The position numbers and the translations under genes are program-made. Under the pieces are notes generated by a model. That model ran no database searches and had not been told where the DNA came from. It saw nothing but the letters and a program-made list of their open reading frames with translations. A stretch of 64,000 bases of DNA from Flavobacteriales bacterium (lineage in GTDB: Bacteria > Bacteroidota > Bacteroidia > CAIKAF01), in contig JAGYKD010000001.1 of NCBI GenBank assembly GCA_018401695.1, positions 474,016-538,015 of the forward strand. The letters run 5' to 3'. Positions 1 through 64,000 of this stretch are shown here, piece by piece (position 1 is the stretch's first letter; each line of letters begins with the position of its first letter).

Positions 1-1
1 A

Positions 2-1189
2 GAAGGCCTCATTAAACAAGCCGAGGACCTGCTCCAGGTAGAATCCATTCGCCGCAGCTTGGAACTTTTAATCCCTATTCGAAAGGAATGGAGAGAAGCC
101 GGTTATTTACCCGATGATGTGGACCAACAGCTGTTTGAACGGTTTAAGGCCGCCTGCGATGCACTATATGCCCGCCGCGATGCCCACCGCAAAGAACAGG
201 ACCTAAAGCGTCAAGCCAATTTGGAAATCAAAACCCAACTTTGTGCCGAAGTAGAAGCCTTGGCCGAAGGTAGTTACGATTCCATGAAGGATTGGAAAGC
301 CGAAGAGCCTCGTATGCTCGACATTGAGAACCGCTGGAGAAGCACCGGACCTGTGCCCAAGGCTCAATCCGATGAAGTCTGGGACCGCTTCCGAAAAGCC
401 AAAAGACAATTCCATAAGCACCGCTACGAGCTTATGAAGGAGAAATCCAGCGAGCTTAGCGAGAATCTCAAGCAAAAAATGGCTTTAATTGAACAAGCCG
501 AGGCCCTAAAAGAAAGCATCGATTGGAAAGAAACTACCATCAAGCTCATTAAACTTCAAAAGGAGTGGAAAGCCATTGGCCCCGTGCAACGCAAAAAATC
601 CGAAGCGGTTTGGGAGCGGTTCCGGGCAGCTTGTGACCATTTCTTCCAAGCAAAAGATGCTTGGTTTGGTGGTAAAGACAACCGCGAAAAGGAAAACCTA
701 GAAGCCAAGCAAGCGCTTATTGAGCAACTGAAATCTCAAGAAAAACCCGAATCCGAAGAGGCAGGAAAGCAAGTTTTGCAAGATTTGCAAAAGGCCTGGG
801 ACGAAATCGGATTTGTGCCGGCAAAAAGGAAACGCGAAATAGAACAGGAGTGGGATGCCGCCCGAAAAGAATTTTTAGCCGCCATGGGACTTGATCCCGC
901 CCAACTTCGAAAGGCAGAATATTCCGATAAACTGGAACGGCTAGCTTCCGGAGATAATCCCGAAGGAGCCCTTACAGACGAAAGATCTTTCCTCGGAAAC
1001 CGGGTACGCAAACTTGAAGAAGAGTTGGCACAAGTAGAAAACAACTTGGGCTTCTTCAATATTTCCAAAGGAAACGAAGGACTTCAAAAGCAATTCGACA
1101 AGAAAATCGAGCGCCTGAAACGCGAAATTTCTATCTGGCAGGACCGCCGCTTGCAACTGAAACACTTTATGAAGCAAAAGGGCTTGTAA
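2..1189 (+). CDS. DUF349 repeat protein (5' end outside window)
   Basis: This is the 3' part of a gene whose reading frame is open to the left window edge, so the true start lies upstream. About 395 residues are visible. The sequence is highly charged and helical and carries at least four DUF349-type repeats, each with a core like W-(K/R/D)-x-(I/T/A)-G-(P/Y/F)-(V/L)-P followed by a W/L-x-R/E-F/W-x-x-A stretch, at roughly residues 28, 98, 172 and 247 of the visible part. No signal peptide or membrane segment is seen in the visible part. DUF349 proteins are cytosolic helical repeat proteins of unknown function. The family call is firm; no role can be given. Confidence 0.85.
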   Translation, partial: EGLIKQAEDLLQVESIRRSLELLIPIRKEWREAGYLPDDVDQQLFERFKAACDALYARRDAHRKEQDLKRQANLEIKTQLCAEVEALAEGSYDSMKDWKAEEPRMLDIENRWRSTGPVPKAQSDEVWDRFRKAKRQFHKHRYELMKEKSSELSENLKQKMALIEQAEALKESIDWKETTIKLIKLQKEWKAIGPVQRKKSEAVWERFRAACDHFFQAKDAWFGGKDNREKENLEAKQALIEQLKSQEKPESEEAGKQVLQDLQKAWDEIGFVPAKRKREIEQEWDAARKEFLAAMGLDPAQLRKAEYSDKLERLASGDNPEGALTDERSFLGNRVRKLEEELAQVENNLGFFNISKGNEGLQKQFDKKIERLKREISIWQDRRLQLKHFMKQKGL

Positions 1190-1204
1190 CTTACGGGGCT
1201 TTGC

Positions 1205-1316
1205 TTTTGGGGTTTGGGTGTTGGGGTTTGGGGTTTGGCTTTTGGGTATTGGGTATTGGCTTTTGGCTTTTGGCTATTAGGTGTTGGGGTTTGGGGTTTG
1301 GGATTTAGCTTTTGCG
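1205..1316. repeat. G/T-rich heptamer array, 16 units in phase
   Basis: Sixteen consecutive 7-base units follow without a break, with consensus close to TTTTGGG or GTTTGGG and variants such as TATTGGC. The array lies directly after the stop of the DUF349 gene. The G3/G4 runs on the plus strand could form a G-quadruplex. Degenerate heptamer tracts of this kind are known from cyanobacteria and some Bacteroidota; their role is unclear. Confidence 0.85.
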
Positions 1317-1402
1317 TGCCGCAGTTTCCATGTTAAAGCACTGTTGCGCTCAAGGTATATGGGAGGCAAGGCAAAAATGGACGAAAACCTGTCCTGTGCT
1401 TT

Positions 1403-2092
1403 TTACTCCCTTTTTTGAGCAATCTTTTTTTTCCGTTCGATGCACCCGCTTGGGCTTAATCTTCGAAAGGCAAATTGATAGCCTTCGTAAACAGCAATTC
1501 CATAGAAAAGAATATCCATGAATGAAAAGGTTTCGACCAGCAATTCTATAATTATTGCGGGGCTAAAAATGCCCAAAGTTTCCCATAAACCTATGTCCAA
1601 CTCATTGCTTAAAAAACCTAACGCGCTTAAATAATTGCCAAATGCCACGCTTAAAAGGGAGATTCCTCCGCCCAGTAGGCCAAATGTTTGTTCGACTCCC
1701 TTACCCCAAAACCGCACCGTAATGCCCACGGCCGCGCCTATTCCAATAGCCATGAAGCCAATCTAAAAACCGGTAATTACAGGGATTATTCCCCAGAGAA
1801 TTGCCGCCAAAAGACCGACAAATAGACCTGCCAAAGCTGCCTTGGGTAGATGCTGTTCCTGCCGGAGCCTTTCCCACGCCTCTGCACTTAGGCGGTGCTT
1901 TAAATCTATGGCTTTGCCGGCGGTTTCTTCATCCTCATCGTCCCTTAAGGTGGTTTCATCCAAATAAAAATCCGGACATTCTTTTACTAAAGCAGGTTTT
2001 TGGTTGGTAAGCCCACATACCAAACCAAGCTCGGCAGTCATTTTCCGGTTTTGGCACCGATCGCAAAAGAGTAAACGTTCTTCTTGAGTCAT
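1403..2092 (-). pseudogene. Cys-rich/two-TM membrane protein interrupted by in-frame TAG
   Basis: Two open stretches lie in the same frame. 2092-1763 encodes a Cys-containing N-terminal domain (FCDRC, then VCG and ECPDF) and a first membrane segment ending ITGF. 1753-1403 continues with IGIGAAVG and two more hydrophobic segments. They are separated only by a TAG at 1765-1763, followed in frame by the codons for I-G-F-M-A-I. No shift of frame is needed, so one nonsense change (for example CAG to TAG) would explain the split. Similar Bacteroidota proteins that I recall carry both parts in one chain. It may be a pseudogene, a sequencing error or, less likely, a readthrough gene. Function unknown. 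Confidence 0.7.
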
Positions 2093-2304
2093 GGAGGTTG
2101 GGGTTGGAAAAATAAGCGCTACAATACCAAGGGTTAAGAATTCGCGCTTTTAAGTGTTGTGTTTATACTTCAAATACAGCAAATAAAACGGTAAAGTATG
2201 GCTGATTGATACCCAAGGTGCTGTAAGGCAAAAACGCTTTTTCTTTTTACAAATTATATGGCTACAGTATCCATCGACCTCTCAGCATTTTTCCAAAAAC
2301 CCAA

Positions 2305-2881
2305 GCCCCATCGGGGCGACACCTTTGTAAAGACGGCCACACATATCACAGCCCCATCGAGGCGACACCTTTGTAAAGACGGCCACACATACCCCAGCCC
2401 CATCGAGGCGACACCTTTGTAAAGACGGCCACACATATCACAGCCCCATCGGGGCGACACCTTTGTAAAGACGGCCACACATATCACAGCCCCATCGGGG
2501 CGACACCTTTGTAAAGACGGCCACACATATCACAGCCCCATCGGGGCGATACCTTTGTAAAGATGGCCACACATACCCCAGCCCCATCGAGGCGACACCT
2601 TTGTAAAGACGGCCACACATATCACAGCCCCATCGGGGCGACACCTTTGTAAAGACGGCCACACATATCACAGCCCCATCGAGGCGACACCTTTGTAAAG
2701 ACGGCCACACATACCCCAGCCCCATCGAGGCGACACCTTTGTAAAGACGGCCACACATATCACAGCCCCATCGGGGCGACACCTTTGTAAAGACGGCCAC
2801 ACATATCACAGCCCCATCGGGGCGACACCTTTGTAAAGACGGCCACACATATCCCAGCCCCATCGGGGCGGCATCTTTGTA
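2305..2881. repeat. 46-bp tandem array, 12 full units plus a partial one
   Basis: Units start every 46 bases at 2305, 2351, 2397 and so on to 2857. Each contains a small hairpin GCCCC-ATC-GGGGC, then CGACACC, the palindrome CTTTGTAAAG and a spacer ending CACACATAT. Two sites vary between units (GGGG or GAGG in the hairpin; ATCACA, ACCCCA or ATCCCA at the junction). The last unit stops at base 2881, immediately before the mscS stop codon (2882-2884). There are no unique spacers, so this is not a CRISPR array. It looks like an expanded REP-type element. Confidence 0.95.
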
Positions 2882-3745
2882 TCAACCCTGCATCCACACC
2901 TTCCTTGGTGGAACGGCCAAAGGAATGCCCTCTTCATCGAAACGCAATTTAATTCTGCGGTTCATGTCCATTTCTAAATCCCAGGCTTTTATGGAGTTTT
3001 CTGCCCATAAATAGGTGCGGATTACGGCACCCTCCAAGGACAAATAGCGGACAATAACCTCTACCATTGGACTCCCTTCTTCCTTTTGCGCCTCGGTTCT
3101 CGGGTCCAAATACAAGGGATGTTTAGCCGTTTCTTCGGCCAAAATAGCCAATGCTTTGTCCAAATCGGCCTCAAAAGGCACGGTGATATGGAAAAACCGA
3201 ATTACTTTTTGATCTGCTATGTCTCGGTTTACAATAATTTGAGTCGAAATCACCGAATTTGGAATTATAACCCGTTTGTTTTCGAAGTTTTGAATAACGG
3301 TATGGCGCAAGGTAATGTCTTCTACCACTCCCATATACGCGTCTTGACGATCTACCTCAATAATATCGCCAATTCGAAATGGCTTAAACACCACGATCAT
3401 AATGCCGTTCATAATATTGGAAAAGGCCGTTTGGCTGGCAAAACCAATAATCGCTGCCAAAATACCCGCCCCTGCAAATAGAGTGACCGCCAATTGCCTA
3501 AAACTGGGAATGGCATAAATGATGTTTAAAAAGGCTATGACCAAGATGAGGAAACTCACCCCATTTTTCAAAAAGTTGTAGGCGGTAGGGTCTACATTGA
3601 TGCGCGCCGACTCTCTTTTGAAATAACGGTTTAGGGCAAAACGTACCATTTTGTTGAGCACAAAGGCCCCAACAACAATAACGGCAATTTTAAGTGGGAC
3701 TTCGTATTCCGCCCACCAAGCGATGTTTGTACCGCTTTCTTCCAT
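2882..3745 (-). CDS. MscS-family mechanosensitive ion channel
   Basis: A 287-residue small-conductance mechanosensitive channel of the inner membrane, which opens under membrane tension to release solutes on osmotic downshock. An N-terminal hydrophobic segment is followed by two more. The pore-lining helix with the diagnostic pattern GFASQTAFSN...FKPFRIGD lies at about residues 101-127. It is followed by the beta domain (VEDITLRHTVIQ, then IPNSVIST) and the alpha/beta C-terminal domain. Length fits a minimal MscS of the YnaI/YbdG-like branch. The downstream sequence is wholly the 46-bp tandem array, so the mRNA must run into the array or end within it. Confidence 0.93.
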   Translation of the reverse strand: MEESGTNIAWWAEYEVPLKIAVIVVGAFVLNKMVRFALNRYFKRESARINVDPTAYNFLKNGVSFLILVIAFLNIIYAIPSFRQLAVTLFAGAGILAAIIGFASQTAFSNIMNGIMIVVFKPFRIGDIIEVDRQDAYMGVVEDITLRHTVIQNFENKRVIIPNSVISTQIIVNRDIADQKVIRFFHITVPFEADLDKALAILAEETAKHPLYLDPRTEAQKEEGSPMVEVIVRYLSLEGAVIRTYLWAENSIKAWDLEMDMNRRIKLRFDEEGIPLAVPPRKVWMQG

Positions 3746-3749
3746 AGGC

Positions 3750-5357
3750 TTAAGGGCAAATGCGGGTAATGGTAACCGAACCGTGCCCGGTGTTTACTCC
3801 TGCTTGGTTGTTTTGATTGCTACCGTTGTTAAAACTTCCTGCCCCATAAGAAGGATAGCTGCTGTTGTACATATTGGTATCTACGCTGCTGCCTCCGCTG
3901 TATCCGCCGCCGCCGCCGCCTTCCCATCGGGTGGCTCCGCCACCCCCAAAGCCGCCATGCCCAGGTTTGCCATGCGCTTGTCCACCTGTCCCACCGTTAA
4001 GAAAAGACAAGCCTCCATCGGCATCGTTGGTGGCGTAGTTACCTCCGTTGCCGGCGAACCCACCACCGCCGCCTCCACGGCCATGGCTGCCGCTTTGGGT
4101 TTCAGACAAGCCTCCCCCGGTGCCGTTGTTGATGGTACGCGCATCCGGACCATTGGTTTGCCAATTTTCCCAACTGGTACCGTTGCCGCCGCCGGCTACG
4201 ATTAATGGCTGGTTGGTATTGGTCACCACATAGCTGCCGCCCCCGCCGCCTCCGGCATAGGTAGAACTACTGATGGGATTTCCCTGGCTTCCCTGCTGCC
4301 CAACCAAAATTTTGATTACACTACCACCGGTAAGGTTAAAGGTTCCCTGCATACTGGCACCACGTCCCGGATTGTGCGGAGCTCCCTGATAACCGCCGCC
4401 TCCTGCTCCTACGGCAGTAATTACGTAATTGCCCGTGGCCGGTACCGTCCATTCTTGAATGCCATTAACTACATTCACCACTCCGGGACCATAGCTGCTG
4501 TTGCACTGGGATTGAGAAGGCCCAAACCGCCCTGAGTTTCCGCAGGTAGTAAAATTCCATGTGGTGGCCTGGCAATTGGTTACGGTGACCAAAGAATCGT
4601 TGGTAGACACGCAACCATCGGCATCTGTAACGGTTAGATTTACCTGAAAACTACCTGTATTGCTCCAAGTTACCTGTGGGGTTTGACTCACAGAACTGGC
4701 CGGAGTGCCGCTTTGAAAGGTCCATGCATACGTTGCACCGCTCGCATTGGCGCTAAAGGTGCTGTTGTTGTTCACCAAAGGTGGAAACGGATTTATAGTA
4801 AAGGTGGAATCGGGGTTGCTAACATCAACCAAAAATCCAAAAGGTGAGGAGCTGCCGCAGGTGTTGCTCGCAACCACGGTAGCATTGCGGTTGCCAGGAA
4901 CGTTAGAAAACCAAACCAAGACCGAATCGGTACCTTGGCCACTTAAAATGCTGTCTCCTGAACCAAATTGCCATTGATAGCTTGAGGCTCCTTGCACCAA
5001 AGGCGAGGTGAATAAAACTGCCGAATCGCCTTCGCACACATGCACAGGCCCGCTTATTTGACTTGGAGCCGAGGGAGCAACAGAACAGTCGCACTCTAAG
5101 GCTTTCCAACCGCCTGTAGGGAACCAGGCTTCGATGCACTGACTGGTGCTATTGTAAATTTGCAATCCTGTAGCCGGATTAGCAATGGCATTGCGTTGCT
5201 GCAAGCTTAAGCGAGGCAGCAAAAACCCTCCGGTGGTAGATTGAACATCTAAGGTGGCAGAAGGGTCCGGAGGGGTGTTGGAACCAATGGTAACCCCTTG
5301 GCTAAAAACAGAGGCATACAAGAGCGAAAAAAAGGCAACAAACAAATGCGTTTTCAT
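3750..5357 (-). CDS. Secreted PKD plus ALK/LTK-like glycine-rich surface protein (paralog 1)
   Basis: A 535-residue exported protein with Sec signal peptide (MKTHLFVAFF...VFSQ). Next is a Bacteroidota N-terminal module (VTIGSNTPPDPSATLDVQ...RNAIANPATGLQIYN), an Ig-like segment around residues 95-180 and a PKD-like segment around 190-260 (YAWTFQSG...VTDADGC). The last ~250 residues are a glycine-rich domain with IVAGGGNG and GGGGGGYSGG motifs, ending HGSVTITRICP. The order 'beta strand, LIVAGGG, glycine runs, final VTIT strand' resembles the ALK/LTK receptor glycine-rich domain. Paralogs lie at 44869-46380 and 61621-62946. No T9SS C-terminal domain is visible. Likely cell-surface or extracellular; ligand unknown. 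Confidence 0.75.
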   Translation of the reverse strand: MKTHLFVAFFSLLYASVFSQGVTIGSNTPPDPSATLDVQSTTGGFLLPRLSLQQRNAIANPATGLQIYNSTSQCIEAWFPTGGWKALECDCSVAPSAPSQISGPVHVCEGDSAVLFTSPLVQGASSYQWQFGSGDSILSGQGTDSVLVWFSNVPGNRNATVVASNTCGSSSPFGFLVDVSNPDSTFTINPFPPLVNNNSTFSANASGATYAWTFQSGTPASSVSQTPQVTWSNTGSFQVNLTVTDADGCVSTNDSLVTVTNCQATTWNFTTCGNSGRFGPSQSQCNSSYGPGVVNVVNGIQEWTVPATGNYVITAVGAGGGGYQGAPHNPGRGASMQGTFNLTGGSVIKILVGQQGSQGNPISSSTYAGGGGGGSYVVTNTNQPLIVAGGGNGTSWENWQTNGPDARTINNGTGGGLSETQSGSHGRGGGGGGFAGNGGNYATNDADGGLSFLNGGTGGQAHGKPGHGGFGGGGATRWEGGGGGGYSGGSSVDTNMYNSSYPSYGAGSFNNGSNQNNQAGVNTGHGSVTITRICP

Positions 5358-5444
5358 GGGCTTGGCTTAGGCTTCAAAGATAGCCATTCCCAAGTCCCTG
5401 TCAAGGTGTTGGGGAGGCTTTTTTGCCTTGCCCAATGTCCGCCT

Positions 5445-5452
5445 TACCTTTG
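5445..5452 (+). promoter_or_regulatory. Bacteroidota -7 box TACCTTTG, near-leaderless
   Basis: The octamer matches TAnnTTTG and lies only 4 bases before the ATG at 5457. Transcription starting the usual few bases downstream would begin at or next to the start codon. Confidence 0.6.
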
Positions 5453-5456
5453 TTGC

Positions 5457-6320
5457 ATGCGTCTTGTGGTCCTATATTTTTTGTTTTTGGTGGTGTCGGG
5501 CACGGGCGCAGCCCAAATCTTGAATATTGAACAGCGCCGCGAAGATTTGGCCTACGATAGTTTAGTGAAACAGGGCAAAAAAATGTGGTGGCTCGGCAAA
5601 GCTACCTTTGGATTCCAAATGTTCAACAGAAGTGCATCGGCAAATGAGCCCGTGGACTTGCTGGGCCTAAACGGCACATTAAACACCGCCCTGTACCGTA
5701 AAAAGCAAGCATGGATGCTGCTGGGACAGCTGGATTTTTTGCAAATCAACGATGATCCTTGGCTCAATTTTGGTTTTTTGCATGGCCGTTGGCACGGTTG
5801 GCGCAAGAACCGGTTTAGCCCCGAAGCGTTTGTCCAGTATTCTTACGACAATTTTAGGGGCTTGGATCCACGGTGGTTGTTGGGTGGAAACCTGCGTTGG
5901 CACATCATCCAAGAAAAAAAGTTCTCGGCGGGAAGTCGGGCCGACAGCAGCGATCGAACAAGTGCTAAATTTCGCTTGGACGCAGGCTTGGGCGTATTTT
6001 ATGAGTGGGAGCGCTGGCAACACCCCATGACCAACACCCTACAAGAGGTTCGCTTTTTAAAAGGAAATAGCTACCTGCACGTTCGTTGGACACCCAAAGA
6101 ATGGATGGACTTAAACCTTACAGGGTATTATCAGAGCGGCTACGATGCTTCCATCCGCGACTTAAGGCATCGGATTCATGGCGTGGCCTTTATGAATTTG
6201 CGCTTGCTTAAGTGGCTGAGCTTAACCCAACAATTTGAGTGCAGTTACGAAGACAAGCCCATCGTGCCCATCACCAAGTGGGTGTTTAGCTGGCGCATGG
6301 GCTTGTCGTTGGATTTTTAG
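5457..6320 (+). CDS. Secreted, probable outer-membrane-type protein
   Basis: A 287-residue protein. The ATG at 5457 is chosen because it begins a clear signal peptide (MRLVVLYFLFLVVSGTGAAQ) and follows a -7 box. The longer frame from 5298 would run into the divergent gene ending at 5357. The mature part alternates aromatic and polar residues (LNFGFLHGRWHGW, FVQYSYDNFRGLDPRWLLGG, GVFYEWERW) and ends in an aromatic residue (WRMGLSLDF), as in beta-barrel outer-membrane proteins. It resembles DUF481-type proteins only in general pattern, so no function is assigned. The first bases overlap no other gene; the next 500 bases downstream are non-coding. Confidence 0.75.
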   Translation: MRLVVLYFLFLVVSGTGAAQILNIEQRREDLAYDSLVKQGKKMWWLGKATFGFQMFNRSASANEPVDLLGLNGTLNTALYRKKQAWMLLGQLDFLQINDDPWLNFGFLHGRWHGWRKNRFSPEAFVQYSYDNFRGLDPRWLLGGNLRWHIIQEKKFSAGSRADSSDRTSAKFRLDAGLGVFYEWERWQHPMTNTLQEVRFLKGNSYLHVRWTPKEWMDLNLTGYYQSGYDASIRDLRHRIHGVAFMNLRLLKWLSLTQQFECSYEDKPIVPITKWVFSWRMGLSLDF

Positions 6321-6681
6321 GAGATGCCAATAAGTCCAGAGTATTCGTCGATGTGCCATTGCTAGAGAAGGGCAGATTAAGACGCTAAGAGGCAAATATT
6401 GGGACTGTTAACGCGCTGCTATTCTGGCGGGGTTCCTGCATTGAGGCTTTGGTCAGGAACTAAGTCATGAAAACACAACGGGTCAGGTAGTGTCTAATAA
6501 TAAATTCCGCCCGGATTTGGTCGTGCCCTAATGCGCACTGAGGCTTTGTGCTGAGGCTTATAATTGGTTATCTTTAAGCAGCATACTTGGGTCGGTTACT
6601 AAGACCACAAAGGCTTTGGCTAGGGTTTTAACTTGAAGACCCAAAGCGTAAACAGGCTCAGTCCGTTTTGGAAGGGGAATT

Positions 6682-6826
6682 AGCGCCAGGGATAGAGGCG
6701 TCACCCCCAATAAGGAAAAGGGTTAAAGCCGCCAGGATGGCATGGAGCGCCCCTGGAAGCTCCCATGGCATCCGGCGGATTTCCCTTTTTTTATTGGGCG
6801 TATAGCCGAAAGCCCGTTAAGGCGCC
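6682..6826 (+). ncRNA. Structured element resembling the Flavo-1 RNA motif
   Basis: Within the gene-free stretch 6321-6928, an outer part with GGGATAG-AGGC and TATAGCC-GAAAGCCC flanks a long imperfect hairpin. CCCCCAATAA (6704-6713) pairs with TTATTGGG (6791-6798), and CCGCCAGGATGGCATGG (6729-6745) pairs with CCATGGCATCCGGCGG (6763-6778). The layout 'GATAG, long stem, TATAGC-GAAAGC' resembles the repeated structured elements of Flavobacteria that I associate with Flavo-1, but I cannot run a covariance search. It could instead be a small palindromic mobile element. The rest of the gap (6321-6680) shows nothing recognisable. Confidence 0.45.
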
Positions 6827-6899
6827 CCAATACTAAGAGACCATTAACACCATTTAAAGAAAAAGGTAGGAGAATACTTGCAAGACGCTGCGATTCGTT

Positions 6900-6907
6900 T
6901 ATTTTTG
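6900..6907 (+). promoter_or_regulatory. -7 box TATTTTTG for the type B adhesin gene
   Basis: Matches TAnnTTTG, 21 bases before the ATG at 6929. It favours that start over the upstream TTG at 6878, which would lie before the promoter. Confidence 0.5.
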
Positions 6908-6928
6908 TATAACATACTACCCTACTCT

Positions 6929-9658
6929 ATGTTACGCTTGATATGTTTTTTGGTTCTTTTTTCTGTTTTGCCCGGGACGATTTCTTTGTTGAGGGGGCAA
7001 ATAACAACGAGTACGGGTCAAACCCCAACCAATTTGGTGCAAAACACTTTGGTGGGAGCGGGTCTTCAAGTATCGAATGTTACATTTCAGGGCAATCAAA
7101 ACACTCAAATAGGCAGCTTTAATGGTGTAGCTTCGAATTTGGGTCTTGCCGGGGGGGTGGTGCTTTCCACCGGTCAAATAAATCCGCCAAATGGTTTTTT
7201 TCCCAATGGATTTATAACAGGAGCCGGCACTCCAGGCTGGCAGCCGCTATCGCAATATTATGGCCAGATTTTTGGTAATGCGCTCAATACCAATAATGCT
7301 GCCGTTTTAACCTTTAATTTTATTCCCCAAGGCGACACCTTAAAGTTTCGGTATGTGTTTGCGAGTAACGAATACAATCAGTTTGTAAACTCTTCGTTTA
7401 ACGACATTTTTGCCTTTTTCTTGACGGGTCCCAACCCAAATGGACCGGCCTACAACCAAACGAATGTGGCCTTGATTCCCAATTCGACGCAACCGGTAAC
7501 CATAAATACGGTAAATAATGGGCAGAATTTTGCATGTGGGAATGGCCCATGCACCAACTGCCAGTATTTTGTAGACAATTGCAACCAAAATAACGGGCAT
7601 GGTTTTGGCGGAGCAACGGTTCCTTTATGGGCAGTGGCAGAGGTAGTACCGTGCTCGACCTACACCATTACTCTGGCTGTAGCGGATATTGTGGATGGAG
7701 CGCTCAATTCGGCGGTATTTTTAGAGACGGGGAGTTTTCAATCATCCAATTTACAGCTTTCGGTGGCCAATAACACAACGAGTGCTGCGGATACCCTATT
7801 AACCGAAGGATGCGGCCAAGCCCAGTTGGTGGTGACCCGAACCAGTGGAGTGGCCAGTGCATTGACCGTTAACTTAAACATAACCGGCTCAGCTACCAAT
7901 GGGGTGGACTATCAAAATATACCCACCACCATTAATTTTCAGCCCGGACAAGCGACCGATACCTTAGACATTATTCCTTTGTTGGATCAGTTGGTGGAGG
8001 GCCAAGAAATAATTAGCATTTCGGTGCAAGGCAGTGGTTGCAACACCCAAACCACAAGCATTAACTTTTACATTAACGATTATATTCCGTTAACGGCATT
8101 TGCAGGAAACGATACGGTGATTGATTGCAATGGAGCCCTGCTTACTGCCACGGTAAGCGGTGGTAAGCCCGGATATCAATACAGTTGGGACAATGGTGCT
8201 TCTACCGGGCTTAGCTATAATTATATTCCGACACAAGATAGGTATGTGGTTTTCTCAGTAACAGACACTTGCGGCAATACGGTAGAGGATTCCCTCTATG
8301 TTGACTTTGTTGAGCCGGTAACTGCGGGCTTTGATTTTCATGGGTTTCAACCCACGAGCGCGGTGGAGGGTTGTGGCACTGCCAGATTGGCCATTAGCCG
8401 GTCGATTTCGGTAAATCAGGCCAAAACCTACCCTATTCAAATTTCGGGTTCGGCAGTAAACGGCACGGACTATGCCAATGTAGCGCAAAGTATTTCGTTT
8501 GCTGCGGGGCAGGATACCGTGTATATAGATGTGGTGCCCAATTATGATGTGCAGAATGAGGGGAATGAAACCGTTACAATAACTGTGGTAGACACCTTGT
8601 GCGATGGTACAACGGTTCCATTCACTGCCACAGTAACTATAGTAGATATCGTGCCCTTGCAATTGGATGCCGGCCCGGACCAATTCATAGATTGTCCAAG
8701 ACAAGCCAAGGCAATAAACCCAATAATTTCAGGGGGCAGGGGGCAACTAAGCTACCAATGGGACCACGGTCCTCAAACCGCTGCTTTAAGCAATTTGTGG
8801 CCTTCGGACACCACGACCTATACCATTACCGTAACGGATAGTTGCGGCAACAGTTTAACGGACGAAGTGGTATTGTTTTACCACCACAATCCGGTGGCTG
8901 ATTTCTTAATAGATGGGCCCTATTGTGAGCCTATTCAGATGATTTTTACCAACCAAACGGATCCGGGTTCAGGTACCATTAAGGATTATGCTTGGGATTT
9001 AGACGAGGGGCAATCTGCCGACGTTTCTCCACAAAAAGTGTATTATGCCGGCAATTATACGGTACAACTTATAGCCACCAATATTTTTAACTGTAGGGAT
9101 ACGGTGCAAAAAAGTTTTGTGGTATTACCTTCACCTACGGTAGTCCCCAATTTCACGCCCCAAGACCCGAGCATGCTTAATCCGGAAGTTGAATTTTCGG
9201 ATCGATCCTATCCTGATATTGTGCAGTGGAGTTGGGAAATCGAAGGCGAAACAAGCAGCCAAGATTCATCGTTCAGTTGGTACTTTAACTCTCCCGGACT
9301 GTATCAAGGAAGGTTGGAAGTAGTGAATTCCGATGGGTGCACTGCCTTTTTAGAATTTCCTATTCGTGTACGGGACGAGACTTCGGTCTATATTCCCAAC
9401 GTATTTACTCCCAACGGGGATGGGCTAAACGATTTATTTGTTGCTCAGGGTGTAAATTGGAAGACCTTTCAAATGTGGATATTTAACCGTTGGGGCGAGG
9501 AGCTATACTTTACCAACGACAAGGCCAAAGGTTGGAATGGCGCCAAACACAATGCAGGAGAGGTGTTAAAGCAAGACACTTATACGTATAAGATTCGTGT
9601 GGTGGACAACAACAACCAAGAGCACTCTTATGTAGGCAAAGTGCAGCTGCTTCCCTAA
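6929..9658 (+). CDS. T9SS type B adhesin with choice-of-anchor L domain
   Basis: A 909-residue exported surface protein. The ATG at 6929 begins a signal peptide (MLRLICFLVLFSVLPGTIS) and follows a -7 box. Residues ~30-270 match the 'choice-of-anchor L' pattern (FRYVFASNEYNQFV, FNDIFAFFLTGP). Calx-beta-like repeats follow (ITGSATNGVDY, ISGSAVNGTDY), then SprB/PKD-like segments, and a gliding-motility-type C-terminal sorting domain (IPNVFTPNGDGLNDLF ... FNRWGEELY ... GTYTYKI-like ... YVGKVQLLP) in the last ~85 residues. That domain directs export and attachment by the type IX secretion system. The stop overlaps the next start (TAATG), so the downstream methyltransferase is translationally coupled. 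Confidence 0.9.
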   Translation: MLRLICFLVLFSVLPGTISLLRGQITTSTGQTPTNLVQNTLVGAGLQVSNVTFQGNQNTQIGSFNGVASNLGLAGGVVLSTGQINPPNGFFPNGFITGAGTPGWQPLSQYYGQIFGNALNTNNAAVLTFNFIPQGDTLKFRYVFASNEYNQFVNSSFNDIFAFFLTGPNPNGPAYNQTNVALIPNSTQPVTINTVNNGQNFACGNGPCTNCQYFVDNCNQNNGHGFGGATVPLWAVAEVVPCSTYTITLAVADIVDGALNSAVFLETGSFQSSNLQLSVANNTTSAADTLLTEGCGQAQLVVTRTSGVASALTVNLNITGSATNGVDYQNIPTTINFQPGQATDTLDIIPLLDQLVEGQEIISISVQGSGCNTQTTSINFYINDYIPLTAFAGNDTVIDCNGALLTATVSGGKPGYQYSWDNGASTGLSYNYIPTQDRYVVFSVTDTCGNTVEDSLYVDFVEPVTAGFDFHGFQPTSAVEGCGTARLAISRSISVNQAKTYPIQISGSAVNGTDYANVAQSISFAAGQDTVYIDVVPNYDVQNEGNETVTITVVDTLCDGTTVPFTATVTIVDIVPLQLDAGPDQFIDCPRQAKAINPIISGGRGQLSYQWDHGPQTAALSNLWPSDTTTYTITVTDSCGNSLTDEVVLFYHHNPVADFLIDGPYCEPIQMIFTNQTDPGSGTIKDYAWDLDEGQSADVSPQKVYYAGNYTVQLIATNIFNCRDTVQKSFVVLPSPTVVPNFTPQDPSMLNPEVEFSDRSYPDIVQWSWEIEGETSSQDSSFSWYFNSPGLYQGRLEVVNSDGCTAFLEFPIRVRDETSVYIPNVFTPNGDGLNDLFVAQGVNWKTFQMWIFNRWGEELYFTNDKAKGWNGAKHNAGEVLKQDTYTYKIRVVDNNNQEHSYVGKVQLLP

Positions 9659-10263
9659 TGAAATTTGGAGGGCATCTTCCGTTTTCTCTTATTGCTCCTT
9701 TTTACTTTTTGGTCGAAAGGCCATTTAATGCTTGCAGGAAACAGGCGCTTGCCCATATAGGCTCAAATAAGTGTGGCCGGTGGATTATGGTAGGAGCAGG
9801 CACCTTGCCTGAATACAGATTTCTTGAATCAGGGGTAGACTGGCACCTGATAGAACCGTCCAAAGTCATGGCAAGAAAGGGGAAAAAGCGGAGTCGGAAA
9901 TTAGGCTTGCACCTTACCTGGCATGACCAAAATTGGGAGGATTACGATAATCCAGCGGAGGTAGAGGGCATTTACTTTCCGTTTGTATTGGGTGTTCACC
10001 CCAAGCCGGAAGAAGCACTAACGAAAGCTTGGAAAATCATAAAGCCAGGAGGAACCTTATTGATTCTTGATTTGGGTTTGGAAAAAGCGCCCTATAAGGG
10101 GGTGAAATTCGGTTATCGAATTTTTTCTTATTTGATAAGTCGTCCGGCTTGGAGTCTCAAAGCATGGATGGAGAATCATGGAGAGGCGAGGTTTGAATCC
10201 TCGGGTATGGAAACAGGAATATGGATATGTTTGAAGCCTATCGAGGAAACAAGGGCTATATAA
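9658..10263 (+). CDS. Class I SAM-dependent methyltransferase-like protein
   Basis: A 201-residue cytosolic protein. The first strand and glycine loop appear as WIMVGAGTLPEYRF (about residue 41), the acidic residue of strand 2 as LIEPS, and the post-IV region as KIIKPGGTLLILDLG (about residue 122). This order is typical of class I methyltransferases, though the glycine loop is short and the substrate is unknown. Its ATG overlaps by one base the stop of the upstream T9SS adhesin, so the two are co-expressed. Modification linked to the adhesin or cell envelope is possible, but this is inference. The call rests on fold-level motifs only. Confidence 0.65.
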   Translation: MKFGGHLPFSLIAPFYFLVERPFNACRKQALAHIGSNKCGRWIMVGAGTLPEYRFLESGVDWHLIEPSKVMARKGKKRSRKLGLHLTWHDQNWEDYDNPAEVEGIYFPFVLGVHPKPEEALTKAWKIIKPGGTLLILDLGLEKAPYKGVKFGYRIFSYLISRPAWSLKAWMENHGEARFESSGMETGIWICLKPIEETRAI

Positions 10264-10301
10264 GCAAAGGAAAATGGTTAATTTAGATCACGATTCTTTC
10301 C

Positions 10302-10904
10302 ATGCAACAAGCATACCATATATTAGGCCTTTCCCCAGAGGCCAGTTTGCAAGAAATTAAGCGTGCCTACAGAAAAAAGGCAATGGAACTGCATCCCGAT
10401 TTAAACCCGGATGAGCAAGCCAAAGAAGCCTTTATTGAGGTTCAGCAAGCCTATGATTATTTGGTAGACCTAAAGGAGGGGCGCATTGATTTGCATAGCC
10501 GCAGCCGAGTTAGCTACAGACAAGCTTCGCCATCTGCGCCAAAGGCTTCTCCTCCGGACCGAAGTGAGGCCGAACGCAGGTATAGAGAGCATATGGCCAA
10601 AATGCGTGCAGAGCGGATGAAGGAGCGCAAAGAAGCCATGAAACGCAGCCGCGAAAAGCGCATAAAGCAAGTGCAAAGTCATAAATATTTCGCTTGGCTT
10701 CGTTTCCTCTTTTTCTCGTTTACGGCCCTTATGTTTTGCTCCGGTGCATTGATGCTACTTACGCCATTGGTTGCTTTAATTCAAAAAGGAGGGCTTGCCT
10801 TTGCCTTTTCGCTGCCCATTGCCGTTGCAGGATCCGCTGTTTTTTACCGAACAAAAAACTGGTACAACAAAACACTACCCCTGTTCCAGCCCGCAAAGGC
10901 ATAG
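10302..10904 (+). CDS. J-domain (DnaJ-like) membrane protein
   Basis: A 200-residue protein with an N-terminal J domain at residues 1-65 (YHILGLSPEASLQEIKRAYR, then the invariant HPD in LHPDLNPD), which would stimulate an Hsp70 (DnaK) ATPase. It lacks the Gly/Phe region, zinc fingers and C-terminal domains of DnaJ. Instead there is a basic charged linker (residues ~85-125) and two hydrophobic segments (~130-155 and ~163-180) that probably anchor it in the inner membrane with the J domain in the cytoplasm. It is 38 bases after the methyltransferase gene and converges with nhaA. The client is unknown. Confidence 0.85.
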   Translation: MQQAYHILGLSPEASLQEIKRAYRKKAMELHPDLNPDEQAKEAFIEVQQAYDYLVDLKEGRIDLHSRSRVSYRQASPSAPKASPPDRSEAERRYREHMAKMRAERMKERKEAMKRSREKRIKQVQSHKYFAWLRFLFFSFTALMFCSGALMLLTPLVALIQKGGLAFAFSLPIAVAGSAVFYRTKNWYNKTLPLFQPAKA

Positions 10905-10909
10905 ATTAG

Positions 10910-12247
10910 TTATGTTTTGGGCTTGGCTGAAGGTGCCTGAGGTAATGGCTTAATTTTAAGCAAAAGCACTGCCAATACACCTGAAATAAGTGAGCCTAGG
11001 AGTACTGCTGTTTTAGCAGAGGCTTTTAATTGGGGGTCCTTAAAAGCCAAGACAGAAATGAAAAGCGCCATAGTAAATCCGATTCCACCCAAAAAACCTA
11101 AGGCCCACCAAGCCGGGTGTTTTGGAGGAACAGGCAATTTTTGTCCGGTAATATAGGCCGCAAGCCAACCCACCGCACAAATGCCTAATACCTTCCCGAC
11201 CAATAGGCCTAAAAAGACTCCCAAGACCAAAGGTTCGGTAATTACCTGCCATGAAAAATCGGGCAAAACCACACCGGCATTTGCCAGAGCAAACAGAGGA
11301 AGAATGAGTATGGAAACCCAAGGGTGAAGGAAATGTTCTAATCGCTGAAGAGGAGGTAACACATGTCGAGAAGCCGTTTGGATATTATGAAAAAGTGCAG
11401 CACCAGAGGGATCTACTACATTGGGGTTTCCTTGTGGACGATTGCGCAATTTGTCCAAGAGCTTATCGGCTAGCCTTAGGTGATTTTTTCCGGAAACCTT
11501 TGGCCGTGCCGGAATCATAAAAGCCGCCAAAACCCCGGCAATGGTAGGGTGAATACCTGAAACCAAAAAGGCTAGCCAAACTCCTCCTATGCCAACTGTG
11601 GCATAGAACAAAGGACTTCGTACTCCAATTTTGTTTGCAGCAAACAAAATACTCAAGGCGGCCATTCCCATTAGCAAAGAGTCCCAATGCACTTGAGAAG
11701 TATAAAAAAAGGCAATGACCAATACCGCACCCAAGTCGTCTGCAATAGCCAAGGCTGTTAAAAACAAGCGGTAAGAGGGAGGTATATTGGGAGCGGCCAA
11801 ACTAAGAACGCCCAAAGCAAAAGCAATATCTGTGGCCATGGGTATTCCCCAACCAGCGGCTTGGGGAGTTCCGGCATTAAAACCTAAGAAAATTAAGGCG
11901 GGGAAAAGCATACCACCAATAGCTGCAGCAATAGGCAATAGAGCCTTGGAAGGTTTGCTTAAGGGTCCGGAAATCCAAGCACGCTTTAGTTCAAGTCCAA
12001 CCACAAAGAAAAACACCGCCATAAAGCCATCGTTAATGAAATGGTGCAAACTCCTGCTCAGGCTCCAATCGCCTATTTGCAAACGAATCGGGGTTTCCCA
12101 AAGATGATGGTAAGCTTCTTTCCAAGGGGAATTTGCCCAAATAAGCGCAACTATTGCCGAAAAAAGAAGCAAAAGGCCGGGCAAAACCGCCTGCTCTCTA
12201 AGGTTTATATTTCTAAATTCATGAAGGTATACTTCCCAAAAACGCAC
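10910..12247 (-). CDS. nhaA: Na+/H+ antiporter NhaA
   Basis: A 445-residue inner-membrane antiporter that exports sodium in exchange for protons. About 12 hydrophobic segments are visible. The paired aspartates of the transport site appear in ALAIADDLGAVLVIAFFY, and the C-terminal family motif GGIGFTMALFISVLAF is present. ATDIAFALGVL, which precedes the active site, is also canonical. Translation appears to start at GTG (12247); no better ATG is present before the first membrane segment. It is convergent with the J-domain gene, with 5 bases between stops. Confidence 0.95.
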   Translation of the reverse strand: MRFWEVYLHEFRNINLREQAVLPGLLLLFSAIVALIWANSPWKEAYHHLWETPIRLQIGDWSLSRSLHHFINDGFMAVFFFVVGLELKRAWISGPLSKPSKALLPIAAAIGGMLFPALIFLGFNAGTPQAAGWGIPMATDIAFALGVLSLAAPNIPPSYRLFLTALAIADDLGAVLVIAFFYTSQVHWDSLLMGMAALSILFAANKIGVRSPLFYATVGIGGVWLAFLVSGIHPTIAGVLAAFMIPARPKVSGKNHLRLADKLLDKLRNRPQGNPNVVDPSGAALFHNIQTASRHVLPPLQRLEHFLHPWVSILILPLFALANAGVVLPDFSWQVITEPLVLGVFLGLLVGKVLGICAVGWLAAYITGQKLPVPPKHPAWWALGFLGGIGFTMALFISVLAFKDPQLKASAKTAVLLGSLISGVLAVLLLKIKPLPQAPSAKPKT

Positions 12248-12356
12248 AGTATAGAATAGAAAAAAAAGTAAGAACCACCAAGGAATTAAGAAAATTTAGG
12301 CGTGGTTTTACCAATAAAGAAAGGTTTAGGGACAAGCCAAGGGCTTGAATTCCTCA

Positions 12357-12926
12357 TTAAAAGTCTTCTTCTTCGTCTTCTAAAGCATAAGAAAGCTCTT
12401 CGGACCAGCGTATGTCCATGGAGGCTTCCCAATCGTTGAACAAATCCTTAATCCAAACCGCTCCTGAAAACTTTCGAATATCGTCGGGTTTGTCTTTAAG
12501 GATTTTACCTAAATCGACATAGATACGTCGAATTTCAAAAAGGAGTTGCTCGTTTTGCTCTTCGGCAGTTTCTTCAGGAATAAGGTCATAAATTTCAGCA
12601 GCTTCCAGAAAAAGCCAGGGCGATGCAGCCCTATTTTGGTCAAAGAAATGCTTGGTTCGCTCAATGAAATCAAGCAATAAGTCTAGGTCTGGGAGTTCTT
12701 GGCTTTGCAGGTATTGTCCAAACTCAAAGAGGCGTTCCAAACCAGGACGGAGACGGGCACGAAGTGCAATAGGTTCTTTTTCATCCCAAAGTTGACTGGG
12801 CACCATTTCAACCTGAAAGCCCATAAGGAGCTTATACCAAAAAGGAATTGGGAAACGTGCTTCGGATAAATTAAACAGATGCTCGGTTGCATCGTTGGTG
12901 GCAAATAAGTATGCCCGGTTGGCCAT
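12357..12926 (-). CDS. Uncharacterised cytosolic protein
   Basis: A 189-residue protein, taking the ATG at 12926 (MANRAYLFATND). The longer frame to 13025 overlaps the promoter region of the divergent DUF389 gene and adds a hydrophobic stretch that looks spurious. The protein is acidic, has no signal peptide, and contains FNLSEARFPIPFWYKLLMG near the N-terminus and a strongly acidic tail (ALEDEEEDF). It resembles hypothetical proteins whose opening MANRAYLF is common among Bacteroidota and other bacteria; no function is known to me. It shares a 121-base divergent promoter region with the DUF389 gene. Confidence 0.75.
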   Translation of the reverse strand: MANRAYLFATNDATEHLFNLSEARFPIPFWYKLLMGFQVEMVPSQLWDEKEPIALRARLRPGLERLFEFGQYLQSQELPDLDLLLDFIERTKHFFDQNRAASPWLFLEAAEIYDLIPEETAEEQNEQLLFEIRRIYVDLGKILKDKPDDIRKFSGAVWIKDLFNDWEASMDIRWSEELSYALEDEEEDF

Positions 12927-13035
12927 GACAGCATTGGTTTTGCAGTCCAAAGTAAATAAAATAAAAGAAGTAAGACCCAAGGAGGCCACAATTGACCAAA
13001 AAGGGCGCCAAGAAACATATCCCAAGGCTTTGTTT

Positions 13036-13043
13036 TATCTTTG
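13036..13043 (+). promoter_or_regulatory. -7 box TATCTTTG, near-leaderless
   Basis: A perfect Bacteroidota -7 box four bases before the ATG at 13048. It supports that start and implies a very short or absent 5' leader. Confidence 0.65.
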
Positions 13044-13047
13044 TAAC

Positions 13048-14394
13048 ATGCTTAGAAATCAACTGTTGGAATTCCTTCGGTCTCGTTTTAACTTGGACGA
13101 TGACCGAGCTCCCTATGACGAGATTGTGGTGGGAATTTCCAAAGGCGTGGTCTTTAAAGGCCCCAACCTGTGGATTCTTTTCTTTGCCATTTTTATCTGC
13201 TCCATAGGGCTGAATGTTAACAGTACTGCCGTGATAATAGGGGCCATGTTAATTTCTCCAATTATGGGCCCCATAATTGGCCTTGGTCTTGGCGCAGGCA
13301 TCAACGACATTCCGCTGATTCGCAAGTCGCTAAAAAACTTGGCAATCGCGGTAGGCATAAGCATATTGGCTTCTTTCCTTTACTTTATTGTAACCCCTTT
13401 GGACGAGCCGCAAAGTGAGTTATTCAACCGCACAAAGCCTACCCTTTGGGATGTTGGCGTGGCGTTTTTTGGGGGTTTGGCAGGTATTGTTGCCGGAACC
13501 CGGCAAGAAAAATCCAATGTAATTCCCGGTGTAGCTATTGCTACAGCGTTAATGCCCCCCTTATGCACCGCTGGTTACGGACTGGCCAACGGCGAATGGT
13601 TGTTCTTTTTTGGGGCGTTTTACCTTTTCATTATCAACTGTGTGTATATCGCCCTCTCTACTCTGTTGATTGTTCGCTTTTTAAAGTTTCCAAGTCGATC
13701 TTTTGTGGATCCCAAAGTAAGGAAGTGGACCCGCAACATTATAACTTCTGCCATTTTATTGACGGTGGTTCCTAGCTTAATTCTAGCCTATTCTATGGTT
13801 ACCGATTTATATTTCCAAAGAAATGCCCACGCGTTTATAGAAAAAGAATTGAGTTTCCCGGGAACCTTTGTGAGTGGCACCCGCATTGCGGAGGAGCCTA
13901 AACGGATTGAAGTGGGTATTATTGGAGGTCCTGTTCCTAATGAAATGATTCGTATGGCGGAAGCTAAGCTACCTGATTACGGACTTAAGGGTACGCAATT
14001 GAGCATTACTCAAGGTAGGATGGAAGAAGGGAACAAAGCCAACGAAGAAATTTTCCAGCTAAAGACTCTTTTATTGGGCAAAGAGCGCGCCCTAGACAGC
14101 CTGCAACGCATTTTAGAAAGAAGAAGTTTCACCGAAGTTCAAAGCAGTGAGCTGTTTCAGGAAATTCGTGCCGGATATGCTCCCCAACTTTGTGGCTTAT
14201 TCTTGCAAACCGGAGAAACTTGGAGCGACAGCAGCCTAAGCCAGGCCGATACTACCACTGTAGTGTGGCTTCAACTAAGCGAGCCCCTACCAGTTACCGA
14301 CAGCTTAAGATTAGTACGTTGGCTTCCATTACGCTTAGGCACCCCCAAAGTATGGATGCACCAAGAAATAAAAACAAAAAACGGGGAACTTTAA
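13048..14394 (+). CDS. DUF389 membrane protein
   Basis: A 448-residue inner-membrane protein starting at the ATG (13048) behind a -7 box. The DUF389 core is clear: SIGLNVNSTAVIIGAMLISPIMGPIIGLGLG, then the second half with GGLAGIVAGTR and IATALMPPLCTAGYGLA, over roughly residues 35-240 with six or so hydrophobic segments. The C-terminal ~200 residues form a soluble, partly coiled-coil domain (FQLKTLLLGKERALDSLQRILERR). Members of this family are of unknown or transport-like function. The stop codon lies inside the bidirectional terminator shared with the L25 gene. Confidence 0.88.
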   Translation: MLRNQLLEFLRSRFNLDDDRAPYDEIVVGISKGVVFKGPNLWILFFAIFICSIGLNVNSTAVIIGAMLISPIMGPIIGLGLGAGINDIPLIRKSLKNLAIAVGISILASFLYFIVTPLDEPQSELFNRTKPTLWDVGVAFFGGLAGIVAGTRQEKSNVIPGVAIATALMPPLCTAGYGLANGEWLFFFGAFYLFIINCVYIALSTLLIVRFLKFPSRSFVDPKVRKWTRNIITSAILLTVVPSLILAYSMVTDLYFQRNAHAFIEKELSFPGTFVSGTRIAEEPKRIEVGIIGGPVPNEMIRMAEAKLPDYGLKGTQLSITQGRMEEGNKANEEIFQLKTLLLGKERALDSLQRILERRSFTEVQSSELFQEIRAGYAPQLCGLFLQTGETWSDSSLSQADTTTVVWLQLSEPLPVTDSLRLVRWLPLRLGTPKVWMHQEIKTKNGEL

Positions 14395-14411
14395 AAGTTC
14401 CCCGTTTTTTA
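14381..14411. terminator. Bidirectional terminator between DUF389 and L25 genes
   Basis: The perfect stem ACGGGGAAC/GTTCCCCGT is flanked by A and T runs on both sides, so it can stop transcription from either strand. The DUF389 TAA (14392-14394) is in the loop. Confidence 0.85.
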
Positions 14412-14414
14412 AAA

Positions 14415-14993
14415 TTAGGCTTCGGCCGCAGCTGCCTGAGCAGACCTGGCGCTACGTGTCATACGCACAGCCGCAACAACAATAGCAGAGTTTTCGAGGA
14501 ACTCCACAGTGTCGGACTTAATATCACGAATACGGAAAGAGTCACCAATCTCGAGCATACTAATGTCAATAGCCACGGTGTCGGGCATGTCTTTTGGTAG
14601 AGCAGCGACCATTAATTTGCGGGTATTCACAGCAAGTTTACCACCATTTCTAACCCCAATGGAGTTGCCGATAATTTCAACAGGTACTGCCATACGTACT
14701 AGTTTTTCTTCAAATACTTGTTGGAAGTCGAGGTGCAACAGGCGGTCGGTCACCGGATGAAATTGAAGATCTTTAAGTACGGCCTTAAAAGATTTTCCGT
14801 CCACTTCTACTTGAACAAAATACACGTGAGGCGTATAGACCAAGTCTTTCACATCGCGGGTTTCTACACTAAAGTGAAGAGGTTGTTCTCCACCATAAAG
14901 TACGCAAGGTACTTGATCTTCCCTGCGCAATTGGCGGGCACTTTTGGTTCCGATGTCGGAGCGGAGCTGGCCTTTGAGTTCAAAAGTTTTCAT
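14415..14993 (-). CDS. rplY: 50S ribosomal protein L25/general stress protein Ctc
   Basis: A 192-residue, long-form L25 (CTC type) that binds 5S rRNA in the large ribosomal subunit. The N-terminal L25 domain is recognisable (GTKSARQLRREDQVPCVLYGG; VLKDLQFHPVTDRLLHLDF). The C-terminal TL5/Ctc beta domain follows (VPVEIIGNSIGVRNGGKL; LPKDMPDTVAIDISML), and an Ala/Ser-rich tail ends the protein. It is 25 bases downstream of the prs gene on the same strand, the common prs-rplY pairing, so the two are probably one operon ending at the bidirectional terminator. Confidence 0.95.
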   Translation of the reverse strand: MKTFELKGQLRSDIGTKSARQLRREDQVPCVLYGGEQPLHFSVETRDVKDLVYTPHVYFVQVEVDGKSFKAVLKDLQFHPVTDRLLHLDFQQVFEEKLVRMAVPVEIIGNSIGVRNGGKLAVNTRKLMVAALPKDMPDTVAIDISMLEIGDSFRIRDIKSDTVEFLENSAIVVAAVRMTRSARSAQAAAAEA

Positions 14994-15018
14994 GAGGCAT
15001 GCAAAAATTAGAGTCTAA

Positions 15019-15957
15019 CTAAAAAAGAAAAGACGAGCTTATGCTGTCGTCGTTTAGGAGTTTATGAATGACGTCGCTAAACAAAGGAGCTACACTTAGC
15101 ACCTTTATTTTTTGCGACGAGGAACGCAAAGGAATGGTATCGGTAACCACCATTTGGGCAAGTACCGATGATTCTATTTTATCGAGCGCATTTCCGGAAA
15201 GAACGGGATGTGTGCAATAGGCACGGACGGAAGCTGCTCCATTATCGGCCATCAATTCTGCGGCTTTTGTCAATGTACCGGCAGTGTCCACCAAGTCATC
15301 AATCATAATTACATGCTTACCTTTCACGTCGCCGATTAAGGTCATATAGTCTACTTGATTAGCCACTTTACGCTCTTTGTAGAGCATGGCCATGCCACAA
15401 CCTAAGAACTTTGAATAGGCATTGGCACGTTTAGAACCCCCAATATCCGGAGCAGCAATGACCATTTCCTCGGGAGGAATTCCCAAATTTTGTATGTGTG
15501 GAGCAAAAATAGAGGATGCATAAAGGTGGTCTACAGGCACATCAAAAAAACCTTGGATTTGGTCGGCATGCAAATCCATGGTCATAACCCGAGTAACACC
15601 TGCCGCACTGAGCAAATTGGCCACCATTTTGGAGCCAATAGACACCCGGGGTTTGTCTTTACGGTCTTGCCGTGCATACCCAAAATAAGGAATTACCGCA
15701 ACTACTTGCCTTGCCGAAGCGCGTTTGGCAGCGTCAATAGAAAGCAATAGTTCCAGCAAGTTTTCGGCTGGAGGAAAGGTCGATTGAATAAGAAAAACAT
15801 CGCATCCGCGCACGGTTTCTTCTATTACGGGCTGAATTTCTCCATCCGAAAAACGCTGCACTTCGATGCACCCTAGGGGGGCGCCAAACGATTTGGCGAT
15901 TTCGGCGGCTAAATAACCGCTTGCTTGACCCGAAAATAATTTAACACCTGCCGACAC
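15019..15957 (-). CDS. prs: Ribose-phosphate pyrophosphokinase (PRPP synthetase)
   Basis: A 312-residue cytosolic enzyme that makes phosphoribosyl pyrophosphate from ribose 5-phosphate and ATP for nucleotide, His and Trp synthesis. Diagnostic motifs: the class I signature MDLHADQIQGFFDVPVDHLYA (about residue 126), the flexible loop YARQDRKDKPR and the PRPP-binding loop IMIDDLVDTAGTL. It starts at GTG (15957), 17 bases after a TACCTTTG -7 box at 15982-15975. It is upstream of rplY in the same operon. Confidence 0.97.
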   Translation of the reverse strand: MSAGVKLFSGQASGYLAAEIAKSFGAPLGCIEVQRFSDGEIQPVIEETVRGCDVFLIQSTFPPAENLLELLLSIDAAKRASARQVVAVIPYFGYARQDRKDKPRVSIGSKMVANLLSAAGVTRVMTMDLHADQIQGFFDVPVDHLYASSIFAPHIQNLGIPPEEMVIAAPDIGGSKRANAYSKFLGCGMAMLYKERKVANQVDYMTLIGDVKGKHVIMIDDLVDTAGTLTKAAELMADNGAASVRAYCTHPVLSGNALDKIESSVLAQMVVTDTIPLRSSSQKIKVLSVAPLFSDVIHKLLNDDSISSSFLF

Positions 15958-15974
15958 TTTTGCAAATTGGAGTG

Positions 15975-15982
15975 CAAAGGTA
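15975..15982 (-). promoter_or_regulatory. -7 box TACCTTTG for prs-rplY
   Basis: Matches TAnnTTTG on the minus strand, ahead of the GTG start of prs. Confidence 0.55.
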
Positions 15983-16161
15983 GGTAATCGCCTTTAGTTC
16001 CGCAAAGAAGCAATAAAAATAGATGATCCTTCTTCGATAAAGCAGCTGCACCCTGCACACCATAGGCTGCAAAGGATTATAGCCCCGTTGAGAACGGCCT
16101 TGTCAACCCAAGGAGTTTTATCGAAATTCTACAAAAAAGCAGATATATTAAAATACTGTAT

Positions 16162-16169
16162 TACTTTTG
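16162..16169 (+). promoter_or_regulatory. -7 box TACTTTTG for tRNA-Leu
   Basis: Matches TAnnTTTG, 7 bases before the first base of the tRNA, the expected distance for a start just before the mature 5' end. Confidence 0.6.
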
Positions 16170-16176
16170 CACTCCC

Positions 16177-16260
16177 GCCCGGGTGGCGGAACTGGTAGAC
16201 GCGCCGGACTCAAAATCCGGTGGTAGCAATACCGTGGGGGTTCGATTCCCTTCCCGGGCA
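16177..16260 (+). tRNA. tRNA-Leu (anticodon CAA)
   Basis: Class II tRNA with acceptor GCCCGGG (16177-16183) pairing with CCCGGGC (16253-16259) and discriminator A. The anticodon arm is CCGGA-CTCAAAA-TCCGG, giving anticodon CAA, which reads UUG. A variable arm and the T loop GTTCGATTC are present. The 3' CCA is not fully encoded (ACC-T) and would be added after transcription. Confidence 0.97.
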
Positions 16261-16266
16261 CCTTAC

Positions 16267-16298
16267 AAAAGCAAGCCAATATGGCTTGCTTTTTTTTG
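16267..16298 (+). terminator. Terminator after tRNA-Leu
   Basis: The stem AAGCAAGCC/GGCTTGCTT is followed by a run of eight T, starting about 8 bases after the tRNA. Confidence 0.85.
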
Positions 16299-16383
16299 CT
16301 TTAGGCAAATTGAAATGCGGAAATCTAATTAAGAATCTGTATCTTTAGATGTTGAAATTCTTAACCTTGGCTTAAACTAACGC

Positions 16384-18816
16384 ATGGGAACACAAATACC
16401 CAATTTTCTAAAGTCCACCCCCCTCTTTTTTGTCCTATTCTGCTTCAACAGCCTCTTAAAATCACAAAATCAGGTAGTTATAGCAGGGCCGGACACGGCC
16501 ATTTGTGCCGGCCAACAAGTAACCCTTAGTGCCACCGTGGCAGGCAGCGGCCCCGGCAACCAAGGTACTGTTAACCTCAACGACGATCAATACAGCGGCA
16601 TAGTACCCATAGGCTTTAATTTCACCTTTTGGGGCAATAACTACACCAACTGCATCATAAGCTCCAACGGCTATATTTCTTTCAATACAGGAAACGCCAA
16701 CGGCTACTCCTCCTGGGTTATCAACGGAGGAATTCCGGGCAATGGACCAGCAAACTCCATAATGGCTCCATGGCAGGACATCAATCCAAGCCCTTTCACC
16801 TCCCCCACGGGGGTAATCAGCTACAAAACTGTAGGAAATGCCCCCAACCGAATTTTTATTGTAGAGTTCCGCGACATCAATATGTTTAGCTGCACCAATA
16901 TCTGTTATGGCGCTCAAATACACTTATATGAAGGCAGCAATATCATCGAAACCCATATTGCCAGTAAGCAGCTTTGCCCCTCTTGGAATTCCGGTCGCGC
17001 CATTCATGGCATTCAAAACGCCAACGGCACTCAAGCCGTAGCCGTACCGGGCCGCAATTTCCCCACACAGTGGTCGGCAACCGCCGATGGACAGCGCTTC
17101 ACCCCCAGTGGAGCAAGTTATACCGTTGCGCCAACTGCCTTTTCACCCATTTTTATAGCCACCAATGTTCCTGCTATTCAATGGGTAAGCCTCGGTGGTG
17201 CTCCTGTAGGTTCCGGCAATAGCATTACGGTAAGCCCCGGTGCCACAACTTCCTATATTGCCAGGCTACCCTACTCCAGCTGCGGCACCTCCTTTTTCGA
17301 AGATACGGTTACGGTAACCATTGCTCCATTGCCAATTAGCACCAGCAACGATACCGCCATTTGTTTTGGCGATTCCGCATTAATTTGGGCCAATGCTACC
17401 GGGCAAAACCTAAGCTACAGTTGGGCTCCTGCAGCTACCGTAAGCAGCCCCAATGCAGCTTCTACCTGGGTTGCTCCTACCCAAACTACAGCCTACACCG
17501 TAACGGTAACTTCCCCTATTTGCTCCAACACGGCCACCGTTAACCTTACGGTGAACCCCTTACCTATGATGGATATTCAACCGGCAAACCCCTCCATTTG
17601 CCCGGAAGACGATGTGCAACTTACCGCCAGCGGAGCGGCTTCCTACGCTTGGACGCCCTCAACCGGATTAAGCGACCCCAGCATTGCAAACCCTATTGCT
17701 GACCCCAACCAAACCACCACTTACATCGTTACCGGAACAAGTGCTCAAGGTTGTGTGCAAAACGACACTTCCCTCGTTACGGTCTTTCCGGCAGCGGTGG
17801 TTGACATTACTCCTGCCCAACACAGCATGTGTCTTTACGACACGGTAGTACTTGCCGCCAATGGAGGCACCAACTATCTGTGGAGCCCCGCCAATTTTTC
17901 AGGACAAAGCACAGGAAGCGCTTTCCCCGTAGCCCCTATCGCATCAACCACCTATAAGGTCATTGGAACCGATGCCAACGGCTGCGTAGATTCGGCCTTT
18001 GCCCCGGTTGAAATTTGGGCAAATCCCGTGGTGGACTTTTCTGTAGCGCCCGATGAAGCTTGCGTACCCGCCACCTTTACCTTTACCGACAACAGCTCCG
18101 TAGTTGCCGGTACCATCAATCAGTGGGATTGGTTTATTGACGGCAAAGGCTACCAAAACGATCCGGCTCCGGTACTCACCTACAATACTCCGGGCGCATA
18201 CGGTGCAAAGCTCATTGTAACTACAAGCAATGGATGCCGCGACAGCCTTAGACTAGACAGCCTGTTCTTTGCTCGACCTAATCCGGTGGCGGATTTTAGC
18301 CACGACCCGGAAAAAGTGAATATTGGAGACCCAACCTATCGCTTCTTTGATGAATCCACACCCGACGTTACCAACTGGACTTGGCGCTTTGGCAACTCCA
18401 ATTTAATCAACGAAGAAAACCCCAACTGGACCTTTAATGAGGTGGGAGAGTTCGACGTAATGCTCCGAGTAGCCAATCAATACGGCTGCACGGATTCTAT
18501 TGGCGGAGTAGTTATTGTAGAAGGCATTTCGGAAATATGGATACCCAATGCCTTTACCCCCAATGGCGATGGCATAAACGAAACTTTTTTCCCAAAAGGC
18601 ACCAACCTCACAGAAAATGTGAGCATTGAAGTACTCATTTATGACCGTTGGGGCAATTTGGTGTACGAAGGCGATAACCCCAATAAACCTTGGAACGGAA
18701 AAGCGCCCGATAATTTAACCGAATGCCAACCGGGAACGTATACCTATAAAATCATTTTCATTAACGAACGCAACGACTTTAAAGAATTCCTTGGCAAAGT
18801 TAACCTGATACGCTAA
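16384..18816 (+). CDS. T9SS type B adhesin with PKD repeats
   Basis: An 810-residue secreted protein with signal peptide at residues ~1-28. The N-terminal domain (residues ~45-250) resembles nidogen-like extracellular domains (IGFNFTFWGNNYTNCIISSNGYISF; IVEFRDI). Several Ig/SprB-like repeats follow, each opening with a D-T-A-I-C or S-I-C-P type strand. Two PKD domains lie around 545-710 (TFTFTDNSS; PDVTNWTWRFGN). The last ~90 residues are the gliding-motility-type sorting domain (IPNAFTPNGDGINETFF ... YDRWGNLVYEG ... GTYTYKI ... FLGKVNLIR). Exported by T9SS to the cell surface. The LytTR gene starts 11 bases later, so the two are probably co-transcribed. Confidence 0.9.
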   Translation: MGTQIPNFLKSTPLFFVLFCFNSLLKSQNQVVIAGPDTAICAGQQVTLSATVAGSGPGNQGTVNLNDDQYSGIVPIGFNFTFWGNNYTNCIISSNGYISFNTGNANGYSSWVINGGIPGNGPANSIMAPWQDINPSPFTSPTGVISYKTVGNAPNRIFIVEFRDINMFSCTNICYGAQIHLYEGSNIIETHIASKQLCPSWNSGRAIHGIQNANGTQAVAVPGRNFPTQWSATADGQRFTPSGASYTVAPTAFSPIFIATNVPAIQWVSLGGAPVGSGNSITVSPGATTSYIARLPYSSCGTSFFEDTVTVTIAPLPISTSNDTAICFGDSALIWANATGQNLSYSWAPAATVSSPNAASTWVAPTQTTAYTVTVTSPICSNTATVNLTVNPLPMMDIQPANPSICPEDDVQLTASGAASYAWTPSTGLSDPSIANPIADPNQTTTYIVTGTSAQGCVQNDTSLVTVFPAAVVDITPAQHSMCLYDTVVLAANGGTNYLWSPANFSGQSTGSAFPVAPIASTTYKVIGTDANGCVDSAFAPVEIWANPVVDFSVAPDEACVPATFTFTDNSSVVAGTINQWDWFIDGKGYQNDPAPVLTYNTPGAYGAKLIVTTSNGCRDSLRLDSLFFARPNPVADFSHDPEKVNIGDPTYRFFDESTPDVTNWTWRFGNSNLINEENPNWTFNEVGEFDVMLRVANQYGCTDSIGGVVIVEGISEIWIPNAFTPNGDGINETFFPKGTNLTENVSIEVLIYDRWGNLVYEGDNPNKPWNGKAPDNLTECQPGTYTYKIIFINERNDFKEFLGKVNLIR

Positions 18817-18827
18817 GCCATTAAACT

Positions 18828-19688
18828 ATGGTGCATGCCTTGCTGCGTTTTCTCCAAAGGCCGTATCCTAAATCCAAGGAATCCTTAGTTTTTCCGCTAA
18901 GCTCGGGGATATTGGTCGCTCTTTTTCTGTTTGTGTTTAAGCCCTTTGGCTTAAGCAATTTTTCCGGAGATTTATTGAGGGTTTCCATTGGTTATGGCTT
19001 GGTTACCTTTGTTTGTACGGGCCTCATCGGAACCCTTCATTACTTGCTGCGGACCAAGTTGCCCCCCTGGACCTTGGGCGCAGAACTATTGCTGATTTGC
19101 CTAAATCTACTACTCATTGCCATTGGCAACGCTTGGTTTACCAGCTTGGTCTGGAACAATCCATTTGGATGGAAACTGCTGTTGTATTTTATTCCCATTA
19201 CAGTGGCTGTAGGCTTGGTTCCTATCCTGTTTTTTCTTTTCCTTAGGGAGTGGCGGCTTAGAAAAGCATTTCAGCTCGAAGCGCAAAAGTTTGAAAAACT
19301 CCGCACCAAAGGAACAGAACAAGGCAGCCAGGCCGCTACCCCTGTCCGGAATTTAGCGGATGTCTCCTTGCAACACCCTTTACCGGAAATTGTGCACTTT
19401 GAAGCCCAAGGGAATTTTTTGGTGTACCGCTTGCGCAACTCAAATAGGCCGCACACTGTAAATGGTTACAGATTCTCCCAAATAGCCACAAAGCTTGAGG
19501 GCCATCCGGATTTCTTGCAAGTGCACCGAAGCCATATCATAAAATTAAGCGCTGTCCGATCGGTTAACGGCAATGCCCGAGGTCTGGAATTGATTCTTGA
19601 AAACAAAGACACCATACCGGTAGCTCGCTCCAGAATCGAAGTGTTTCGAGAGGTGTATCAGCGCAGGTTTGGTCATATACCCGCTTAA
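18828..19688 (+). CDS. Membrane-bound LytTR-type transcription regulator
   Basis: A 286-residue protein with four hydrophobic segments in residues ~22-150, a charged linker and a C-terminal LytTR DNA-binding domain at ~185-283 (IVHFEAQGNFLVYRL ... FLQVHRSHIIKLSAVRSV ... TIPVARSRIEVFREVY). No receiver domain is present, so signal input probably comes through the membrane part, making it a one-component membrane regulator. Bacteroidota encode many of these. The position 11 bases after a T9SS adhesin suggests a link to surface-protein expression, which is inference. Confidence 0.88.
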   Translation: MVHALLRFLQRPYPKSKESLVFPLSSGILVALFLFVFKPFGLSNFSGDLLRVSIGYGLVTFVCTGLIGTLHYLLRTKLPPWTLGAELLLICLNLLLIAIGNAWFTSLVWNNPFGWKLLLYFIPITVAVGLVPILFFLFLREWRLRKAFQLEAQKFEKLRTKGTEQGSQAATPVRNLADVSLQHPLPEIVHFEAQGNFLVYRLRNSNRPHTVNGYRFSQIATKLEGHPDFLQVHRSHIIKLSAVRSVNGNARGLELILENKDTIPVARSRIEVFREVYQRRFGHIPA

Positions 19689-19789
19689 ACCATTTGCCTA
19701 AGCTCTAAGAAAGCATCTCAAAAGGGGCTTCTCCAGCTCTTTTTGCCCACGAAAGGGGCTTTTTCGACCCGCCGGTGGGCAAATGCCCG

Positions 19790-19857
19790 ATGTAGAGATT
19801 TTGATTTCAAAATGGCTCTGATAATCCATTGCTTAAATAAAATCATGTAGAGATTTT
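19790..19857. repeat. Paired motif ATGTAGAGATTTT, 55-bp spacing (copy 1)
   Basis: The 13-base motif starts at 19790 and again at 19845, exactly 55 bases apart. The same pair with the same spacing occurs at 50576 and 50631, with unrelated sequence between. It lies in the gene-free stretch 19689-20068. Confidence 0.7.
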
Positions 19858-19874
19858 TTTCCAAAAAATGGAAT

Positions 19875-20050
19875 GCTTTTCGGAGCAAAAAGCGCCCCGG
19901 CGGAGGCCAATTAGCCTGCCGACGTAGGGTGCCCAGCAGCCGCATAGGCAAGAGCGACCACAGGAAGCTCCTTGGCTATGCGTGGCTGCGTAGCAACCCT
20001 TCTAGGCAGCTAATGGCCGGAGACGGAAAAGGCGCCCAAATAAAAAAAAG
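19875..20050 (-). repeat. GC-rich interspersed element (diverged)
   Basis: A GC-rich non-coding stretch ending in AAAAGGCGCCCAAAT which, read on the minus strand, begins like other family members (TTTGGGCGCC). The interior is poorly matched, so membership is tentative. Confidence 0.35.
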
Positions 20051-20068
20051 AGAAATAGGTCTGGACTT

Positions 20069-20956
20069 TTAGTGAAGGGAGTCCAAGGCCGAAGCGTGGT
20101 CCGCATATTGGAACTCAAAACCGGCCTGCAAAAGGGCTTTCGGATAAACAAAAGCTCCTTCGGTAACCAAATCTGCTTTTTCGCCAAGGGCCACACGCAT
20201 AAGGCTTGGGGGCACGTTCATGGGCCACAAGGGCTTGTGCATTACCTTGGCCAGGGTTTTCATAAACCGATGCAAATTTACCGGTTCCGGGCCGGTGAAA
20301 TTGTAGATTCCGCTAAGCTCCCGGTCCATCAAAAAGCAAAAAGCGCGGCTTATGTCTAGGTGATGCACCCAGCTGAGCCCCTGTTTGCCCTTTCCGGGAA
20401 CGGCTCCTGCAAACCATTGGAGCGGCTTTGCCATTTGAGGAAGTGCGCCACCGCGGGTATCCAATACCACACCAACACGGGCTATAGCCAAGGCTGCCGG
20501 AGCCACCTGACGCGCCCTGTTCTCCCATTGTACGCAAAGCTCGGCCAAAAAATCTTGGCCGGGAGGCGATTGTTCGTCGACCTCGAACGGATGGGCTGCC
20601 ATGCCGTAAAATCCGATGGCGGAGGCTGAAATCAGGTAGGGGGTTCTTCCCTTCCAGTGCTTCCCTAGGGTTTCCAGGGCATCCAATCGGCTTTGCAAAA
20701 AAGCTTGCTTGGAACCGGCATTCCAAGAGCCGTCCATAAGGCTTTTACCGGCGAGGTTCACCACTGCATCTACTCCATCCAAGGCATGCTCGTCCATTTG
20801 CTTTTGGCCCGGATGCCATTCGAAGGAAGGAACGGGCTGGTTGGGGGAAGGTTTTCGGCTTAGCCAGCGCACTTGCACTCCACCTTGCACCAAGATTTCG
20901 GTCAAGCGCTTTCCCACCAAACCGGACCCACCGGTAATCAATACGGTTTTTGCCAT
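20069..20956 (-). CDS. TIGR01777-family NAD(P)-dependent epimerase/oxidoreductase
   Basis: A 295-residue protein of the extended short-chain dehydrogenase superfamily. The ATG at 20956 is chosen because it directly begins the Rossmann motif (VLITGGSGLVGKRL, glycines GxxGxxG). ISASAIGFYG at about residue 105 is the TIGR01777 active-site region, and GPEPVNLHRFMKTLA with the C-terminal DUF1731-like part (MPPSLMRVALGEKADLVTEG-type) follows. Family members resemble the SulA-interacting YfcH; the natural substrate is unknown. It is the last gene of the leftward cluster with the ankyrin gene 35 bases upstream. Confidence 0.9.
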   Translation of the reverse strand: MAKTVLITGGSGLVGKRLTEILVQGGVQVRWLSRKPSPNQPVPSFEWHPGQKQMDEHALDGVDAVVNLAGKSLMDGSWNAGSKQAFLQSRLDALETLGKHWKGRTPYLISASAIGFYGMAAHPFEVDEQSPPGQDFLAELCVQWENRARQVAPAALAIARVGVVLDTRGGALPQMAKPLQWFAGAVPGKGKQGLSWVHHLDISRAFCFLMDRELSGIYNFTGPEPVNLHRFMKTLAKVMHKPLWPMNVPPSLMRVALGEKADLVTEGAFVYPKALLQAGFEFQYADHASALDSLH

Positions 20957-20991
20957 ACTAAAAAAACAAGCGAAGCGGAGCTTTGTTGCCT

Positions 20992-21528
20992 TTAGGGCTG
21001 CTCGTCCATAATCTGCTCCAAACGTTCGGCAAAGGCATCCTTTCCTGCTCGTCGGGCATAAAACCAAGCCGTTTGTCCTTCGGCGTCTTTGGCCAAGGGG
21101 TCGGCACCATGCTGAAGCAGAATCTCCAGGATTTCCACATCGCCATTCATGGCGGCATACATGATGGGGCTTATGCCATCTGCAGCGGTTAAGTTGGGAT
21201 CTGCTCCGGCTTCCAAAAGCCGGAGAAGCAAGGCCTTATCGCCTACAAAAGCAATGCCGGCGCAAACGGTGCCTTGGTCGCTCATGCGGTTGATATCGGC
21301 TCCGGCACGCAGCAACAAATGAACAGCGTGAGAATGGCCTCGATAGGCCGCAAGCATGAGGGGGGCATAGCCCTCGACATTGGGCGTGTCCACAGAAGTG
21401 GGATGCGCATTAAGCCAATGCGCAAGCCAAAGGGTATCGCCCAAACGGGCCGCCTCGAATGGCGTGGTTTGGCCGATACCCTTTGGCGTACTAAGCAGGA
21501 CCAACAGACCTACCAGCACTATGCGCAT
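20992..21528 (-). CDS. Secreted ankyrin-repeat protein
   Basis: A 178-residue protein beginning MRIVLVGLLVLLSTPKGIGQ, a signal peptide, so probably periplasmic. The ATG at 21528 is preferred over the upstream one at 21543. Three or four ankyrin repeats follow: TPFEAARLGDTLWLAHWL, GYAPLMLAAYRGHSHAVHLLLRAGADI, GIAFVGDKALLLRLLEAGADP and GISPIMYAAMNGDVEILEILLQHGADP. Ankyrin repeats bind other proteins; the partner is unknown. It is 17 bases after the DOMON gene on the same strand, so probably co-transcribed. Confidence 0.88.
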   Translation of the reverse strand: MRIVLVGLLVLLSTPKGIGQTTPFEAARLGDTLWLAHWLNAHPTSVDTPNVEGYAPLMLAAYRGHSHAVHLLLRAGADINRMSDQGTVCAGIAFVGDKALLLRLLEAGADPNLTAADGISPIMYAAMNGDVEILEILLQHGADPLAKDAEGQTAWFYARRAGKDAFAERLEQIMDEQP

Positions 21529-21545
21529 AGGCCTGGCGCACATAC

Positions 21546-22319
21546 TTAGGGTAAATAAATTTTGGCGGCAGCAGCTTTCCCGTCGCGATGCAATTGGAGC
21601 ACGTATACGCCACTAGGGAACATTTCCAAACGTATTTCGAGGCTAGACCGGGTTTGGTACAACACCTTTCCTTGCATATCGGTGACCAAAGCTTGGAAAC
21701 TTGTTCCTTGGGGAATGTGCAACATAATTTGTTTGCCGAGTTGGCTCCAGTCTTTTCCGGCCACGGCTTCTTCAAATCCGGCGGTATTTTGCCATGCCAA
21801 ACTAATGCCCGGTCTGCGGTTTCCTGCACCATGGTTAGCAAGAACAAAAGAGGCTCCTGAGCCTCTGGCCCATACCAAATCCAAATTGCCGTTGGCAAAA
21901 GTTACGTTTACATCGGCATTATCCCCGGTACTCAAGGCTCGGTGTGCGTATACCGTGCGCAGCCCATTGGCTACTACCGAAGAATCGATGATCCAATCTT
22001 GGGAGGCGTCTTCGTTTACTCCGGAAATCAGCTGTGAGCTGTTGAAATAATCGCGCCATGATTGTGCGTGACCTGCACCCGATTTGCCTTCTGAATATAC
22101 CAGTACATCGGTAGGCGCCATGCCATTGCCCAGTCCTAAGGCCAACCAACGGTCGTCGGCGCCTGCAAAAGTTACCCGGATGGTATCCTGATCCATTTCG
22201 GCACCGAAAAAAACATTCGACCCCGCCGGTGGCAGTTCCTGATAAGCAATGGTTTTGGTTTGGGCTTGGGTAGTGCAAACCAGAGCAAAAGCGGCTCCAA
22301 AAAGTAAAAAATCTTTCAT
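21546..22319 (-). CDS. Secreted DOMON-domain protein with T9SS type A signal
   Basis: A 257-residue protein starting MKDFLLFGAAFALVCTTQAQ (signal peptide). Alternative in-frame ATGs at 22328 and 22337 are possible. The middle (~20-160) reads like a DOMON domain, an Ig-like fold that in other proteins binds heme or sugars (WLALGLGNGMAPTDVLVYS ... WIIDSSVVANGLRTVYAHR ... NVTFANGNLDLVWARGSG). The last ~70 residues form a T9SS type A sorting domain (ALVTDMQGKVLYQ ... FPSGVYVLQLHRDGKAAAAKIYLP). Probably secreted or surface-bound; a redox or heme role is inference from the DOMON family. Confidence 0.8.
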   Translation of the reverse strand: MKDFLLFGAAFALVCTTQAQTKTIAYQELPPAGSNVFFGAEMDQDTIRVTFAGADDRWLALGLGNGMAPTDVLVYSEGKSGAGHAQSWRDYFNSSQLISGVNEDASQDWIIDSSVVANGLRTVYAHRALSTGDNADVNVTFANGNLDLVWARGSGASFVLANHGAGNRRPGISLAWQNTAGFEEAVAGKDWSQLGKQIMLHIPQGTSFQALVTDMQGKVLYQTRSSLEIRLEMFPSGVYVLQLHRDGKAAAAKIYLP

Positions 22320-22380
22320 TATTTCCATGTTTAGCATGGGAAAGATACAAAGGAGGAACAATTAGACGGTCATAACAGGC

Positions 22381-23142
22381 CTAATTTTTCTTAAGGATTT
22401 CCCAATAACCCTTTAACTCATCGAAACTTTGCAAACCTAAGGTACTTTGCACCAGCTTGCCATTCTTGTACCAATGAAGGGTGGGAAGCGCCTGCACCTG
22501 GTACCGATCGGCAATGGCGGGTGAGGCATCCACATCTACATCAATTAAACTTAGCTCCGGCTGCTCATTCAGCAAACGCTGTATATCCGGCTTCATAATT
22601 TGGCAAGGCTTGCACCATTTGGCCTGAAAATCCACCAACACATACGATTCAGATTGCACACGCGATTCAAACGCTTCCAAAGTCATGGCCTGCTGCACAG
22701 CCGTATTTGGGGAAATTTCCAAAGCCAAGTTTGCGGCTTTCCATTGCAAAATCCCACCTTGCAACTCGGTTACCTCAGCATAACCTTGCCGCCTCAAATA
22801 ATCGGCAGCGGCTTTGCTTCGGCCACCCGAAAGGCAATACACCAACACGGGCTTGTCTTTAGGCAGCGAAGCGGCTTGTTGCCTAAAATCCGGGGAGTTG
22901 TAGTCCATGTGCCTGGCGCCGGCAATCATTCCCTTGGCAATTTCGCCGGAAGTTCGCACGTCCAGCACCACCGCTTCCGGATGTTGCTGCATGAGCTTCT
23001 GAAAAGCGGCGGCGTCGGCTTGCTTAGGCCATGGTTCGGTTTGGGCGGAAGAACCTCCTCCACAAGCCATAAAAAGCAAGGCGGCAAAAAATGCCAGGCC
23101 TATTCGCTTAGGAATCAGCTGAGAAATGCGTTGTACATCCAT
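22381..23142 (-). CDS. Rhodanese-thioredoxin fusion lipoprotein
   Basis: A 253-residue protein, taking the ATG at 23142, which overlaps the end of dps by 28 bases. A lipobox (LLFMACGGG) predicts lipidation and a location in the periplasm. A rhodanese domain at ~45-135 has the active-site loop VYCLSGGRSK with catalytic Cys. A thioredoxin domain at ~150-253 has the redox pair WCKPC. The fusion suggests sulfane-sulfur transfer or disulfide reduction in the envelope. Neighbours (Dps, DUF6132-rhodanese) point to oxidative or sulfur stress. The domain calls are firm; the pathway is not. Confidence 0.88.
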   Translation of the reverse strand: MDVQRISQLIPKRIGLAFFAALLFMACGGGSSAQTEPWPKQADAAAFQKLMQQHPEAVVLDVRTSGEIAKGMIAGARHMDYNSPDFRQQAASLPKDKPVLVYCLSGGRSKAAADYLRRQGYAEVTELQGGILQWKAANLALEISPNTAVQQAMTLEAFESRVQSESYVLVDFQAKWCKPCQIMKPDIQRLLNEQPELSLIDVDVDASPAIADRYQVQALPTLHWYKNGKLVQSTLGLQSFDELKGYWEILKKN

Positions 23143-23582
23143 ACGGTCTTTTCTTGCTCGGTAATGTAATCCGACATTTGAGCATTGGTGCCCTCGTCGC
23201 CGGTTTCGTCCGACAAATCTAAAATTTCGCGTTCGATTTCGAGCAAGGTTTGGAATCCGGAAACAATATGTTCCACGCATGCGCGGCCATCGCTCACATT
23301 TTTGGCGGGTTTTATGGTAGACTTAGCCAGGTAATCTTCATAAGTATGCATGGGTGCATGCCCCAAAGTGAGCACCCGCTCGGCAATCGCATCGATTTTT
23401 AGCACGGCATCGTTGTACAGCTCTTCGAACTTTACATGCAGTTCAAAAAACTTTTCGCCTTTAATGTTCCAATGAAAACCGCGTGCATTGATGTAAAACA
23501 TTTGGTAATTGGCCAACAAAAGATTGAGTTTTTGGGCCAAAAGTTCCGATTTGCTTTTATCTAATCCAATGGTATTTTTCAT
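23115..23582 (-). CDS. dps: Dps-family ferritin-like DNA-protection protein
   Basis: A 155-residue member of the Dps/ferritin superfamily, which forms a 12-mer that oxidises and stores iron and protects DNA. The ATG at 23582 is used; the longer frame begins with TTG. The ferroxidase motif is present: NYQMFYINARGFHWNIKGEKFFELHVKFEELYNDA, with H37, H49 region and the D/E residues of the inter-subunit site, plus AERVLTLGHAPMHT and the final helix ENQ-type (SDYITEQEKTVWM). The 3' end overlaps the rhodanese-thioredoxin gene. Confidence 0.95.
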   Translation of the reverse strand: MKNTIGLDKSKSELLAQKLNLLLANYQMFYINARGFHWNIKGEKFFELHVKFEELYNDAVLKIDAIAERVLTLGHAPMHTYEDYLAKSTIKPAKNVSDGRACVEHIVSGFQTLLEIEREILDLSDETGDEGTNAQMSDYITEQEKTVWMYNAFLS

Positions 23583-23611
23583 AAAATTCAATTTATCTTA
23601 AATGTAAGAAA

Positions 23612-23632
23612 GCCCGGGCGCAAAACCCGGGC
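23612..23632 (-). terminator. Terminator after the DUF6132-rhodanese gene
   Basis: The stem GCCCGGG/CCCGGGC is followed on the minus strand by TTTCTT. It separates the gene ending at 23675 from dps. Confidence 0.6.
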
Positions 23633-23674
23633 CTTTAAGAGCTTTTAAGGGGTTTTAAAGGCAATTAACGCCGC

Positions 23675-24154
23675 TTAGGCCTGTTGCAAAACCACCTTGT
23701 TCAAGGCAGCCCAGCCGCCTCCATTGATGCAGTCGAGGCCTTGTTGCTTGGCAAAGTCGGTAGCCTGACCGGAACGATTGCCGGAAGCACAGCAAAAAAT
23801 CACCGGTTTGTTGAGCTGTTGTAGTTCGCTCAAACGATTGGGCAAATTTTGCAGGGGCAAATTTTGCGACCCTTCCACATGGCCCATGGCATATTCGCCT
23901 TCGCTGCGTACATCCACAATCAGCGCATTCTTTTGCAGATACTCTTGAATCATCATCTTCTTTTTGTTTTGGGGTTTCCGCAACGACTGCCAGGACAAAA
24001 AGCCAAAAGCCGAACCGTACAAGCTGCTGTACAAGGGGTTGGAAGTAATGGTACAGCCATTGCTACAGCCCACAAAATAGTAGTAGGCATAGCCGGCGGC
24101 GGCTCCCAAACCGGTCAACACAAGGGCAAATTTCCAGGAAGACAAACGTTGCAT
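23675..24154 (-). CDS. DUF6132 membrane domain fused to rhodanese
   Basis: A 159-residue protein starting at ATG 24154. Residues 1-62 carry two hydrophobic segments around the motif FVGCSNGCTITSNPLYSSLYG, which is the DUF6132 pattern with conserved Cys. Residues ~72-159 are a rhodanese domain with the active-site loop VIFCCASGNRSG. In other Bacteroidota these are often separate neighbouring genes. Here they are one frame, although an internal ATG pair (KKMMIQEYL) could allow a free rhodanese. Likely a membrane-linked sulfur-handling protein. It is the first gene of the leftward stress cluster. Confidence 0.82.
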   Translation of the reverse strand: MQRLSSWKFALVLTGLGAAAGYAYYYFVGCSNGCTITSNPLYSSLYGSAFGFLSWQSLRKPQNKKKMMIQEYLQKNALIVDVRSEGEYAMGHVEGSQNLPLQNLPNRLSELQQLNKPVIFCCASGNRSGQATDFAKQQGLDCINGGGWAALNKVVLQQA

Positions 24155-24216
24155 AATTGAGTAATTGTGGAACAAAGGTCGGAAGCTTTCGTGTAAGCTT
24201 TGGTGATAAGGGTCAC

Positions 24217-24376
24217 TTTTGGGCGCCTCATCCTGCCCTCCCTGCTACTCCTCGGTGGCCGGTCACGCCGGGCTAAGGCCTACGGGGGCTTCTTAGGTCG
24301 CCTCCGTGTCCTAAGCCCGGCGGCCCGCCCACCTGTGGGGTATCCGTTCGGTCAGGGGCGCGGGATCCCGGAATTT
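24217..24376 (+). repeat. GC-rich interspersed element
   Basis: Begins TTTTGGGCGCC followed by a CCTGCCCTCCCTGCTACTC-type segment and ends near GGGGTATCCGTTCGGTCAGGG. Related copies are at 26658 (truncated), 33274, 46413, 50347 (inverted) and 63030. The short frame across it has no recognisable protein. The rest of the gap to 24959 holds a degenerate copy of the GCCCACGGTTTAAACC palindrome at 24380-24405 and no gene. Confidence 0.7.
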
Positions 24377-24933
24377 TCATAGCCCACGGTTTAAACCATG
24401 TGGTTTAATGCCCGCTTTAATGCACAGTGCATGTGCGCAGCGCCGCCGAAGGGCACAAAAGGACGATTATTTTGTGCGCTTTAATTCCTAGGCGCACAGG
24501 TGTTGTGCATCACCGGAGTCAAGCGCATTTCTAAACATTTAAAACTTGAGGCCATGGAAGCTTTGTGATTTCCAGCTTCTTTTCCTGGCTTAAGCCACAA
24601 TGTTTATAGCCCAGACCTGAGCTTTCCCGAAGTCTTGACGCTGGAGGGCCGCATGCTTATCAAGGCCTCAACGGTCTCCATTACGTTCTGGACACAGGTA
24701 GGTAGCAGGCTCCTTAATCTATACAAAATCTATCTATGGCGACACCTTACCTGGTGTTCGCAAAGAAAACCCACCGAATTATTGAAACCGACGAGGGTAG
24801 CCACCTAAGAAATTCAAGACAAGCTTAATAAGCCTTTTTCTCGCTCAATTTAACCCAATTCTAACGGTAACGAACCCTTTTTTAACCTTAAAAGGCGCAG
24901 GTCGGCATTTTTAGTTGTTTATTTCATTTGCCC

Positions 24934-24941
24934 TATATTTG
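24934..24941 (+). promoter_or_regulatory. -7 box TATATTTG
   Basis: Matches TAnnTTTG 19 bases before the ATG at 24960, with a TTG at 24915 about 17 bases upstream as possible -33 element. Confidence 0.55.
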
Positions 24942-24959
24942 TTTTAACAACAGCAAACT

Positions 24960-26618
24960 ATGAAAATGCATCAAACCATCCGAAAAAATCTAGTTTTATG
25001 TTTAGTTTTTCTAATCGCAATGGGTTGCCTGGACGGCTACAGCCAACGCGTAAAAGTGCGGATGTTCCCTGCCAAAAAACCCAAGAAAAATGCGCCGGTC
25101 GTCGGCAGCGTAGACTATGCCAACGATGAATTGGCCTATGGGGTGGTCTTACACAGGAAAAGGAAAGCTTTGATCGCGCTCCCACATAAAATAAAGAACT
25201 TTAAACCAACAGGAGAAGAGCTGATACTTCACGAGGGAAAAACCATGCGGGTGGATGGGTTTAAAGTGAACATGTGGCGTTTCTATACGGTAACAGAGTC
25301 CGCCAAAGAGTATCATGAATGGCAAAACGGCTTACTCATGATTTCCTTTGGCCGAGGCCCCTCCAAAGATTATGGAGCGGTAGGTGTTTTTATAGATAGT
25401 ACCATGAATGTGGAGCCCGCACGTTTACTCACCTCGGTTGATTTGCACGGCCTATATAATGTAAGTATATTCAAGTATACTCCAAGCCACGAAATTAAAG
25501 TGGAAAACGACCATATGGTCATCGAGTTTGAGATAGACCGTTGGGCGGGCGAAAAGGGATTGAGGGATTTTACCATTTTGGATAAAGACTTAAAAATTGT
25601 CCAGCAAAACCAATACCGTGAAAAAAAGCTGGCCAAGGCAATTTCGGTAGAAGACAGGTACATTTCCAAAACGGGCGATTACGTCATCGTAGCCCGGGTG
25701 TTCAATCGAAAAAAAGGCGAAAAAAAGAATTTGAAATCTACATGGCCTTATCAAATCATACGTTTTCGGCCGGGACAAAAGAAACCGGAAAAAATAAGCT
25801 ATGATTTTGGAGACAAGTATTTAGGCTCGGTTAAACTAATTGAATTTCAAGGAGAATTGGCTCTTGCCGGAATTTACGGTGAAAAAAAACGGAGCTTTGA
25901 CGGCCTTTGGTTTGCTACCCTTGACCCCGAAACTTTTGAAATTACCCATCAAACCAGTCGAAGCTTTGCCAGCATATCAATGAGTGAAATGGAAGGAGAA
26001 GAAGGCCAGGCAGAAGAAGAAGAAGCACCAACAAGCCGTACCAAAGGAAAAAAGAATAAATTGCAGGGGGCCATGAGGCGGGCTTCCAATATTCGATCGC
26101 CAAAAATTCCCATAACTCGAATCATTGAGAATCCCGATGGCACCGCATACGTCATTGGCGAAGAACAATGGGAAACCGTTCATTGCAACAAAGAGCAATG
26201 CTATACAAACTACCACAATGGCCGACTGATCGTGATTTTCTTAAATGCAGAGCGGGAAGCCCTTTGGACCCGTAGCATATCAAAGTACGGTCAAGTGCAT
26301 TATCCTGATGGTGACTACAATTACTTTGAGTGTTCCCAAGGTCCACTGCTTGTCATTGATGAGCACTCAGCAGCACCAAGTGAGGTAGATTTTCCTATGA
26401 AAAAAATTAAAACCGGAGGTGTTTTTCACAAAGGAAAAGTATCGGCTATTCTGCTAAAACCGGATGGTAACTTAGATAAGTTTACCCTAATAAACAACCA
26501 TCAAAAAAAGGTACATGTGAGTCCTTACAATATGTATCAGGCCGACGAAGACATCTTTTTCTTCGGTTATAACAAAAAGAAAAATATTGGCGTGGGCAGA
26601 ATAGAAATCAAATTCTAA
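24960..26618 (+). CDS. Secreted protein of unknown function
   Basis: A 552-residue protein with an N-terminal export signal (LVLCLVFLIAMGCLDGYSQ); the Cys in AMGC could make it a lipoprotein, but no clear lipobox-plus-spacer is seen. The body alternates short beta strands and charged turns (IRFRPGQKKPEK, LWFATLDPETFEI), suggesting a beta-propeller-like repeat, but I do not recognise a family. An acidic then basic low-complexity insert lies at ~340-365 (EGEEGQAEEEEA, then TKGKKNK). It has its own promoter and is followed by non-coding repeats. The function is unknown. Confidence 0.8.
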   Translation: MKMHQTIRKNLVLCLVFLIAMGCLDGYSQRVKVRMFPAKKPKKNAPVVGSVDYANDELAYGVVLHRKRKALIALPHKIKNFKPTGEELILHEGKTMRVDGFKVNMWRFYTVTESAKEYHEWQNGLLMISFGRGPSKDYGAVGVFIDSTMNVEPARLLTSVDLHGLYNVSIFKYTPSHEIKVENDHMVIEFEIDRWAGEKGLRDFTILDKDLKIVQQNQYREKKLAKAISVEDRYISKTGDYVIVARVFNRKKGEKKNLKSTWPYQIIRFRPGQKKPEKISYDFGDKYLGSVKLIEFQGELALAGIYGEKKRSFDGLWFATLDPETFEITHQTSRSFASISMSEMEGEEGQAEEEEAPTSRTKGKKNKLQGAMRRASNIRSPKIPITRIIENPDGTAYVIGEEQWETVHCNKEQCYTNYHNGRLIVIFLNAEREALWTRSISKYGQVHYPDGDYNYFECSQGPLLVIDEHSAAPSEVDFPMKKIKTGGVFHKGKVSAILLKPDGNLDKFTLINNHQKKVHVSPYNMYQADEDIFFFGYNKKKNIGVGRIEIKF

Positions 26619-26657
26619 GCCAAAGGCGCCTTTTTGTTGGGGCATGGTGGGGTTTTC

Positions 26658-26705
26658 TTTTGGGCGCCTCATCCTGCCCTCCCTGCTACTCTTCGGGAAC
26701 CTTTG
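26658..26705 (+). repeat. GC-rich interspersed element, truncated 5' end
   Basis: About 40 bases match the start of the copy at 24217 almost exactly (TTTTGGGCGCC onward), then the sequence diverges. The remainder of this gap (26706-26876) holds no gene. Confidence 0.65.
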
Positions 26706-26876
26706 ACACCTCGTATTTTCAAGGTTTCTAAATGCCGACCGCAACGTCGGTGCGAATTAAGGCACGGACAAATCGAAAGGCCTCCTAACGCTTCCGTCAG
26801 GATTCAGGAAACTGACGCTTCGGTTAGGGCAGGATCGCCGCCAGAATAGCCTCCCGTCAACGGTCTCCTTCCTTTT

Positions 26877-27620
26877 TTAAAAGGCAAGGGCATCCATAGT
26901 CCAAGCCACCGCCACATGCAACAACACCCCTCCCCATATGCTGTTGCTTTTCCAACTCATGTAGCCCAATATCAATCCTGCAAATAAACTGCCGAAGGCT
27001 TCGGCTTGTGGTTTGGCAAAATGGATCATTACGTAAGGCAAAACCATTATATAAATCGAAGCCATGCCAAAGGCCGGTTTAAGTCCCAGCGTTATAAATC
27101 CTCTAAAAAAGAATTCCAAAGCAAAAAACTGAAAGGCATAGGCAAGCTCCCAACTGATTTGTTGGCGAAGCCCATTTGAGCTGCCCAGCCCTAGGGGACT
27201 GGTAAAAAAAGGATAGGTGGCTTGAAAACCGGGTTGGTGCGCCGCCCAAAAAACCAAAGGCAGGACCAAAAGATACAGCAAAAGGTAGGGAACTAAGGCC
27301 TTTAATCCCGGCCAACGAAGGCCAAGACCTAAGGGAGAAAGCCCCATAAAGGCGCAGCTGAGCAAAGGAATCACCAAATAGCAAATCCCTGTCCAAGCCA
27401 CCCACCAAAGCTTTTGGTGCAGCCCTGCTGCTTCATGATAAAACAACCAGTGGTTAAAGGCCTCATGCCAACCAAAATACCTTAATAAAGTGCTCCAAGG
27501 AGCTAAAAAGGCATTGCCCTGATACTCCAAAACCACCAAACAGCATGCCGCCGTTACAAGCAACAGCAGGGCCTGCTTTTGGCTGGTCAGATTTTGCTTA
27601 AGCTCTTGGAGCGGTGTCAT
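26877..27620 (-). CDS. CPBP-family (ABI) intramembrane protein
   Basis: A 247-residue inner-membrane protein with about six to seven hydrophobic segments. The C-terminal half shows the CPBP/CAAX protease-like layout: motif 1 ALEFFFRGF, motif 2 YVMIHFAKP and motif 3 LLHVAVAW. Motif 1 normally reads EExxxR; here only the second Glu is present and Leu takes the place of the first. It may thus be a non-peptidase or altered member. Its ATG overlaps the stop of the M49-like peptidase by four bases, so translation is coupled. Confidence 0.8.
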   Translation of the reverse strand: MTPLQELKQNLTSQKQALLLLVTAACCLVVLEYQGNAFLAPWSTLLRYFGWHEAFNHWLFYHEAAGLHQKLWWVAWTGICYLVIPLLSCAFMGLSPLGLGLRWPGLKALVPYLLLYLLVLPLVFWAAHQPGFQATYPFFTSPLGLGSSNGLRQQISWELAYAFQFFALEFFFRGFITLGLKPAFGMASIYIMVLPYVMIHFAKPQAEAFGSLFAGLILGYMSWKSNSIWGGVLLHVAVAWTMDALAF

Positions 27621-29275
27621 GGGTTGAGCCCCAACACCTCAGGACCCTGCTTAAACACCAAATCCACCGGAATTCCAAGCTCGCCCAAACGATCTAAGTC
27701 GGCTTGCAATTCGGTGCTTATGTTGCCGCGATTATTCAACTCCTGGGTGGCTGCCTCATAATCTCCGTTGCCTTGAATGGTAAGGATACGCTCCGACAAA
27801 CCCTTCATGGCTTCTTCCATTTTGGAAAAATCGACCCTATACTTACCCGATTCAGGGTCCTTCGCAAATGCGCCGTGCTCCATAAAATAGTTAAAGCGCA
27901 TCATATTTGCCTTGCCGTGTGCGCTGGCAGCACCAAAACGAACCGACCGAAAAATTCCGGCCATAAATGTGGCATAATAAGCCTCCATAGAGCTTTCCAA
28001 TTCGCCCATTTCATGCAGTTGGCGAATCATATAAAGCCCCAAAATATCGGCTTTTCCTTCTTCCAAAGCCGAGGCATGCTCTTTCAAGGCTTCGCGGACC
28101 AACAGACCGGGTTTGCCTACCACCTCTTTAATGCCCAAACCATGGGCCACTTCGTGGAACATTACGGTACTAAAGAAAGCATCAAAGTTGATTAATTCTA
28201 CCTGTTCGGGAACCATAAGTGCGTGGGCAATAGGCACCAAAATATGCTCGTATTTGGCCCGCATCACATTTTTCAGCTGCAAGCGTCGGGTGCCCTTCGT
28301 GGCCTGAATGCGCTCGTCGTTGGGCAAATTTATGGCAATGGTTTTACTGCCTGCATTGCAATCGCCGGCATAAAAAACTACATCGTAGGCATTAATTTCG
28401 GAGCCGCTGCCATCAAGCGCAGGCTTATACTCCTCCGGCACCGGAAGCCCTGCTTGCAATTCCGGCAGGTAGGCCGTGAATTTTTCGAGTTTTTTGCTCC
28501 ACTCCTGGTCTCTAATGAGCACATAAGCCTCAAAAGCTGCTTTTTGACCAAACCATTTGTCCTCGTAAGTTTCTATTGGCCCAATAACCAGGTCTAATGG
28601 ACTGCTTTTCATGTCCATCCAAGCCAAATCGCTAGCGTAGTATTGGTTGGTTGTAAATGCTTTGGCCCGCTCTTCCAAATAGGTTTTCAGTCCTGCATCC
28701 TGCGATAAGGCTGCTGCTTCCTGAAGCAAAGCTGCTGCCCTACCCAATTCCTTTTCGAAGGCCTCGGCATAAGGAACAGCCATTAGCGTTTGCTGAGAAC
28801 TGTAGCGCACCAGGGTATACAAGCTGTTTTTGGAGGTGTCCGGCCAAGATTCAAAGGCTTCCTCCGACACATCTTGTGGATACAGATTGGCTCCTTCCGG
28901 CTTTTCGCCGAAGCCCGGTAAAAATGGCTTGTTGTTGTCGAGTCGGTCCCAAGGACCATAATTGATTTGAGTAAAACGCTTGGCCGCAGGATCACTAATT
29001 CGGTCCAACAACAGATGCGGTTCCCCATAGGCTTGCATCCAAAACAGGGTGTCCATTATGGCTGCGGCCTCCATCAATAAAGGCAACATTTTTTGGTACG
29101 GGGCCTCCAAATGACTTATGTCCGCCGTCAACTCTACTTCCTTATAAATGGCTAAACGCTGCTGAATATGCACTTGTTGCGCCTCCGTAAGTACAATGGG
29201 TTCGGGCTTATCCATGCCCGGCCCTCCACAAGAAGCCAATCCAAGCGAAAAAAGTACAACAAAAAAATACCTCAT
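27617..29275 (-). CDS. M49 (dipeptidyl-peptidase III)-like zinc peptidase lipoprotein
   Basis: A 552-residue protein with a lipobox (SLGLASCGG), so anchored in the envelope. The zinc site appears as HEVAH at residues 374-378 followed by EEGKAD near 404 (third ligand Glu). Classical DPP III has a six-residue HExxGH; a five-residue version is known in some bacterial members. FYAGDCNAGSKTIAINLPND upstream is typical of Bacteroidota M49-like proteins. It probably removes dipeptides from peptide N-termini. The start overlaps the tyrS stop (ATGA) and the end overlaps the CPBP gene (ATGA). Confidence 0.85.
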   Translation of the reverse strand: MRYFFVVLFSLGLASCGGPGMDKPEPIVLTEAQQVHIQQRLAIYKEVELTADISHLEAPYQKMLPLLMEAAAIMDTLFWMQAYGEPHLLLDRISDPAAKRFTQINYGPWDRLDNNKPFLPGFGEKPEGANLYPQDVSEEAFESWPDTSKNSLYTLVRYSSQQTLMAVPYAEAFEKELGRAAALLQEAAALSQDAGLKTYLEERAKAFTTNQYYASDLAWMDMKSSPLDLVIGPIETYEDKWFGQKAAFEAYVLIRDQEWSKKLEKFTAYLPELQAGLPVPEEYKPALDGSGSEINAYDVVFYAGDCNAGSKTIAINLPNDERIQATKGTRRLQLKNVMRAKYEHILVPIAHALMVPEQVELINFDAFFSTVMFHEVAHGLGIKEVVGKPGLLVREALKEHASALEEGKADILGLYMIRQLHEMGELESSMEAYYATFMAGIFRSVRFGAASAHGKANMMRFNYFMEHGAFAKDPESGKYRVDFSKMEEAMKGLSERILTIQGNGDYEAATQELNNRGNISTELQADLDRLGELGIPVDLVFKQGPEVLGLNP

Positions 29276-30546
29276 GACACCACAATTAAATGATAGTTTT
29301 TCTTTCCGTTCTGAACCAATAAGTAACGATTTTGAAGTAAAACTAAAGAAGAAGGAGCAACTTCCGCGGTAATTTTTTGCTTATTTACCGCCAAAGCTCC
29401 ACTTTTAATTTTCCTTCGCGCTTCTCCTTTGCTTGGAAATACCGGGGCCTCCTCGGCAAGCAATTCTACCAAGCTCGCAGACGAACGGAAAGCTTGGTCG
29501 GAGACTTCATGCACGGGGACTCCTTGAAACACTTCCCGAATTTCAACTTCCGACAGCTGTTGCAATTGTTCGGTAGTTCCCTTTCCAAACAGCAATTCGC
29601 TGGTAAGCTCCGCAAGTCTTAGGGCCTCTGCTCCATGCACACGTTCGGTGAGCTCTCTTGCCAAAAATCGCTGAAGCTCCATCTTGTGCGGCTCTTGTTG
29701 GTGCGCTTGTATCAAAGCCTGGATATCCTCTACTTCGGCTAGGCTAAAAATATGCACATAGCGTGAAGCATCTTGATCGCTGGCCCTCAACCAAAACTGG
29801 TAAAAATCGTAGGGCGTAGTTTTCTTAGGATCCAGCCAAACCGCACCCGATTCTGTTTTCCCAAATTTAGTACCGTCGGCCTTGGTAAGCAAAGGCGAAA
29901 TAAGGGCGTAGGCTTCGCCTCCGGCTTTGCGGCGAATAAACTCCGTGCCGGTGGTCATATTGCCCCATTGGTCAGAACCACCCATTTGCAATTCACAGCC
30001 CATGTGCGCATACAAGTGGTAAAAATCGTAGCCTTGCAAAAGCTGATAAGTAAACTCGGTAAAAGAAAGCCCGGTATCCATGCGTTTTTTAACAGATTCC
30101 TTGGCCAACATATAGCTTACCGGAATATGTTTTCCCACGTCACGAATAAAATCGATGAAAGACATAGGGCCAATCCAATCCAAATTATTCACCAAGGTAG
30201 CCGCATTCTTTCCTTCAAAATCGAGAAACTTTTTTAACTGCCCTTCAATGCAAGCAGCGTTATGCCTAACCGCATCCTCAGTGAGCAAATTACGCTCCTG
30301 AGATTTCCCCGAAGGGTCGCCGACCATTCCTGTAGCACCACCTACCAGAGCAATGGGCTTATGTCCACAGCGCTGCAAATGCACCAAAAGCATCACCTGA
30401 ACCAAATGGCCTACATGCAAAGAGTCGGCTGTAGGATCAAAACCCACATAGGCACTAACCTGCTTCCTTTCCATCAATTCTTTGGTTCCCGGAACCATAT
30501 CTTGGATGAGTCCCCGTTTCTCTAATTCGTCAATAAATGATTTCAT
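29272..30546 (-). CDS. tyrS: Tyrosine-tRNA ligase
   Basis: A 424-residue cytosolic enzyme that charges tRNA-Tyr. The ATG at 30546 (MKSFIDELEKRG) is the family's usual start; the longer frame adds 14 unlikely residues. The class I motifs are present: HIGH-like HVGH at 44-47 and KMSKS-like KFGKT in DGTKFGKTESGA. The Tyr-binding YQLLQGYDFYHL and GGSDQWGN motifs are intact, and an S4 RNA-binding domain forms the C-terminus (SKGEARRKIKSGALAVNKQK). First gene of an operon with the M49-like peptidase and CPBP genes, joined by four-base overlaps. Confidence 0.97.
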   Translation of the reverse strand: MKSFIDELEKRGLIQDMVPGTKELMERKQVSAYVGFDPTADSLHVGHLVQVMLLVHLQRCGHKPIALVGGATGMVGDPSGKSQERNLLTEDAVRHNAACIEGQLKKFLDFEGKNAATLVNNLDWIGPMSFIDFIRDVGKHIPVSYMLAKESVKKRMDTGLSFTEFTYQLLQGYDFYHLYAHMGCELQMGGSDQWGNMTTGTEFIRRKAGGEAYALISPLLTKADGTKFGKTESGAVWLDPKKTTPYDFYQFWLRASDQDASRYVHIFSLAEVEDIQALIQAHQQEPHKMELQRFLARELTERVHGAEALRLAELTSELLFGKGTTEQLQQLSEVEIREVFQGVPVHEVSDQAFRSSASLVELLAEEAPVFPSKGEARRKIKSGALAVNKQKITAEVAPSSLVLLQNRYLLVQNGKKNYHLIVVS

Positions 30547-30605
30547 GCCTTGGCTTATGGAAAACAAAGGTAAAGAATGCACCGGCAATGGAAAAGAGAA
30601 AGGTT

Positions 30606-33185
30606 TTAGCGAATCAAATGCACCTTCCCATGCATATCCAAGTCGTCTCCACCGGGCAAAGTCAAACTAAGCCTCCAAACATACACGCCGGTTGGATACA
30701 GCTTTCCCTCCGCGTCCTTCCCATTCCATCCTTTTCCTAAATCGGTCGAAACAAACAGCTCTTTACCCCAACGGTCGTGAATACGAAGCGAAAAATCCTG
30801 AGCTGCGCCTGCTCTTACTAAAAATATTTCGTTTAACCCGTCCCCGTTGGGCGTAAAGGCATTTGGCACATACACATTACACGCTAAGGCGAATAAAAAC
30901 TCTTGAACAACAGCACATTGGTTAGCGTCTCGAATTTCCAAGACGAGCTTTAGGTTGTCGGTGGGACTAACCACCGGGTCGGTGCAATCCAAACAACTGA
31001 GCACGTCTGGTACACTCCAATCAAACGCATAGGGTGCTACCCCGCCGGAAGGACTAAACGAAAGCTGAGCCGACTCACCACAAACCAAGTCAAACCGTGC
31101 TTGAGCAGGATGTACTCTTAAGCTATCCGGCGCCTGAACGATAGATTGTCCGTCAAGGATGCAATTGTGGGCATCTACAATTTGGTAATTTAGCACACCG
31201 GCACTTAAGCCGGTAAGCACAGGACCCATAGAGTAGGTATAGGGCAGAACGCCACCCATGGCATGCAAAACAGCCTCCCCATCGGCAGAACCTGCACAGC
31301 GAGCCGCCACAACACTCGTTTGGTCTATAAGGGGCTGAGGCTCATCCAAATCAATGGAAAGCAGCTGGCTTTGACCCACGGCGTCGCTTACCTGAACCGC
31401 ATAAGAGCCGGAAGACAGTCCACTCAAACTATCCGAAGTATTCCCTACCGGATTCTGCCATAGAAAAGCAATCGGCGCACAACCACCATTTACCGTTAAG
31501 CCAATAGCCCCGTCACTTGCACCAAAACAAGAAATCTCCGTACCTCCGGGTACATACTGACTGGTCGTGTACTGCACCTGCATCGGGGTAGGATTTACCG
31601 TTACCGTAGCCTGACACTGGTCTGCCTGTCCTGCAAAATCGGTGACCGTTAAACTTACAGTAGCCTGAGGCACATCACTGCAGTCAAATAAAGCTTGACT
31701 TAGAGTTATGGACTGAATGCCACATTGGTCAAAAGATCCGGCATCTATTGCCGATGCTTGTATGGAAGCTTGATTTTGGGCATTTAGGGTCACGCTTATG
31801 TCTTGGCAAAGAGCCGTTGGCGCCACCGTATCGCTTACCACAACCAAAAAAGTAAAGGTGGAATCAAAATTCTGGGCCTGACCATCGTTCAGCACCAAAC
31901 TAACAAGCGCTGTACCGTTTTGTCCGGCCACCGGAGTCGCCTGAAGGGTTCGGTTGGCTCCGGCACCTCCCAACACCAAATTAGCGTTTGGCAGCAGAGC
32001 CTGGTTCGAAGAGCTTACCGTGGCCTGAATGGCAGCCGCAGCCTGCTCGTTGTCCTGAACCGTAAAATTCCAAGTCCAACCCGGATTGTTCAGGCAAACC
32101 GAAGTATCCTGAAGCGCCTGAACCAAAAAGGGTGGTGTATTGGCTGCTTCGCCCCGCACATTTATAAGCAGTGGATTTATAGGTTGACATACGCTGTAGC
32201 TATCGGAATGGGCAATGCTTAACTGGCCATTGACAATTCCCGCTGCTGCGGGACTGAATTGCACTTGAAAGGATACTGAATCGCCGGGAGGAACCGTGGT
32301 AGGATTGGGTTGTTGCACAACCGTAAACACCGGATTATTGCTTTGCACCGGTGGAGTTCCTGTAAGATTCAAGGGGCTTTCACCCGGATTCACTATCCAA
32401 AACGTATGGGTTAGGGCAGAGCCAATCGGCACCTGTCCAAAATCGGTGAGGTTGGCCGGATTGGGCACCGTATTGTGGGGAATGTTAAGGCTATTGCCGT
32501 GCACCTCAATGCCCGCAACAGAAACCACCGAAATATCGTCGATGGCCCATCCGCGGTCGTTGGCTGCTTCATCGCTGTGAAACGTGAAACGTATTTTGCA
32601 ATTGGGCAAATTGTCGAAAGCACTAACGTCTATAAGCACCCGAGTCCAAGTGGTTCTAAAATTAAACCAAGCCGGCTGCGTCAGCTGAAAATAGGGCGTA
32701 GAAGATGGATTCAAAGACATATTGCCATCGTAAGCTGCGGAGGGGCAAATCTCCTGATTCAGCAAAATCCAGGAATTGCCGCCGTCCGTGCTCCATTCCA
32801 CATAGCCGCCGTCCCAATTGCCGGTTTCCGAACGCATTTGCATAAAAAACTCCAAACGCGTATCGTCGAAGCCCGTTAAGTTAATGGACGGGGATTCAAT
32901 TTGATACAAAATATAATGCAGGGCTTGGGCTTGCTGATAAAAATTATTGCCTTCGTTATAAAACACCCCACCGCCTGCTCCCGGGGTATGATCATTGGCC
33001 GGAATAATGGGCACAACCGCCTGAAAATCAAAACCCGGCTGCATAATTGGATAGCGCAAACCTGTATTTACCCAACCGCCCAAATTATCGCAATTGTGGC
33101 TATATACCGCCGTTTGAGCCATAAGTTGCCCAATACATGCCGGCAAAGCCAGGCCAAAAACAAAAAGGAACTTTCTTAGGGTCAC
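30606..33185 (-). CDS. T9SS type B adhesin with MAM-like and SprB repeats
   Basis: An 859-residue secreted protein starting at GTG (33185) with signal peptide (LRKFLFVFGLALPACIGQLMAQ). Residues ~25-215 form a jelly-roll, MAM-like module (LEFFMQMRSETGNWDGGYVEWSTDGGNSW; GWAIDDISVV). Next is a choice-of-anchor D-type domain (FGQVPIGSALTHTFWIVNPGESPL), Ig-like segments, SprB-type repeats (FLWQNPVGNTSDSLSGLSSGSYAVQVSD) and a type B sorting domain (VPNAFTPNGDGLNEIFL ... HDRWGKELF ... GVYVWRL ... MHGKVHLIR). Cell-surface location by T9SS. Confidence 0.88.
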   Translation of the reverse strand: MTLRKFLFVFGLALPACIGQLMAQTAVYSHNCDNLGGWVNTGLRYPIMQPGFDFQAVVPIIPANDHTPGAGGGVFYNEGNNFYQQAQALHYILYQIESPSINLTGFDDTRLEFFMQMRSETGNWDGGYVEWSTDGGNSWILLNQEICPSAAYDGNMSLNPSSTPYFQLTQPAWFNFRTTWTRVLIDVSAFDNLPNCKIRFTFHSDEAANDRGWAIDDISVVSVAGIEVHGNSLNIPHNTVPNPANLTDFGQVPIGSALTHTFWIVNPGESPLNLTGTPPVQSNNPVFTVVQQPNPTTVPPGDSVSFQVQFSPAAAGIVNGQLSIAHSDSYSVCQPINPLLINVRGEAANTPPFLVQALQDTSVCLNNPGWTWNFTVQDNEQAAAAIQATVSSSNQALLPNANLVLGGAGANRTLQATPVAGQNGTALVSLVLNDGQAQNFDSTFTFLVVVSDTVAPTALCQDISVTLNAQNQASIQASAIDAGSFDQCGIQSITLSQALFDCSDVPQATVSLTVTDFAGQADQCQATVTVNPTPMQVQYTTSQYVPGGTEISCFGASDGAIGLTVNGGCAPIAFLWQNPVGNTSDSLSGLSSGSYAVQVSDAVGQSQLLSIDLDEPQPLIDQTSVVAARCAGSADGEAVLHAMGGVLPYTYSMGPVLTGLSAGVLNYQIVDAHNCILDGQSIVQAPDSLRVHPAQARFDLVCGESAQLSFSPSGGVAPYAFDWSVPDVLSCLDCTDPVVSPTDNLKLVLEIRDANQCAVVQEFLFALACNVYVPNAFTPNGDGLNEIFLVRAGAAQDFSLRIHDRWGKELFVSTDLGKGWNGKDAEGKLYPTGVYVWRLSLTLPGGDDLDMHGKVHLIR

Positions 33186-33273
33186 AATATTACAAGATAC
33201 GAATTAAAGCAACTTATGCGGCTTTTTTCTCGGATTTTTAATGTGTTCTTTCTTTCCCTAAAGTCAAATGTAT

Positions 33274-33437
33274 TTTTGGGCGGCATTTCCTGCCCTTCCT
33301 ACTACGCTTCGGGCTCCGGGGGTTTAGGGCTAAGCGGTACGGGGTCTCCCGAAGCATCGGGAGGCCTCCGCCCGCCAAGCCCTAAATCCCCGCATCCCTG
33401 CAGGGTAGCCGGTCGGTCAGGGCCGCAGGGTACGCAT
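33274..33437 (+). repeat. GC-rich interspersed element
   Basis: Begins TTTTTGGGCGGC with CCTGCCCTTCCTACTAC-type sequence and ends near GGGTAGCCGGTCGGTCAGGG, like the copy at 24217. It occupies most of the gap between the adhesin and bipA; no gene is in 33186-33596. Confidence 0.65.
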
Positions 33438-33578
33438 TCATTTAAAACCCTTGTTATGAACCCAAATACTCCTATTTGCTAAGCACTCTGCGCTTTTCCA
33501 AACCAATTCTGAACCCACTAAAGCAATGACTTAACCTAAGTTTTTTACAAATAGGGCCATCCTTTCCATATAGCTCCC

Positions 33579-33586
33579 TATCTTCG
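33579..33586 (+). promoter_or_regulatory. -7 box TATCTTCG for bipA
   Basis: A common variant of TAnnTTTG, 10 bases before the ATG at 33597. Confidence 0.5.
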
Positions 33587-33596
33587 CGGCCAAATT

Positions 33597-35411
33597 ATGA
33601 CAGCAATTCGAAACGTTGCCATCATCGCCCACGTCGATCATGGCAAAACCACACTGGTGGACAAAATCATGCACTATTGTGCTCTTTTCAAAGCCCACGA
33701 AACCACAGGAGAACTTATCTTGGACAACAACGACCTGGAGAGGGAGCGTGGCATTACCATTTTGTCCAAAAATGTGTCTGTTCGTTATAAGGATGTAAAA
33801 ATCAACCTAATAGACACTCCAGGCCACGCCGATTTTGGTGGAGAAGTGGAGCGGGTATTGAACATGGCCGACGGTGTATTGTTGTTGGTAGACGCCTTTG
33901 AAGGTCCCATGCCCCAAACCCGATACGTTTTGAGCAAAGCCATTTCCTTGGGCTTAAAACCCATTGTAGTGGTCAATAAGGTAGACAAAGAAAATTGTCG
34001 CCCGGATGAGGTTCAGGAGGCCGTCTTTGACCTAATGTTTAATCTGGACGCTTCCGAAGACCAGCTCGAATTTAGAACCGTTTACGGATCGGCAAAACAA
34101 AACTGGATGGGGCCCGATTGGGTAGAACCCTCCGCAGATATTGGATACTTGCTGGACAGCATTTTAGAAGAGATTCCTGCACCCAATCCCCCTCAGGGTA
34201 ACTTACAGCTCCAAATTACCAGCATTGACTACTCCAATTATATTGGTAGAATAGCAGTAGGCCGTGTGCACAGAGGTTCCATTGCCGTTAATCAACCTGT
34301 TACCCTTATGCACCGCGACGGCGGAAGCACCAAAGCACGTATAAAAGAATTGTATGTGTTCGAAGGCTTAGGTAAAATAAAAACCGAAGAGGTCGTAGCC
34401 GGCGATATTTGTGCCGTAGTTGGCGTAGAAGGCTTTGAAATTGGAGACACCATTGCCGACGGAGAAGCTCCTGAAGCCATGCCTCCCATCAGCATTGACG
34501 AGCCAACCATGAGCATGACATTTACCATCAACAACAGTCCCTTTTATGGTAAAGAAGGTAAGTTTGTGACTTCAAGGCACCTACGCGACCGCCTATTCAA
34601 AGAAACGGAGAAAAACCTAGCACTCAAAGTGGAGGAAACCGGTAGCCAAGATACTTTTATGGTATTTGGTCGGGGCATTCTTCACTTGTCTATTTTGATT
34701 GAAACCATGCGCCGCGAAGGCTATGAATTGCAAGTGGGTCAGCCTAAAGTAATTCTAAAACAAATAGAAGGCAAAGTCTGCGAGCCGGTAGAGTTGTTGA
34801 GCATTGATGTGCCCGAAGCTTATTCCGGAAAGGCTATTGAGCAAGTGACTCAGCGCAAAGGGGAAATGAAAGTAATGAACCCTAAAGGCGATTTGGTGCA
34901 CTTGGAATTTGAAATTCCTTCGCGCTCTCTTTTGGGTTTACGCACGGCTTTATTAAACGTTACGGCAGGAGAAGCCACAGTAACTCATAGGTTCATGGAA
35001 TATATGCCCTTAAAAAGCACCGCACCTTCGCGTGCCCATGGAGCTCTAATTTGCATGGAAACCGGCACTGCCATTGCTTATGCCTTAGATAAGCTCCAAG
35101 ATCGCGGCCGCTTTTTTGTCGCTCCGGGCGAAGAAGTATACATGGGTCAAGTGGTTGGCGAGCATAGCCGCGACAACGACTTGGTCGTAAATTTAACCAA
35201 GAGCAAAAAACTAAGTAACGTAAGAGCATCGGGATCAGACGACAAAGCCTCTTTGGCTCCGCCGATTCGTTTTTCCTTGGAAGAATCCTTAGAGTATATC
35301 CAAGCCGATGAGTACGTAGAGGTTACACCCAAAAGTTTGCGCTTACGTAAAATACATTTGGACGAAAACGACCGGAAGCGAGCTGCCAATACAGCGCAAC
35401 AAGCTTCGTAG
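33597..35411 (+). CDS. typA: Ribosome-associated GTPase BipA/TypA
   Basis: A 604-residue translational GTPase that acts on the ribosome in assembly and stress or low-temperature growth. All G motifs are visible: G1 AHVDHGKTT (about residue 11), the switch I RGITI, G3 [10 protein letters not shown]4 NKVDKE and G5 GSAKQNW. They are followed by domain II ([12 protein letters not shown]) and the BipA-specific C-terminal domain ([37 protein letters not shown]). Full family length. A terminator-like hairpin lies ten bases after the stop. Confidence 0.97.
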
Positions 35412-35420
35412 GGCGCCGGA

Positions 35421-35446
35421 CTGCGGCGGTACCGTGCCGCATTTTT
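35421..35446 (+). terminator. Terminator after typA
   Basis: TGCGGC(GGTACCGT)GCCGCA is followed by five T, ten bases after the typA stop. Confidence 0.75.
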
Positions 35447-35521
35447 CTTTGAGGCAGGCAAGCCTTTGGCGCGGCGGAACCTTTGGTGAGCCCCGCCAAA
35501 GGCTATGCCTGCCCAAAGAAA
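35445..35521. repeat. Long imperfect inverted repeat
   Basis: Two 27-base arms (35445-35471 and 35495-35521) are nearly complementary: TTCTTTG-GGCAGGC-AGCCTTTGGCG against CGCCAAAGGCT-GCCTGCC-CAAAGAA. They are separated by a 23-base GC-rich loop and could form a cruciform or an RNA hairpin. Confidence 0.75.
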
Positions 35522-35584
35522 AAAAGGGACGTAAAGCCAAAGGCCGGAATACGCCCCCAAAAAATTCTCTTTAAATTTAGGGGA

Positions 35585-36253
35585 ATGAAATGGCCTCGGA
35601 TATTTTTTGCTTTTGGGCTTCTGTTATATACCATGCAGGGCTTGGCACAGACCAACAATCGATTTGGCATGCATTTAGGGCCTATTGGGTCTGAACTTCA
35701 AAGTTTTGGTTCAGATGCTCCTAGCTATGATTTGAGGCTGCGTTTGTATGCCGGTATTTTTCATGAGGTGACTTTTGACAAAAATTTTGGTTTTGTGACG
35801 GAGGTGGCTTACGCCGGTCAAGGGGGAATGCAGTCGGTCGAGGTGCTGAATGATGCGGGTGAAAGTCTTGGGTTGGCCGATTACCGAATAAACTTAAATT
35901 ATTTTCAAGTACCTGTGATGTTTCGCGCCAAATCGGGCGGTGAAATGTTCAGGGCCTTTGCCGATGTAGGCGGCTATTTTGGGGTACTTGCTACAGCCAA
36001 AGGCAGGTTTTCGCCGGGGAGTTTGCCGGAAAACCAAAATCCGCCCGACGAAACCAATTTGTATGAAAAATATAAGGTTTGGGATGCGGGAGTTCGTGCA
36101 GCCATTGGCTTAGAAATTCAGCCTATGCCTGCGCATGTATTCTTTGTTCGGGCGCAGTTTTCGCAAGGTTTGGTGGATATTGCCTCCGAAAAAACCCTAA
36201 CCAAAAGAAATCAATTGTTTGGCTTAAGTTTAGGCTACTATTTTGAATTATAA
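35585..36253 (+). CDS. Outer-membrane beta-barrel protein (PorT-like size)
   Basis: A 222-residue protein. The ATG at 35585 begins a signal peptide (MKWPRIFFAFGLLLYTMQGLAQ). The longer frame starts inside the inverted repeat and is rejected. The mature part has alternating hydrophobic strands with aromatic ends (FGFVTEVAYAGQGG; YRINLNYFQVPVMFRAK; MFRAFADVGGYFGVLA; LFGLSLGYYFEL), the pattern of the Bacteroidota outer-membrane beta-barrel (porin family PF13568-like). Its location is the outer membrane; transport or assembly role unknown. Eleven bases before the next gene. Confidence 0.85.
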   Translation: MKWPRIFFAFGLLLYTMQGLAQTNNRFGMHLGPIGSELQSFGSDAPSYDLRLRLYAGIFHEVTFDKNFGFVTEVAYAGQGGMQSVEVLNDAGESLGLADYRINLNYFQVPVMFRAKSGGEMFRAFADVGGYFGVLATAKGRFSPGSLPENQNPPDETNLYEKYKVWDAGVRAAIGLEIQPMPAHVFFVRAQFSQGLVDIASEKTLTKRNQLFGLSLGYYFEL

Positions 36254-36263
36254 ACGCCGATTT

Positions 36264-37109
36264 ATGCCACTTACTGCCCAAACCCAGCATTTAAAACACA
36301 GCGAAAACGATCCTTTTGCCACCTATTTAAACAGCCTGGGCTGTGCACTTATTGCTTGGAGTGTTTTGGCGTGGGGCAGTAACTTTATGGCTTGGTTGGC
36401 CATGAAAATAGGCTCAGTAAATCCCATATTTACTTGGGAAAAAATTGCGGTAGCGGAGCAAGGCAACTGGAGCTGGCGCTTGGTCTTGCTGGTGGTTGGA
36501 TTTTTGTTTATGTTTTACGCTATTGTGTTTTTGACGGGCTTGGAGTCCTACGCCAATTTTAGGAGGGAGAACAGCATTCGTCGCTTGCTGGGAACCTGGC
36601 TTCAGTGGTCAGGGATTGCATGGGCTGCCGGTTTTTTGTTCAGCGGTATTTTTCCCAGGTCCGAAATGAATGCCATGTATTTGTGGATTGGTGGAGAACC
36701 TCCATTGCGCATGGGTATTGGTTTGGGTGCAGTAGCTTTGGCTTGTATGTTTTCTAAGCCCATTATATATGCCTTTTTGAGAAACTCAGGAAGTATTTCG
36801 GCCATTAAAACCCCCAAAAAAGCCGCGATTTTATTGCTCAGATATGTGGGCATACCTCTTTGTGGCCTGTTAATTCTAAGCTTAGGGCTTTGGAAAGGCG
36901 ATTTAGGAGACAGCTTTGTATTGATGGTATTGGTTCAAATGGTAATGTTGTTTTGGATGCTGTTGTGGTTATTTATTCATCGACCCAAAACCACCAAATA
37001 CAAAATATATGTTCCTCCTGCCTTTACTCGCATTCAATCAAAATTATTGATATGGGCAGGGGTGTTTTTACTAAGTTTACATTTACCCTTCTTGGGAATA
37101 ATTGCCTAA
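36264..37109 (+). CDS. Multi-pass membrane protein, unknown
   Basis: A 281-residue protein starting at ATG 36264; an in-frame TTG upstream is inside the previous gene. About six hydrophobic segments are visible, including LVLLVVGFLFMFYAIVFLTGL, WAAGFLFSGIF and SKLLIWAGVFLLSLHLPFLGI. There are no motifs I can tie to a transporter or enzyme family. It is probably co-transcribed with the outer-membrane protein 10 bases upstream. Its TAA overlaps the TAG of the convergent NfuA-like gene within the four bases CTAA. Confidence 0.75.
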   Translation: MPLTAQTQHLKHSENDPFATYLNSLGCALIAWSVLAWGSNFMAWLAMKIGSVNPIFTWEKIAVAEQGNWSWRLVLLVVGFLFMFYAIVFLTGLESYANFRRENSIRRLLGTWLQWSGIAWAAGFLFSGIFPRSEMNAMYLWIGGEPPLRMGIGLGAVALACMFSKPIIYAFLRNSGSISAIKTPKKAAILLLRYVGIPLCGLLILSLGLWKGDLGDSFVLMVLVQMVMLFWMLLWLFIHRPKTTKYKIYVPPAFTRIQSKLLIWAGVFLLSLHLPFLGIIA

Positions 37110-37690
37110 GCAAGGTCATTTTCTGCTACAACCTCTTCAACTCCGGGCACCATGCGTTTAAGCAATTGCTCAATACCGGCTTTAAGGGTGAGTGTGCTGG
37201 AGGGACAACCGGCGCAAGCTCCACGCATAGCCACATAAACGGTTCCTTCTTTAAACCCACGAAAAGCTATTTCCCCTCCGTCCTGCTCCACGGCCGGGCG
37301 AATAAACTCGTCTAAAATTTCGGTAATTCGGGCATCGGCCTCATGCGGCTCCAGAGGTTCTAAATCCTTAGACTTGGGCTTGGGTGGTTCGGGCAGTTTG
37401 GTAATGGCAGGGTTTCCTGCTTGTAAGAAATCTCGAATATAATCACGGATTTCATTCATTACCTCATACCAATCAATGCCTTCTACTTTGGTTATGGTTA
37501 CAAAGTTGCTGGCGACATACACCGATTGAACAAAAGGAAAACGAAAAAGAGCTCCCGGCAAATCGTCGTTTGCCGCCATGGAGGCATCGGTATACTCCGC
37601 ACTTTTATTGGGCAACAAAGGCTGATTCACCACAAACTTCATAGTTGCCGGATTGGGTGTAGTTTCTGCGTATACAACAAGTGGGTTCAT
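37106..37690 (-). CDS. NfuA-like Fe-S cluster scaffold/carrier
   Basis: A 194-residue cytosolic protein with an N-terminal Nfu_N domain (VVYAETTPNPATMKFVVN ... FRFPFVQSVYVASNFVTITK, residues 1-90) and a C-terminal NifU-like domain (ITEILDEFIRPAVEQDGGEI ... MRGACAGCPSSTLTLK, ~115-190). The cluster-binding CxxC is CAGC. Such proteins carry 4Fe-4S clusters to target enzymes. The two domains are joined by a Pro/Lys-rich linker. Convergent with the upstream membrane gene, with overlapping stops. Confidence 0.93.
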   Translation of the reverse strand: MNPLVVYAETTPNPATMKFVVNQPLLPNKSAEYTDASMAANDDLPGALFRFPFVQSVYVASNFVTITKVEGIDWYEVMNEIRDYIRDFLQAGNPAITKLPEPPKPKSKDLEPLEPHEADARITEILDEFIRPAVEQDGGEIAFRGFKEGTVYVAMRGACAGCPSSTLTLKAGIEQLLKRMVPGVEEVVAENDLA

Positions 37691-37720
37691 GCTATTCCGT
37701 CTTTTATATGCAAAGGTAGC

Positions 37721-38818
37721 TTAATTGTTATCATCGCCTGCTCCAAAAAGCATGCGGTCGAGCAAAATAGTAGCAAAGTCAACTTGTGACTCTATTTCCA
37801 AAAAAGGAGTTGGCCCGGAATCTTTTTGCAAGGTTAGTCCATTACTGAATGGCTCATAGCTTAAGATTCTATAATAGGGCAATTGCTTGTTCCCTTTTTG
37901 ACCCATAAAAAGCAAGCGCTTGTTGGTAATATAGAGCAGGCCGGTGTCCATCAATTTTAAATAATCCTCGGAAACCCTTTCCACGCCTAAAGAGCCTGCC
38001 GACCAATAAATACCTCGAGCAATACGAATACGGGCCGTGGGGCCTCCATAATTTATTCTACGGGTTCTGCTGCGGTACTCATACCAAGCCACCGGGAGGC
38101 TTAAGTAGGCTTCCTCACCTTTACGCAAATTAATGCCTACATCGAGGCCCTTTAAAGGTCCAGACTCCAAATACCAGTAAAATTGAAAACGGAGGAGCTC
38201 TTTACTTTCTAGCCTTTCCTCTGGCAATTCTACCCCAAAATGGGCGGCTAGGTCTTTGAGTTCTTGAATTTCTTGAGGGCCCAATCGTTCGTTTTGGGTC
38301 AATTCTTGCAAGCGTTGCTCGAGCCTTGTTTCTGCAGCCTTACTTAACATGTCTTTTGCTATCTCCGGCTCAATTCGTAACTCCGGCAACAAGCGATTCA
38401 AGCTTAGCTTTTCTTCTTTGCTTAAATGATTGTCCGAAAGGTATTCCTCCAGCACCTTTTGGTACTTGCCTTGCGCTTCCTTCGAAATAAGCAGTTTGGC
38501 TTGCTGTGTGTCCATGCCTAAAAATACCACCAGCCGATCTGCCTGTTTGGGCCAATCTTCGGGCAAAGGTTTCAAGCCCCAAACAAACCTAAGGTATTTG
38601 CTAAGGAGAGGGCCTGCCATAGCCTTGCCGTGCTTACGCCATATAACCCTAAAAGGCCGAACTACTTCTGCCGCCCGGTACTTGTCCAACCCTTCCAAGT
38701 CGTTTGGAAAACCCGCTAAAAAATCTTCCAATTTTTTTGCAGCACCCTGTTTATCCGCAATAGGAAACAGGCGCTGAAGGATGCCCGGCTTAATCTCCGG
38801 AAAAAATTTAAAGGCCAT
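37721..38818 (-). CDS. Cytosolic protein with C-terminal GRAM/PH-like region
   Basis: A 365-residue protein without signal peptide. The first ~200 residues are helical and charged, with alternating Lys/Glu/Leu (SKEEKLSLNRLLPELRIEPEIAKDMLSKAAETRLEQRLQ). The last ~150 residues contain GLLYITNKRLLFMGQKGNKQLPYYRILSYEPFSNGL, which resembles the GRAM/bacterial PH-like strand-turn pattern that binds membranes or proteins. No enzyme motif is found. It may belong to the broad PH-like/short C-terminal domain group; function unknown. It lies 30 bases upstream of the NfuA-like gene and could be co-transcribed. Confidence 0.7.
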   Translation of the reverse strand: MAFKFFPEIKPGILQRLFPIADKQGAAKKLEDFLAGFPNDLEGLDKYRAAEVVRPFRVIWRKHGKAMAGPLLSKYLRFVWGLKPLPEDWPKQADRLVVFLGMDTQQAKLLISKEAQGKYQKVLEEYLSDNHLSKEEKLSLNRLLPELRIEPEIAKDMLSKAAETRLEQRLQELTQNERLGPQEIQELKDLAAHFGVELPEERLESKELLRFQFYWYLESGPLKGLDVGINLRKGEEAYLSLPVAWYEYRSRTRRINYGGPTARIRIARGIYWSAGSLGVERVSEDYLKLMDTGLLYITNKRLLFMGQKGNKQLPYYRILSYEPFSNGLTLQKDSGPTPFLEIESQVDFATILLDRMLFGAGDDNN

Positions 38819-38919
38819 AATTGCAATATACCACTTTAGGTAAAAACAGTCGGCTGGCCATAAGGTTCAATGGCCAAGATGGGGGGGAAAGGGGAAATAA
38901 GGACGGCAAAGATTTTTTG

Positions 38920-38927
38920 TAATTTTG
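38920..38927 (+). promoter_or_regulatory. -7 box TAATTTTG, near-leaderless
   Basis: Matches TAnnTTTG, five bases before the apaG ATG at 38933. It excludes the upstream in-frame start at 38870. Confidence 0.6.
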
Positions 38928-38932
38928 CCTCA

Positions 38933-39325
38933 ATGGCACCCTCGGCAAAAGTAACCAACAACATTTCCATTCAGGTCGAAACCAGATTTCGAGAGGAGGA
39001 TTCTGACCCCAATGAGCCCTATTACCTATTTGTATACCGCATTACCATAGAAAATCAAGGTTCGCACCCGGTGCGGTTGCTCCGCAGAAAGTGGGAGATT
39101 TTTGATACCAACAACCACCACCGGCAAGTAGAAGGTGCCGGCGTGGTGGGTCAACAACCCATCATTCCTCCCGGAGAACAGTTCAGTTACCAGTCCGCAT
39201 GCAATTTGGCTACGGAGTTAGGATCTATGAAAGGACAATACATTATGGAAAACCTAATTACCCGCGAAACGTTTTCGGCAGAAATTCCCGAATTTGTTTT
39301 GGTTACTCCCGCAAGGCTCAATTGA
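38933..39325 (+). CDS. apaG: ApaG-domain protein
   Basis: A 130-residue protein starting at ATG 38933 behind a -7 box. The ApaG signature is clear: VTNNISIQVETRFREEDSD, YRITIENQGSHPVRLLRRKWEIFD and EGAGVVGQQPIIPPGEQFSYQSACNL, full family length, with a fibronectin-III-like fold. The biochemical role is not settled (linked in Salmonella to cobalt/magnesium phenotypes). Its TGA overlaps the arfB ATG by one base (TGATG), so the two are coupled. Confidence 0.95.
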   Translation: MAPSAKVTNNISIQVETRFREEDSDPNEPYYLFVYRITIENQGSHPVRLLRRKWEIFDTNNHHRQVEGAGVVGQQPIIPPGEQFSYQSACNLATELGSMKGQYIMENLITRETFSAEIPEFVLVTPARLN

Positions 39326-39738
39326 TGTCTTTTACGCAAGAACAGCTTTCAAAAGAAGTTCGCTGGCAATTTTCGCGCAGCTCCGGCAAGGGAGGACAGC
39401 ACGTAAATAAAACCAGTACCAAAGTCACCCTTTTCTGGAAACTCCAAGAGAGTGCTTTGTTTAGCGAAAACCAAAAAGCCAAAATTGCTCAAAAACTGGC
39501 CTCCAAAATCAACGCAGAAGGAGCATTGGTTTTAGACCAGGAGTCGGAACGCTCCCAATACCTCAACAGAAAACTTGCCTTGCGTAAGTTGGCCAAGCTA
39601 TTAAAGGAAGCTCTACGCAGACCTAAGCAACGCAAAGCCACCCAACCGCCTCCTCAGGCTCTGGCCGAAAGAAAAGATAGAAAGAGCAAACGTAGTGCAA
39701 TTAAATCATTGAGGCGGCCCCCCAACCTTAACGAATAG
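39325..39738 (+). CDS. arfB: Ribosome-rescue peptidyl-tRNA hydrolase ArfB (YaeJ)
   Basis: A 137-residue protein starting at the ATG that overlaps the apaG stop. The release-factor catalytic loop SSGKGGQHVNKTSTKV (GGQ at about 25-27) is intact. The basic C-terminal tail (RRPKQRKATQPPPQALAERKDRKSKRSAIKSLRRPP) that enters the empty mRNA channel is present. The protein hydrolyses peptidyl-tRNA on stalled ribosomes without a stop codon. No codon-recognition domain is present, as expected. Convergent with the comF gene. Confidence 0.95.
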   Translation: MSFTQEQLSKEVRWQFSRSSGKGGQHVNKTSTKVTLFWKLQESALFSENQKAKIAQKLASKINAEGALVLDQESERSQYLNRKLALRKLAKLLKEALRRPKQRKATQPPPQALAERKDRKSKRSAIKSLRRPPNLNE

Positions 39739-39744
39739 CATAGC

Positions 39745-40437
39745 CTAAGAGCCAAAGGCGGCGGCTAAGGTCCAAACATGTACTTTGGCTCTTAGGGACT
39801 CCGGCACCACTTCCCAGCAAGCCGCCAAGGTGGCTCCGGTGGTCAGTACATCGTCCACCAGCACTATGGCCGAAGCCCCCTCTACCGATTCTCCTATTTC
39901 GTTCCAAGCCATAGCCTTTGCCAAGTTTTGTTTGCGGGCTTCTTTATTCATTCCCGTTTGTGTTTTGGTATGTCGTAGCCTACGCAAGGCCTCGTGTTCA
40001 ATGGCTCCTCCCCAAATCTGTTGCAGCCCCTGAGCCAAGCAAAAGCTTTGGTTATATCCCCTCTGCCTCAATTTGACCGGATGCAAAGGCACTGGAATAA
40101 AAATAGGCGAACAACCAAACAAACCGGAGCCCATTTCCAACGCTGCTTGAGAAGCCAAATATCTAGCCAGGACGGCTCCTCCCTGATACTTTATGTGATG
40201 TACCAAAGGCCGCACGGTATTGTGTTCTGAAAAAAATAGCCAACTGTGCACTCCGGCCACCGGAAGAGAATCATTTAGAGGTCGTTGAATAGGATGCTGC
40301 GGCCAAGACCAAAAAAAAGTTCGCGGCAAGCGACCCAAGCAAATAAAACACAAATGATGCTCCCCAAGCTGCAAGGCTTGGCGGCAGATTAGACATTCCG
40401 AAGGAAAAAGAAAGCCCAAAATATCGCGCCAAATCAT
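39745..40437 (-). CDS. ComF-family phosphoribosyltransferase-like protein
   Basis: A 230-residue protein. The N-terminus has the Cys motif SECLICRQALQLGEHHLCFICLGRLP (two CxxC pairs, zinc ribbon-like). The C-terminal half is a type I PRTase fold: FIPVPLHPVKLRQRGYNQS and the PRPP loop VLVDDVLTTGATLAAC. In competent bacteria ComF is needed for DNA uptake, acting with PriA; Bacteroidota nearly always carry a copy. It is 6 bases from the convergent arfB stop. Confidence 0.92.
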   Translation of the reverse strand: MIWRDILGFLFPSECLICRQALQLGEHHLCFICLGRLPRTFFWSWPQHPIQRPLNDSLPVAGVHSWLFFSEHNTVRPLVHHIKYQGGAVLARYLASQAALEMGSGLFGCSPIFIPVPLHPVKLRQRGYNQSFCLAQGLQQIWGGAIEHEALRRLRHTKTQTGMNKEARKQNLAKAMAWNEIGESVEGASAIVLVDDVLTTGATLAACWEVVPESLRAKVHVWTLAAAFGS

Positions 40438-40528
40438 AGATTTTTTTTTGTGGCGGGGGCCTAGGTTTCTGAAAGTTAAGAATTTTTCGTTTTTTCACAT
40501 AGATTTTCTATAATCCGAAAAAACTGCC

Positions 40529-41494
40529 ATGAGCGAAACCACTCCTACTCCAGCCGGGAATCCCAAACCCCGGAAAGAAGAAAAAAAGCAAAACAACCGT
40601 GTATTGCTGCTTTTGCTCCTACTCCTACTTTTATTGCTCGGAGGAGCCGCCGGTTATTTGGGCTATGTATATTTAGACCATACCGAGAAAATAGCCACGC
40701 AAAAAGCTGAACTCGACAAACTCCAAGCCGACTACGACAAACTCCAAGCCGAATTGGACGAAACCAAAGCGGCCTACGATCAGCTCATGCTAGAGCACGA
40801 AGGCCTTAAAGCCGATTTAGAAGCCAAAAAGGCCGAATTAGAAGACCTGCAAAAGCAATTAGACAGAGCTCGTGCCGCCAACTACAAATTGCGCAAAGGA
40901 GATATGAACAGCGAAGAGCTGAACAAACTCCGCGAAGAACGCGATCGATTGCTCGCCCGTGTAGAACGTCTGGAAAGCGACAACAAACAACTGGCCAGCT
41001 CCAGAGATTCCATAAAGGTTAATCTGGACATCTCCGAAAACCGCAGGCAAGCGCTCTCCGACACCAACGTTATTCTAAACGAACAAGTCGAAAAAGCCAA
41101 GCAACTTACGGTGTATCGGGCCGAACTCTTCGGAGTTAAAGTACGTAAAAACGGAGATGCCTTTGTGGAAGACCGACTCAGAAAATGTGCCCGACTCGAA
41201 GTTGAGTTCGACGTTCAAAAGAATGACTTGGCCGAACCCGGCGAAAGGGAAGCACATGTCGTAATTTATACCCCGGGCAAAATTATCCTCAACGACAACC
41301 CCAAACAAACCTTTGAATACAATGGGGTTCAAAAGCTCTATACCACTAAAAAAATGTTCAGTTACCAAAACAAACCCCAAATGGTCATTGCCGAATACGA
41401 AATTATGGACGACTTGCCCGAAGGCCTGTATACCGCAGAAGTATACATAGACCAAAAGCTGGTGTTTACCACCAAAACAAAATTTCGTCGATAA
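40529..41494 (+). CDS. Inner-membrane coiled-coil protein
   Basis: A 321-residue protein. A short charged cytosolic N-terminus (~1-24) precedes a membrane segment opening with a run of about twelve Leu (~25-46). A long heptad coiled coil follows at ~55-195 (KAELDKLQADYDKLQAELDETKAAYDQL). A C-terminal globular domain (~200-321) has beta-rich text such as VEFDVQKNDLAEPGEREAHVVIYTPGK and PEGLYTAEVYIDQKLV, probably periplasmic. I recognise no enzyme motif. The domain order recalls envelope scaffolding proteins, but homologs are not identified. It ends before a strong terminator. Confidence 0.8.
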   Translation: MSETTPTPAGNPKPRKEEKKQNNRVLLLLLLLLLLLLGGAAGYLGYVYLDHTEKIATQKAELDKLQADYDKLQAELDETKAAYDQLMLEHEGLKADLEAKKAELEDLQKQLDRARAANYKLRKGDMNSEELNKLREERDRLLARVERLESDNKQLASSRDSIKVNLDISENRRQALSDTNVILNEQVEKAKQLTVYRAELFGVKVRKNGDAFVEDRLRKCARLEVEFDVQKNDLAEPGEREAHVVIYTPGKIILNDNPKQTFEYNGVQKLYTTKKMFSYQNKPQMVIAEYEIMDDLPEGLYTAEVYIDQKLVFTTKTKFRR

Positions 41495-41507
41495 ACATTA
41501 GATATAA

Positions 41508-41533
41508 ACCGGCCTTAGCGCCGGTTTTTTTTT
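41508..41533 (+). terminator. Terminator after the coiled-coil gene
   Basis: The stem ACCGGC/GCCGGT with loop CTTAGC is followed by nine T. Confidence 0.85.
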
Positions 41534-41548
41534 GCCCACATGGGTGGC

Positions 41549-42331
41549 TTAATCACGTATCGCCAATATATCGCAATCCGATTCCACCAAACCATATCCG
41601 GCAGCTTTTAATTTGGTGACACAAGCCAATAATGCAGACTTAGGAATATGGAGCTTTTCAAAGCAAATCATGCCTATCCGTAATTTTTTCAAATCCAACG
41701 CTTCCAACAAAACATGGTCGTAGCCTTCGGTGTCTATCTGAAGCAAATCCAAACGACCCTTAGCCTGCCCTAAAATCCAGGCGTTTAGCTCGTGCATGGG
41801 CATTTCCTTGGCCTCTATCCACGCTTCACGATCCACAGGAAGCACGTCGTTATACTTTTGCGCACGCCGTGCCACATAGCCCGAAGCTATTTGGGTTTCC
41901 AATTGGGCCTTATTCAATGAGCTCAAGCCGGTGGCCCAACGTTTGGCAGAAAAAGACAAACAATACAATGGCACTGTACCCTCTTTGGTGCCGAGCAACG
42001 CTTTTACCGGCTCCACCCAAGGCGTATGCTTGTGCAGGATTTTGAGTTGGTTAAAAGGCGTTTCCAAGGGTTCAAAGCGGTGGCCTCGCCACTTATCACG
42101 AAAAATAAAAGGGAATATTGGATCATTAATTCTTCCATCGTTGGCTCCAATCTGTAAAAAGGTAAACGACCTATCCCTTTTTGACCTTTTATGGATCTCT
42201 TTTTCAATCGCATTTCTTGGCGCCCAAAAAAAACGGTAAAAAAACCCAACCAAGCTTGGAAATGTGTTTACAATCCACAATTTAACACTTGCTACTAAAG
42301 GGCGAAACACCTGTCTTAGTCCTATCTCCAT
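41549..42331 (-). CDS. FkbM-family methyltransferase
   Basis: A 260-residue protein. It contains the SAM-binding start FLQIGANDGRINDPI (~residue 46), the acidic strand FEPLETPF and the FkbM signature LDLLQIDTEGYDHVLLEAL (~195-213), followed by MICFEKLHIPKS. FkbM enzymes O-methylate small molecules or glycans. The hydrophobic N-terminus (VNTFPSLVGFFYRFFW) may associate with membrane. The substrate is unknown. Transcribed leftward after the transporter gene, 22 bases downstream of its stop; probably co-transcribed. Confidence 0.88.
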   Translation of the reverse strand: MEIGLRQVFRPLVASVKLWIVNTFPSLVGFFYRFFWAPRNAIEKEIHKRSKRDRSFTFLQIGANDGRINDPIFPFIFRDKWRGHRFEPLETPFNQLKILHKHTPWVEPVKALLGTKEGTVPLYCLSFSAKRWATGLSSLNKAQLETQIASGYVARRAQKYNDVLPVDREAWIEAKEMPMHELNAWILGQAKGRLDLLQIDTEGYDHVLLEALDLKKLRIGMICFEKLHIPKSALLACVTKLKAAGYGLVESDCDILAIRD

Positions 42332-42353
42332 GGCTCAGCTAGCTTAGGGCTGG

Positions 42354-43661
42354 TTAGTTATTCTCTTGATCCGGTTTAAGCCAACGCTGAAATAGCACAC
42401 AGGCCACCAAATCGCCGGTAACATTTATCGCCGTTCGAAACATTCCAAGAATCCTGTCCACGCCAATAACAAGCATCAAGCCTTCGGCCGGAATACCCGC
42501 ACTCTGCAGTACCGAAGCCATAACCACCACCCCACCTCCGGGAACCGCTGGAGTACCAATAGAGGCCGCCAAAATGGTAACCATTACCAACAACAATTGA
42601 CTTATGGGCAATTCCATGCCATAGGCTTGAGCAATAAACACGGTGGTTACGCATTGAAATATGGCTGTTCCATCCATGTTTATGGTGGCTCCAATGGGAA
42701 TAATAAAATCGCTTACCTTAGAGGATATACCTAGCTTTTCGTCTGCCGTTTTCATAGATAAGGGCATAACTGCAGCAGAACTGGTAGTGGCAAAGGCAAG
42801 CAATTGGGCTTCACGTACCGCAGCCAAAAACTTCCAGGGCGACCGTTTGCCCAATAGCGCTACGGCCAACAAATAAATGAACAAAAGCACCAGCAAACCC
42901 AAAACCACCACTCCCATATACACCAACAAACTGGTCATGCTCTGCAAACCTACCGAAAGCACCAAAGCAGCCACCATGCCAAAAACAGCATAAGGCACCA
43001 ACCGCATGGCCCAGCCCACTACGGTCATACATATCTCTTGCGTGGCTTCCAGTAGTTTTAAAACAGCTGTTCTATTGCTTCCCTTGAGCTGCATTACCGC
43101 AATACCTATCAATATGGAAAATATTACCACCCCCAACATCTCACCACTCACCATGGCCGCCAAGGGGTTGTTTGGCAATAAATTGCCAATGCTATCGGGC
43201 AGGCGCTGCAACAAGCTCCCCTCAGCATCTACTCCCAAGTCCGAGGCCGCCGGAGCTTCCAACCCTTGAATTCGACTGCCCGGCTTTATCCATAAAGCCA
43301 AAGCAGACCCAATGCTTATGGAAAGTAGGGTCGTGGTCAAAAAATAGGCCAATAACTTTAAGCCCATTTGCCGCAGCTGATCCGAAGAGTTGCTTATGAT
43401 TCCTGTGATTATAGAAGAAAAAATCAGCGGAATCATAATCATCTGAACCAGGCGCAAAAACAAATTGCCCGGCAAAGCCAACCAAGCACTCCAATCATTT
43501 GCCCGCTGCCCCGAAAGCCAGTCGGTACCGGGCCCAAGAACAAAGCCTACACCCGCACCCAACACCAAACAAATAAAAACTTTAAGCCAAAGGCGCTTTT
43601 CTATCAGCCGACGCAAATACCGCGTCAGCTCGTTCAGCGATACTACTTCTGCTTCCGCCAT
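42354..43661 (-). CDS. Dicarboxylate/amino acid:cation symporter (DAACS)
   Basis: A 435-residue inner-membrane symporter of the glutamate transporter family. About eight hydrophobic segments and two hairpins are visible. The HP1 serine stretch ATTSSAAVMPLSMK, the TM7 signature IGATINMDGTAIF (NMDGT) and HP2 ASIGTPAVPGGG are intact. It imports glutamate, aspartate or dicarboxylates with Na+ or H+. Its ATG directly follows the TAA of the small protein upstream (TAAATG), implying coupling. Confidence 0.95.
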   Translation of the reverse strand: MAEAEVVSLNELTRYLRRLIEKRLWLKVFICLVLGAGVGFVLGPGTDWLSGQRANDWSAWLALPGNLFLRLVQMIMIPLIFSSIITGIISNSSDQLRQMGLKLLAYFLTTTLLSISIGSALALWIKPGSRIQGLEAPAASDLGVDAEGSLLQRLPDSIGNLLPNNPLAAMVSGEMLGVVIFSILIGIAVMQLKGSNRTAVLKLLEATQEICMTVVGWAMRLVPYAVFGMVAALVLSVGLQSMTSLLVYMGVVVLGLLVLLFIYLLAVALLGKRSPWKFLAAVREAQLLAFATTSSAAVMPLSMKTADEKLGISSKVSDFIIPIGATINMDGTAIFQCVTTVFIAQAYGMELPISQLLLVMVTILAASIGTPAVPGGGVVVMASVLQSAGIPAEGLMLVIGVDRILGMFRTAINVTGDLVACVLFQRWLKPDQENN

Positions 43662-44051
43662 TTAGCCTTCAAAGTAATTTCGAACCCAGGCTACCTTTTG
43701 GTTCTCTGTCATTTGGTCGGCAGTTTCTACAAAAACGTTGGGGCCATGGTGAATCGATTCCAGCGCCTTGGACAGTTGCTGCTTCATATGCGCAGGGCCA
43801 AAGGCCACTACCTGCTCTGCAGATTGAACCAAAGCTGAAACCTCCTCAATAAAGGCTTGCTCTGCCGACTCACGACGAGCATCGCGTTTCTTTTGGGGAT
43901 CGACAAACTGGGTACCAAAACGCGTACCGTCTTTTCCCTCTCCCGGAATTCTTTCTTGGCCCTCTACCTCGGAGTGTATATGATGCAATACTTCCTTTCC
44001 GTCGCTAATTAAAGCTTCTTTTGAATCTATCCAAACACCAATTTTTTTCAT
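43662..44051 (-). CDS. Small release-factor/host-attachment-like protein
   Basis: A 129-residue cytosolic protein; the ATG at 44051 (MKKIGVWIDSKEAL) is preferred to the upstream frame. The pattern 'MKK-x-G-x-WID', later TRFGTQFVDPQKK and VVAFGPAHMKQQLSKALE, resembles small Bacteroidota proteins related to eRF1 domain-like (baeRF/host-attachment) families. No catalytic motif is seen. The stop abuts the transporter start. The family assignment is by pattern memory only. Confidence 0.65.
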   Translation of the reverse strand: MKKIGVWIDSKEALISDGKEVLHHIHSEVEGQERIPGEGKDGTRFGTQFVDPQKKRDARRESAEQAFIEEVSALVQSAEQVVAFGPAHMKQQLSKALESIHHGPNVFVETADQMTENQKVAWVRNYFEG

Positions 44052-44138
44052 AAGTAACGAATCATTATATAACAAATTAAGCAAATTTCCCGAACTCTAA
44101 AACTCGTAATAAAAGGAGCCCTTGTATACTTCTCTAAC

Positions 44139-44543
44139 TTATGGAACCACCGTAAACTCTATCACCGAAACCCCATTGCTGTTGGTCGAACTGGCCAAGG
44201 TACTCCCCGCAGGCAACCATATCGGCAACTCCGTATACAGCCCAAAGGACTGATCGCTTGTACGCGTGGCACTGGTAGACGAACTGGTAGCCCCTTGAAA
44301 TCTATACGAACGCCCACTTACAAAAACGTCCTGACCATTTATCAACACTCGTTTGCTCAGTAAGGTAGTACTTGTGGTTCCTGTGGTTCCAATGTCAGAA
44401 GACGCAAATACCGAAGTAACTTTCCAAACTTTTCCAACGGGTACAGTTTCACTATTCGTTACCAATTTCACTTGGCTGAATTGTAATGTCTGAGCACTCA
44501 AAACACTGCAAGTCAATGCAAAAAACAAAACCAGGGCACGCAT
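44139..44543 (-). CDS. Small secreted Ser/Thr-rich protein
   Basis: A 134-residue protein. The ATG at 44543 begins a signal peptide (MRALVLFFALTCSVLSAQ) and lies five bases after a TAAATTTG -7 box. The mature part is about 115 residues with short beta strands and Ser/Thr-rich turns (SSDIGTTGTTSTTLL; ATSSSTSATRTSD), ending ISVIEFTVVP-like (GVSVIEFTVVP). This could be an Ig-like fold exported to periplasm or surface. No family recognised. Confidence 0.75.
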   Translation of the reverse strand: MRALVLFFALTCSVLSAQTLQFSQVKLVTNSETVPVGKVWKVTSVFASSDIGTTGTTSTTLLSKRVLINGQDVFVSGRSYRFQGATSSSTSATRTSDQSFGLYTELPIWLPAGSTLASSTNSNGVSVIEFTVVP

Positions 44544-44548
44544 AAATC

Positions 44549-44556
44549 CAAATTTA
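44549..44556 (-). promoter_or_regulatory. -7 box TAAATTTG, near-leaderless
   Basis: Matches TAnnTTTG on the minus strand, five bases before the ATG at 44543. Confidence 0.6.
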
Positions 44557-44641
44557 CTCAAATTTAGGAAATAAACAGTTGCCCAAGCCTTAAAAACCGT
44601 CTCCTACCAAACAATGAGCCCATAGCTAACGTTTTACTTAC

Positions 44642-44866
44642 ATGAAACCTGTTGCACTTAGCATTGGTATATCCGGTGCGCTTGTTCTGCTCTATGCTGC
44701 CGCCCCGGCCCTTGGTCTCGGTTATTCTTTGGTCTTTCTCCTGTTTCTTATGGCCAATATCGGGCTGTTTTGGATGGTATGCCGCATACTCACCAAAGGT
44801 GAACCCTCCACCAAAACCTGGGACGAAGGCTACCGCTACGACGACATCGACGAAAAACTGGGCTAA
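44642..44866 (+). CDS. Small membrane protein (74 aa)
   Basis: A 74-residue protein with two hydrophobic segments (LSIGISGALVLLYAAAPALG and SLVFLLFLMANIGLFWMVC) and a charged tail (KTWDEGYRYDDIDEKLG). It is the only plausible product in this stretch: the overlapping frame at 44652 lacks these features. The tail pattern TWDEGYRYDD is familiar from small Bacteroidota membrane proteins of unknown role. The gene is convergent with the glycine-rich paralog, two bases between stops. Confidence 0.7.
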   Translation: MKPVALSIGISGALVLLYAAAPALGLGYSLVFLLFLMANIGLFWMVCRILTKGEPSTKTWDEGYRYDDIDEKLG

Positions 44867-44868
44867 GC

Positions 44869-46380
44869 TTAGTAGGTGATAATCACCTGTCCATTTCCAT
44901 TGCGCCCTCCCGTTTGCATAGTCCCATTGGAAACACCACCAATATAGCCCGAACCACCGGCTCCGGCCTTGCAATGGCACGACCCGCCGCCGCCATACCA
45001 GCCACCGCCGCCGCCGCCCGTGGCACCACAACCGCATTCCCCGCCGGCAACGCCACCTTGCCCAAAACTTCCCGGGCCACAAGTGAAATTGCAAGAATAC
45101 CCCCCGGGCTGCCCTCCGGCACTTTGCGTACCCGGCGTAGGTTGACTCCCCGAATTGCAGGAACCGCTGGGACTTCCTCCTACCAAACCACCCCCATGGC
45201 CTCCAAAAGTATTGGCAGATGAGGGGCAAGTACTTCCCGCTCCGCCACCACCGCCGGCCACAATCACTCGATCGTTTAAACCCGTGCCGCCCACGCGCAC
45301 GTCCGTGCCGCCGCCACCGCCGCCAAACTCAATGGTGCTTACAGTAGGGCCACCGCCTCCATTCCACCCTCCGGCACTTAAGGTCCCCGCCCCTCCAACA
45401 TAAATATGCAACACCTGCCCGGTGCTTACACTCAAAAATCCACTAGAATAACCCCCTTGCCCTGCTCTTCCAGTATTGGGGTCTCCTCCTTGAGCCCCCC
45501 AACACTCTATCCGTACCGAACATACCGCTGCCGGAACAGTCCAACTTTGAGGACTTCCCGTGTAATTGAAGGTTACCGTATTGTTGCCCAAAGGCTGGCA
45601 ATTGGCCACCACCACCGTGTCCGTGCTCGATGCCACACAACCCTGTGCATCAGTTACCGTAAGTTGCACTGCGTAATTCCCCGGGTTACTCCATTGCACG
45701 CTGGGACTTTGAGCCGATGAACTGGCTGGAGTCCCATTCTGAAACAGCCAGGCATAGCTCACCCCCTGACCACTTAAATTGGGACTAAATACGGTACCAA
45801 AATTGGTGCCGGTTGGATTCGGCTGAATCGAAAAAGTACTGTCCGGGGCCGCAACCTGAACCAAAAAATTTTGGGTGGCCGAACTGCCGCAACCGTTTTG
45901 GGCCTGAACGCTAATGCTGCCTCCCGAATTGCTAAAATCTACCACTATACTGGTATCGTTGCTGTTCCCTTGAATGCTTGCCCCCGGCGGCAAGGACCAT
46001 TGATAACTGCTTGCACCGGCCACCGCGGACACAGTATACACCTGCCCTGTGCTGCCCGGACAAACCAACCCAGGTCCCGTAATAGCCCCCGGCTGGCTTG
46101 GCGGCTGACTGCAATCGCAAACCACATTGCGCCAACTGTTCGGAATATACACCTGCAAACAACGCTCCGTCGTATTGTAAATCTGCAAACCCTCCTCCGG
46201 ATTCTGAATCGCATTCCGCTGGTTGGTAGTCAGTTTGTTCACCAAAAAACCTTTGGTAGTATCATTGAGCCGAAGTAAAACCGAAGCCGGCAAACCACCC
46301 GTGGTGTCACCAATAGTAATCCCCTGACCATGAACCCCCAATCCGCAAAACAGAAAACCCAAAACCGGCAATAAGCGCAT
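44869..46380 (-). CDS. Secreted PKD plus ALK/LTK-like glycine-rich protein (paralog 2)
   Basis: A 503-residue exported protein with signal peptide (MRLLPVLGFLFCGLGVHGQ), then the shared module ITIGDTTGGLPASVLLRLNDTTKGFLV...RNAIQNPEEGLQIYN, an Ig-like segment, a PKD segment (YAWLFQNGTPASSSAQS...VTDAQGC) and a ~220-residue glycine-rich domain. The last opens with WTVPAAVCSVRIECWGAQGG and contains GGGGGTDVRVGG, VIVAGGGGGAG and final GQVIITY. This order closely parallels the ALK/LTK glycine-rich domain. No T9SS sorting domain is visible. Likely surface or extracellular; function unknown. Confidence 0.78.
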   Translation of the reverse strand: MRLLPVLGFLFCGLGVHGQGITIGDTTGGLPASVLLRLNDTTKGFLVNKLTTNQRNAIQNPEEGLQIYNTTERCLQVYIPNSWRNVVCDCSQPPSQPGAITGPGLVCPGSTGQVYTVSAVAGASSYQWSLPPGASIQGNSNDTSIVVDFSNSGGSISVQAQNGCGSSATQNFLVQVAAPDSTFSIQPNPTGTNFGTVFSPNLSGQGVSYAWLFQNGTPASSSAQSPSVQWSNPGNYAVQLTVTDAQGCVASSTDTVVVANCQPLGNNTVTFNYTGSPQSWTVPAAVCSVRIECWGAQGGDPNTGRAGQGGYSSGFLSVSTGQVLHIYVGGAGTLSAGGWNGGGGPTVSTIEFGGGGGGTDVRVGGTGLNDRVIVAGGGGGAGSTCPSSANTFGGHGGGLVGGSPSGSCNSGSQPTPGTQSAGGQPGGYSCNFTCGPGSFGQGGVAGGECGCGATGGGGGGWYGGGGSCHCKAGAGGSGYIGGVSNGTMQTGGRNGNGQVIITY

Positions 46381-46412
46381 AGCAAATAATTTGGCTCAAG
46401 TTACAGGTTTTT

Positions 46413-46622
46413 ACTTTTTTGGCGCCTGGTTCCAAAAAAAAACAAGGCCCCTGTCCGCCCTCCCTCCGGTCCACCTTGCCCCCTTTAGGCAGGGCGGTGC
46501 TGCGGGGGCTCTCAAGCCTCCTCGCCCACGCCCTGACCAAAAGGCGGCTTCAGCGGGCCCTCCGTACCGGTCGGGGGCTCCCTGTTCCGCTTCGCTTGCT
46601 CCTTCTTGCCAAAAGAACGCCC
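46413..46622 (+). repeat. GC-rich interspersed element (diverged)
   Basis: Starts TTTTTTGGCGCC and contains a GCCCTCCCTCCGG-like segment and CCGTACCGGTCGGGGGCT, similar to the ends of the family. No gene lies between 46381 and 46653. Confidence 0.5.
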
Positions 46623-46653
46623 CAAAAGCCTATTTTTACACAAACTTTCGATT

Positions 46654-47439
46654 ATGAAACGCGTCTTTGGCCTATTCCTTTGGTTTTCCCTCCTTTCCAT
46701 CCATGCCCAATCCGTCCTTATTTCGGCCGGATCCGGACAGCCCGACCCTTCAGCCCAACTCGAAATTCGCTCAGGAAACAAAGGCTTGCTCATTCCTCAG
46801 CTTAGCCTCACCGGCGCGCAAGATGCGCTTTCTATTCCTGCGCCAGCCCATGGCCTGGTCGTATTCAACAACGGACAAAGCTGGGGGCCTTCGGGCTATT
46901 GCATCAATCTTGGAACGGCACAAAACCCACAATGGCATCAGCTCTTTGCCAATCCGGCAGTAGACAGCCTGGTTATGGCCCAACAACGCATCACCGACTT
47001 ACCGGCTCCTGTGCAACCCGGCGATGCAGTAAACAAGGCCTATGTAGATAACCTGGTTGCCGGAAGTGGCGGTGGCGGTGGCGGGAGCCAAATCAGCTAT
47101 CCTGCACCAACCGAGTTTAGCTCTCCTTCCTCCTCCGGCATGCGGTTTATTGGCGCGCTTATTTATTGCCGCAACCTCACCGAAGGCGGACATACCGACT
47201 GGCGCATGCCCACACAAGACGACTTTGAGCATATGCTCCAAGACGATGCAGTGGCTCTGCCAAGCTCTCCCAACAACCTCTATTATTGGCTCAATGTTGA
47301 ATCAACCTACTCCTCCAGCTCCAATACTGCTTCTCAATTTAAATACACCTACTATTTTGTGAATAACAATTTATCGGACAGCTATTACGCTCAATATACC
47401 ACCAGTTCTTCAGCTCCTTATGCCATTTGCGTCCGCTAA
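46654..47439 (+). CDS. Secreted protein with tail-fibre-like N-module and DUF1566-like domain
   Basis: A 261-residue protein. The ATG at 46654 begins the signal peptide (MKRVFGLFLWFSLLSIHAQ). The next ~90 residues (ISAGSGQPDPSAQLEIRSGNKGLLIPQLS) match the N-terminal module of the three glycine-rich proteins. A linker with polyglycine follows (VAGSGGGGGGSQI). The C-terminal part (~170-261) has LTEGGHTDWRMPTQDDFEHML and ends YAICVR, the pattern of DUF1566/Lcl-type domains found in surface proteins. It ends in TAATG, overlapping the next gene. Confidence 0.78.
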   Translation: MKRVFGLFLWFSLLSIHAQSVLISAGSGQPDPSAQLEIRSGNKGLLIPQLSLTGAQDALSIPAPAHGLVVFNNGQSWGPSGYCINLGTAQNPQWHQLFANPAVDSLVMAQQRITDLPAPVQPGDAVNKAYVDNLVAGSGGGGGGSQISYPAPTEFSSPSSSGMRFIGALIYCRNLTEGGHTDWRMPTQDDFEHMLQDDAVALPSSPNNLYYWLNVESTYSSSSNTASQFKYTYYFVNNNLSDSYYAQYTTSSSAPYAICVR

Positions 47440-49331
47440 TGAGCAAACAAACCCACATAACGCTTTGGCTATTGGCCATTTGCTTTACCCAAGGGATTGG
47501 GTCTTCCAAGCTTTTTGGCCAAAAAGACTCCATGGCCATCCGCTTGGATACCATCCGCTACTGGAGTGAAGTAAATCCCTCTATAGCAGATTCTTTGATT
47601 AAAGATGCAGAGCAAAAAAAGTGGCTTAGCCCAAATCCGGAGCGCGAAATGGAGTGGGTTATGGAGCGCGGGCGCGTGCACAGTCTTACCGGCCAAATGG
47701 ACTTGGCCTTAAGCGATTTCCGGAGAGTACATGTGCTCGCTCAAACCACCTACGACACCTTATCCGTTTCCAAGGCACTGAACAACATTGGCGCCCTCTA
47801 TTCCTCCTTGGGCATGCTCGATTCTGCCCAACACTATTACGAAGCCTCGTTGCACATTAAACGGAAAATGAGACTGCATACCGAAACGGGAATTGGCTTG
47901 GTGAATTTGGCCAATTTGACCCACCGAAAGGGAGATTTGGTAGAAGCCACCCGTTACTACCTGCAAGCCATTACCCTCTTTCATCAAGTAGGCGATGCCT
48001 TTCGCGAGTCGGTAACCCGAATGAACCTGGGCACCAGCCTTGCCGGCCAAGAATTTTGGGACGAAGCCTTGGTCCAATACAAAGCCGCCCGCCAATTGTT
48101 GGGCGATACCGCATATCCCTACGTTTTGGGGAGCATTTACATGAACGAAGGTACCGCCTGGATGGGAAAACAAGCACATCCCGAAGCCGAAGAACGATTC
48201 CAAAGGGCCTTCCCTTTTATGCGCAACAGCGGCGACCAAGTGGGTTTGGCATTGCTTCAATCCAATCGTGGACTTTGGCAACAACATGCAGGCAACAACG
48301 TCGCAGCCCGAGATTCCTTTTTGGAGGCGTTGAAAAGTTTGGATGCCCTAGGCGCTCAACGAGATGCGGCAGAAACTCGCTTACGATTAGCCGGTGCCTA
48401 TAGCGATTTAAACAAGTGGAACCTAGCCTTGAAAATGCTCAAAGAGGCCGAAAACTACGCCCAAAACTACGAAGTCTCCGATTTGCAGTTGGATATCTTT
48501 TTGGCGATGTCCGAGGCCTATCAAGCCTTACATAGACCTGAAGCTGCACTTGCCTGCCTTCGTAAAGCCTGGGTATGGCGCGACTCTTTGGTAAACCCAT
48601 TGGTAAGACAAAGAGCTCAAGAAGCACAACGCAAATACTTTTTTGAGGCTCAAGAAAAAGAAATCTTAGCCAGAGAACGCGACAATATGGAGCTTAAAGC
48701 CCAAAAACAACACGCCGAAACACGTAACCTTTGGTTTGGGGCAGGCATGGTCTTTTTAGGATTCACCGCCATTATGCTCTCCTTGCTGCTTAGGCAATAC
48801 CGCAGACAAGCGCGACTCAAGCAAGAGCTTATGGCTTTTAGACAAACCATGGCCCAACGTGCCCTCCAAGAAAAGCAAGAACGTTTGGCAGAACTCGAAG
48901 CAAAACATAGCGAAAGCAACAGCCGCCTTAGCCAACTCGCCATGTTTTTGGCGGAGAAAAACGACTACTTACAAAAACTCTACGACGAACTGCCTACCAT
49001 TTTGGGAAAAGGAGCCGACAAAAGCGCCATTGCCCGAGCCAAAGGCAGCATTTTGCAAGCCCTACAAATTGAACCCGAACGGGAAGTCCTCAACCAACAG
49101 TTAGACGAGTCTTACCGCAGTTTCAGAGAGGAGCTATTGAAACGCTGGACCGATTTAACCGACCGAGAAGTGCGTCTATGCGTCCTAATCCGCTTGGGAC
49201 TTAGCTCCAAAGAAATGGCTGCCACCCTCAACATCAGCCCCAAAAGTGTAGATATGGCACGCTACAGACTTCGCAAGAAACTTCAGGTAGAAGCTTACGA
49301 AGACCTGGAAGAACTGCTCGAAAGCCTGTAA
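47439..49331 (+). CDS. Transmembrane TPR-LuxR regulator
   Basis: A 630-residue protein; the ATG at 47439 overlaps the previous stop. A signal-anchor segment (ITLWLLAICFTQGIG) leads into TPR repeats over residues ~60-390 (NNIGALYSSLGMLDSAQHYYEASL; VNLANLTHRKGDLVEATRYYLQAI; MNEGTAWMGKQAHPEAEERFQRA). A single membrane segment follows at ~430-452 (WFGAGMVFLGFTAIMLSLLL), then a coiled coil and a C-terminal LuxR-type helix-turn-helix at ~572-628 (LTDREVRLCVLIRLGLSSKEMAATLNISPKSVDMARYRLRKKL). Topology: periplasmic sensor, cytosolic DNA binding. It may sense envelope or surface conditions and is coupled to the DUF1566-like gene. Confidence 0.88.
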   Translation: MSKQTHITLWLLAICFTQGIGSSKLFGQKDSMAIRLDTIRYWSEVNPSIADSLIKDAEQKKWLSPNPEREMEWVMERGRVHSLTGQMDLALSDFRRVHVLAQTTYDTLSVSKALNNIGALYSSLGMLDSAQHYYEASLHIKRKMRLHTETGIGLVNLANLTHRKGDLVEATRYYLQAITLFHQVGDAFRESVTRMNLGTSLAGQEFWDEALVQYKAARQLLGDTAYPYVLGSIYMNEGTAWMGKQAHPEAEERFQRAFPFMRNSGDQVGLALLQSNRGLWQQHAGNNVAARDSFLEALKSLDALGAQRDAAETRLRLAGAYSDLNKWNLALKMLKEAENYAQNYEVSDLQLDIFLAMSEAYQALHRPEAALACLRKAWVWRDSLVNPLVRQRAQEAQRKYFFEAQEKEILARERDNMELKAQKQHAETRNLWFGAGMVFLGFTAIMLSLLLRQYRRQARLKQELMAFRQTMAQRALQEKQERLAELEAKHSESNSRLSQLAMFLAEKNDYLQKLYDELPTILGKGADKSAIARAKGSILQALQIEPEREVLNQQLDESYRSFREELLKRWTDLTDREVRLCVLIRLGLSSKEMAATLNISPKSVDMARYRLRKKLQVEAYEDLEELLESL

Positions 49332-49444
49332 GCATCACCGCAACCTAAAAACCCTTTAAAAACAACTAAAAACCCACCAAGAAAAATCATCAGTTGCAAA
49401 CCATCAAAAAAAATAGTACCTTTTACCTCCAAAGAAAACAAAAT

Positions 49445-49609
49445 CATAATAAGCTTCCAAAGGAAGCGACATCCTAATAAGCCTCCAAAGGAGCCGACAC
49501 CCTAATAAGCTTCCAAAGGAAGCGACATCCTAATAAGCCTCCGAAGGAGCCGACACCCTAATAAGCTTCCAAAGGAAGCGACATCCTAATAAGCCTCCGA
49601 AGGAGCCGA
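49445..49609. repeat. Left hairpin array: alternating 28-bp units flanking the RAYT gene
   Basis: Six contiguous 28-base units alternate between type A (AAGCTTCCAAAGGAAGC-GACAT) and type B (AAGCCTCC-RAAGGAGCC-GACAC), joined by CCTAAT. The array runs to within 14 bases of the RAYT start codon, the last unit being degenerate. Confidence 0.92.
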
Positions 49610-49622
49610 AATACCTTTAGTT

Positions 49623-50084
49623 ATGGAAAAGTACTTTTCAACAATCTATGTAGAATTAATTTTTGCCGTTCAATCCAAAGACTGCCTAATTGCAGCCCAC
49701 TGGAAAGATGAACTCTACAAATACATGTGCGGAGTAGTTCGCGCAAAAAATCAAAAAGTCTACGCCATCGGAGGAGCAGCAGACCATGTGCACATGATCG
49801 TAAGTATAAAGCCAAACATAGTTGTAGCAGATCTGGTTAGAGTCATCAAAGCCAACACATCCAAGTGGATTAATGAAGGAAAGTTTACCCATAAAAAATT
49901 CTCCTGGCAAAAAGGCTACCTGGCCTTTTCATCCTGCAAATACAGCATAGATAAGGACATTGCCGCCATTCAGGCTCAAGAAGATTACCACAAAAAATAC
50001 ACCTTTCAACAAGAATATCTTCAAAAGACCCGAAATCTAAACCTAAACCCCTATCAAAAACAAATATTTGATTGGCTCTCCTAG
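49623..50084 (+). CDS. IS200-like/RAYT Y1-transposase family protein, catalytic Tyr replaced
   Basis: A 153-residue protein of the IS200/TnpA/REP-associated family. The HUH metal site is intact as DHVHMIVS (His55, His57). KANTSKWINEGKF and FSWQKGYLAFS are typical. The catalytic helix, usually ...(Y)-I-x-x-Q-x-x-H-H-K-K, reads DIAAIQAQEDYHKK: Ala115 (codon 49965-49967) sits where the nucleophilic Tyr is expected, and Tyr122 replaces the first His of the HHKK pair. It is embedded between two hairpin arrays. Either the enzyme is inactive or it has changed role or uses another Tyr. No transposon ends beyond the arrays are evident. Confidence 0.9.
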   Translation: MEKYFSTIYVELIFAVQSKDCLIAAHWKDELYKYMCGVVRAKNQKVYAIGGAADHVHMIVSIKPNIVVADLVRVIKANTSKWINEGKFTHKKFSWQKGYLAFSSCKYSIDKDIAAIQAQEDYHKKYTFQQEYLQKTRNLNLNPYQKQIFDWLS

Positions 50085-50087
50085 CCA

Positions 50088-50364
50088 CCCATTACGCTTC
50101 CAAAGGAAGCGACACCCTAATAAGCTTCCAAAGAAAGCGACATCCTAATAAGCCTCCAAAGGAGCCGACACCCTAATAAGCTTCCAAAGGAGCCGACATC
50201 CTAATAAGCCTCCGAAGGAGCCGACACCCTAATAAGCTTCCAAAGAAAGCGACATCCTACTAAGCCTCCAAAGGAGCCGACACCCTAATAAGCCTCCGAA
50301 GGAGCCGACACCCTAATAAGCTTCCAAAGGAAGCGACATCCTAATAAGCCTCCGCAGGAGGCGG
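50088..50364. repeat. Right hairpin array: alternating 28-bp units after the RAYT gene
   Basis: About ten 28-base units, mostly alternating types A and B as in the left array, with one place (about 50256-50311) where two B units follow each other. The last unit (CCTCCGCAGGAGG) runs straight into the GC-rich element. Confidence 0.92.
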
Positions 50365-50512
50365 GCCCCGGGGCAAACGGATACCCCACAGGATTCAAGG
50401 CTAGCCGGCCTTAGCAGGCGGAGGCGGCGCGCAGCAAGCCCCCGCACTGCTTAGGCCGGCTTGGCTTGAATCCGAGGAGTAGCAGTGCGCACCGGAAAAG
50501 GCCCCCAAAACC
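50347..50512 (-). repeat. GC-rich interspersed element (inverted copy)
   Basis: Read on the minus strand it starts TTTTGGGGGCC, contains ACTGCTACTCCTCGG and ends CCTGTGGGGTATCCGTT, matching the copy at 24217. It directly abuts the hairpin array. Confidence 0.7.
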
Positions 50513-50575
50513 CTCCTTTCAAAAACAAAAAACAGACATTTCCGCTTAAAAAACCCCTTCGTTAAAAACAGGCAC

Positions 50576-50643
50576 ATGTAGAGATTTTAAGAAATTCATA
50601 TACCTGTATTTCAGAAACATAGCATTTTTGATGTAGAGATTTT
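50576..50643. repeat. Paired motif ATGTAGAGATTTT, 55-bp spacing (copy 2)
   Basis: Motifs start at 50576 and 50631, exactly 55 bases apart as in copy 1 at 19790/19845; the 42 bases between are unrelated to those in copy 1. Both copies lie near GC-rich elements. Nothing else is seen in 50513-50746. Confidence 0.7.
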
Positions 50644-50746
50644 TTTTACCAAATCCTCCCCTTATGTAGGGGTCAAGTAGGGGTAAAAATCTTGTTTTGG
50701 CTGCCATTCCGTCCCAAATTTGTCCACATAATCAAAACAACACTTT

Positions 50747-51463
50747 ATGCGTACTTCTACTTTGATTGGAGGCATTGTGCTGGCTACTGCCGGATCTCTT
50801 GCCGCTCAAAATTTACAAATTCAAAACCTAAGCTCCAATTGGGGATTTGACTATAACAGTTCCACCGGAGTGATTTCGAACGTTTTGTTTAAGCCGGCCG
50901 AGGGCGATGGCGTGGATATTACCGACAACTTTGTGGTAAGCTGGGGTGTACAAAGCGATGCCAACGATCCAAGCTCCTACACCGAGCTTGCACGTCAGAC
51001 GGTTACTCAAGGTTTGCCGGCCTACAATGCCATTACGGTAAACAATTGGGCGGCCCAAGATTTGAATCAAGCCGGTATTGCCGGGGGGAATTACTACGTA
51101 ACGGTAGTGGTTGACACCGACGATGACATTTCGGAGACCAACGAAAACGACAACGCGCTGTTCTTGGCCACGGATGCCAACGACACCTTTGTCTTTACGC
51201 CCAACAGCAGCTCGTTGAATGATGCCAACGGCAAGCGGTTCAAGGCCTATCCAAACCCTGCCGTGGACTTGTTGCATGTAGAGCTTCAAGAAAAAGCCGA
51301 GCAATTGGTATTGTATGGCATGAATGGAAAACGCGTGTGGACCAGATACAATCCAATGGGCTTAAACCAAGCCATAGACATGCGCAGCTTGGCTTCCGGC
51401 ACTTACATTTTGGTCGTGAAAGATTCCCGTGGAGAGCACATTACCCGTGTAGTGAAGCCATAA
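50747..51463 (+). CDS. Secreted CARDB-like protein with T9SS type A signal
   Basis: A 238-residue protein with signal peptide (MRTSTLIGGIVLATAGSLAAQ). A CARDB-like Ig domain (~25-140) ends with the typical VVVDTDDDISETNENDN. A linker is followed by a T9SS type A sorting domain over the last ~75 residues (RFKAYPNPAVDLLHVELQ ... LYGMNGKRVW ... LASGTYILVVKDSRGEHITRVVKP). The protein should be exported by T9SS and remain on or leave the surface. No enzyme motif. Followed by a terminator. Confidence 0.88.
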   Translation: MRTSTLIGGIVLATAGSLAAQNLQIQNLSSNWGFDYNSSTGVISNVLFKPAEGDGVDITDNFVVSWGVQSDANDPSSYTELARQTVTQGLPAYNAITVNNWAAQDLNQAGIAGGNYYVTVVVDTDDDISETNENDNALFLATDANDTFVFTPNSSSLNDANGKRFKAYPNPAVDLLHVELQEKAEQLVLYGMNGKRVWTRYNPMGLNQAIDMRSLASGTYILVVKDSRGEHITRVVKP

Positions 51464-51477
51464 GGACAATTTCGTTC

Positions 51478-51512
51478 CCTGAGAGGGCTGCTTCCGCAAG
51501 GGAGCGGCCTTT
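51478..51512 (+). terminator. Terminator between convergent genes
   Basis: GGCTGCTTCC and GGAGCGGCC form an imperfect stem followed by TTTTCTATT; it lies between the convergent CARDB and DUF5686 genes. Confidence 0.6.
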
Positions 51513-51516
51513 TCTA

Positions 51517-53913
51517 TTATAGGCGAAAGCTAATGGCCATTTTGAGGTAAAAATTATTGCCTACTTGAGGGGAAGCATAGGCTCCATAGCGATAAAAAAC
51601 ACCCACACCAAAACCGGACAAGTTTAAAGTAATAAGGTCTTCTACGGCAAGGCCGGATTCAAAAAAGCCATGCTTCATGGAAGGCCGGCTAATACCTTGG
51701 TGGCGTTCCGGGCTACGCATGTCGCTCCATCCCACATTTTGAAACACGGTAATGTAGGGGGCAGAAAGCCTTTTGTATTGATACAATCGAGGGAAACTAT
51801 GGTTAAAGAACCCATAGACAAAACGGTCGCCTACAAATTCCATGGGCAACATGGTTTCAAAAGCATAGCGGCTTACAATGGAAAAGTCGGTATAGCTACC
51901 TCTTCCGTTAAACATAAGGGTTAGAGGTGCATCTTCGGGAATCCACCCGGCTATGGCCATTATTCGGGAGGTTCCAATGCGCCTCCAGTCGTAGCGCTCC
52001 TCCACTTGTGCCATCATTCGAGTATAGCTAAAATCGCCGTTGAGCACATCCACTCCTCGGGTTACTTGGAGCCAAACTACGGGCAGCTTGCTGCCGAGGC
52101 TTAGTCGGCTGTGCCCAAAAGCCATAAATTTTTCTCCAATGCCCCAACGCAAACCAACCGTAAGCTCGGATAAAGTGTAAGCAGGGCTTCCATCGGGCAT
52201 ATCGGTATAGCGGTAGTTGGTGGTTGGGTTTACCCAACGGTTGGCGGCACTTGCCCATACACTGAGGTTAGGCACCGGGTTGCCGGAAAGCAAAAAACGG
52301 ATGTCTTGGATGCTATCGAACAAAGAAACCGCAAAGTTTCGGTACATATCGTTTCGGCGCAAGGGAGGGTCCAGTTCAAAATGAGTTGCTCCTACTTCGG
52401 CGATGTCTTGAGCGTAAGCGATGCGTAATTTGGTTTTGGATTTTTGGTGAAACACAAAATCCTGAAACACTTGAAACTTAAAGGCCGCATCCTTAAATCC
52501 CCAAGCCGCATAGCCTCCTATTTGCCACCAGGGCACCAATCGCTCATTGGTTTGCAATCCCAGGCCCAAGCGAAAACCTTCGTATTGGTTGGCGGCCATT
52601 AGGCGGTTGAGGTCAACATCCAACTTACCAATCCGCCATTTGCCGGTCATCAATGCTTCCAAACCTTTGATGCGTCTGTCCAGTTTGAGCTCTTGCCCTA
52701 TGCTATCAATTACCCGATAAGTAGTAGAATCTTTTTGGTCCAATGGCCGTTCTCTATACAAGTCAAGGAGGGTATCGGTTTGCTTTTCAAAATCCGAAGC
52801 AACGTCCACTTTCATGGCACCGAAATCGCGGTTGCGCAGTTGTGGATTTAGGTCAAAGTCACGGGTATAGCTGCGGCTTTCCATAACCATTGGAATGCCA
52901 TTAAACGTGGCTACATCAAAAACAATGTCGGCGTGTTGTTGGGTAGGAAACCAATGCTGGGAATCTACCCGTTCGTACATTTGCCGAATGGTGATTCGGT
53001 TCTTGTCCTTTTTGAAGGGCTCGGCTATGACCGACTCCAAGGCCATATGCTTTTTATTGAGCCTCAATTGGCCCTGAAGCATGCCATCGGCATCTTGAGA
53101 CCAAGGGCGAAAACTGAGGATAAGCACCGTGTCGGAACCACTGAAAGTAGTATCCTCAATATCGAACATATAGACTTTGAGTCCCTTAGGAGTCACCGGA
53201 TTGATGTACTCTATGCCCATGATTTGAAAATCGTCTTCGTAAAAGCTAAGGCTTTGAAGTTGGGTAGTTAGGCTGCTTATAATGGGATTTTTAAGCCCGG
53301 AAGTTCGGCTGGCTTGCACCTCGTCGAAGTATTTTCCGGGTTTTTTGTAACTGCGCTGGGTCACTGATTCGTTCAGAAACAAATGGGAGCGCTCCAAAAA
53401 CTCCTTGGCTTCAATCCCGGAAGAATCAATCTCCCCCAGTGCATTGGTGTCTACCCGAACATCAAAACTGTCTTGAGTAACGCCCATAACCATGCGTTGG
53501 TATACTTTGCATTGCCACTCCGGGAGACTTTTGGGATTGAGCATATCTTTTCGCCTTACCAATCGTTTCATGAGCAAATCCGCGGGAGATTCTCCGGGCC
53601 GAAAGGTTACTTCCTGAAGTTTTACGGCGAGAGGTTTGAGGCTAACCTCAAGGGGATTTAGGTCTATAACCTGCCATTCATGGGGTTCATATCCAACGTA
53701 GGTAATGGAAATAGTAGCGGGGACTTTATTTACCCGCAGCCGAAAATTTCCATCGATATCGGTCATGGTGCCTAAGCCCGTTTGAGCATCTACCACAGAA
53801 GCAAAAGGCAAAGCTTGTCTACTATCTCTGTCTTTTACTTTACCTTGAATCACAAGTTGCCCGTGGATGGTGAAGGGGAACAAAAGCAAAACAAAAAACC
53901 TGAGCGCATTCAT
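51517..53913 (-). CDS. DUF5686 protein with carboxypeptidase-like regulatory domain
   Basis: A 798-residue outer-membrane protein. A signal peptide is followed by a carboxypeptidase-D regulatory-like domain at ~18-105 (VIQGKVKDRDSRQALPFASVVDAQTGLGTMTDIDGNF), the usual N-terminal plug-like module of Bacteroidota outer-membrane proteins. The rest matches the DUF5686 layout (PADLLMKRLVRRKD; LSFYEDDFQIMGIEYINPV) and ends with barrel strands (FGVGVFYRYGAYASPQVGNNFYLKMAISFRL). Function unknown. It is downstream of the subtilase gene but separated from it by a strong terminator. Confidence 0.9.
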   Translation of the reverse strand: MNALRFFVLLLFPFTIHGQLVIQGKVKDRDSRQALPFASVVDAQTGLGTMTDIDGNFRLRVNKVPATISITYVGYEPHEWQVIDLNPLEVSLKPLAVKLQEVTFRPGESPADLLMKRLVRRKDMLNPKSLPEWQCKVYQRMVMGVTQDSFDVRVDTNALGEIDSSGIEAKEFLERSHLFLNESVTQRSYKKPGKYFDEVQASRTSGLKNPIISSLTTQLQSLSFYEDDFQIMGIEYINPVTPKGLKVYMFDIEDTTFSGSDTVLILSFRPWSQDADGMLQGQLRLNKKHMALESVIAEPFKKDKNRITIRQMYERVDSQHWFPTQQHADIVFDVATFNGIPMVMESRSYTRDFDLNPQLRNRDFGAMKVDVASDFEKQTDTLLDLYRERPLDQKDSTTYRVIDSIGQELKLDRRIKGLEALMTGKWRIGKLDVDLNRLMAANQYEGFRLGLGLQTNERLVPWWQIGGYAAWGFKDAAFKFQVFQDFVFHQKSKTKLRIAYAQDIAEVGATHFELDPPLRRNDMYRNFAVSLFDSIQDIRFLLSGNPVPNLSVWASAANRWVNPTTNYRYTDMPDGSPAYTLSELTVGLRWGIGEKFMAFGHSRLSLGSKLPVVWLQVTRGVDVLNGDFSYTRMMAQVEERYDWRRIGTSRIMAIAGWIPEDAPLTLMFNGRGSYTDFSIVSRYAFETMLPMEFVGDRFVYGFFNHSFPRLYQYKRLSAPYITVFQNVGWSDMRSPERHQGISRPSMKHGFFESGLAVEDLITLNLSGFGVGVFYRYGAYASPQVGNNFYLKMAISFRL

Positions 53914-53930
53914 TTTCCGGGGTATTTAGC

Positions 53931-53962
53931 AAAAGGGCAAGAAAACTCTTGCCCTTTTGTTA
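53931..53962 (-). terminator. Terminator after the subtilase gene
   Basis: The stem AAAAGGGCAAGA/TCTTGCCCTTTT is perfect over 12 pairs with an AAAC loop. Confidence 0.85.
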
Positions 53963-54028
53963 CAAAAAATGTGCCTTTTATGATTTGCATATAAAGCTTT
54001 AAGGTGACCAAAGCACCCAAACCAATGC

Positions 54029-55636
54029 TTAGGATTTCTTCAATGCCAACTTCACCGCTTCCAAGAGGTTTACTCTACCTCCCGTTCTGGAAAGTTTGTC
54101 GAAGGTGGTTTTTTCTTTGGAACCTGGAATTTGCACTTCTTCTTTAGAAATAATGGCTGACTTCTCCAGAATTTTACGCACATCCTTGGCGCTAAAATCG
54201 GGGAAATAACTCATAATAACCGCGGCAACACCGGCAGCGGCAGGAGCAGCCATGGAAGTACCTTGGAGCGATGCGTATTCGCTGCCTGGAACAGTGCTGT
54301 AAATGGCCACACCGGGAGAAAACAAGTCCACGGTCTTTTTGCCGTAATTGCTAAAACTACCTACTTGACGGGGTGCAGGTTTCCACGAAAGGGCACCAAT
54401 TTCCATCCAGGTTTTGCCTTTTCCTCCTCGATCGTAATAGCGGGTTGGGTAACGCACTTCTTCGTCTACATCTTGAGATTCGTTACCTGCGGCATGAATC
54501 AACAAAACCCCTTTGGCTTCGGCATACTTTACAGCCTCGTCCACGGCTTCCTTGTCCCATGCATAGCCTTTTCCAAAGCTCATATTAATGATATGCGCTC
54601 CGTTGTCGGCAGCATAGCGGATGGAATTCGCCACATCTTTATCGCGCTCGTCTCCGTCGGGAACACAGCGAATAACCATAATCCGTACATTATCGGCAAT
54701 GCCGTCCATTCCAATGCCATTGCCGCGTTGGGCCGCAATGATACCGGCCACGTGCGTGCCGTGGGTGGCATCAGGACCAATAACATCGTTGTTGCCATAG
54801 ATTCGTTCGGTGGAGTTGGCATAATCGTCGCCCACAATAGAACGGGGGTCAAATGCCGTATTGAGGTGGTAGTTCAAGGAGTTGTTGAAATAATCTAAAG
54901 CTCCTTTAAGTTCCTCACGGATGCTGCTGAGTTCCGCTTCCGGGTCATCGGCCGTAATCATTTTAACCATTTCTATGGCAGCAATCAACTCTTCGTTTCC
55001 GGCCGCGTCGATTTGGGACATGTTTTTGCCGGTAACGTTCCCAAGGCCTTGTTTTTCGCCGGCCTCAATAACCAATTTCAGTTTTTCATCAATGGTAGCA
55101 TAAGTTGCCAGGTTCTTTTCGGCTTCCTCACGCTTTTCCATCAGCTCTTTGCGCGCTGCTTGAAAAATCTCATAACGTTTGCGGTCTTCTTTACTGAGTT
55201 GCTTGGGATCGGCATTTTGAAACTTAGTACTCCAAGCCGCTACAATGCGCGTCATTTCTAAAGCATCTTGATTGATGTGGCTTCCGTCTTTACCACCAAT
55301 AAAGTTCCAGCCGTGGATATCGTCTACGTAACCGTTGTTATCGTCGTCTATGCCGTTGTTGGGAATTTCGTCTTCGTTCACCCAAACAACCTCTTTTAGG
55401 TCTTCGTGTTCAATATCTACTCCGGAGTCAATAACTGCCACCACTACGGTGCGCGCTTGACGGCTTTTGAGTAACTCATAGGCTTGGAATGAAGAAACTC
55501 CTGCGTATTGTTGACTGGCCAAATCTCGGTGAAACCAATCTTTGGGAGGTGTATCGTCTTGAGCAAACAGAGGAAGCACCAACACCCACGCCATAAGTAG
55601 GCCGGCAATACGATTGATAAGGAAACGGTTTAACAT
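54029..55636 (-). CDS. Secreted subtilisin-like serine protease (S8)
   Basis: A 535-residue exported protease. Signal peptide (LLMAWVLVLPLFAQ). Catalytic Asp in VVAVIDSGVDIEHEDL (~70), His in ATHGTHVAGIIAAQ (~293) and Ser in LQGTSMAAPAAAGVAAVIM (~470). Between Asp and His lies a ~150-residue charged helical insert (KEDRKRYEIFQAARKELMEKREEAEKN), common in Bacteroidota subtilases. No T9SS C-terminal domain is visible; the chain ends KLALKKS soon after the catalytic core. Periplasmic or secreted proteolysis is likely. Confidence 0.94.
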   Translation of the reverse strand: MLNRFLINRIAGLLMAWVLVLPLFAQDDTPPKDWFHRDLASQQYAGVSSFQAYELLKSRQARTVVVAVIDSGVDIEHEDLKEVVWVNEDEIPNNGIDDDNNGYVDDIHGWNFIGGKDGSHINQDALEMTRIVAAWSTKFQNADPKQLSKEDRKRYEIFQAARKELMEKREEAEKNLATYATIDEKLKLVIEAGEKQGLGNVTGKNMSQIDAAGNEELIAAIEMVKMITADDPEAELSSIREELKGALDYFNNSLNYHLNTAFDPRSIVGDDYANSTERIYGNNDVIGPDATHGTHVAGIIAAQRGNGIGMDGIADNVRIMVIRCVPDGDERDKDVANSIRYAADNGAHIINMSFGKGYAWDKEAVDEAVKYAEAKGVLLIHAAGNESQDVDEEVRYPTRYYDRGGKGKTWMEIGALSWKPAPRQVGSFSNYGKKTVDLFSPGVAIYSTVPGSEYASLQGTSMAAPAAAGVAAVIMSYFPDFSAKDVRKILEKSAIISKEEVQIPGSKEKTTFDKLSRTGGRVNLLEAVKLALKKS

Positions 55637-55765
55637 AGCAAATCGATTAAAAAGTAGGGTGAAGATAAGTCAAGTAGCCGATTTGACTTTTGATGCTTAA
55701 TGAAAATTAAGCTTTTGTTTTGTTTTTTTAAAAGTTTAGGGCCTTGCGCATCTTAGTGCTCAAGC

Positions 55766-55795
55766 AAAAAAGCCTGCATAGGCAGGCTTTTTTTA
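55766..55795. terminator. Terminator of the ATP synthase operon
   Basis: AAAAAAGCCTGC-ATA-GGCAGGCTTTTTTT, a strong stem with A and T runs on both sides, directly after the atpG stop. Confidence 0.88.
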
Positions 55796-55810
55796 TGCAT
55801 TTGTTTAGAC

Positions 55811-56689
55811 TTAGCTTTCCAAGGCCTCGGCTCCGGCCACAATTTCCAGAATTTCGTTGGTAATGGCGGCTTGCCTTGCTTTATTGTAGCTAAGTTTAAG
55901 GCTTTTGAGCAATTCTCCGGCATTGTCGGTGGCTTTATGCATGGCGGTCATCCGCGCTCCATGCTCAGAAGCATGGCTGTCGAGCAACACCTTAAAGAAT
56001 TGAGTTTTGAGACTAATGGGAATCAAGTTTTCCAAAATACTGGCCTTGTCTGGCTCATAAATGTACTCTACCCCATTTCCCTTAGCCTCGTTGCTTTGAG
56101 GAGGCATAACAGGAAGCATTTGCTCCTCGGTTACCCATTGAGAGGCTGCGGTTACAAAACGGTTGTAAATAAGTACCACCTTATCTGTTTCGCCCAAAGC
56201 AAACTGCTCCATAAGCGATTCCGCTGCAGGTACCACATTAGGGAAGCTCAAATCGGTGTAAAGCTCATCGTAAGAGGCTTGGTGGTTAAAACCACTTTGC
56301 GCCGCCCAAGAAGATGCCTTTTTCCCAACCGTAACCAAGCTCAACTTGCCGTTTTTGGCATAGTCGGCATAGGTAGTAGAAACCAACGCTTTGGCACGGC
56401 GAATAATTTGGGCGTTGAAAGCTCCACAAAGACCCCGGTTAGACGTTACCAAAACCAAGGTGATGTGTTCCACCTCGCGTTGCTCCATGTAAGGGCTGTC
56501 GCTGCCTTCGGCGGCCTGGCTCAAATTACCCATAACCTCGCTCAGCTTTTCGGCATAAGGGCGCATATTGGTAATGGCATCCTGAGCTCGTCGAAGCTTG
56601 GCAGCCGACACCAGCTTCATAGCACTGGTAATTTGTCGGGTCGAATTGACCGAAGTAATTCGATTTCGGACTTCTTTTAAGTTCGGCAT
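55811..56689 (-). CDS. atpG: ATP synthase gamma subunit
   Basis: A 292-residue central-stalk subunit of F1. N-terminal helix with RITSVNSTRQITSAMKLVSAAKLRRAQ and C-terminal helix with ARMTAMHKATDNAGELLKSLKLSYNKARQAAITNEILEIVAGAEAL, both canonical. It rotates within alpha3beta3 to couple proton flow to ATP synthesis. Last gene of the leftward operon; ten bases separate it from atpA. Confidence 0.97.
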   Translation of the reverse strand: MPNLKEVRNRITSVNSTRQITSAMKLVSAAKLRRAQDAITNMRPYAEKLSEVMGNLSQAAEGSDSPYMEQREVEHITLVLVTSNRGLCGAFNAQIIRRAKALVSTTYADYAKNGKLSLVTVGKKASSWAAQSGFNHQASYDELYTDLSFPNVVPAAESLMEQFALGETDKVVLIYNRFVTAASQWVTEEQMLPVMPPQSNEAKGNGVEYIYEPDKASILENLIPISLKTQFFKVLLDSHASEHGARMTAMHKATDNAGELLKSLKLSYNKARQAAITNEILEIVAGAEALES

Positions 56690-56698
56690 GGCCTTATT

Positions 56699-58285
56699 TT
56701 AAGCTTCGGTTGCGAATGTTTTTGCTACTCCTTTGGCTACTTTCTCCAATACTCCAGTAATTTCGTCGCTGTATTCGCCCTTGCGGATGCGGTCTAAAAT
56801 ATCTTGGTGCGAAGCTTCTAAGGCAGCCAAATAAGCATCTTGGTACTCTTTTACTTTTTTCACAGGCACCTCACGCAACAAATTGCGGGTACCGGCAAAA
56901 ATCATAGCCACTTGCTTTTCTACGGCCATGGGACGGAACTGCCCTTGTTTAAGGATTTCCACATTGCGGGCCCCTTTGTCCAACACCGATTTGGTAGAGG
57001 CGTCCAGGTCCGAACCAAACTTAGAAAACGCCTCCAATTCACGGTATTGAGCCTGGTCAAGTTTTAAGGTTCCGGCCACCTTTTTCATAGGCTTAATCTG
57101 AGCAGAACCACCTACACGGCTAACCGAAATACCTACGTTAATAGCAGGTCTTACGCCGGAGTTAAACAGATTGGACTCCAAGAAAATCTGACCGTCGGTA
57201 ATCGAAATTACGTTGGTAGGAATATAGGCCGAAACGTCACCTGCTTGAGTTTCGATAATGGGGAGTGCCGTTAAGCTTCCACCACCTTTTACCACATCTT
57301 TAAGCGATGCGGGCAAATCGTTCATGCCTTTGGCAATTGCATCGTTGCTGATGACCTTGGCCGCACGCTCAAGCAAGCGGGAGTGCAAATAGAATACGTC
57401 ACCGGGATAAGCTTCACGGCCGGGAGGACGACGAAGCAACAAAGAAACCTCACGGTAAGCCACAGCTTGTTTCGACAAGTCATCGTATACAATCAAGGCC
57501 GGGCGACCCGTATCGCGGAAAAATTCGCCGATGGCAGCTCCGGCAAATGGAGCATAAAACTGCATAGGCGCAGGATCAGAAGCCGAAGAAGACACGATTA
57601 CGGTATAATCCAAGGCGCCTTTTTCCTCAAGCACCTTAGCAATTCCGGCCACGGTGCTGGACTTCTGTCCAATCGCTACATAAATACAGAAAACAGGTTC
57701 TCCGCGGTCGAAAAACTCCTTCTGATTAATAATGGTATCGATGGCCACGGCAGTTTTACCGGTTTGGCGGTCCCCAATAATCAACTCCCTTTGCCCTCTA
57801 CCGATAGGAATCATAGCATCAATGGCTTTGATACCGGTTTGTAAAGGTTCATTCACGGGTTGGCGGAAAATAACTCCGGGAGCTTTACGCTCCAAAGGCA
57901 TTTCGTAAACCTCGCCTTGAATAGGACCTTTGCCGTCTATAGGGTCGCCCAAGGTATTGATTACCCTTCCGAGCATGCCCTCGCCTACATTAATAGATGC
58001 AATGCGGTTGGTTCGGCGCACGGTATCGCCCTCTTTTACGCCTTTGGATTCGCCCAACAATACGGCTCCAACATTGTCTTCTTCCAAGTTAAGTACAATG
58101 GCACGTAAACCGTTGGCAAACTCAATGAGCTCACCGGCTTCTACGTTGTTCAAGCCATAAATCCGCGCTACACCGTCACCTACCTGGAGCACGGTTCCCA
58201 CTTCTTCGAGTTGGGTTTCCTGCGCCATGCCGGATAATTGCTGACGTAGGATTGCGGTTACTTCTGCGGGCTTTATTTCTGCCAT
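56699..58285 (-). CDS. atpA: ATP synthase alpha subunit
   Basis: A 528-residue F1 subunit with regulatory nucleotide site. The P-loop [13 protein letters not shown] at ~174, the alpha-specific [17 protein letters not shown] just before it, and [19 protein letters not shown] with the catalytic-interface Arg are intact. beta and epsilon (atpD, atpC) are not in this operon, as is common in Bacteroidota. Eleven bases after the secreted-protein gene. Confidence 0.98.
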
Positions 58286-58296
58286 ACCTCTAAAGG

Positions 58297-58803
58297 TTAT
58301 TTAATGATGATTTTTTTACTTCCGTATTTGCGCACCACGGTGTCGCGGACTGCAGAGAAATCTTTGCCATATGTGTTTACCATGATGTCTGCAGCGCCAT
58401 CATCCACCTGGTTGTCCCAAATCACATCGTTGGGAACTACAATTTCGTTAACAACAATACGCTTGCTGGGAGCCATAGGATAAGGCAATTCGCAAGATTT
58501 ATTCCCCAAGGTGGGGAAAATAAGTTCGTAATAATCTACTTGACCCGTTGGGTTCTGTGGTGTATAGTTGTCCGGATTTTTGTAGGCTCGGTGACGCACC
58601 TTCATTAAGGTATCACCTTTGAGCGTTAGTAAATCAAAGCCATTGCCATCGGCATCCGGAAATATCTCAAAGGCCGGTACTTCGTCTATAATTACCGTGT
58701 TCTTCTTGATTTTAACATCCGCAGACAATTGGGCAAAACTTTGCTTGCTAAAAGCAAAGCTCAAGAAAACAGTAAAAAGGCTTACACAAACAGTTCGCAT
58801 CAT
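58297..58803 (-). CDS. Small secreted protein inside the ATP synthase operon
   Basis: A 168-residue protein with signal peptide ([22 protein letters not shown]) from ATG 58803. A longer frame to 58884 adds an unlikely N-terminus. The mature part (~140 residues) is beta-rich and acidic ([54 protein letters not shown]), with no family recognised. It lies between atpH and atpA on the same strand, eleven bases before atpA, and so must be transcribed with the F-ATPase unless an internal promoter acts. A role in the complex is not indicated by sequence. Confidence 0.8.
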
Positions 58804-58916
58804 TCCTATTGATTTTTTTGAGCACAGGCCAAATGCGTTTTTCCTGAGAAAAACGGGCTTTGACGTATTGTGCTGGGTTATCATTGGAATATAAGCTATT
58901 TAGTCCAGTTTACCAA

Positions 58917-59489
58917 TTAAAAATCTGCCACGTAAAGGTTCTTGCTGAATTGCTTTCTAAAGTCTTCCAGCTTCCTTTCCAGACTCAAATCCAATTCCAA
59001 GCCTTCTACTTGAAGCACCAAACCACCAATAAGGTCACTTTGGACGTGTTCGTTTAGAGCAATGGATTTCCATCCTGTAAACTCCGTACGTGCCATTACC
59101 CAATCCTGAACTGCTTTACGGGTGCTATCGCTAAGAGCAATTGCAGATTTCACTTGTACTTCCAAAACTTTTTCCTGGCGCCGATATTGCGCTGCAAAAG
59201 ATTCCGCCACTTCCCCCAACAAAGATGCCCTGCGTGCCCTCACCATTTTTATCATAAACCGCAGGCTCAGCTCCTGAAATGAATTTCCAAAAGCCTCTTG
59301 AACAAAAGGAATCTTGAGTCCGGGCTGCAACACAGGATTCTTCAAAAAACTCCGTACCTCGCTGCTTTCGTTCCAAACCTCCAGAAATGACCTGAAATCT
59401 TGGGCAACCGAAGCAGTGATATTGGCCTCGTTGGACAAACTGAGCAGTGCTCCTGCATACCGTTTTGCTACTGTTGAGTACCCTTTCAT
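58917..59489 (-). CDS. atpH: ATP synthase delta subunit
   Basis: A 190-residue peripheral-stalk subunit. Typical start STVAKRYAGALLSLSNE and C-terminal VQSDLIGGLVLQVEGLELDLSLERKLEDFRKQF, the conserved delta/OSCP signature. It binds the top of F1 and the b subunit. Six bases after atpF. Confidence 0.94.
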   Translation of the reverse strand: MKGYSTVAKRYAGALLSLSNEANITASVAQDFRSFLEVWNESSEVRSFLKNPVLQPGLKIPFVQEAFGNSFQELSLRFMIKMVRARRASLLGEVAESFAAQYRRQEKVLEVQVKSAIALSDSTRKAVQDWVMARTEFTGWKSIALNEHVQSDLIGGLVLQVEGLELDLSLERKLEDFRKQFSKNLYVADF

Positions 59490-59495
59490 GCCCTG

Positions 59496-59990
59496 TTAAT
59501 TCATGCGGATTTCGTCCAAAGAACGCTGCACTATCGCTTCGTGCTTGCCGCCTTCTTCCAATTTTTCGCGGAGAATTTTTTCCGCAATGTCCACCGACAA
59601 ACGAGCCACTTCGTTGCGCAAATCGGTCATTACACGCGCCTGTTCGTTCTTAATGGCTTCTCTTGCCTGTTGAATCATGCGGCCTGCTTCTTCCTTGGCC
59701 TCTCCCTTAGCCTCAGCAATCATCCGCTCACGCGCATCGCGCGCATCCTTTAACATTTGATCGCGCTCTTTGCGCGCCTCTATAAGCAACTTCTCATTAT
59801 CCGACTGCAATTGAGCCATGCGCTGCTCCGCTTCCTTGGCAGATGCTAATGCCTGTTCTATGCGGTCTTCACGGCTTTTAATCCCGGTAAGTATAGGCTT
59901 CCACGCAAATTTGCGCAGCAAAAACATGAGGATGACAAAACTAATGGTCATCCAAACGACTAATCCAATGCTGGGGTTTAACAAATCCAT
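59496..59990 (-). CDS. atpF: ATP synthase b subunit
   Basis: A 164-residue peripheral-stalk subunit: N-terminal membrane helix (IGLVVWMTISFVILMFLLRKFAWKPIL) followed by a long charged coiled coil with SREDRIEQALASAKEAEQRMAQLQSDNEKLL and REKLEEGGKHEAIVQRSLDEI. It links Fo to delta on F1. Confidence 0.96.
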   Translation of the reverse strand: MDLLNPSIGLVVWMTISFVILMFLLRKFAWKPILTGIKSREDRIEQALASAKEAEQRMAQLQSDNEKLLIEARKERDQMLKDARDARERMIAEAKGEAKEEAGRMIQQAREAIKNEQARVMTDLRNEVARLSVDIAEKILREKLEEGGKHEAIVQRSLDEIRMN

Positions 59991-60066
59991 GGCTTAATGG
60001 AATAAAGGTTTTTTTAAAAAGGAAAGGCAACGCCGGCCAACCGCCGGCGGCCTTTTCCATTGCTGT

Positions 60067-61493
<1,427 letters not shown>

Positions 61494-61517
61494 AGCGTGT
61501 TCCGGTTTTTCCGGGGG

Positions 61518-61525
61518 CAAAAGTA
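61518..61525 (-). promoter_or_regulatory. -7 box TACTTTTG for the ATP synthase operon
   Basis: Matches TAnnTTTG on the minus strand, 24 bases before the GTG of atpB. Confidence 0.55.
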
Positions 61526-61620
61526 GGAATAAAAGCCTCAGAATGAAACCCGCTTTCTTCTTTTTTTATCCCAAAAGAAAAATAGTCTCCAAATCCCTGT
61601 TTTTGGCCGCCGATAGGATT

Positions 61621-62946
61621 TTACCAAGTGATGACCGCCTGACCATTGCCATGGCGCTGCCCTTGCTGCATGCTGCTGTTGCTAAAAATCTTGCCCGAAG
61701 CATGGTTTTGAGGAACGCAACCTGCATAACCGCTAATGTAAGAGGACCCACCCCCGGCACCGGAATGGTTTCCACCCCCGCCGCCGTAATATCCGCCGCC
61801 GCCACCGGCAGCACAGCATGGACCTCCGCCCGAGGGATCACCTACGCCATGGCCTCCTTGTCCCAAAATGCCCGCAGCACCGTTGTATTGACCTCCCACA
61901 CCTCCCGACGTTTGGCTACCGCCCGTTCCTCCGGCCGTAATGCCGTTGTTGGAGCCCCCGTTTCCTGCGGTTAAATTGCCCCCCGGGCCTCCCCGGCGGT
62001 TGTTGTCGTAATTGATATGGCCCCCGCCGCCGCCGCCGGCCACCATAATGCGATCGCTTAAATTCTGACCACCATAGCGCAAATCACTTGCCCCACCGCC
62101 TCCGGCCGCACCACTGGGCGTAGGATAACCATGGGCATTGCCATATCCGCCCCCATTAAATGCCGCACTGGTCGGTCCTCCATTGGAATAGCTTACCCCC
62201 CCTTGTTGCCCTACATACACATAATACGTTTCACCGGGATTTACCACCAAATCACCCTTAACATAGCCCCCACGCCCCGACTGGCCCGAACCACCCGTAC
62301 TGCTGCCTCCGCCTGAGGCACCCCAAAGTTCTACGGTAATGGAAGTAACGCAGGCCGGCACCACCCAAGATTGCGCCGAACCCGTATAATTAAAGGTTAC
62401 GCTGCCGCTCACCACCCCGCAAGAACTTACGGTTACCGATTGCGTATCGCTCGCCGTACATCCATTGGCATCCGTTACCTGCAATACCACCGCATAGCTT
62501 CCCGCCTGCGACCAGGTGACCGTAGGGCTTTGACTTACCGAACTTGCAGGCGTGCCGCCGGCAAATTGCCAGGCATAGGTCAAACCGGCCGAAGCAGCCG
62601 AAAACTGCACCCCTTGCCCGGTTCCCGGTTGAGCGGGAGCAAAACTAAACTGCGCAGAGGGCGGCTGCGGACACTGACACGATAAGGTCTGCCAGCCATT
62701 GCCATGCCTAATTTCCAAACAATTGCTTGTGGTATTGTACAACACCAAGCCTTGGGCCGGATTGGCAATGGCATTGCGCTGCACAGCCGTCATCCGCGGC
62801 GGCAAAAATCCACGATCCGTATAATCGACTTCCAAACCCGCACTAGAGTCGGGCTGCCCGGGCGTATCGGCAATGCGCACCCCTTGTGCACTGAGCAGTC
62901 CGGACAAAACAAAAGCCACAAAAATCAAAGGGAATCGAAGTTTCAT
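61621..62946 (-). CDS. Secreted PKD plus ALK/LTK-like glycine-rich protein (paralog 3)
   Basis: A 441-residue exported protein starting at ATG 62946 (MKLRFPLIFVAFVLSGLLSAQ); a longer frame to 63081 reads through non-coding GC-rich sequence. The shared module (RIADTPGQPDSSAGLEVD...RNAIANPAQGLVLYN) is followed directly by one PKD segment (YAWQFAGGTPASSVSQS...VTDANGC), without the Ig-like segment of paralogs 1 and 2. The ~230-residue glycine-rich domain opens WVVPACVTSITVELWGASGG and contains GGASDLRYGG, IMVAGGGGGG and final GQAVITW. Upstream of atpB on the same strand. No T9SS sorting domain is seen. Confidence 0.8.
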   Translation of the reverse strand: MKLRFPLIFVAFVLSGLLSAQGVRIADTPGQPDSSAGLEVDYTDRGFLPPRMTAVQRNAIANPAQGLVLYNTTSNCLEIRHGNGWQTLSCQCPQPPSAQFSFAPAQPGTGQGVQFSAASAGLTYAWQFAGGTPASSVSQSPTVTWSQAGSYAVVLQVTDANGCTASDTQSVTVSSCGVVSGSVTFNYTGSAQSWVVPACVTSITVELWGASGGGSSTGGSGQSGRGGYVKGDLVVNPGETYYVYVGQQGGVSYSNGGPTSAAFNGGGYGNAHGYPTPSGAAGGGGASDLRYGGQNLSDRIMVAGGGGGGHINYDNNRRGGPGGNLTAGNGGSNNGITAGGTGGSQTSGGVGGQYNGAAGILGQGGHGVGDPSGGGPCCAAGGGGGYYGGGGGNHSGAGGGSSYISGYAGCVPQNHASGKIFSNSSMQQGQRHGNGQAVITW

Positions 62947-63029
62947 TAGATTGGTTTTGAGTGGACTAAGGTACGGAGCATCACTAAAAAAAATTAGGAA
63001 TAGACCCAAAAGGTGATAAAAAGGTAATT

Positions 63030-63196
63030 TGATGTTGGCCGCCGGCCGGGCCCTCCCTGCTGCTCCTCGCTTCGGGGCCAAGGCCCAGGGGCCGCGCAGT
63101 GGTTCCGCAAAGCTCCACCCCGCCCGGCCACCTGGGCCTAAGCCCCGCCGCTGTGGGGCATCCGTGCCGGTCCCTGGCGGAGATCGCGATCCTATA
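63030..63196 (+). repeat. GC-rich interspersed element
   Basis: Starts near TTGGCCGCCGGCC, has GCCCTCCCTGCTGCTCCTCG and ends CTGTGGGGCATCCGTGCCGGTCCCTGG, matching the family. No gene is present in 62947-64000. Confidence 0.7.
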
Positions 63197-63225
63197 GCGT
63201 TTTAGGTATGCCAATGAATGTAAGC

Positions 63226-63426
63226 GTGGAAACCGTTAAAACGGTTGACCCGGACACGGCATTTCATATCGCCCACGGTTTAAACCGTGGGCTATGGGGC
63301 GTTTGCCGCGCTCATGGAATGGATTTATCCATTTCCTTTTGCACAAACGCGGTGGAAACCGTTAAAACGGTTGGCCCGGACACGGCATTTCATATAGCCC
63401 ACGGTTTAAACCGTGGGCTATGGGTG
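63226..63426. repeat. 126-bp tandem duplication with nested palindromes
   Basis: A ~75-base block recurs after exactly 126 bases (63226-63300 and 63352-63426). Each copy has a small palindrome AACCGTTAAAACGGTT and the 22-base perfect palindrome GCCCACGGTTTAAACC(GTGGGC) at 63271-63292 and 63397-63418. A degenerate copy of the latter is at 24380-24405. Confidence 0.88.
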
Positions 63427-63589
63427 TTTCGCAGCAAAATGCACCTGGGTTTCTCCGCTTTGACGCCATTCTGCTACCAGAGCGAGCATAGCTTCTCTTT
63501 TTTGATTGCTTATGGATATAATTTTATGGTTTGCCCAAAGTTGAGGGGAGTTTTTTAGTTGGAGAATATGGGGTTGGCCGAATGCTTAC

Positions 63590-64000
63590 GAAATTTGGAG
63601 GGTCTTCTAGGGAACAGCAAAATCGTACCACCCCGATTATCTACAACAGTAGAAATTTGGAGGGTCTTCTAGGGACCCTTGTAAAACTTTTCTTCAAACT
63701 CAATCTACAACAGTAGAAATTTGGAGGGTCTTCTAGGGTAATTGAGGCTAACACAACTATACCTACATCTACAACAGTAGAAATTTGGAGGGTCTTCTAG
63801 GGCATAAACAAACCACCGTTAAGGATACATCTACAACAGTAGAAATTTGGAGGGTCTTCTAGGGTTTTTGAAATACAAATTTTTTGGTAAATCTACAACA
63901 GTAGAAATTTGGAGGGTCTTCTAGGGAACAAATTGCTGACTTCTGGATGGTCAAATCTACAACAGTAGAAATTTGGAGGGTCTTCTAGGGCTTGAATTTC
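63590..64000 (-). CRISPR. Type V-A (Cas12a-type) CRISPR array, leader-distal end
   Basis: Six full 36-base repeats lie at 63639-63674, 63703-63738, 63767-63802, 63829-63864, 63891-63926 and 63955-63990. A degenerate terminal repeat is at 63590-63612, which keeps only 23 of 36 bases. The spacers between repeats are 26-28 bases, and the last visible spacer runs off the window. Read on the minus strand, each repeat ends in AATTTCTACTGTTGTAGAT, exactly the Cas12a crRNA handle. The array is thus transcribed leftward, the leader and probably cas12a/cas1/cas2/cas4 lie to the right outside the window, and the degenerate repeat marks the old end. No spacer matches elsewhere in this window by eye. Confidence 0.95.

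Follow-up and report, generated by a model that had tools for sequence, protein, structure and literature searches.

What a Y1 transposase gene that has lost its nucleophilic tyrosine is retained for, and whether the hairpins gathered around it owe their number to its product, are the questions raised by a locus in a 64,000-nucleotide stretch of a Flavobacteriales genome (GCA_018401695.1; the whole stretch is hereafter referred to as the window). A preliminary description of the locus, made from the letters alone, considered a dead element, a domesticated hairpin-binding protein or an enzyme with a relocated tyrosine, and attributed the hairpin arrays either to the enzyme or to slippage after its loss. 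The reading favoured here, at a probability of about 0.6, is that the Tyr-less protein has been kept as a non-catalytic hairpin-binding protein and that the array grew later by duplication at the DNA level. A natural Tyr-to-Ala HUH transposase under selection allows catalysis to be separated from hairpin binding, and makes it testable whether hairpin arrays require their enzyme.

Collection of relatives

Relatives were gathered from the genome to which the window belongs, from its genus and family, and from 395 genomes of the class. Since similarity to the focal protein was the criterion by which the 149 aligned proteins were retrieved, highly diverged Tyr-less forms could have been overlooked. 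Literature searches of partial coverage, including few subscription journals, found neither a Tyr-less TnpA nor these hairpins described.

The protein and its active site

The gene and the two codons of interest are as follows.

49623..50084, + strand: Tyr-less TnpA-Y1 gene (subclass 1.2 descendant), 153 aa, supported by the ORF, a Pfam match, the family alignment and a structure-profile alignment
49965..49967, + strand: codon 115, GCC (Ala), from codon comparison and family alignment; Tyr in 147/149 relatives, GCG in the ortholog of species G003
49986..49988, + strand: codon 122, TAC (Tyr), from codon comparison and family alignment; His in 139/149 relatives

The product matches Pfam Y1_Tnp (E 2.4e-18) and scores 53 bits with NCBIfam NF033573, the model of active IS200/IS605 transposases, just under its cut-off of 55. 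Its HUH motif is H55-V-H57, preceded by D54 so that the DH[IV]H pattern is present, and the family alignment shows H55, H57, K76, W95, Q96 and Q119 to be kept. At residue 115, the two proteins of the 149 that carry Ala are the focal protein and its ortholog in G003 (locus L022), both of which retain the HUH histidines and the metal-ligand Gln (Q119).

A search of the PDB with the focal sequence alone gave no match, whereas a profile of the Tyr-bearing relatives matched ISDra2 TnpA (2xm3, 2xma and the Tyr mutant 2xo6), and in this profile alignment the column of residue 115 falls on ISDra2 Tyr132, the residue replaced by Phe in the mutant chain 2xo6 (Y132F). The predicted structure of the focal protein has a normal Y1 fold (pLDDT 89) and compares with the solved ISDra2 and IS608 TnpA structures at Z scores of 12-13. 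Misplacement of residue 115 in the alignment is ruled out by the agreement between the family and the solved-structure alignments. The preliminary description had allowed that reads might reveal a Tyr codon at 49965; a read error is ruled out by the ortholog of the other species, which encodes Ala with a different third base (GCG against GCC). Its account of the active site, with an intact HUH site, Ala115 at the nucleophile position and Tyr122 in place of a conserved His, thus stands after the family alignment and structural model that it had proposed as checks. The focal gene is confirmed as an IS200-type (Y1) transposase descendant without the nucleophile Tyr.

Age of the tyrosine loss and selection

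The ortholog in G003 is 84% identical to the focal protein and syntenic with it, with a LuxR/TPR-type gene on one side and a secreted-protein gene on the other at both loci. Since Ala115, Tyr122 and further lineage-specific changes are common to the two proteins, the loss of the tyrosine is older than the split of the two species. The genus has four further species, in which the neighbouring gene was not found (E 1e-40), so that the corresponding sites there are unreadable.

In the maximum-likelihood tree the Tyr-less pair is a single clade (support 100/100) nested inside a Tyr-bearing one (100/99); the stem of the pair measures 0.95 changes per column, its tips 0.09-0.10. Altered in this lineage are 16 of the 46 family-conserved columns, and tyrosines were gained at 107 and 126 and lost at 147 on the same fast branch. 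Constraint is evident since then: dS since the species split is about 0.5-0.7, the frame is open in both species, 47 of the 70 differences fall at third codon positions, and dN/dS, estimated for this one species pair, with the Tyr-less form known from two species only, is 0.126 (NG86; bootstrap range 0.066-0.216), 0.196 (YN00) or 0.165 (ML). These values are comparable with those of the Tyr-bearing pair L003/L025 (NG86 bootstrap range 0.073-0.262). The Tyr-less gene has been under purifying selection since the species split, and shows the vertical, single-copy conservation under such selection by which domesticated transposases are recognised; the domestication option of the preliminary description is favoured accordingly by its conservation in two species. 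Rapid change on the stem followed by constraint points to a change of function, since constraint would not return in a gene that was dying, and it fits a protein without catalysis that was kept for binding hairpins. Being shared with the syntenic ortholog, Ala115 is neither a read error nor the mark of a recent gene death.

The hairpin array at the focal locus

The gene lies between two arrays of 28-nt units.

49445..49612, + strand: left array, six hairpin units in the order ABABAB, the last hairpin ending 15 nt before the ATG
50088..50367, + strand: right array, ten hairpin units oriented as on the left, with imperfect alternation and one A/B hybrid
50348..50362, + strand: last unit, GCCTCC-GCA-GGAGGC, with a perfect stem, matching the sole downstream hairpin of the G003 ortholog

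All 16 units (6 upstream, 10 downstream) share one orientation and follow at exact 28-nt steps, the hairpins proper spanning 49453-49607 on the left and 50096-50362 on the right. A units (GCTTCC-AAA-GGAAGC) have a perfect 6-bp stem, with a C.A mismatch in two of them, and most B units (GCCTCC-RAA-GGAGCC) have a C.C mismatch; altogether 10 of the 16 stems are mismatched. By a measure common to all families stem integrity is 5/11, which is at the low end; L174 lies lower and some families are mis-centred, and stem integrity was consequently demoted from a clean sign of decay to a suggestive one.

The near-perfect alternation initially described holds for the left array, where the mean unit distance is 0.171 at lag 1 and 0.036 at lag 2, but is overstated for the right one (0.167 vs 0.138), which contains the hybrid and two pairs of same-type neighbours. 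Over the whole array same-type neighbours number 2/14, a value equally low in 1.4% of shuffles. A 23-nt hairpin pattern, with up to 3 mismatches, does not occur in the genome outside the focal locus, which answers the suggestion that array copies be counted elsewhere.

In G003 a single hairpin flanks the gene on either side, one of the two being degraded, although collapse of an array during assembly of this draft genome is possible. The downstream hairpin there is the counterpart of the perfect unit that ends the focal array, beside the same GC-rich element (see below), and this unit is probably the ancestral copy. Inner units of the same type diverge by 3-4%, far less than the dS of about 0.5-0.7, which together with the two hairpins in G003 indicates that the array was amplified or homogenised after the loss of the tyrosine. 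Relative dating thus supports a recent amplification or homogenisation, at a time when the protein of this genome was already without Tyr115; of the two origins first offered, through the enzyme or following its loss, the near-identical units and the two hairpins in G003 favour the latter. The repeated unit pairs and four-unit blocks would fit tandem duplication.

Adjoining the array is a covarying GC-rich long-hairpin element of about 166 nt, which has further copies in the window.

50354..50519, + strand: element adjoining the focal array
35402-35571 and 19883-20050, + strand: other copies
24208-24370, 33265-33435, 46435-46587 and 63024-63189, - strand: further copies

Among 12 aligned copies, 35 of the 47 pairs changed on both sides, with few G-U pairs, and covariation is 0.592 as against 0.168 after shuffling. 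The focal genome has at least 141 copies, the other genomes of the genus at least 119-148 apiece and G009 at least 150, and the element is sparse or absent in most of the family's remaining genera. Several of the copies in the window directly precede a gene on their own strand. In an Rfam search over the window only a tRNA elsewhere reached the gathering score, the element not being in Rfam; matches of its hairpin to miRNA families were weak and far under threshold. The element adjoins the array both at the focal locus and in G003, and also abuts the paralog locus L002; it is taken here as a neighbour by position and at most a candidate part of the transposase-hairpin system.

Hairpins at paralogous and related loci

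Three Tyr-bearing paralogs, 27-40% identical to the focal protein, are encoded in the focal genome, and two syntenic ones are present in both species that carry the Tyr-less gene. Their hairpins differ in sequence from the focal ones, and every hairpin type tested in the focal genome lies no more than a few kb from the gene to which it belongs. The paralog L003 (G000:C1:583939-584363) adjoins an array of 17 units, alternating over 16 units, in which the two-unit register is clearer than in the focal array (lag 1 0.153, lag 2 0.022); at its syntenic ortholog in G003, L025, the hairpins are fewer and differently arranged. Alternation as the mark of a dead enzyme is ruled out by this more regular array beside a Tyr-bearing gene. 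The window also holds an orphan array near which no Y1 transposase gene was found.

2304-2880: orphan array of 13 head-to-tail hairpin units, broadly similar in type to the focal ones, AGCCCC-ATC-GGGGCGACACC, at 46-nt steps, five with a stem mismatch

An alternating array beside a Tyr-bearing gene and an array beside none imply that neither alternation nor amplification needs a dead enzyme, and apparently neither needs an enzyme in cis.

Across the family, 97 of the 149 loci (L001-L177) have a cognate 15-nt hairpin in three or more copies within 600 bp of the gene. None of the shuffled flanks had two copies, and 141 of the 146 control stretches of the window had two or fewer, the other five lying in or beside the orphan array. 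The common frame is 5'-A, a stem of 5-6 bp, a 3-nt loop (mostly GAA or GTA), the stem and G-3', followed by a tag near ACATTATTATAGAA, whose positions 1, 3, 7, 10 and 11 carry about 1 bit. Upstream hairpins point to the gene and downstream ones are inverted at 24 of the 35 loci where one orientation clearly prevails on either side, whereas the focal downstream array is in direct orientation. A hairpin lies 7-15 nt before the start codon at 23 of 81 family loci.

Proposed function and alternative explanations

The starting point would have been an active Y1 transposase of subclass 1.2 flanked by its cognate hairpins; its nucleophile would have been lost by at least two base changes (Tyr to Ala) in the common ancestor of the two species. 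From the chemistry of the family, the covalent 5'-phosphotyrosine intermediate would then no longer be made. Quick change on the stem branch gave way to purifying selection, and the focal protein has probably turned into a DNA-hairpin-binding protein. Its likeliest retained activity would be non-covalent binding of the hairpins beside its own gene, in the form of single-stranded DNA or of RNA in its leader, with a role as a local repressor or a hairpin-protecting protein, a local regulator being the simplest form. According to its title, 2xo6 is the ISDra2 Y132F mutant crystallised with its recognition and cleavage site, so that the tyrosine is dispensable for binding. The mismatches in 10/16 stems and the few hairpins kept in G003 argue against the hairpins as a still-selected target. 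In one of the species the 28-nt array would subsequently have grown through duplication at the DNA level, in two- and four-unit registers; growth without catalysis by the protein's own Tyr115 is supported by the relative dating.

Amplification in trans by a Tyr-bearing paralog, instead of slippage or unequal exchange, is the least improbable of the alternatives, though still unlikely: there are three such paralogs and the hairpins share the A-stem-xxA-stem-G frame, but the types tested are confined to the vicinity of their own genes, and the orphan array has no transposase gene nearby. The protein might instead restrain the genome's Tyr-bearing paralogs by pairing with them in dead mixed dimers. 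Y1 transposases act as dimers (PMC6006769) and both Tyr-less species have two syntenic paralogs, yet identities of just 27-40% and the differing hairpin sequences render this dominant-negative role slightly more doubtful still. That the gene is on its way to becoming a pseudogene, its conservation only apparent, is improbable: the long stem branch, the altered conserved columns and the decayed stems would suit it, whereas a frame open in both species at such a dS, the excess of third-position differences and an upper bound of 0.22 on dN/dS speak against it.

Least credible is a relocated nucleophile, with Tyr122 (or Tyr126), just past Q119, replacing Tyr115 in a protein that cuts, joins and has built the array. 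Both tyrosines are kept in the two species, an ideal helix would place residue 122 on roughly the same side as 115 relative to Q119, and the array expanded in a species carrying the gene. Set against these, Tyr122 without Tyr115 occurs among the relatives in the focal pair only (L084 has both), the helix is broken at residue 118, between the two positions, in the model as in that of the Tyr-bearing L038, and the same fast branch changed other tyrosines as well. The relocated Tyr of the preliminary description accordingly found no positive support, and its full form, an active HUH enzyme of a new Y1 arrangement with its nucleophile moved seven residues to Tyr122 that built the alternating array itself, is a shade more remote.

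Comparison with known systems

RAYTs carry a Y---NP motif (PMC6006769) and are associated with GTAG-headed, inverted REPs (PMC2817692). The focal gene resembles these class 2 TnpAREP systems (PMC2817692, PMC6006769) as an HUH protein beside short intergenic palindromes that accumulate near the gene. It differs in the absence of Y---NP, of the nucleophile Tyr, and of both GT(A/G)G before the stem and an inverted flanking REP pair as defined in PMC2817692, the two sides having the same orientation; the REP transposase model NCBIfam NF047646 gives 22.6 bits against a cut-off of 80. The initial label of RAYT-like is therefore replaced by descent from subclass 1.2. With the IS200/IS605 TnpA proteins of IS608 and ISDra2 the focal protein shares fold and metal site, but it lacks the nucleophile and is a single, vertically inherited copy with no sign of mobility. 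Many subclass 1.2 hairpins begin with CGTC or similar on the reverse strand, like the CGTC-tagged REPs (PMC3733652); the latter have stems of 8-9 bp, loops of 4-5 nt and no associated transposase, whereas the former have stems of 5-6 bp, 3-nt loops and a Y1 gene.

The closest affinity is with TnpA-Y1 subclass 1.2, described from Bacteroidetes and Cyanobacteria with a Y---Q--HH signature and no REPs reported (Quentin et al. 2018, PMC6006769). In common with it the focal gene has a single domain of about 150 aa, DH[IV]H (D54 H55 V H57), WQ (W95 Q96), low copy number and a place in Bacteroidota, and nests among Tyr-bearing relatives with Y---Q--HH. The signature itself reads A115---Q119--Y122 H123, the Gln and the last His being kept, the nucleophile being Ala and the first His of the pair Tyr. 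By its place in the tree the gene is a descendant of subclass 1.2 rather than an active member. Hairpin arrays set the focal locus apart from the published subclass, for which no REP is listed; as subclass 1.2 genes usually lie amid cognate tagged hairpins, they constitute a new, testable transposase-hairpin pairing in Bacteroidota.
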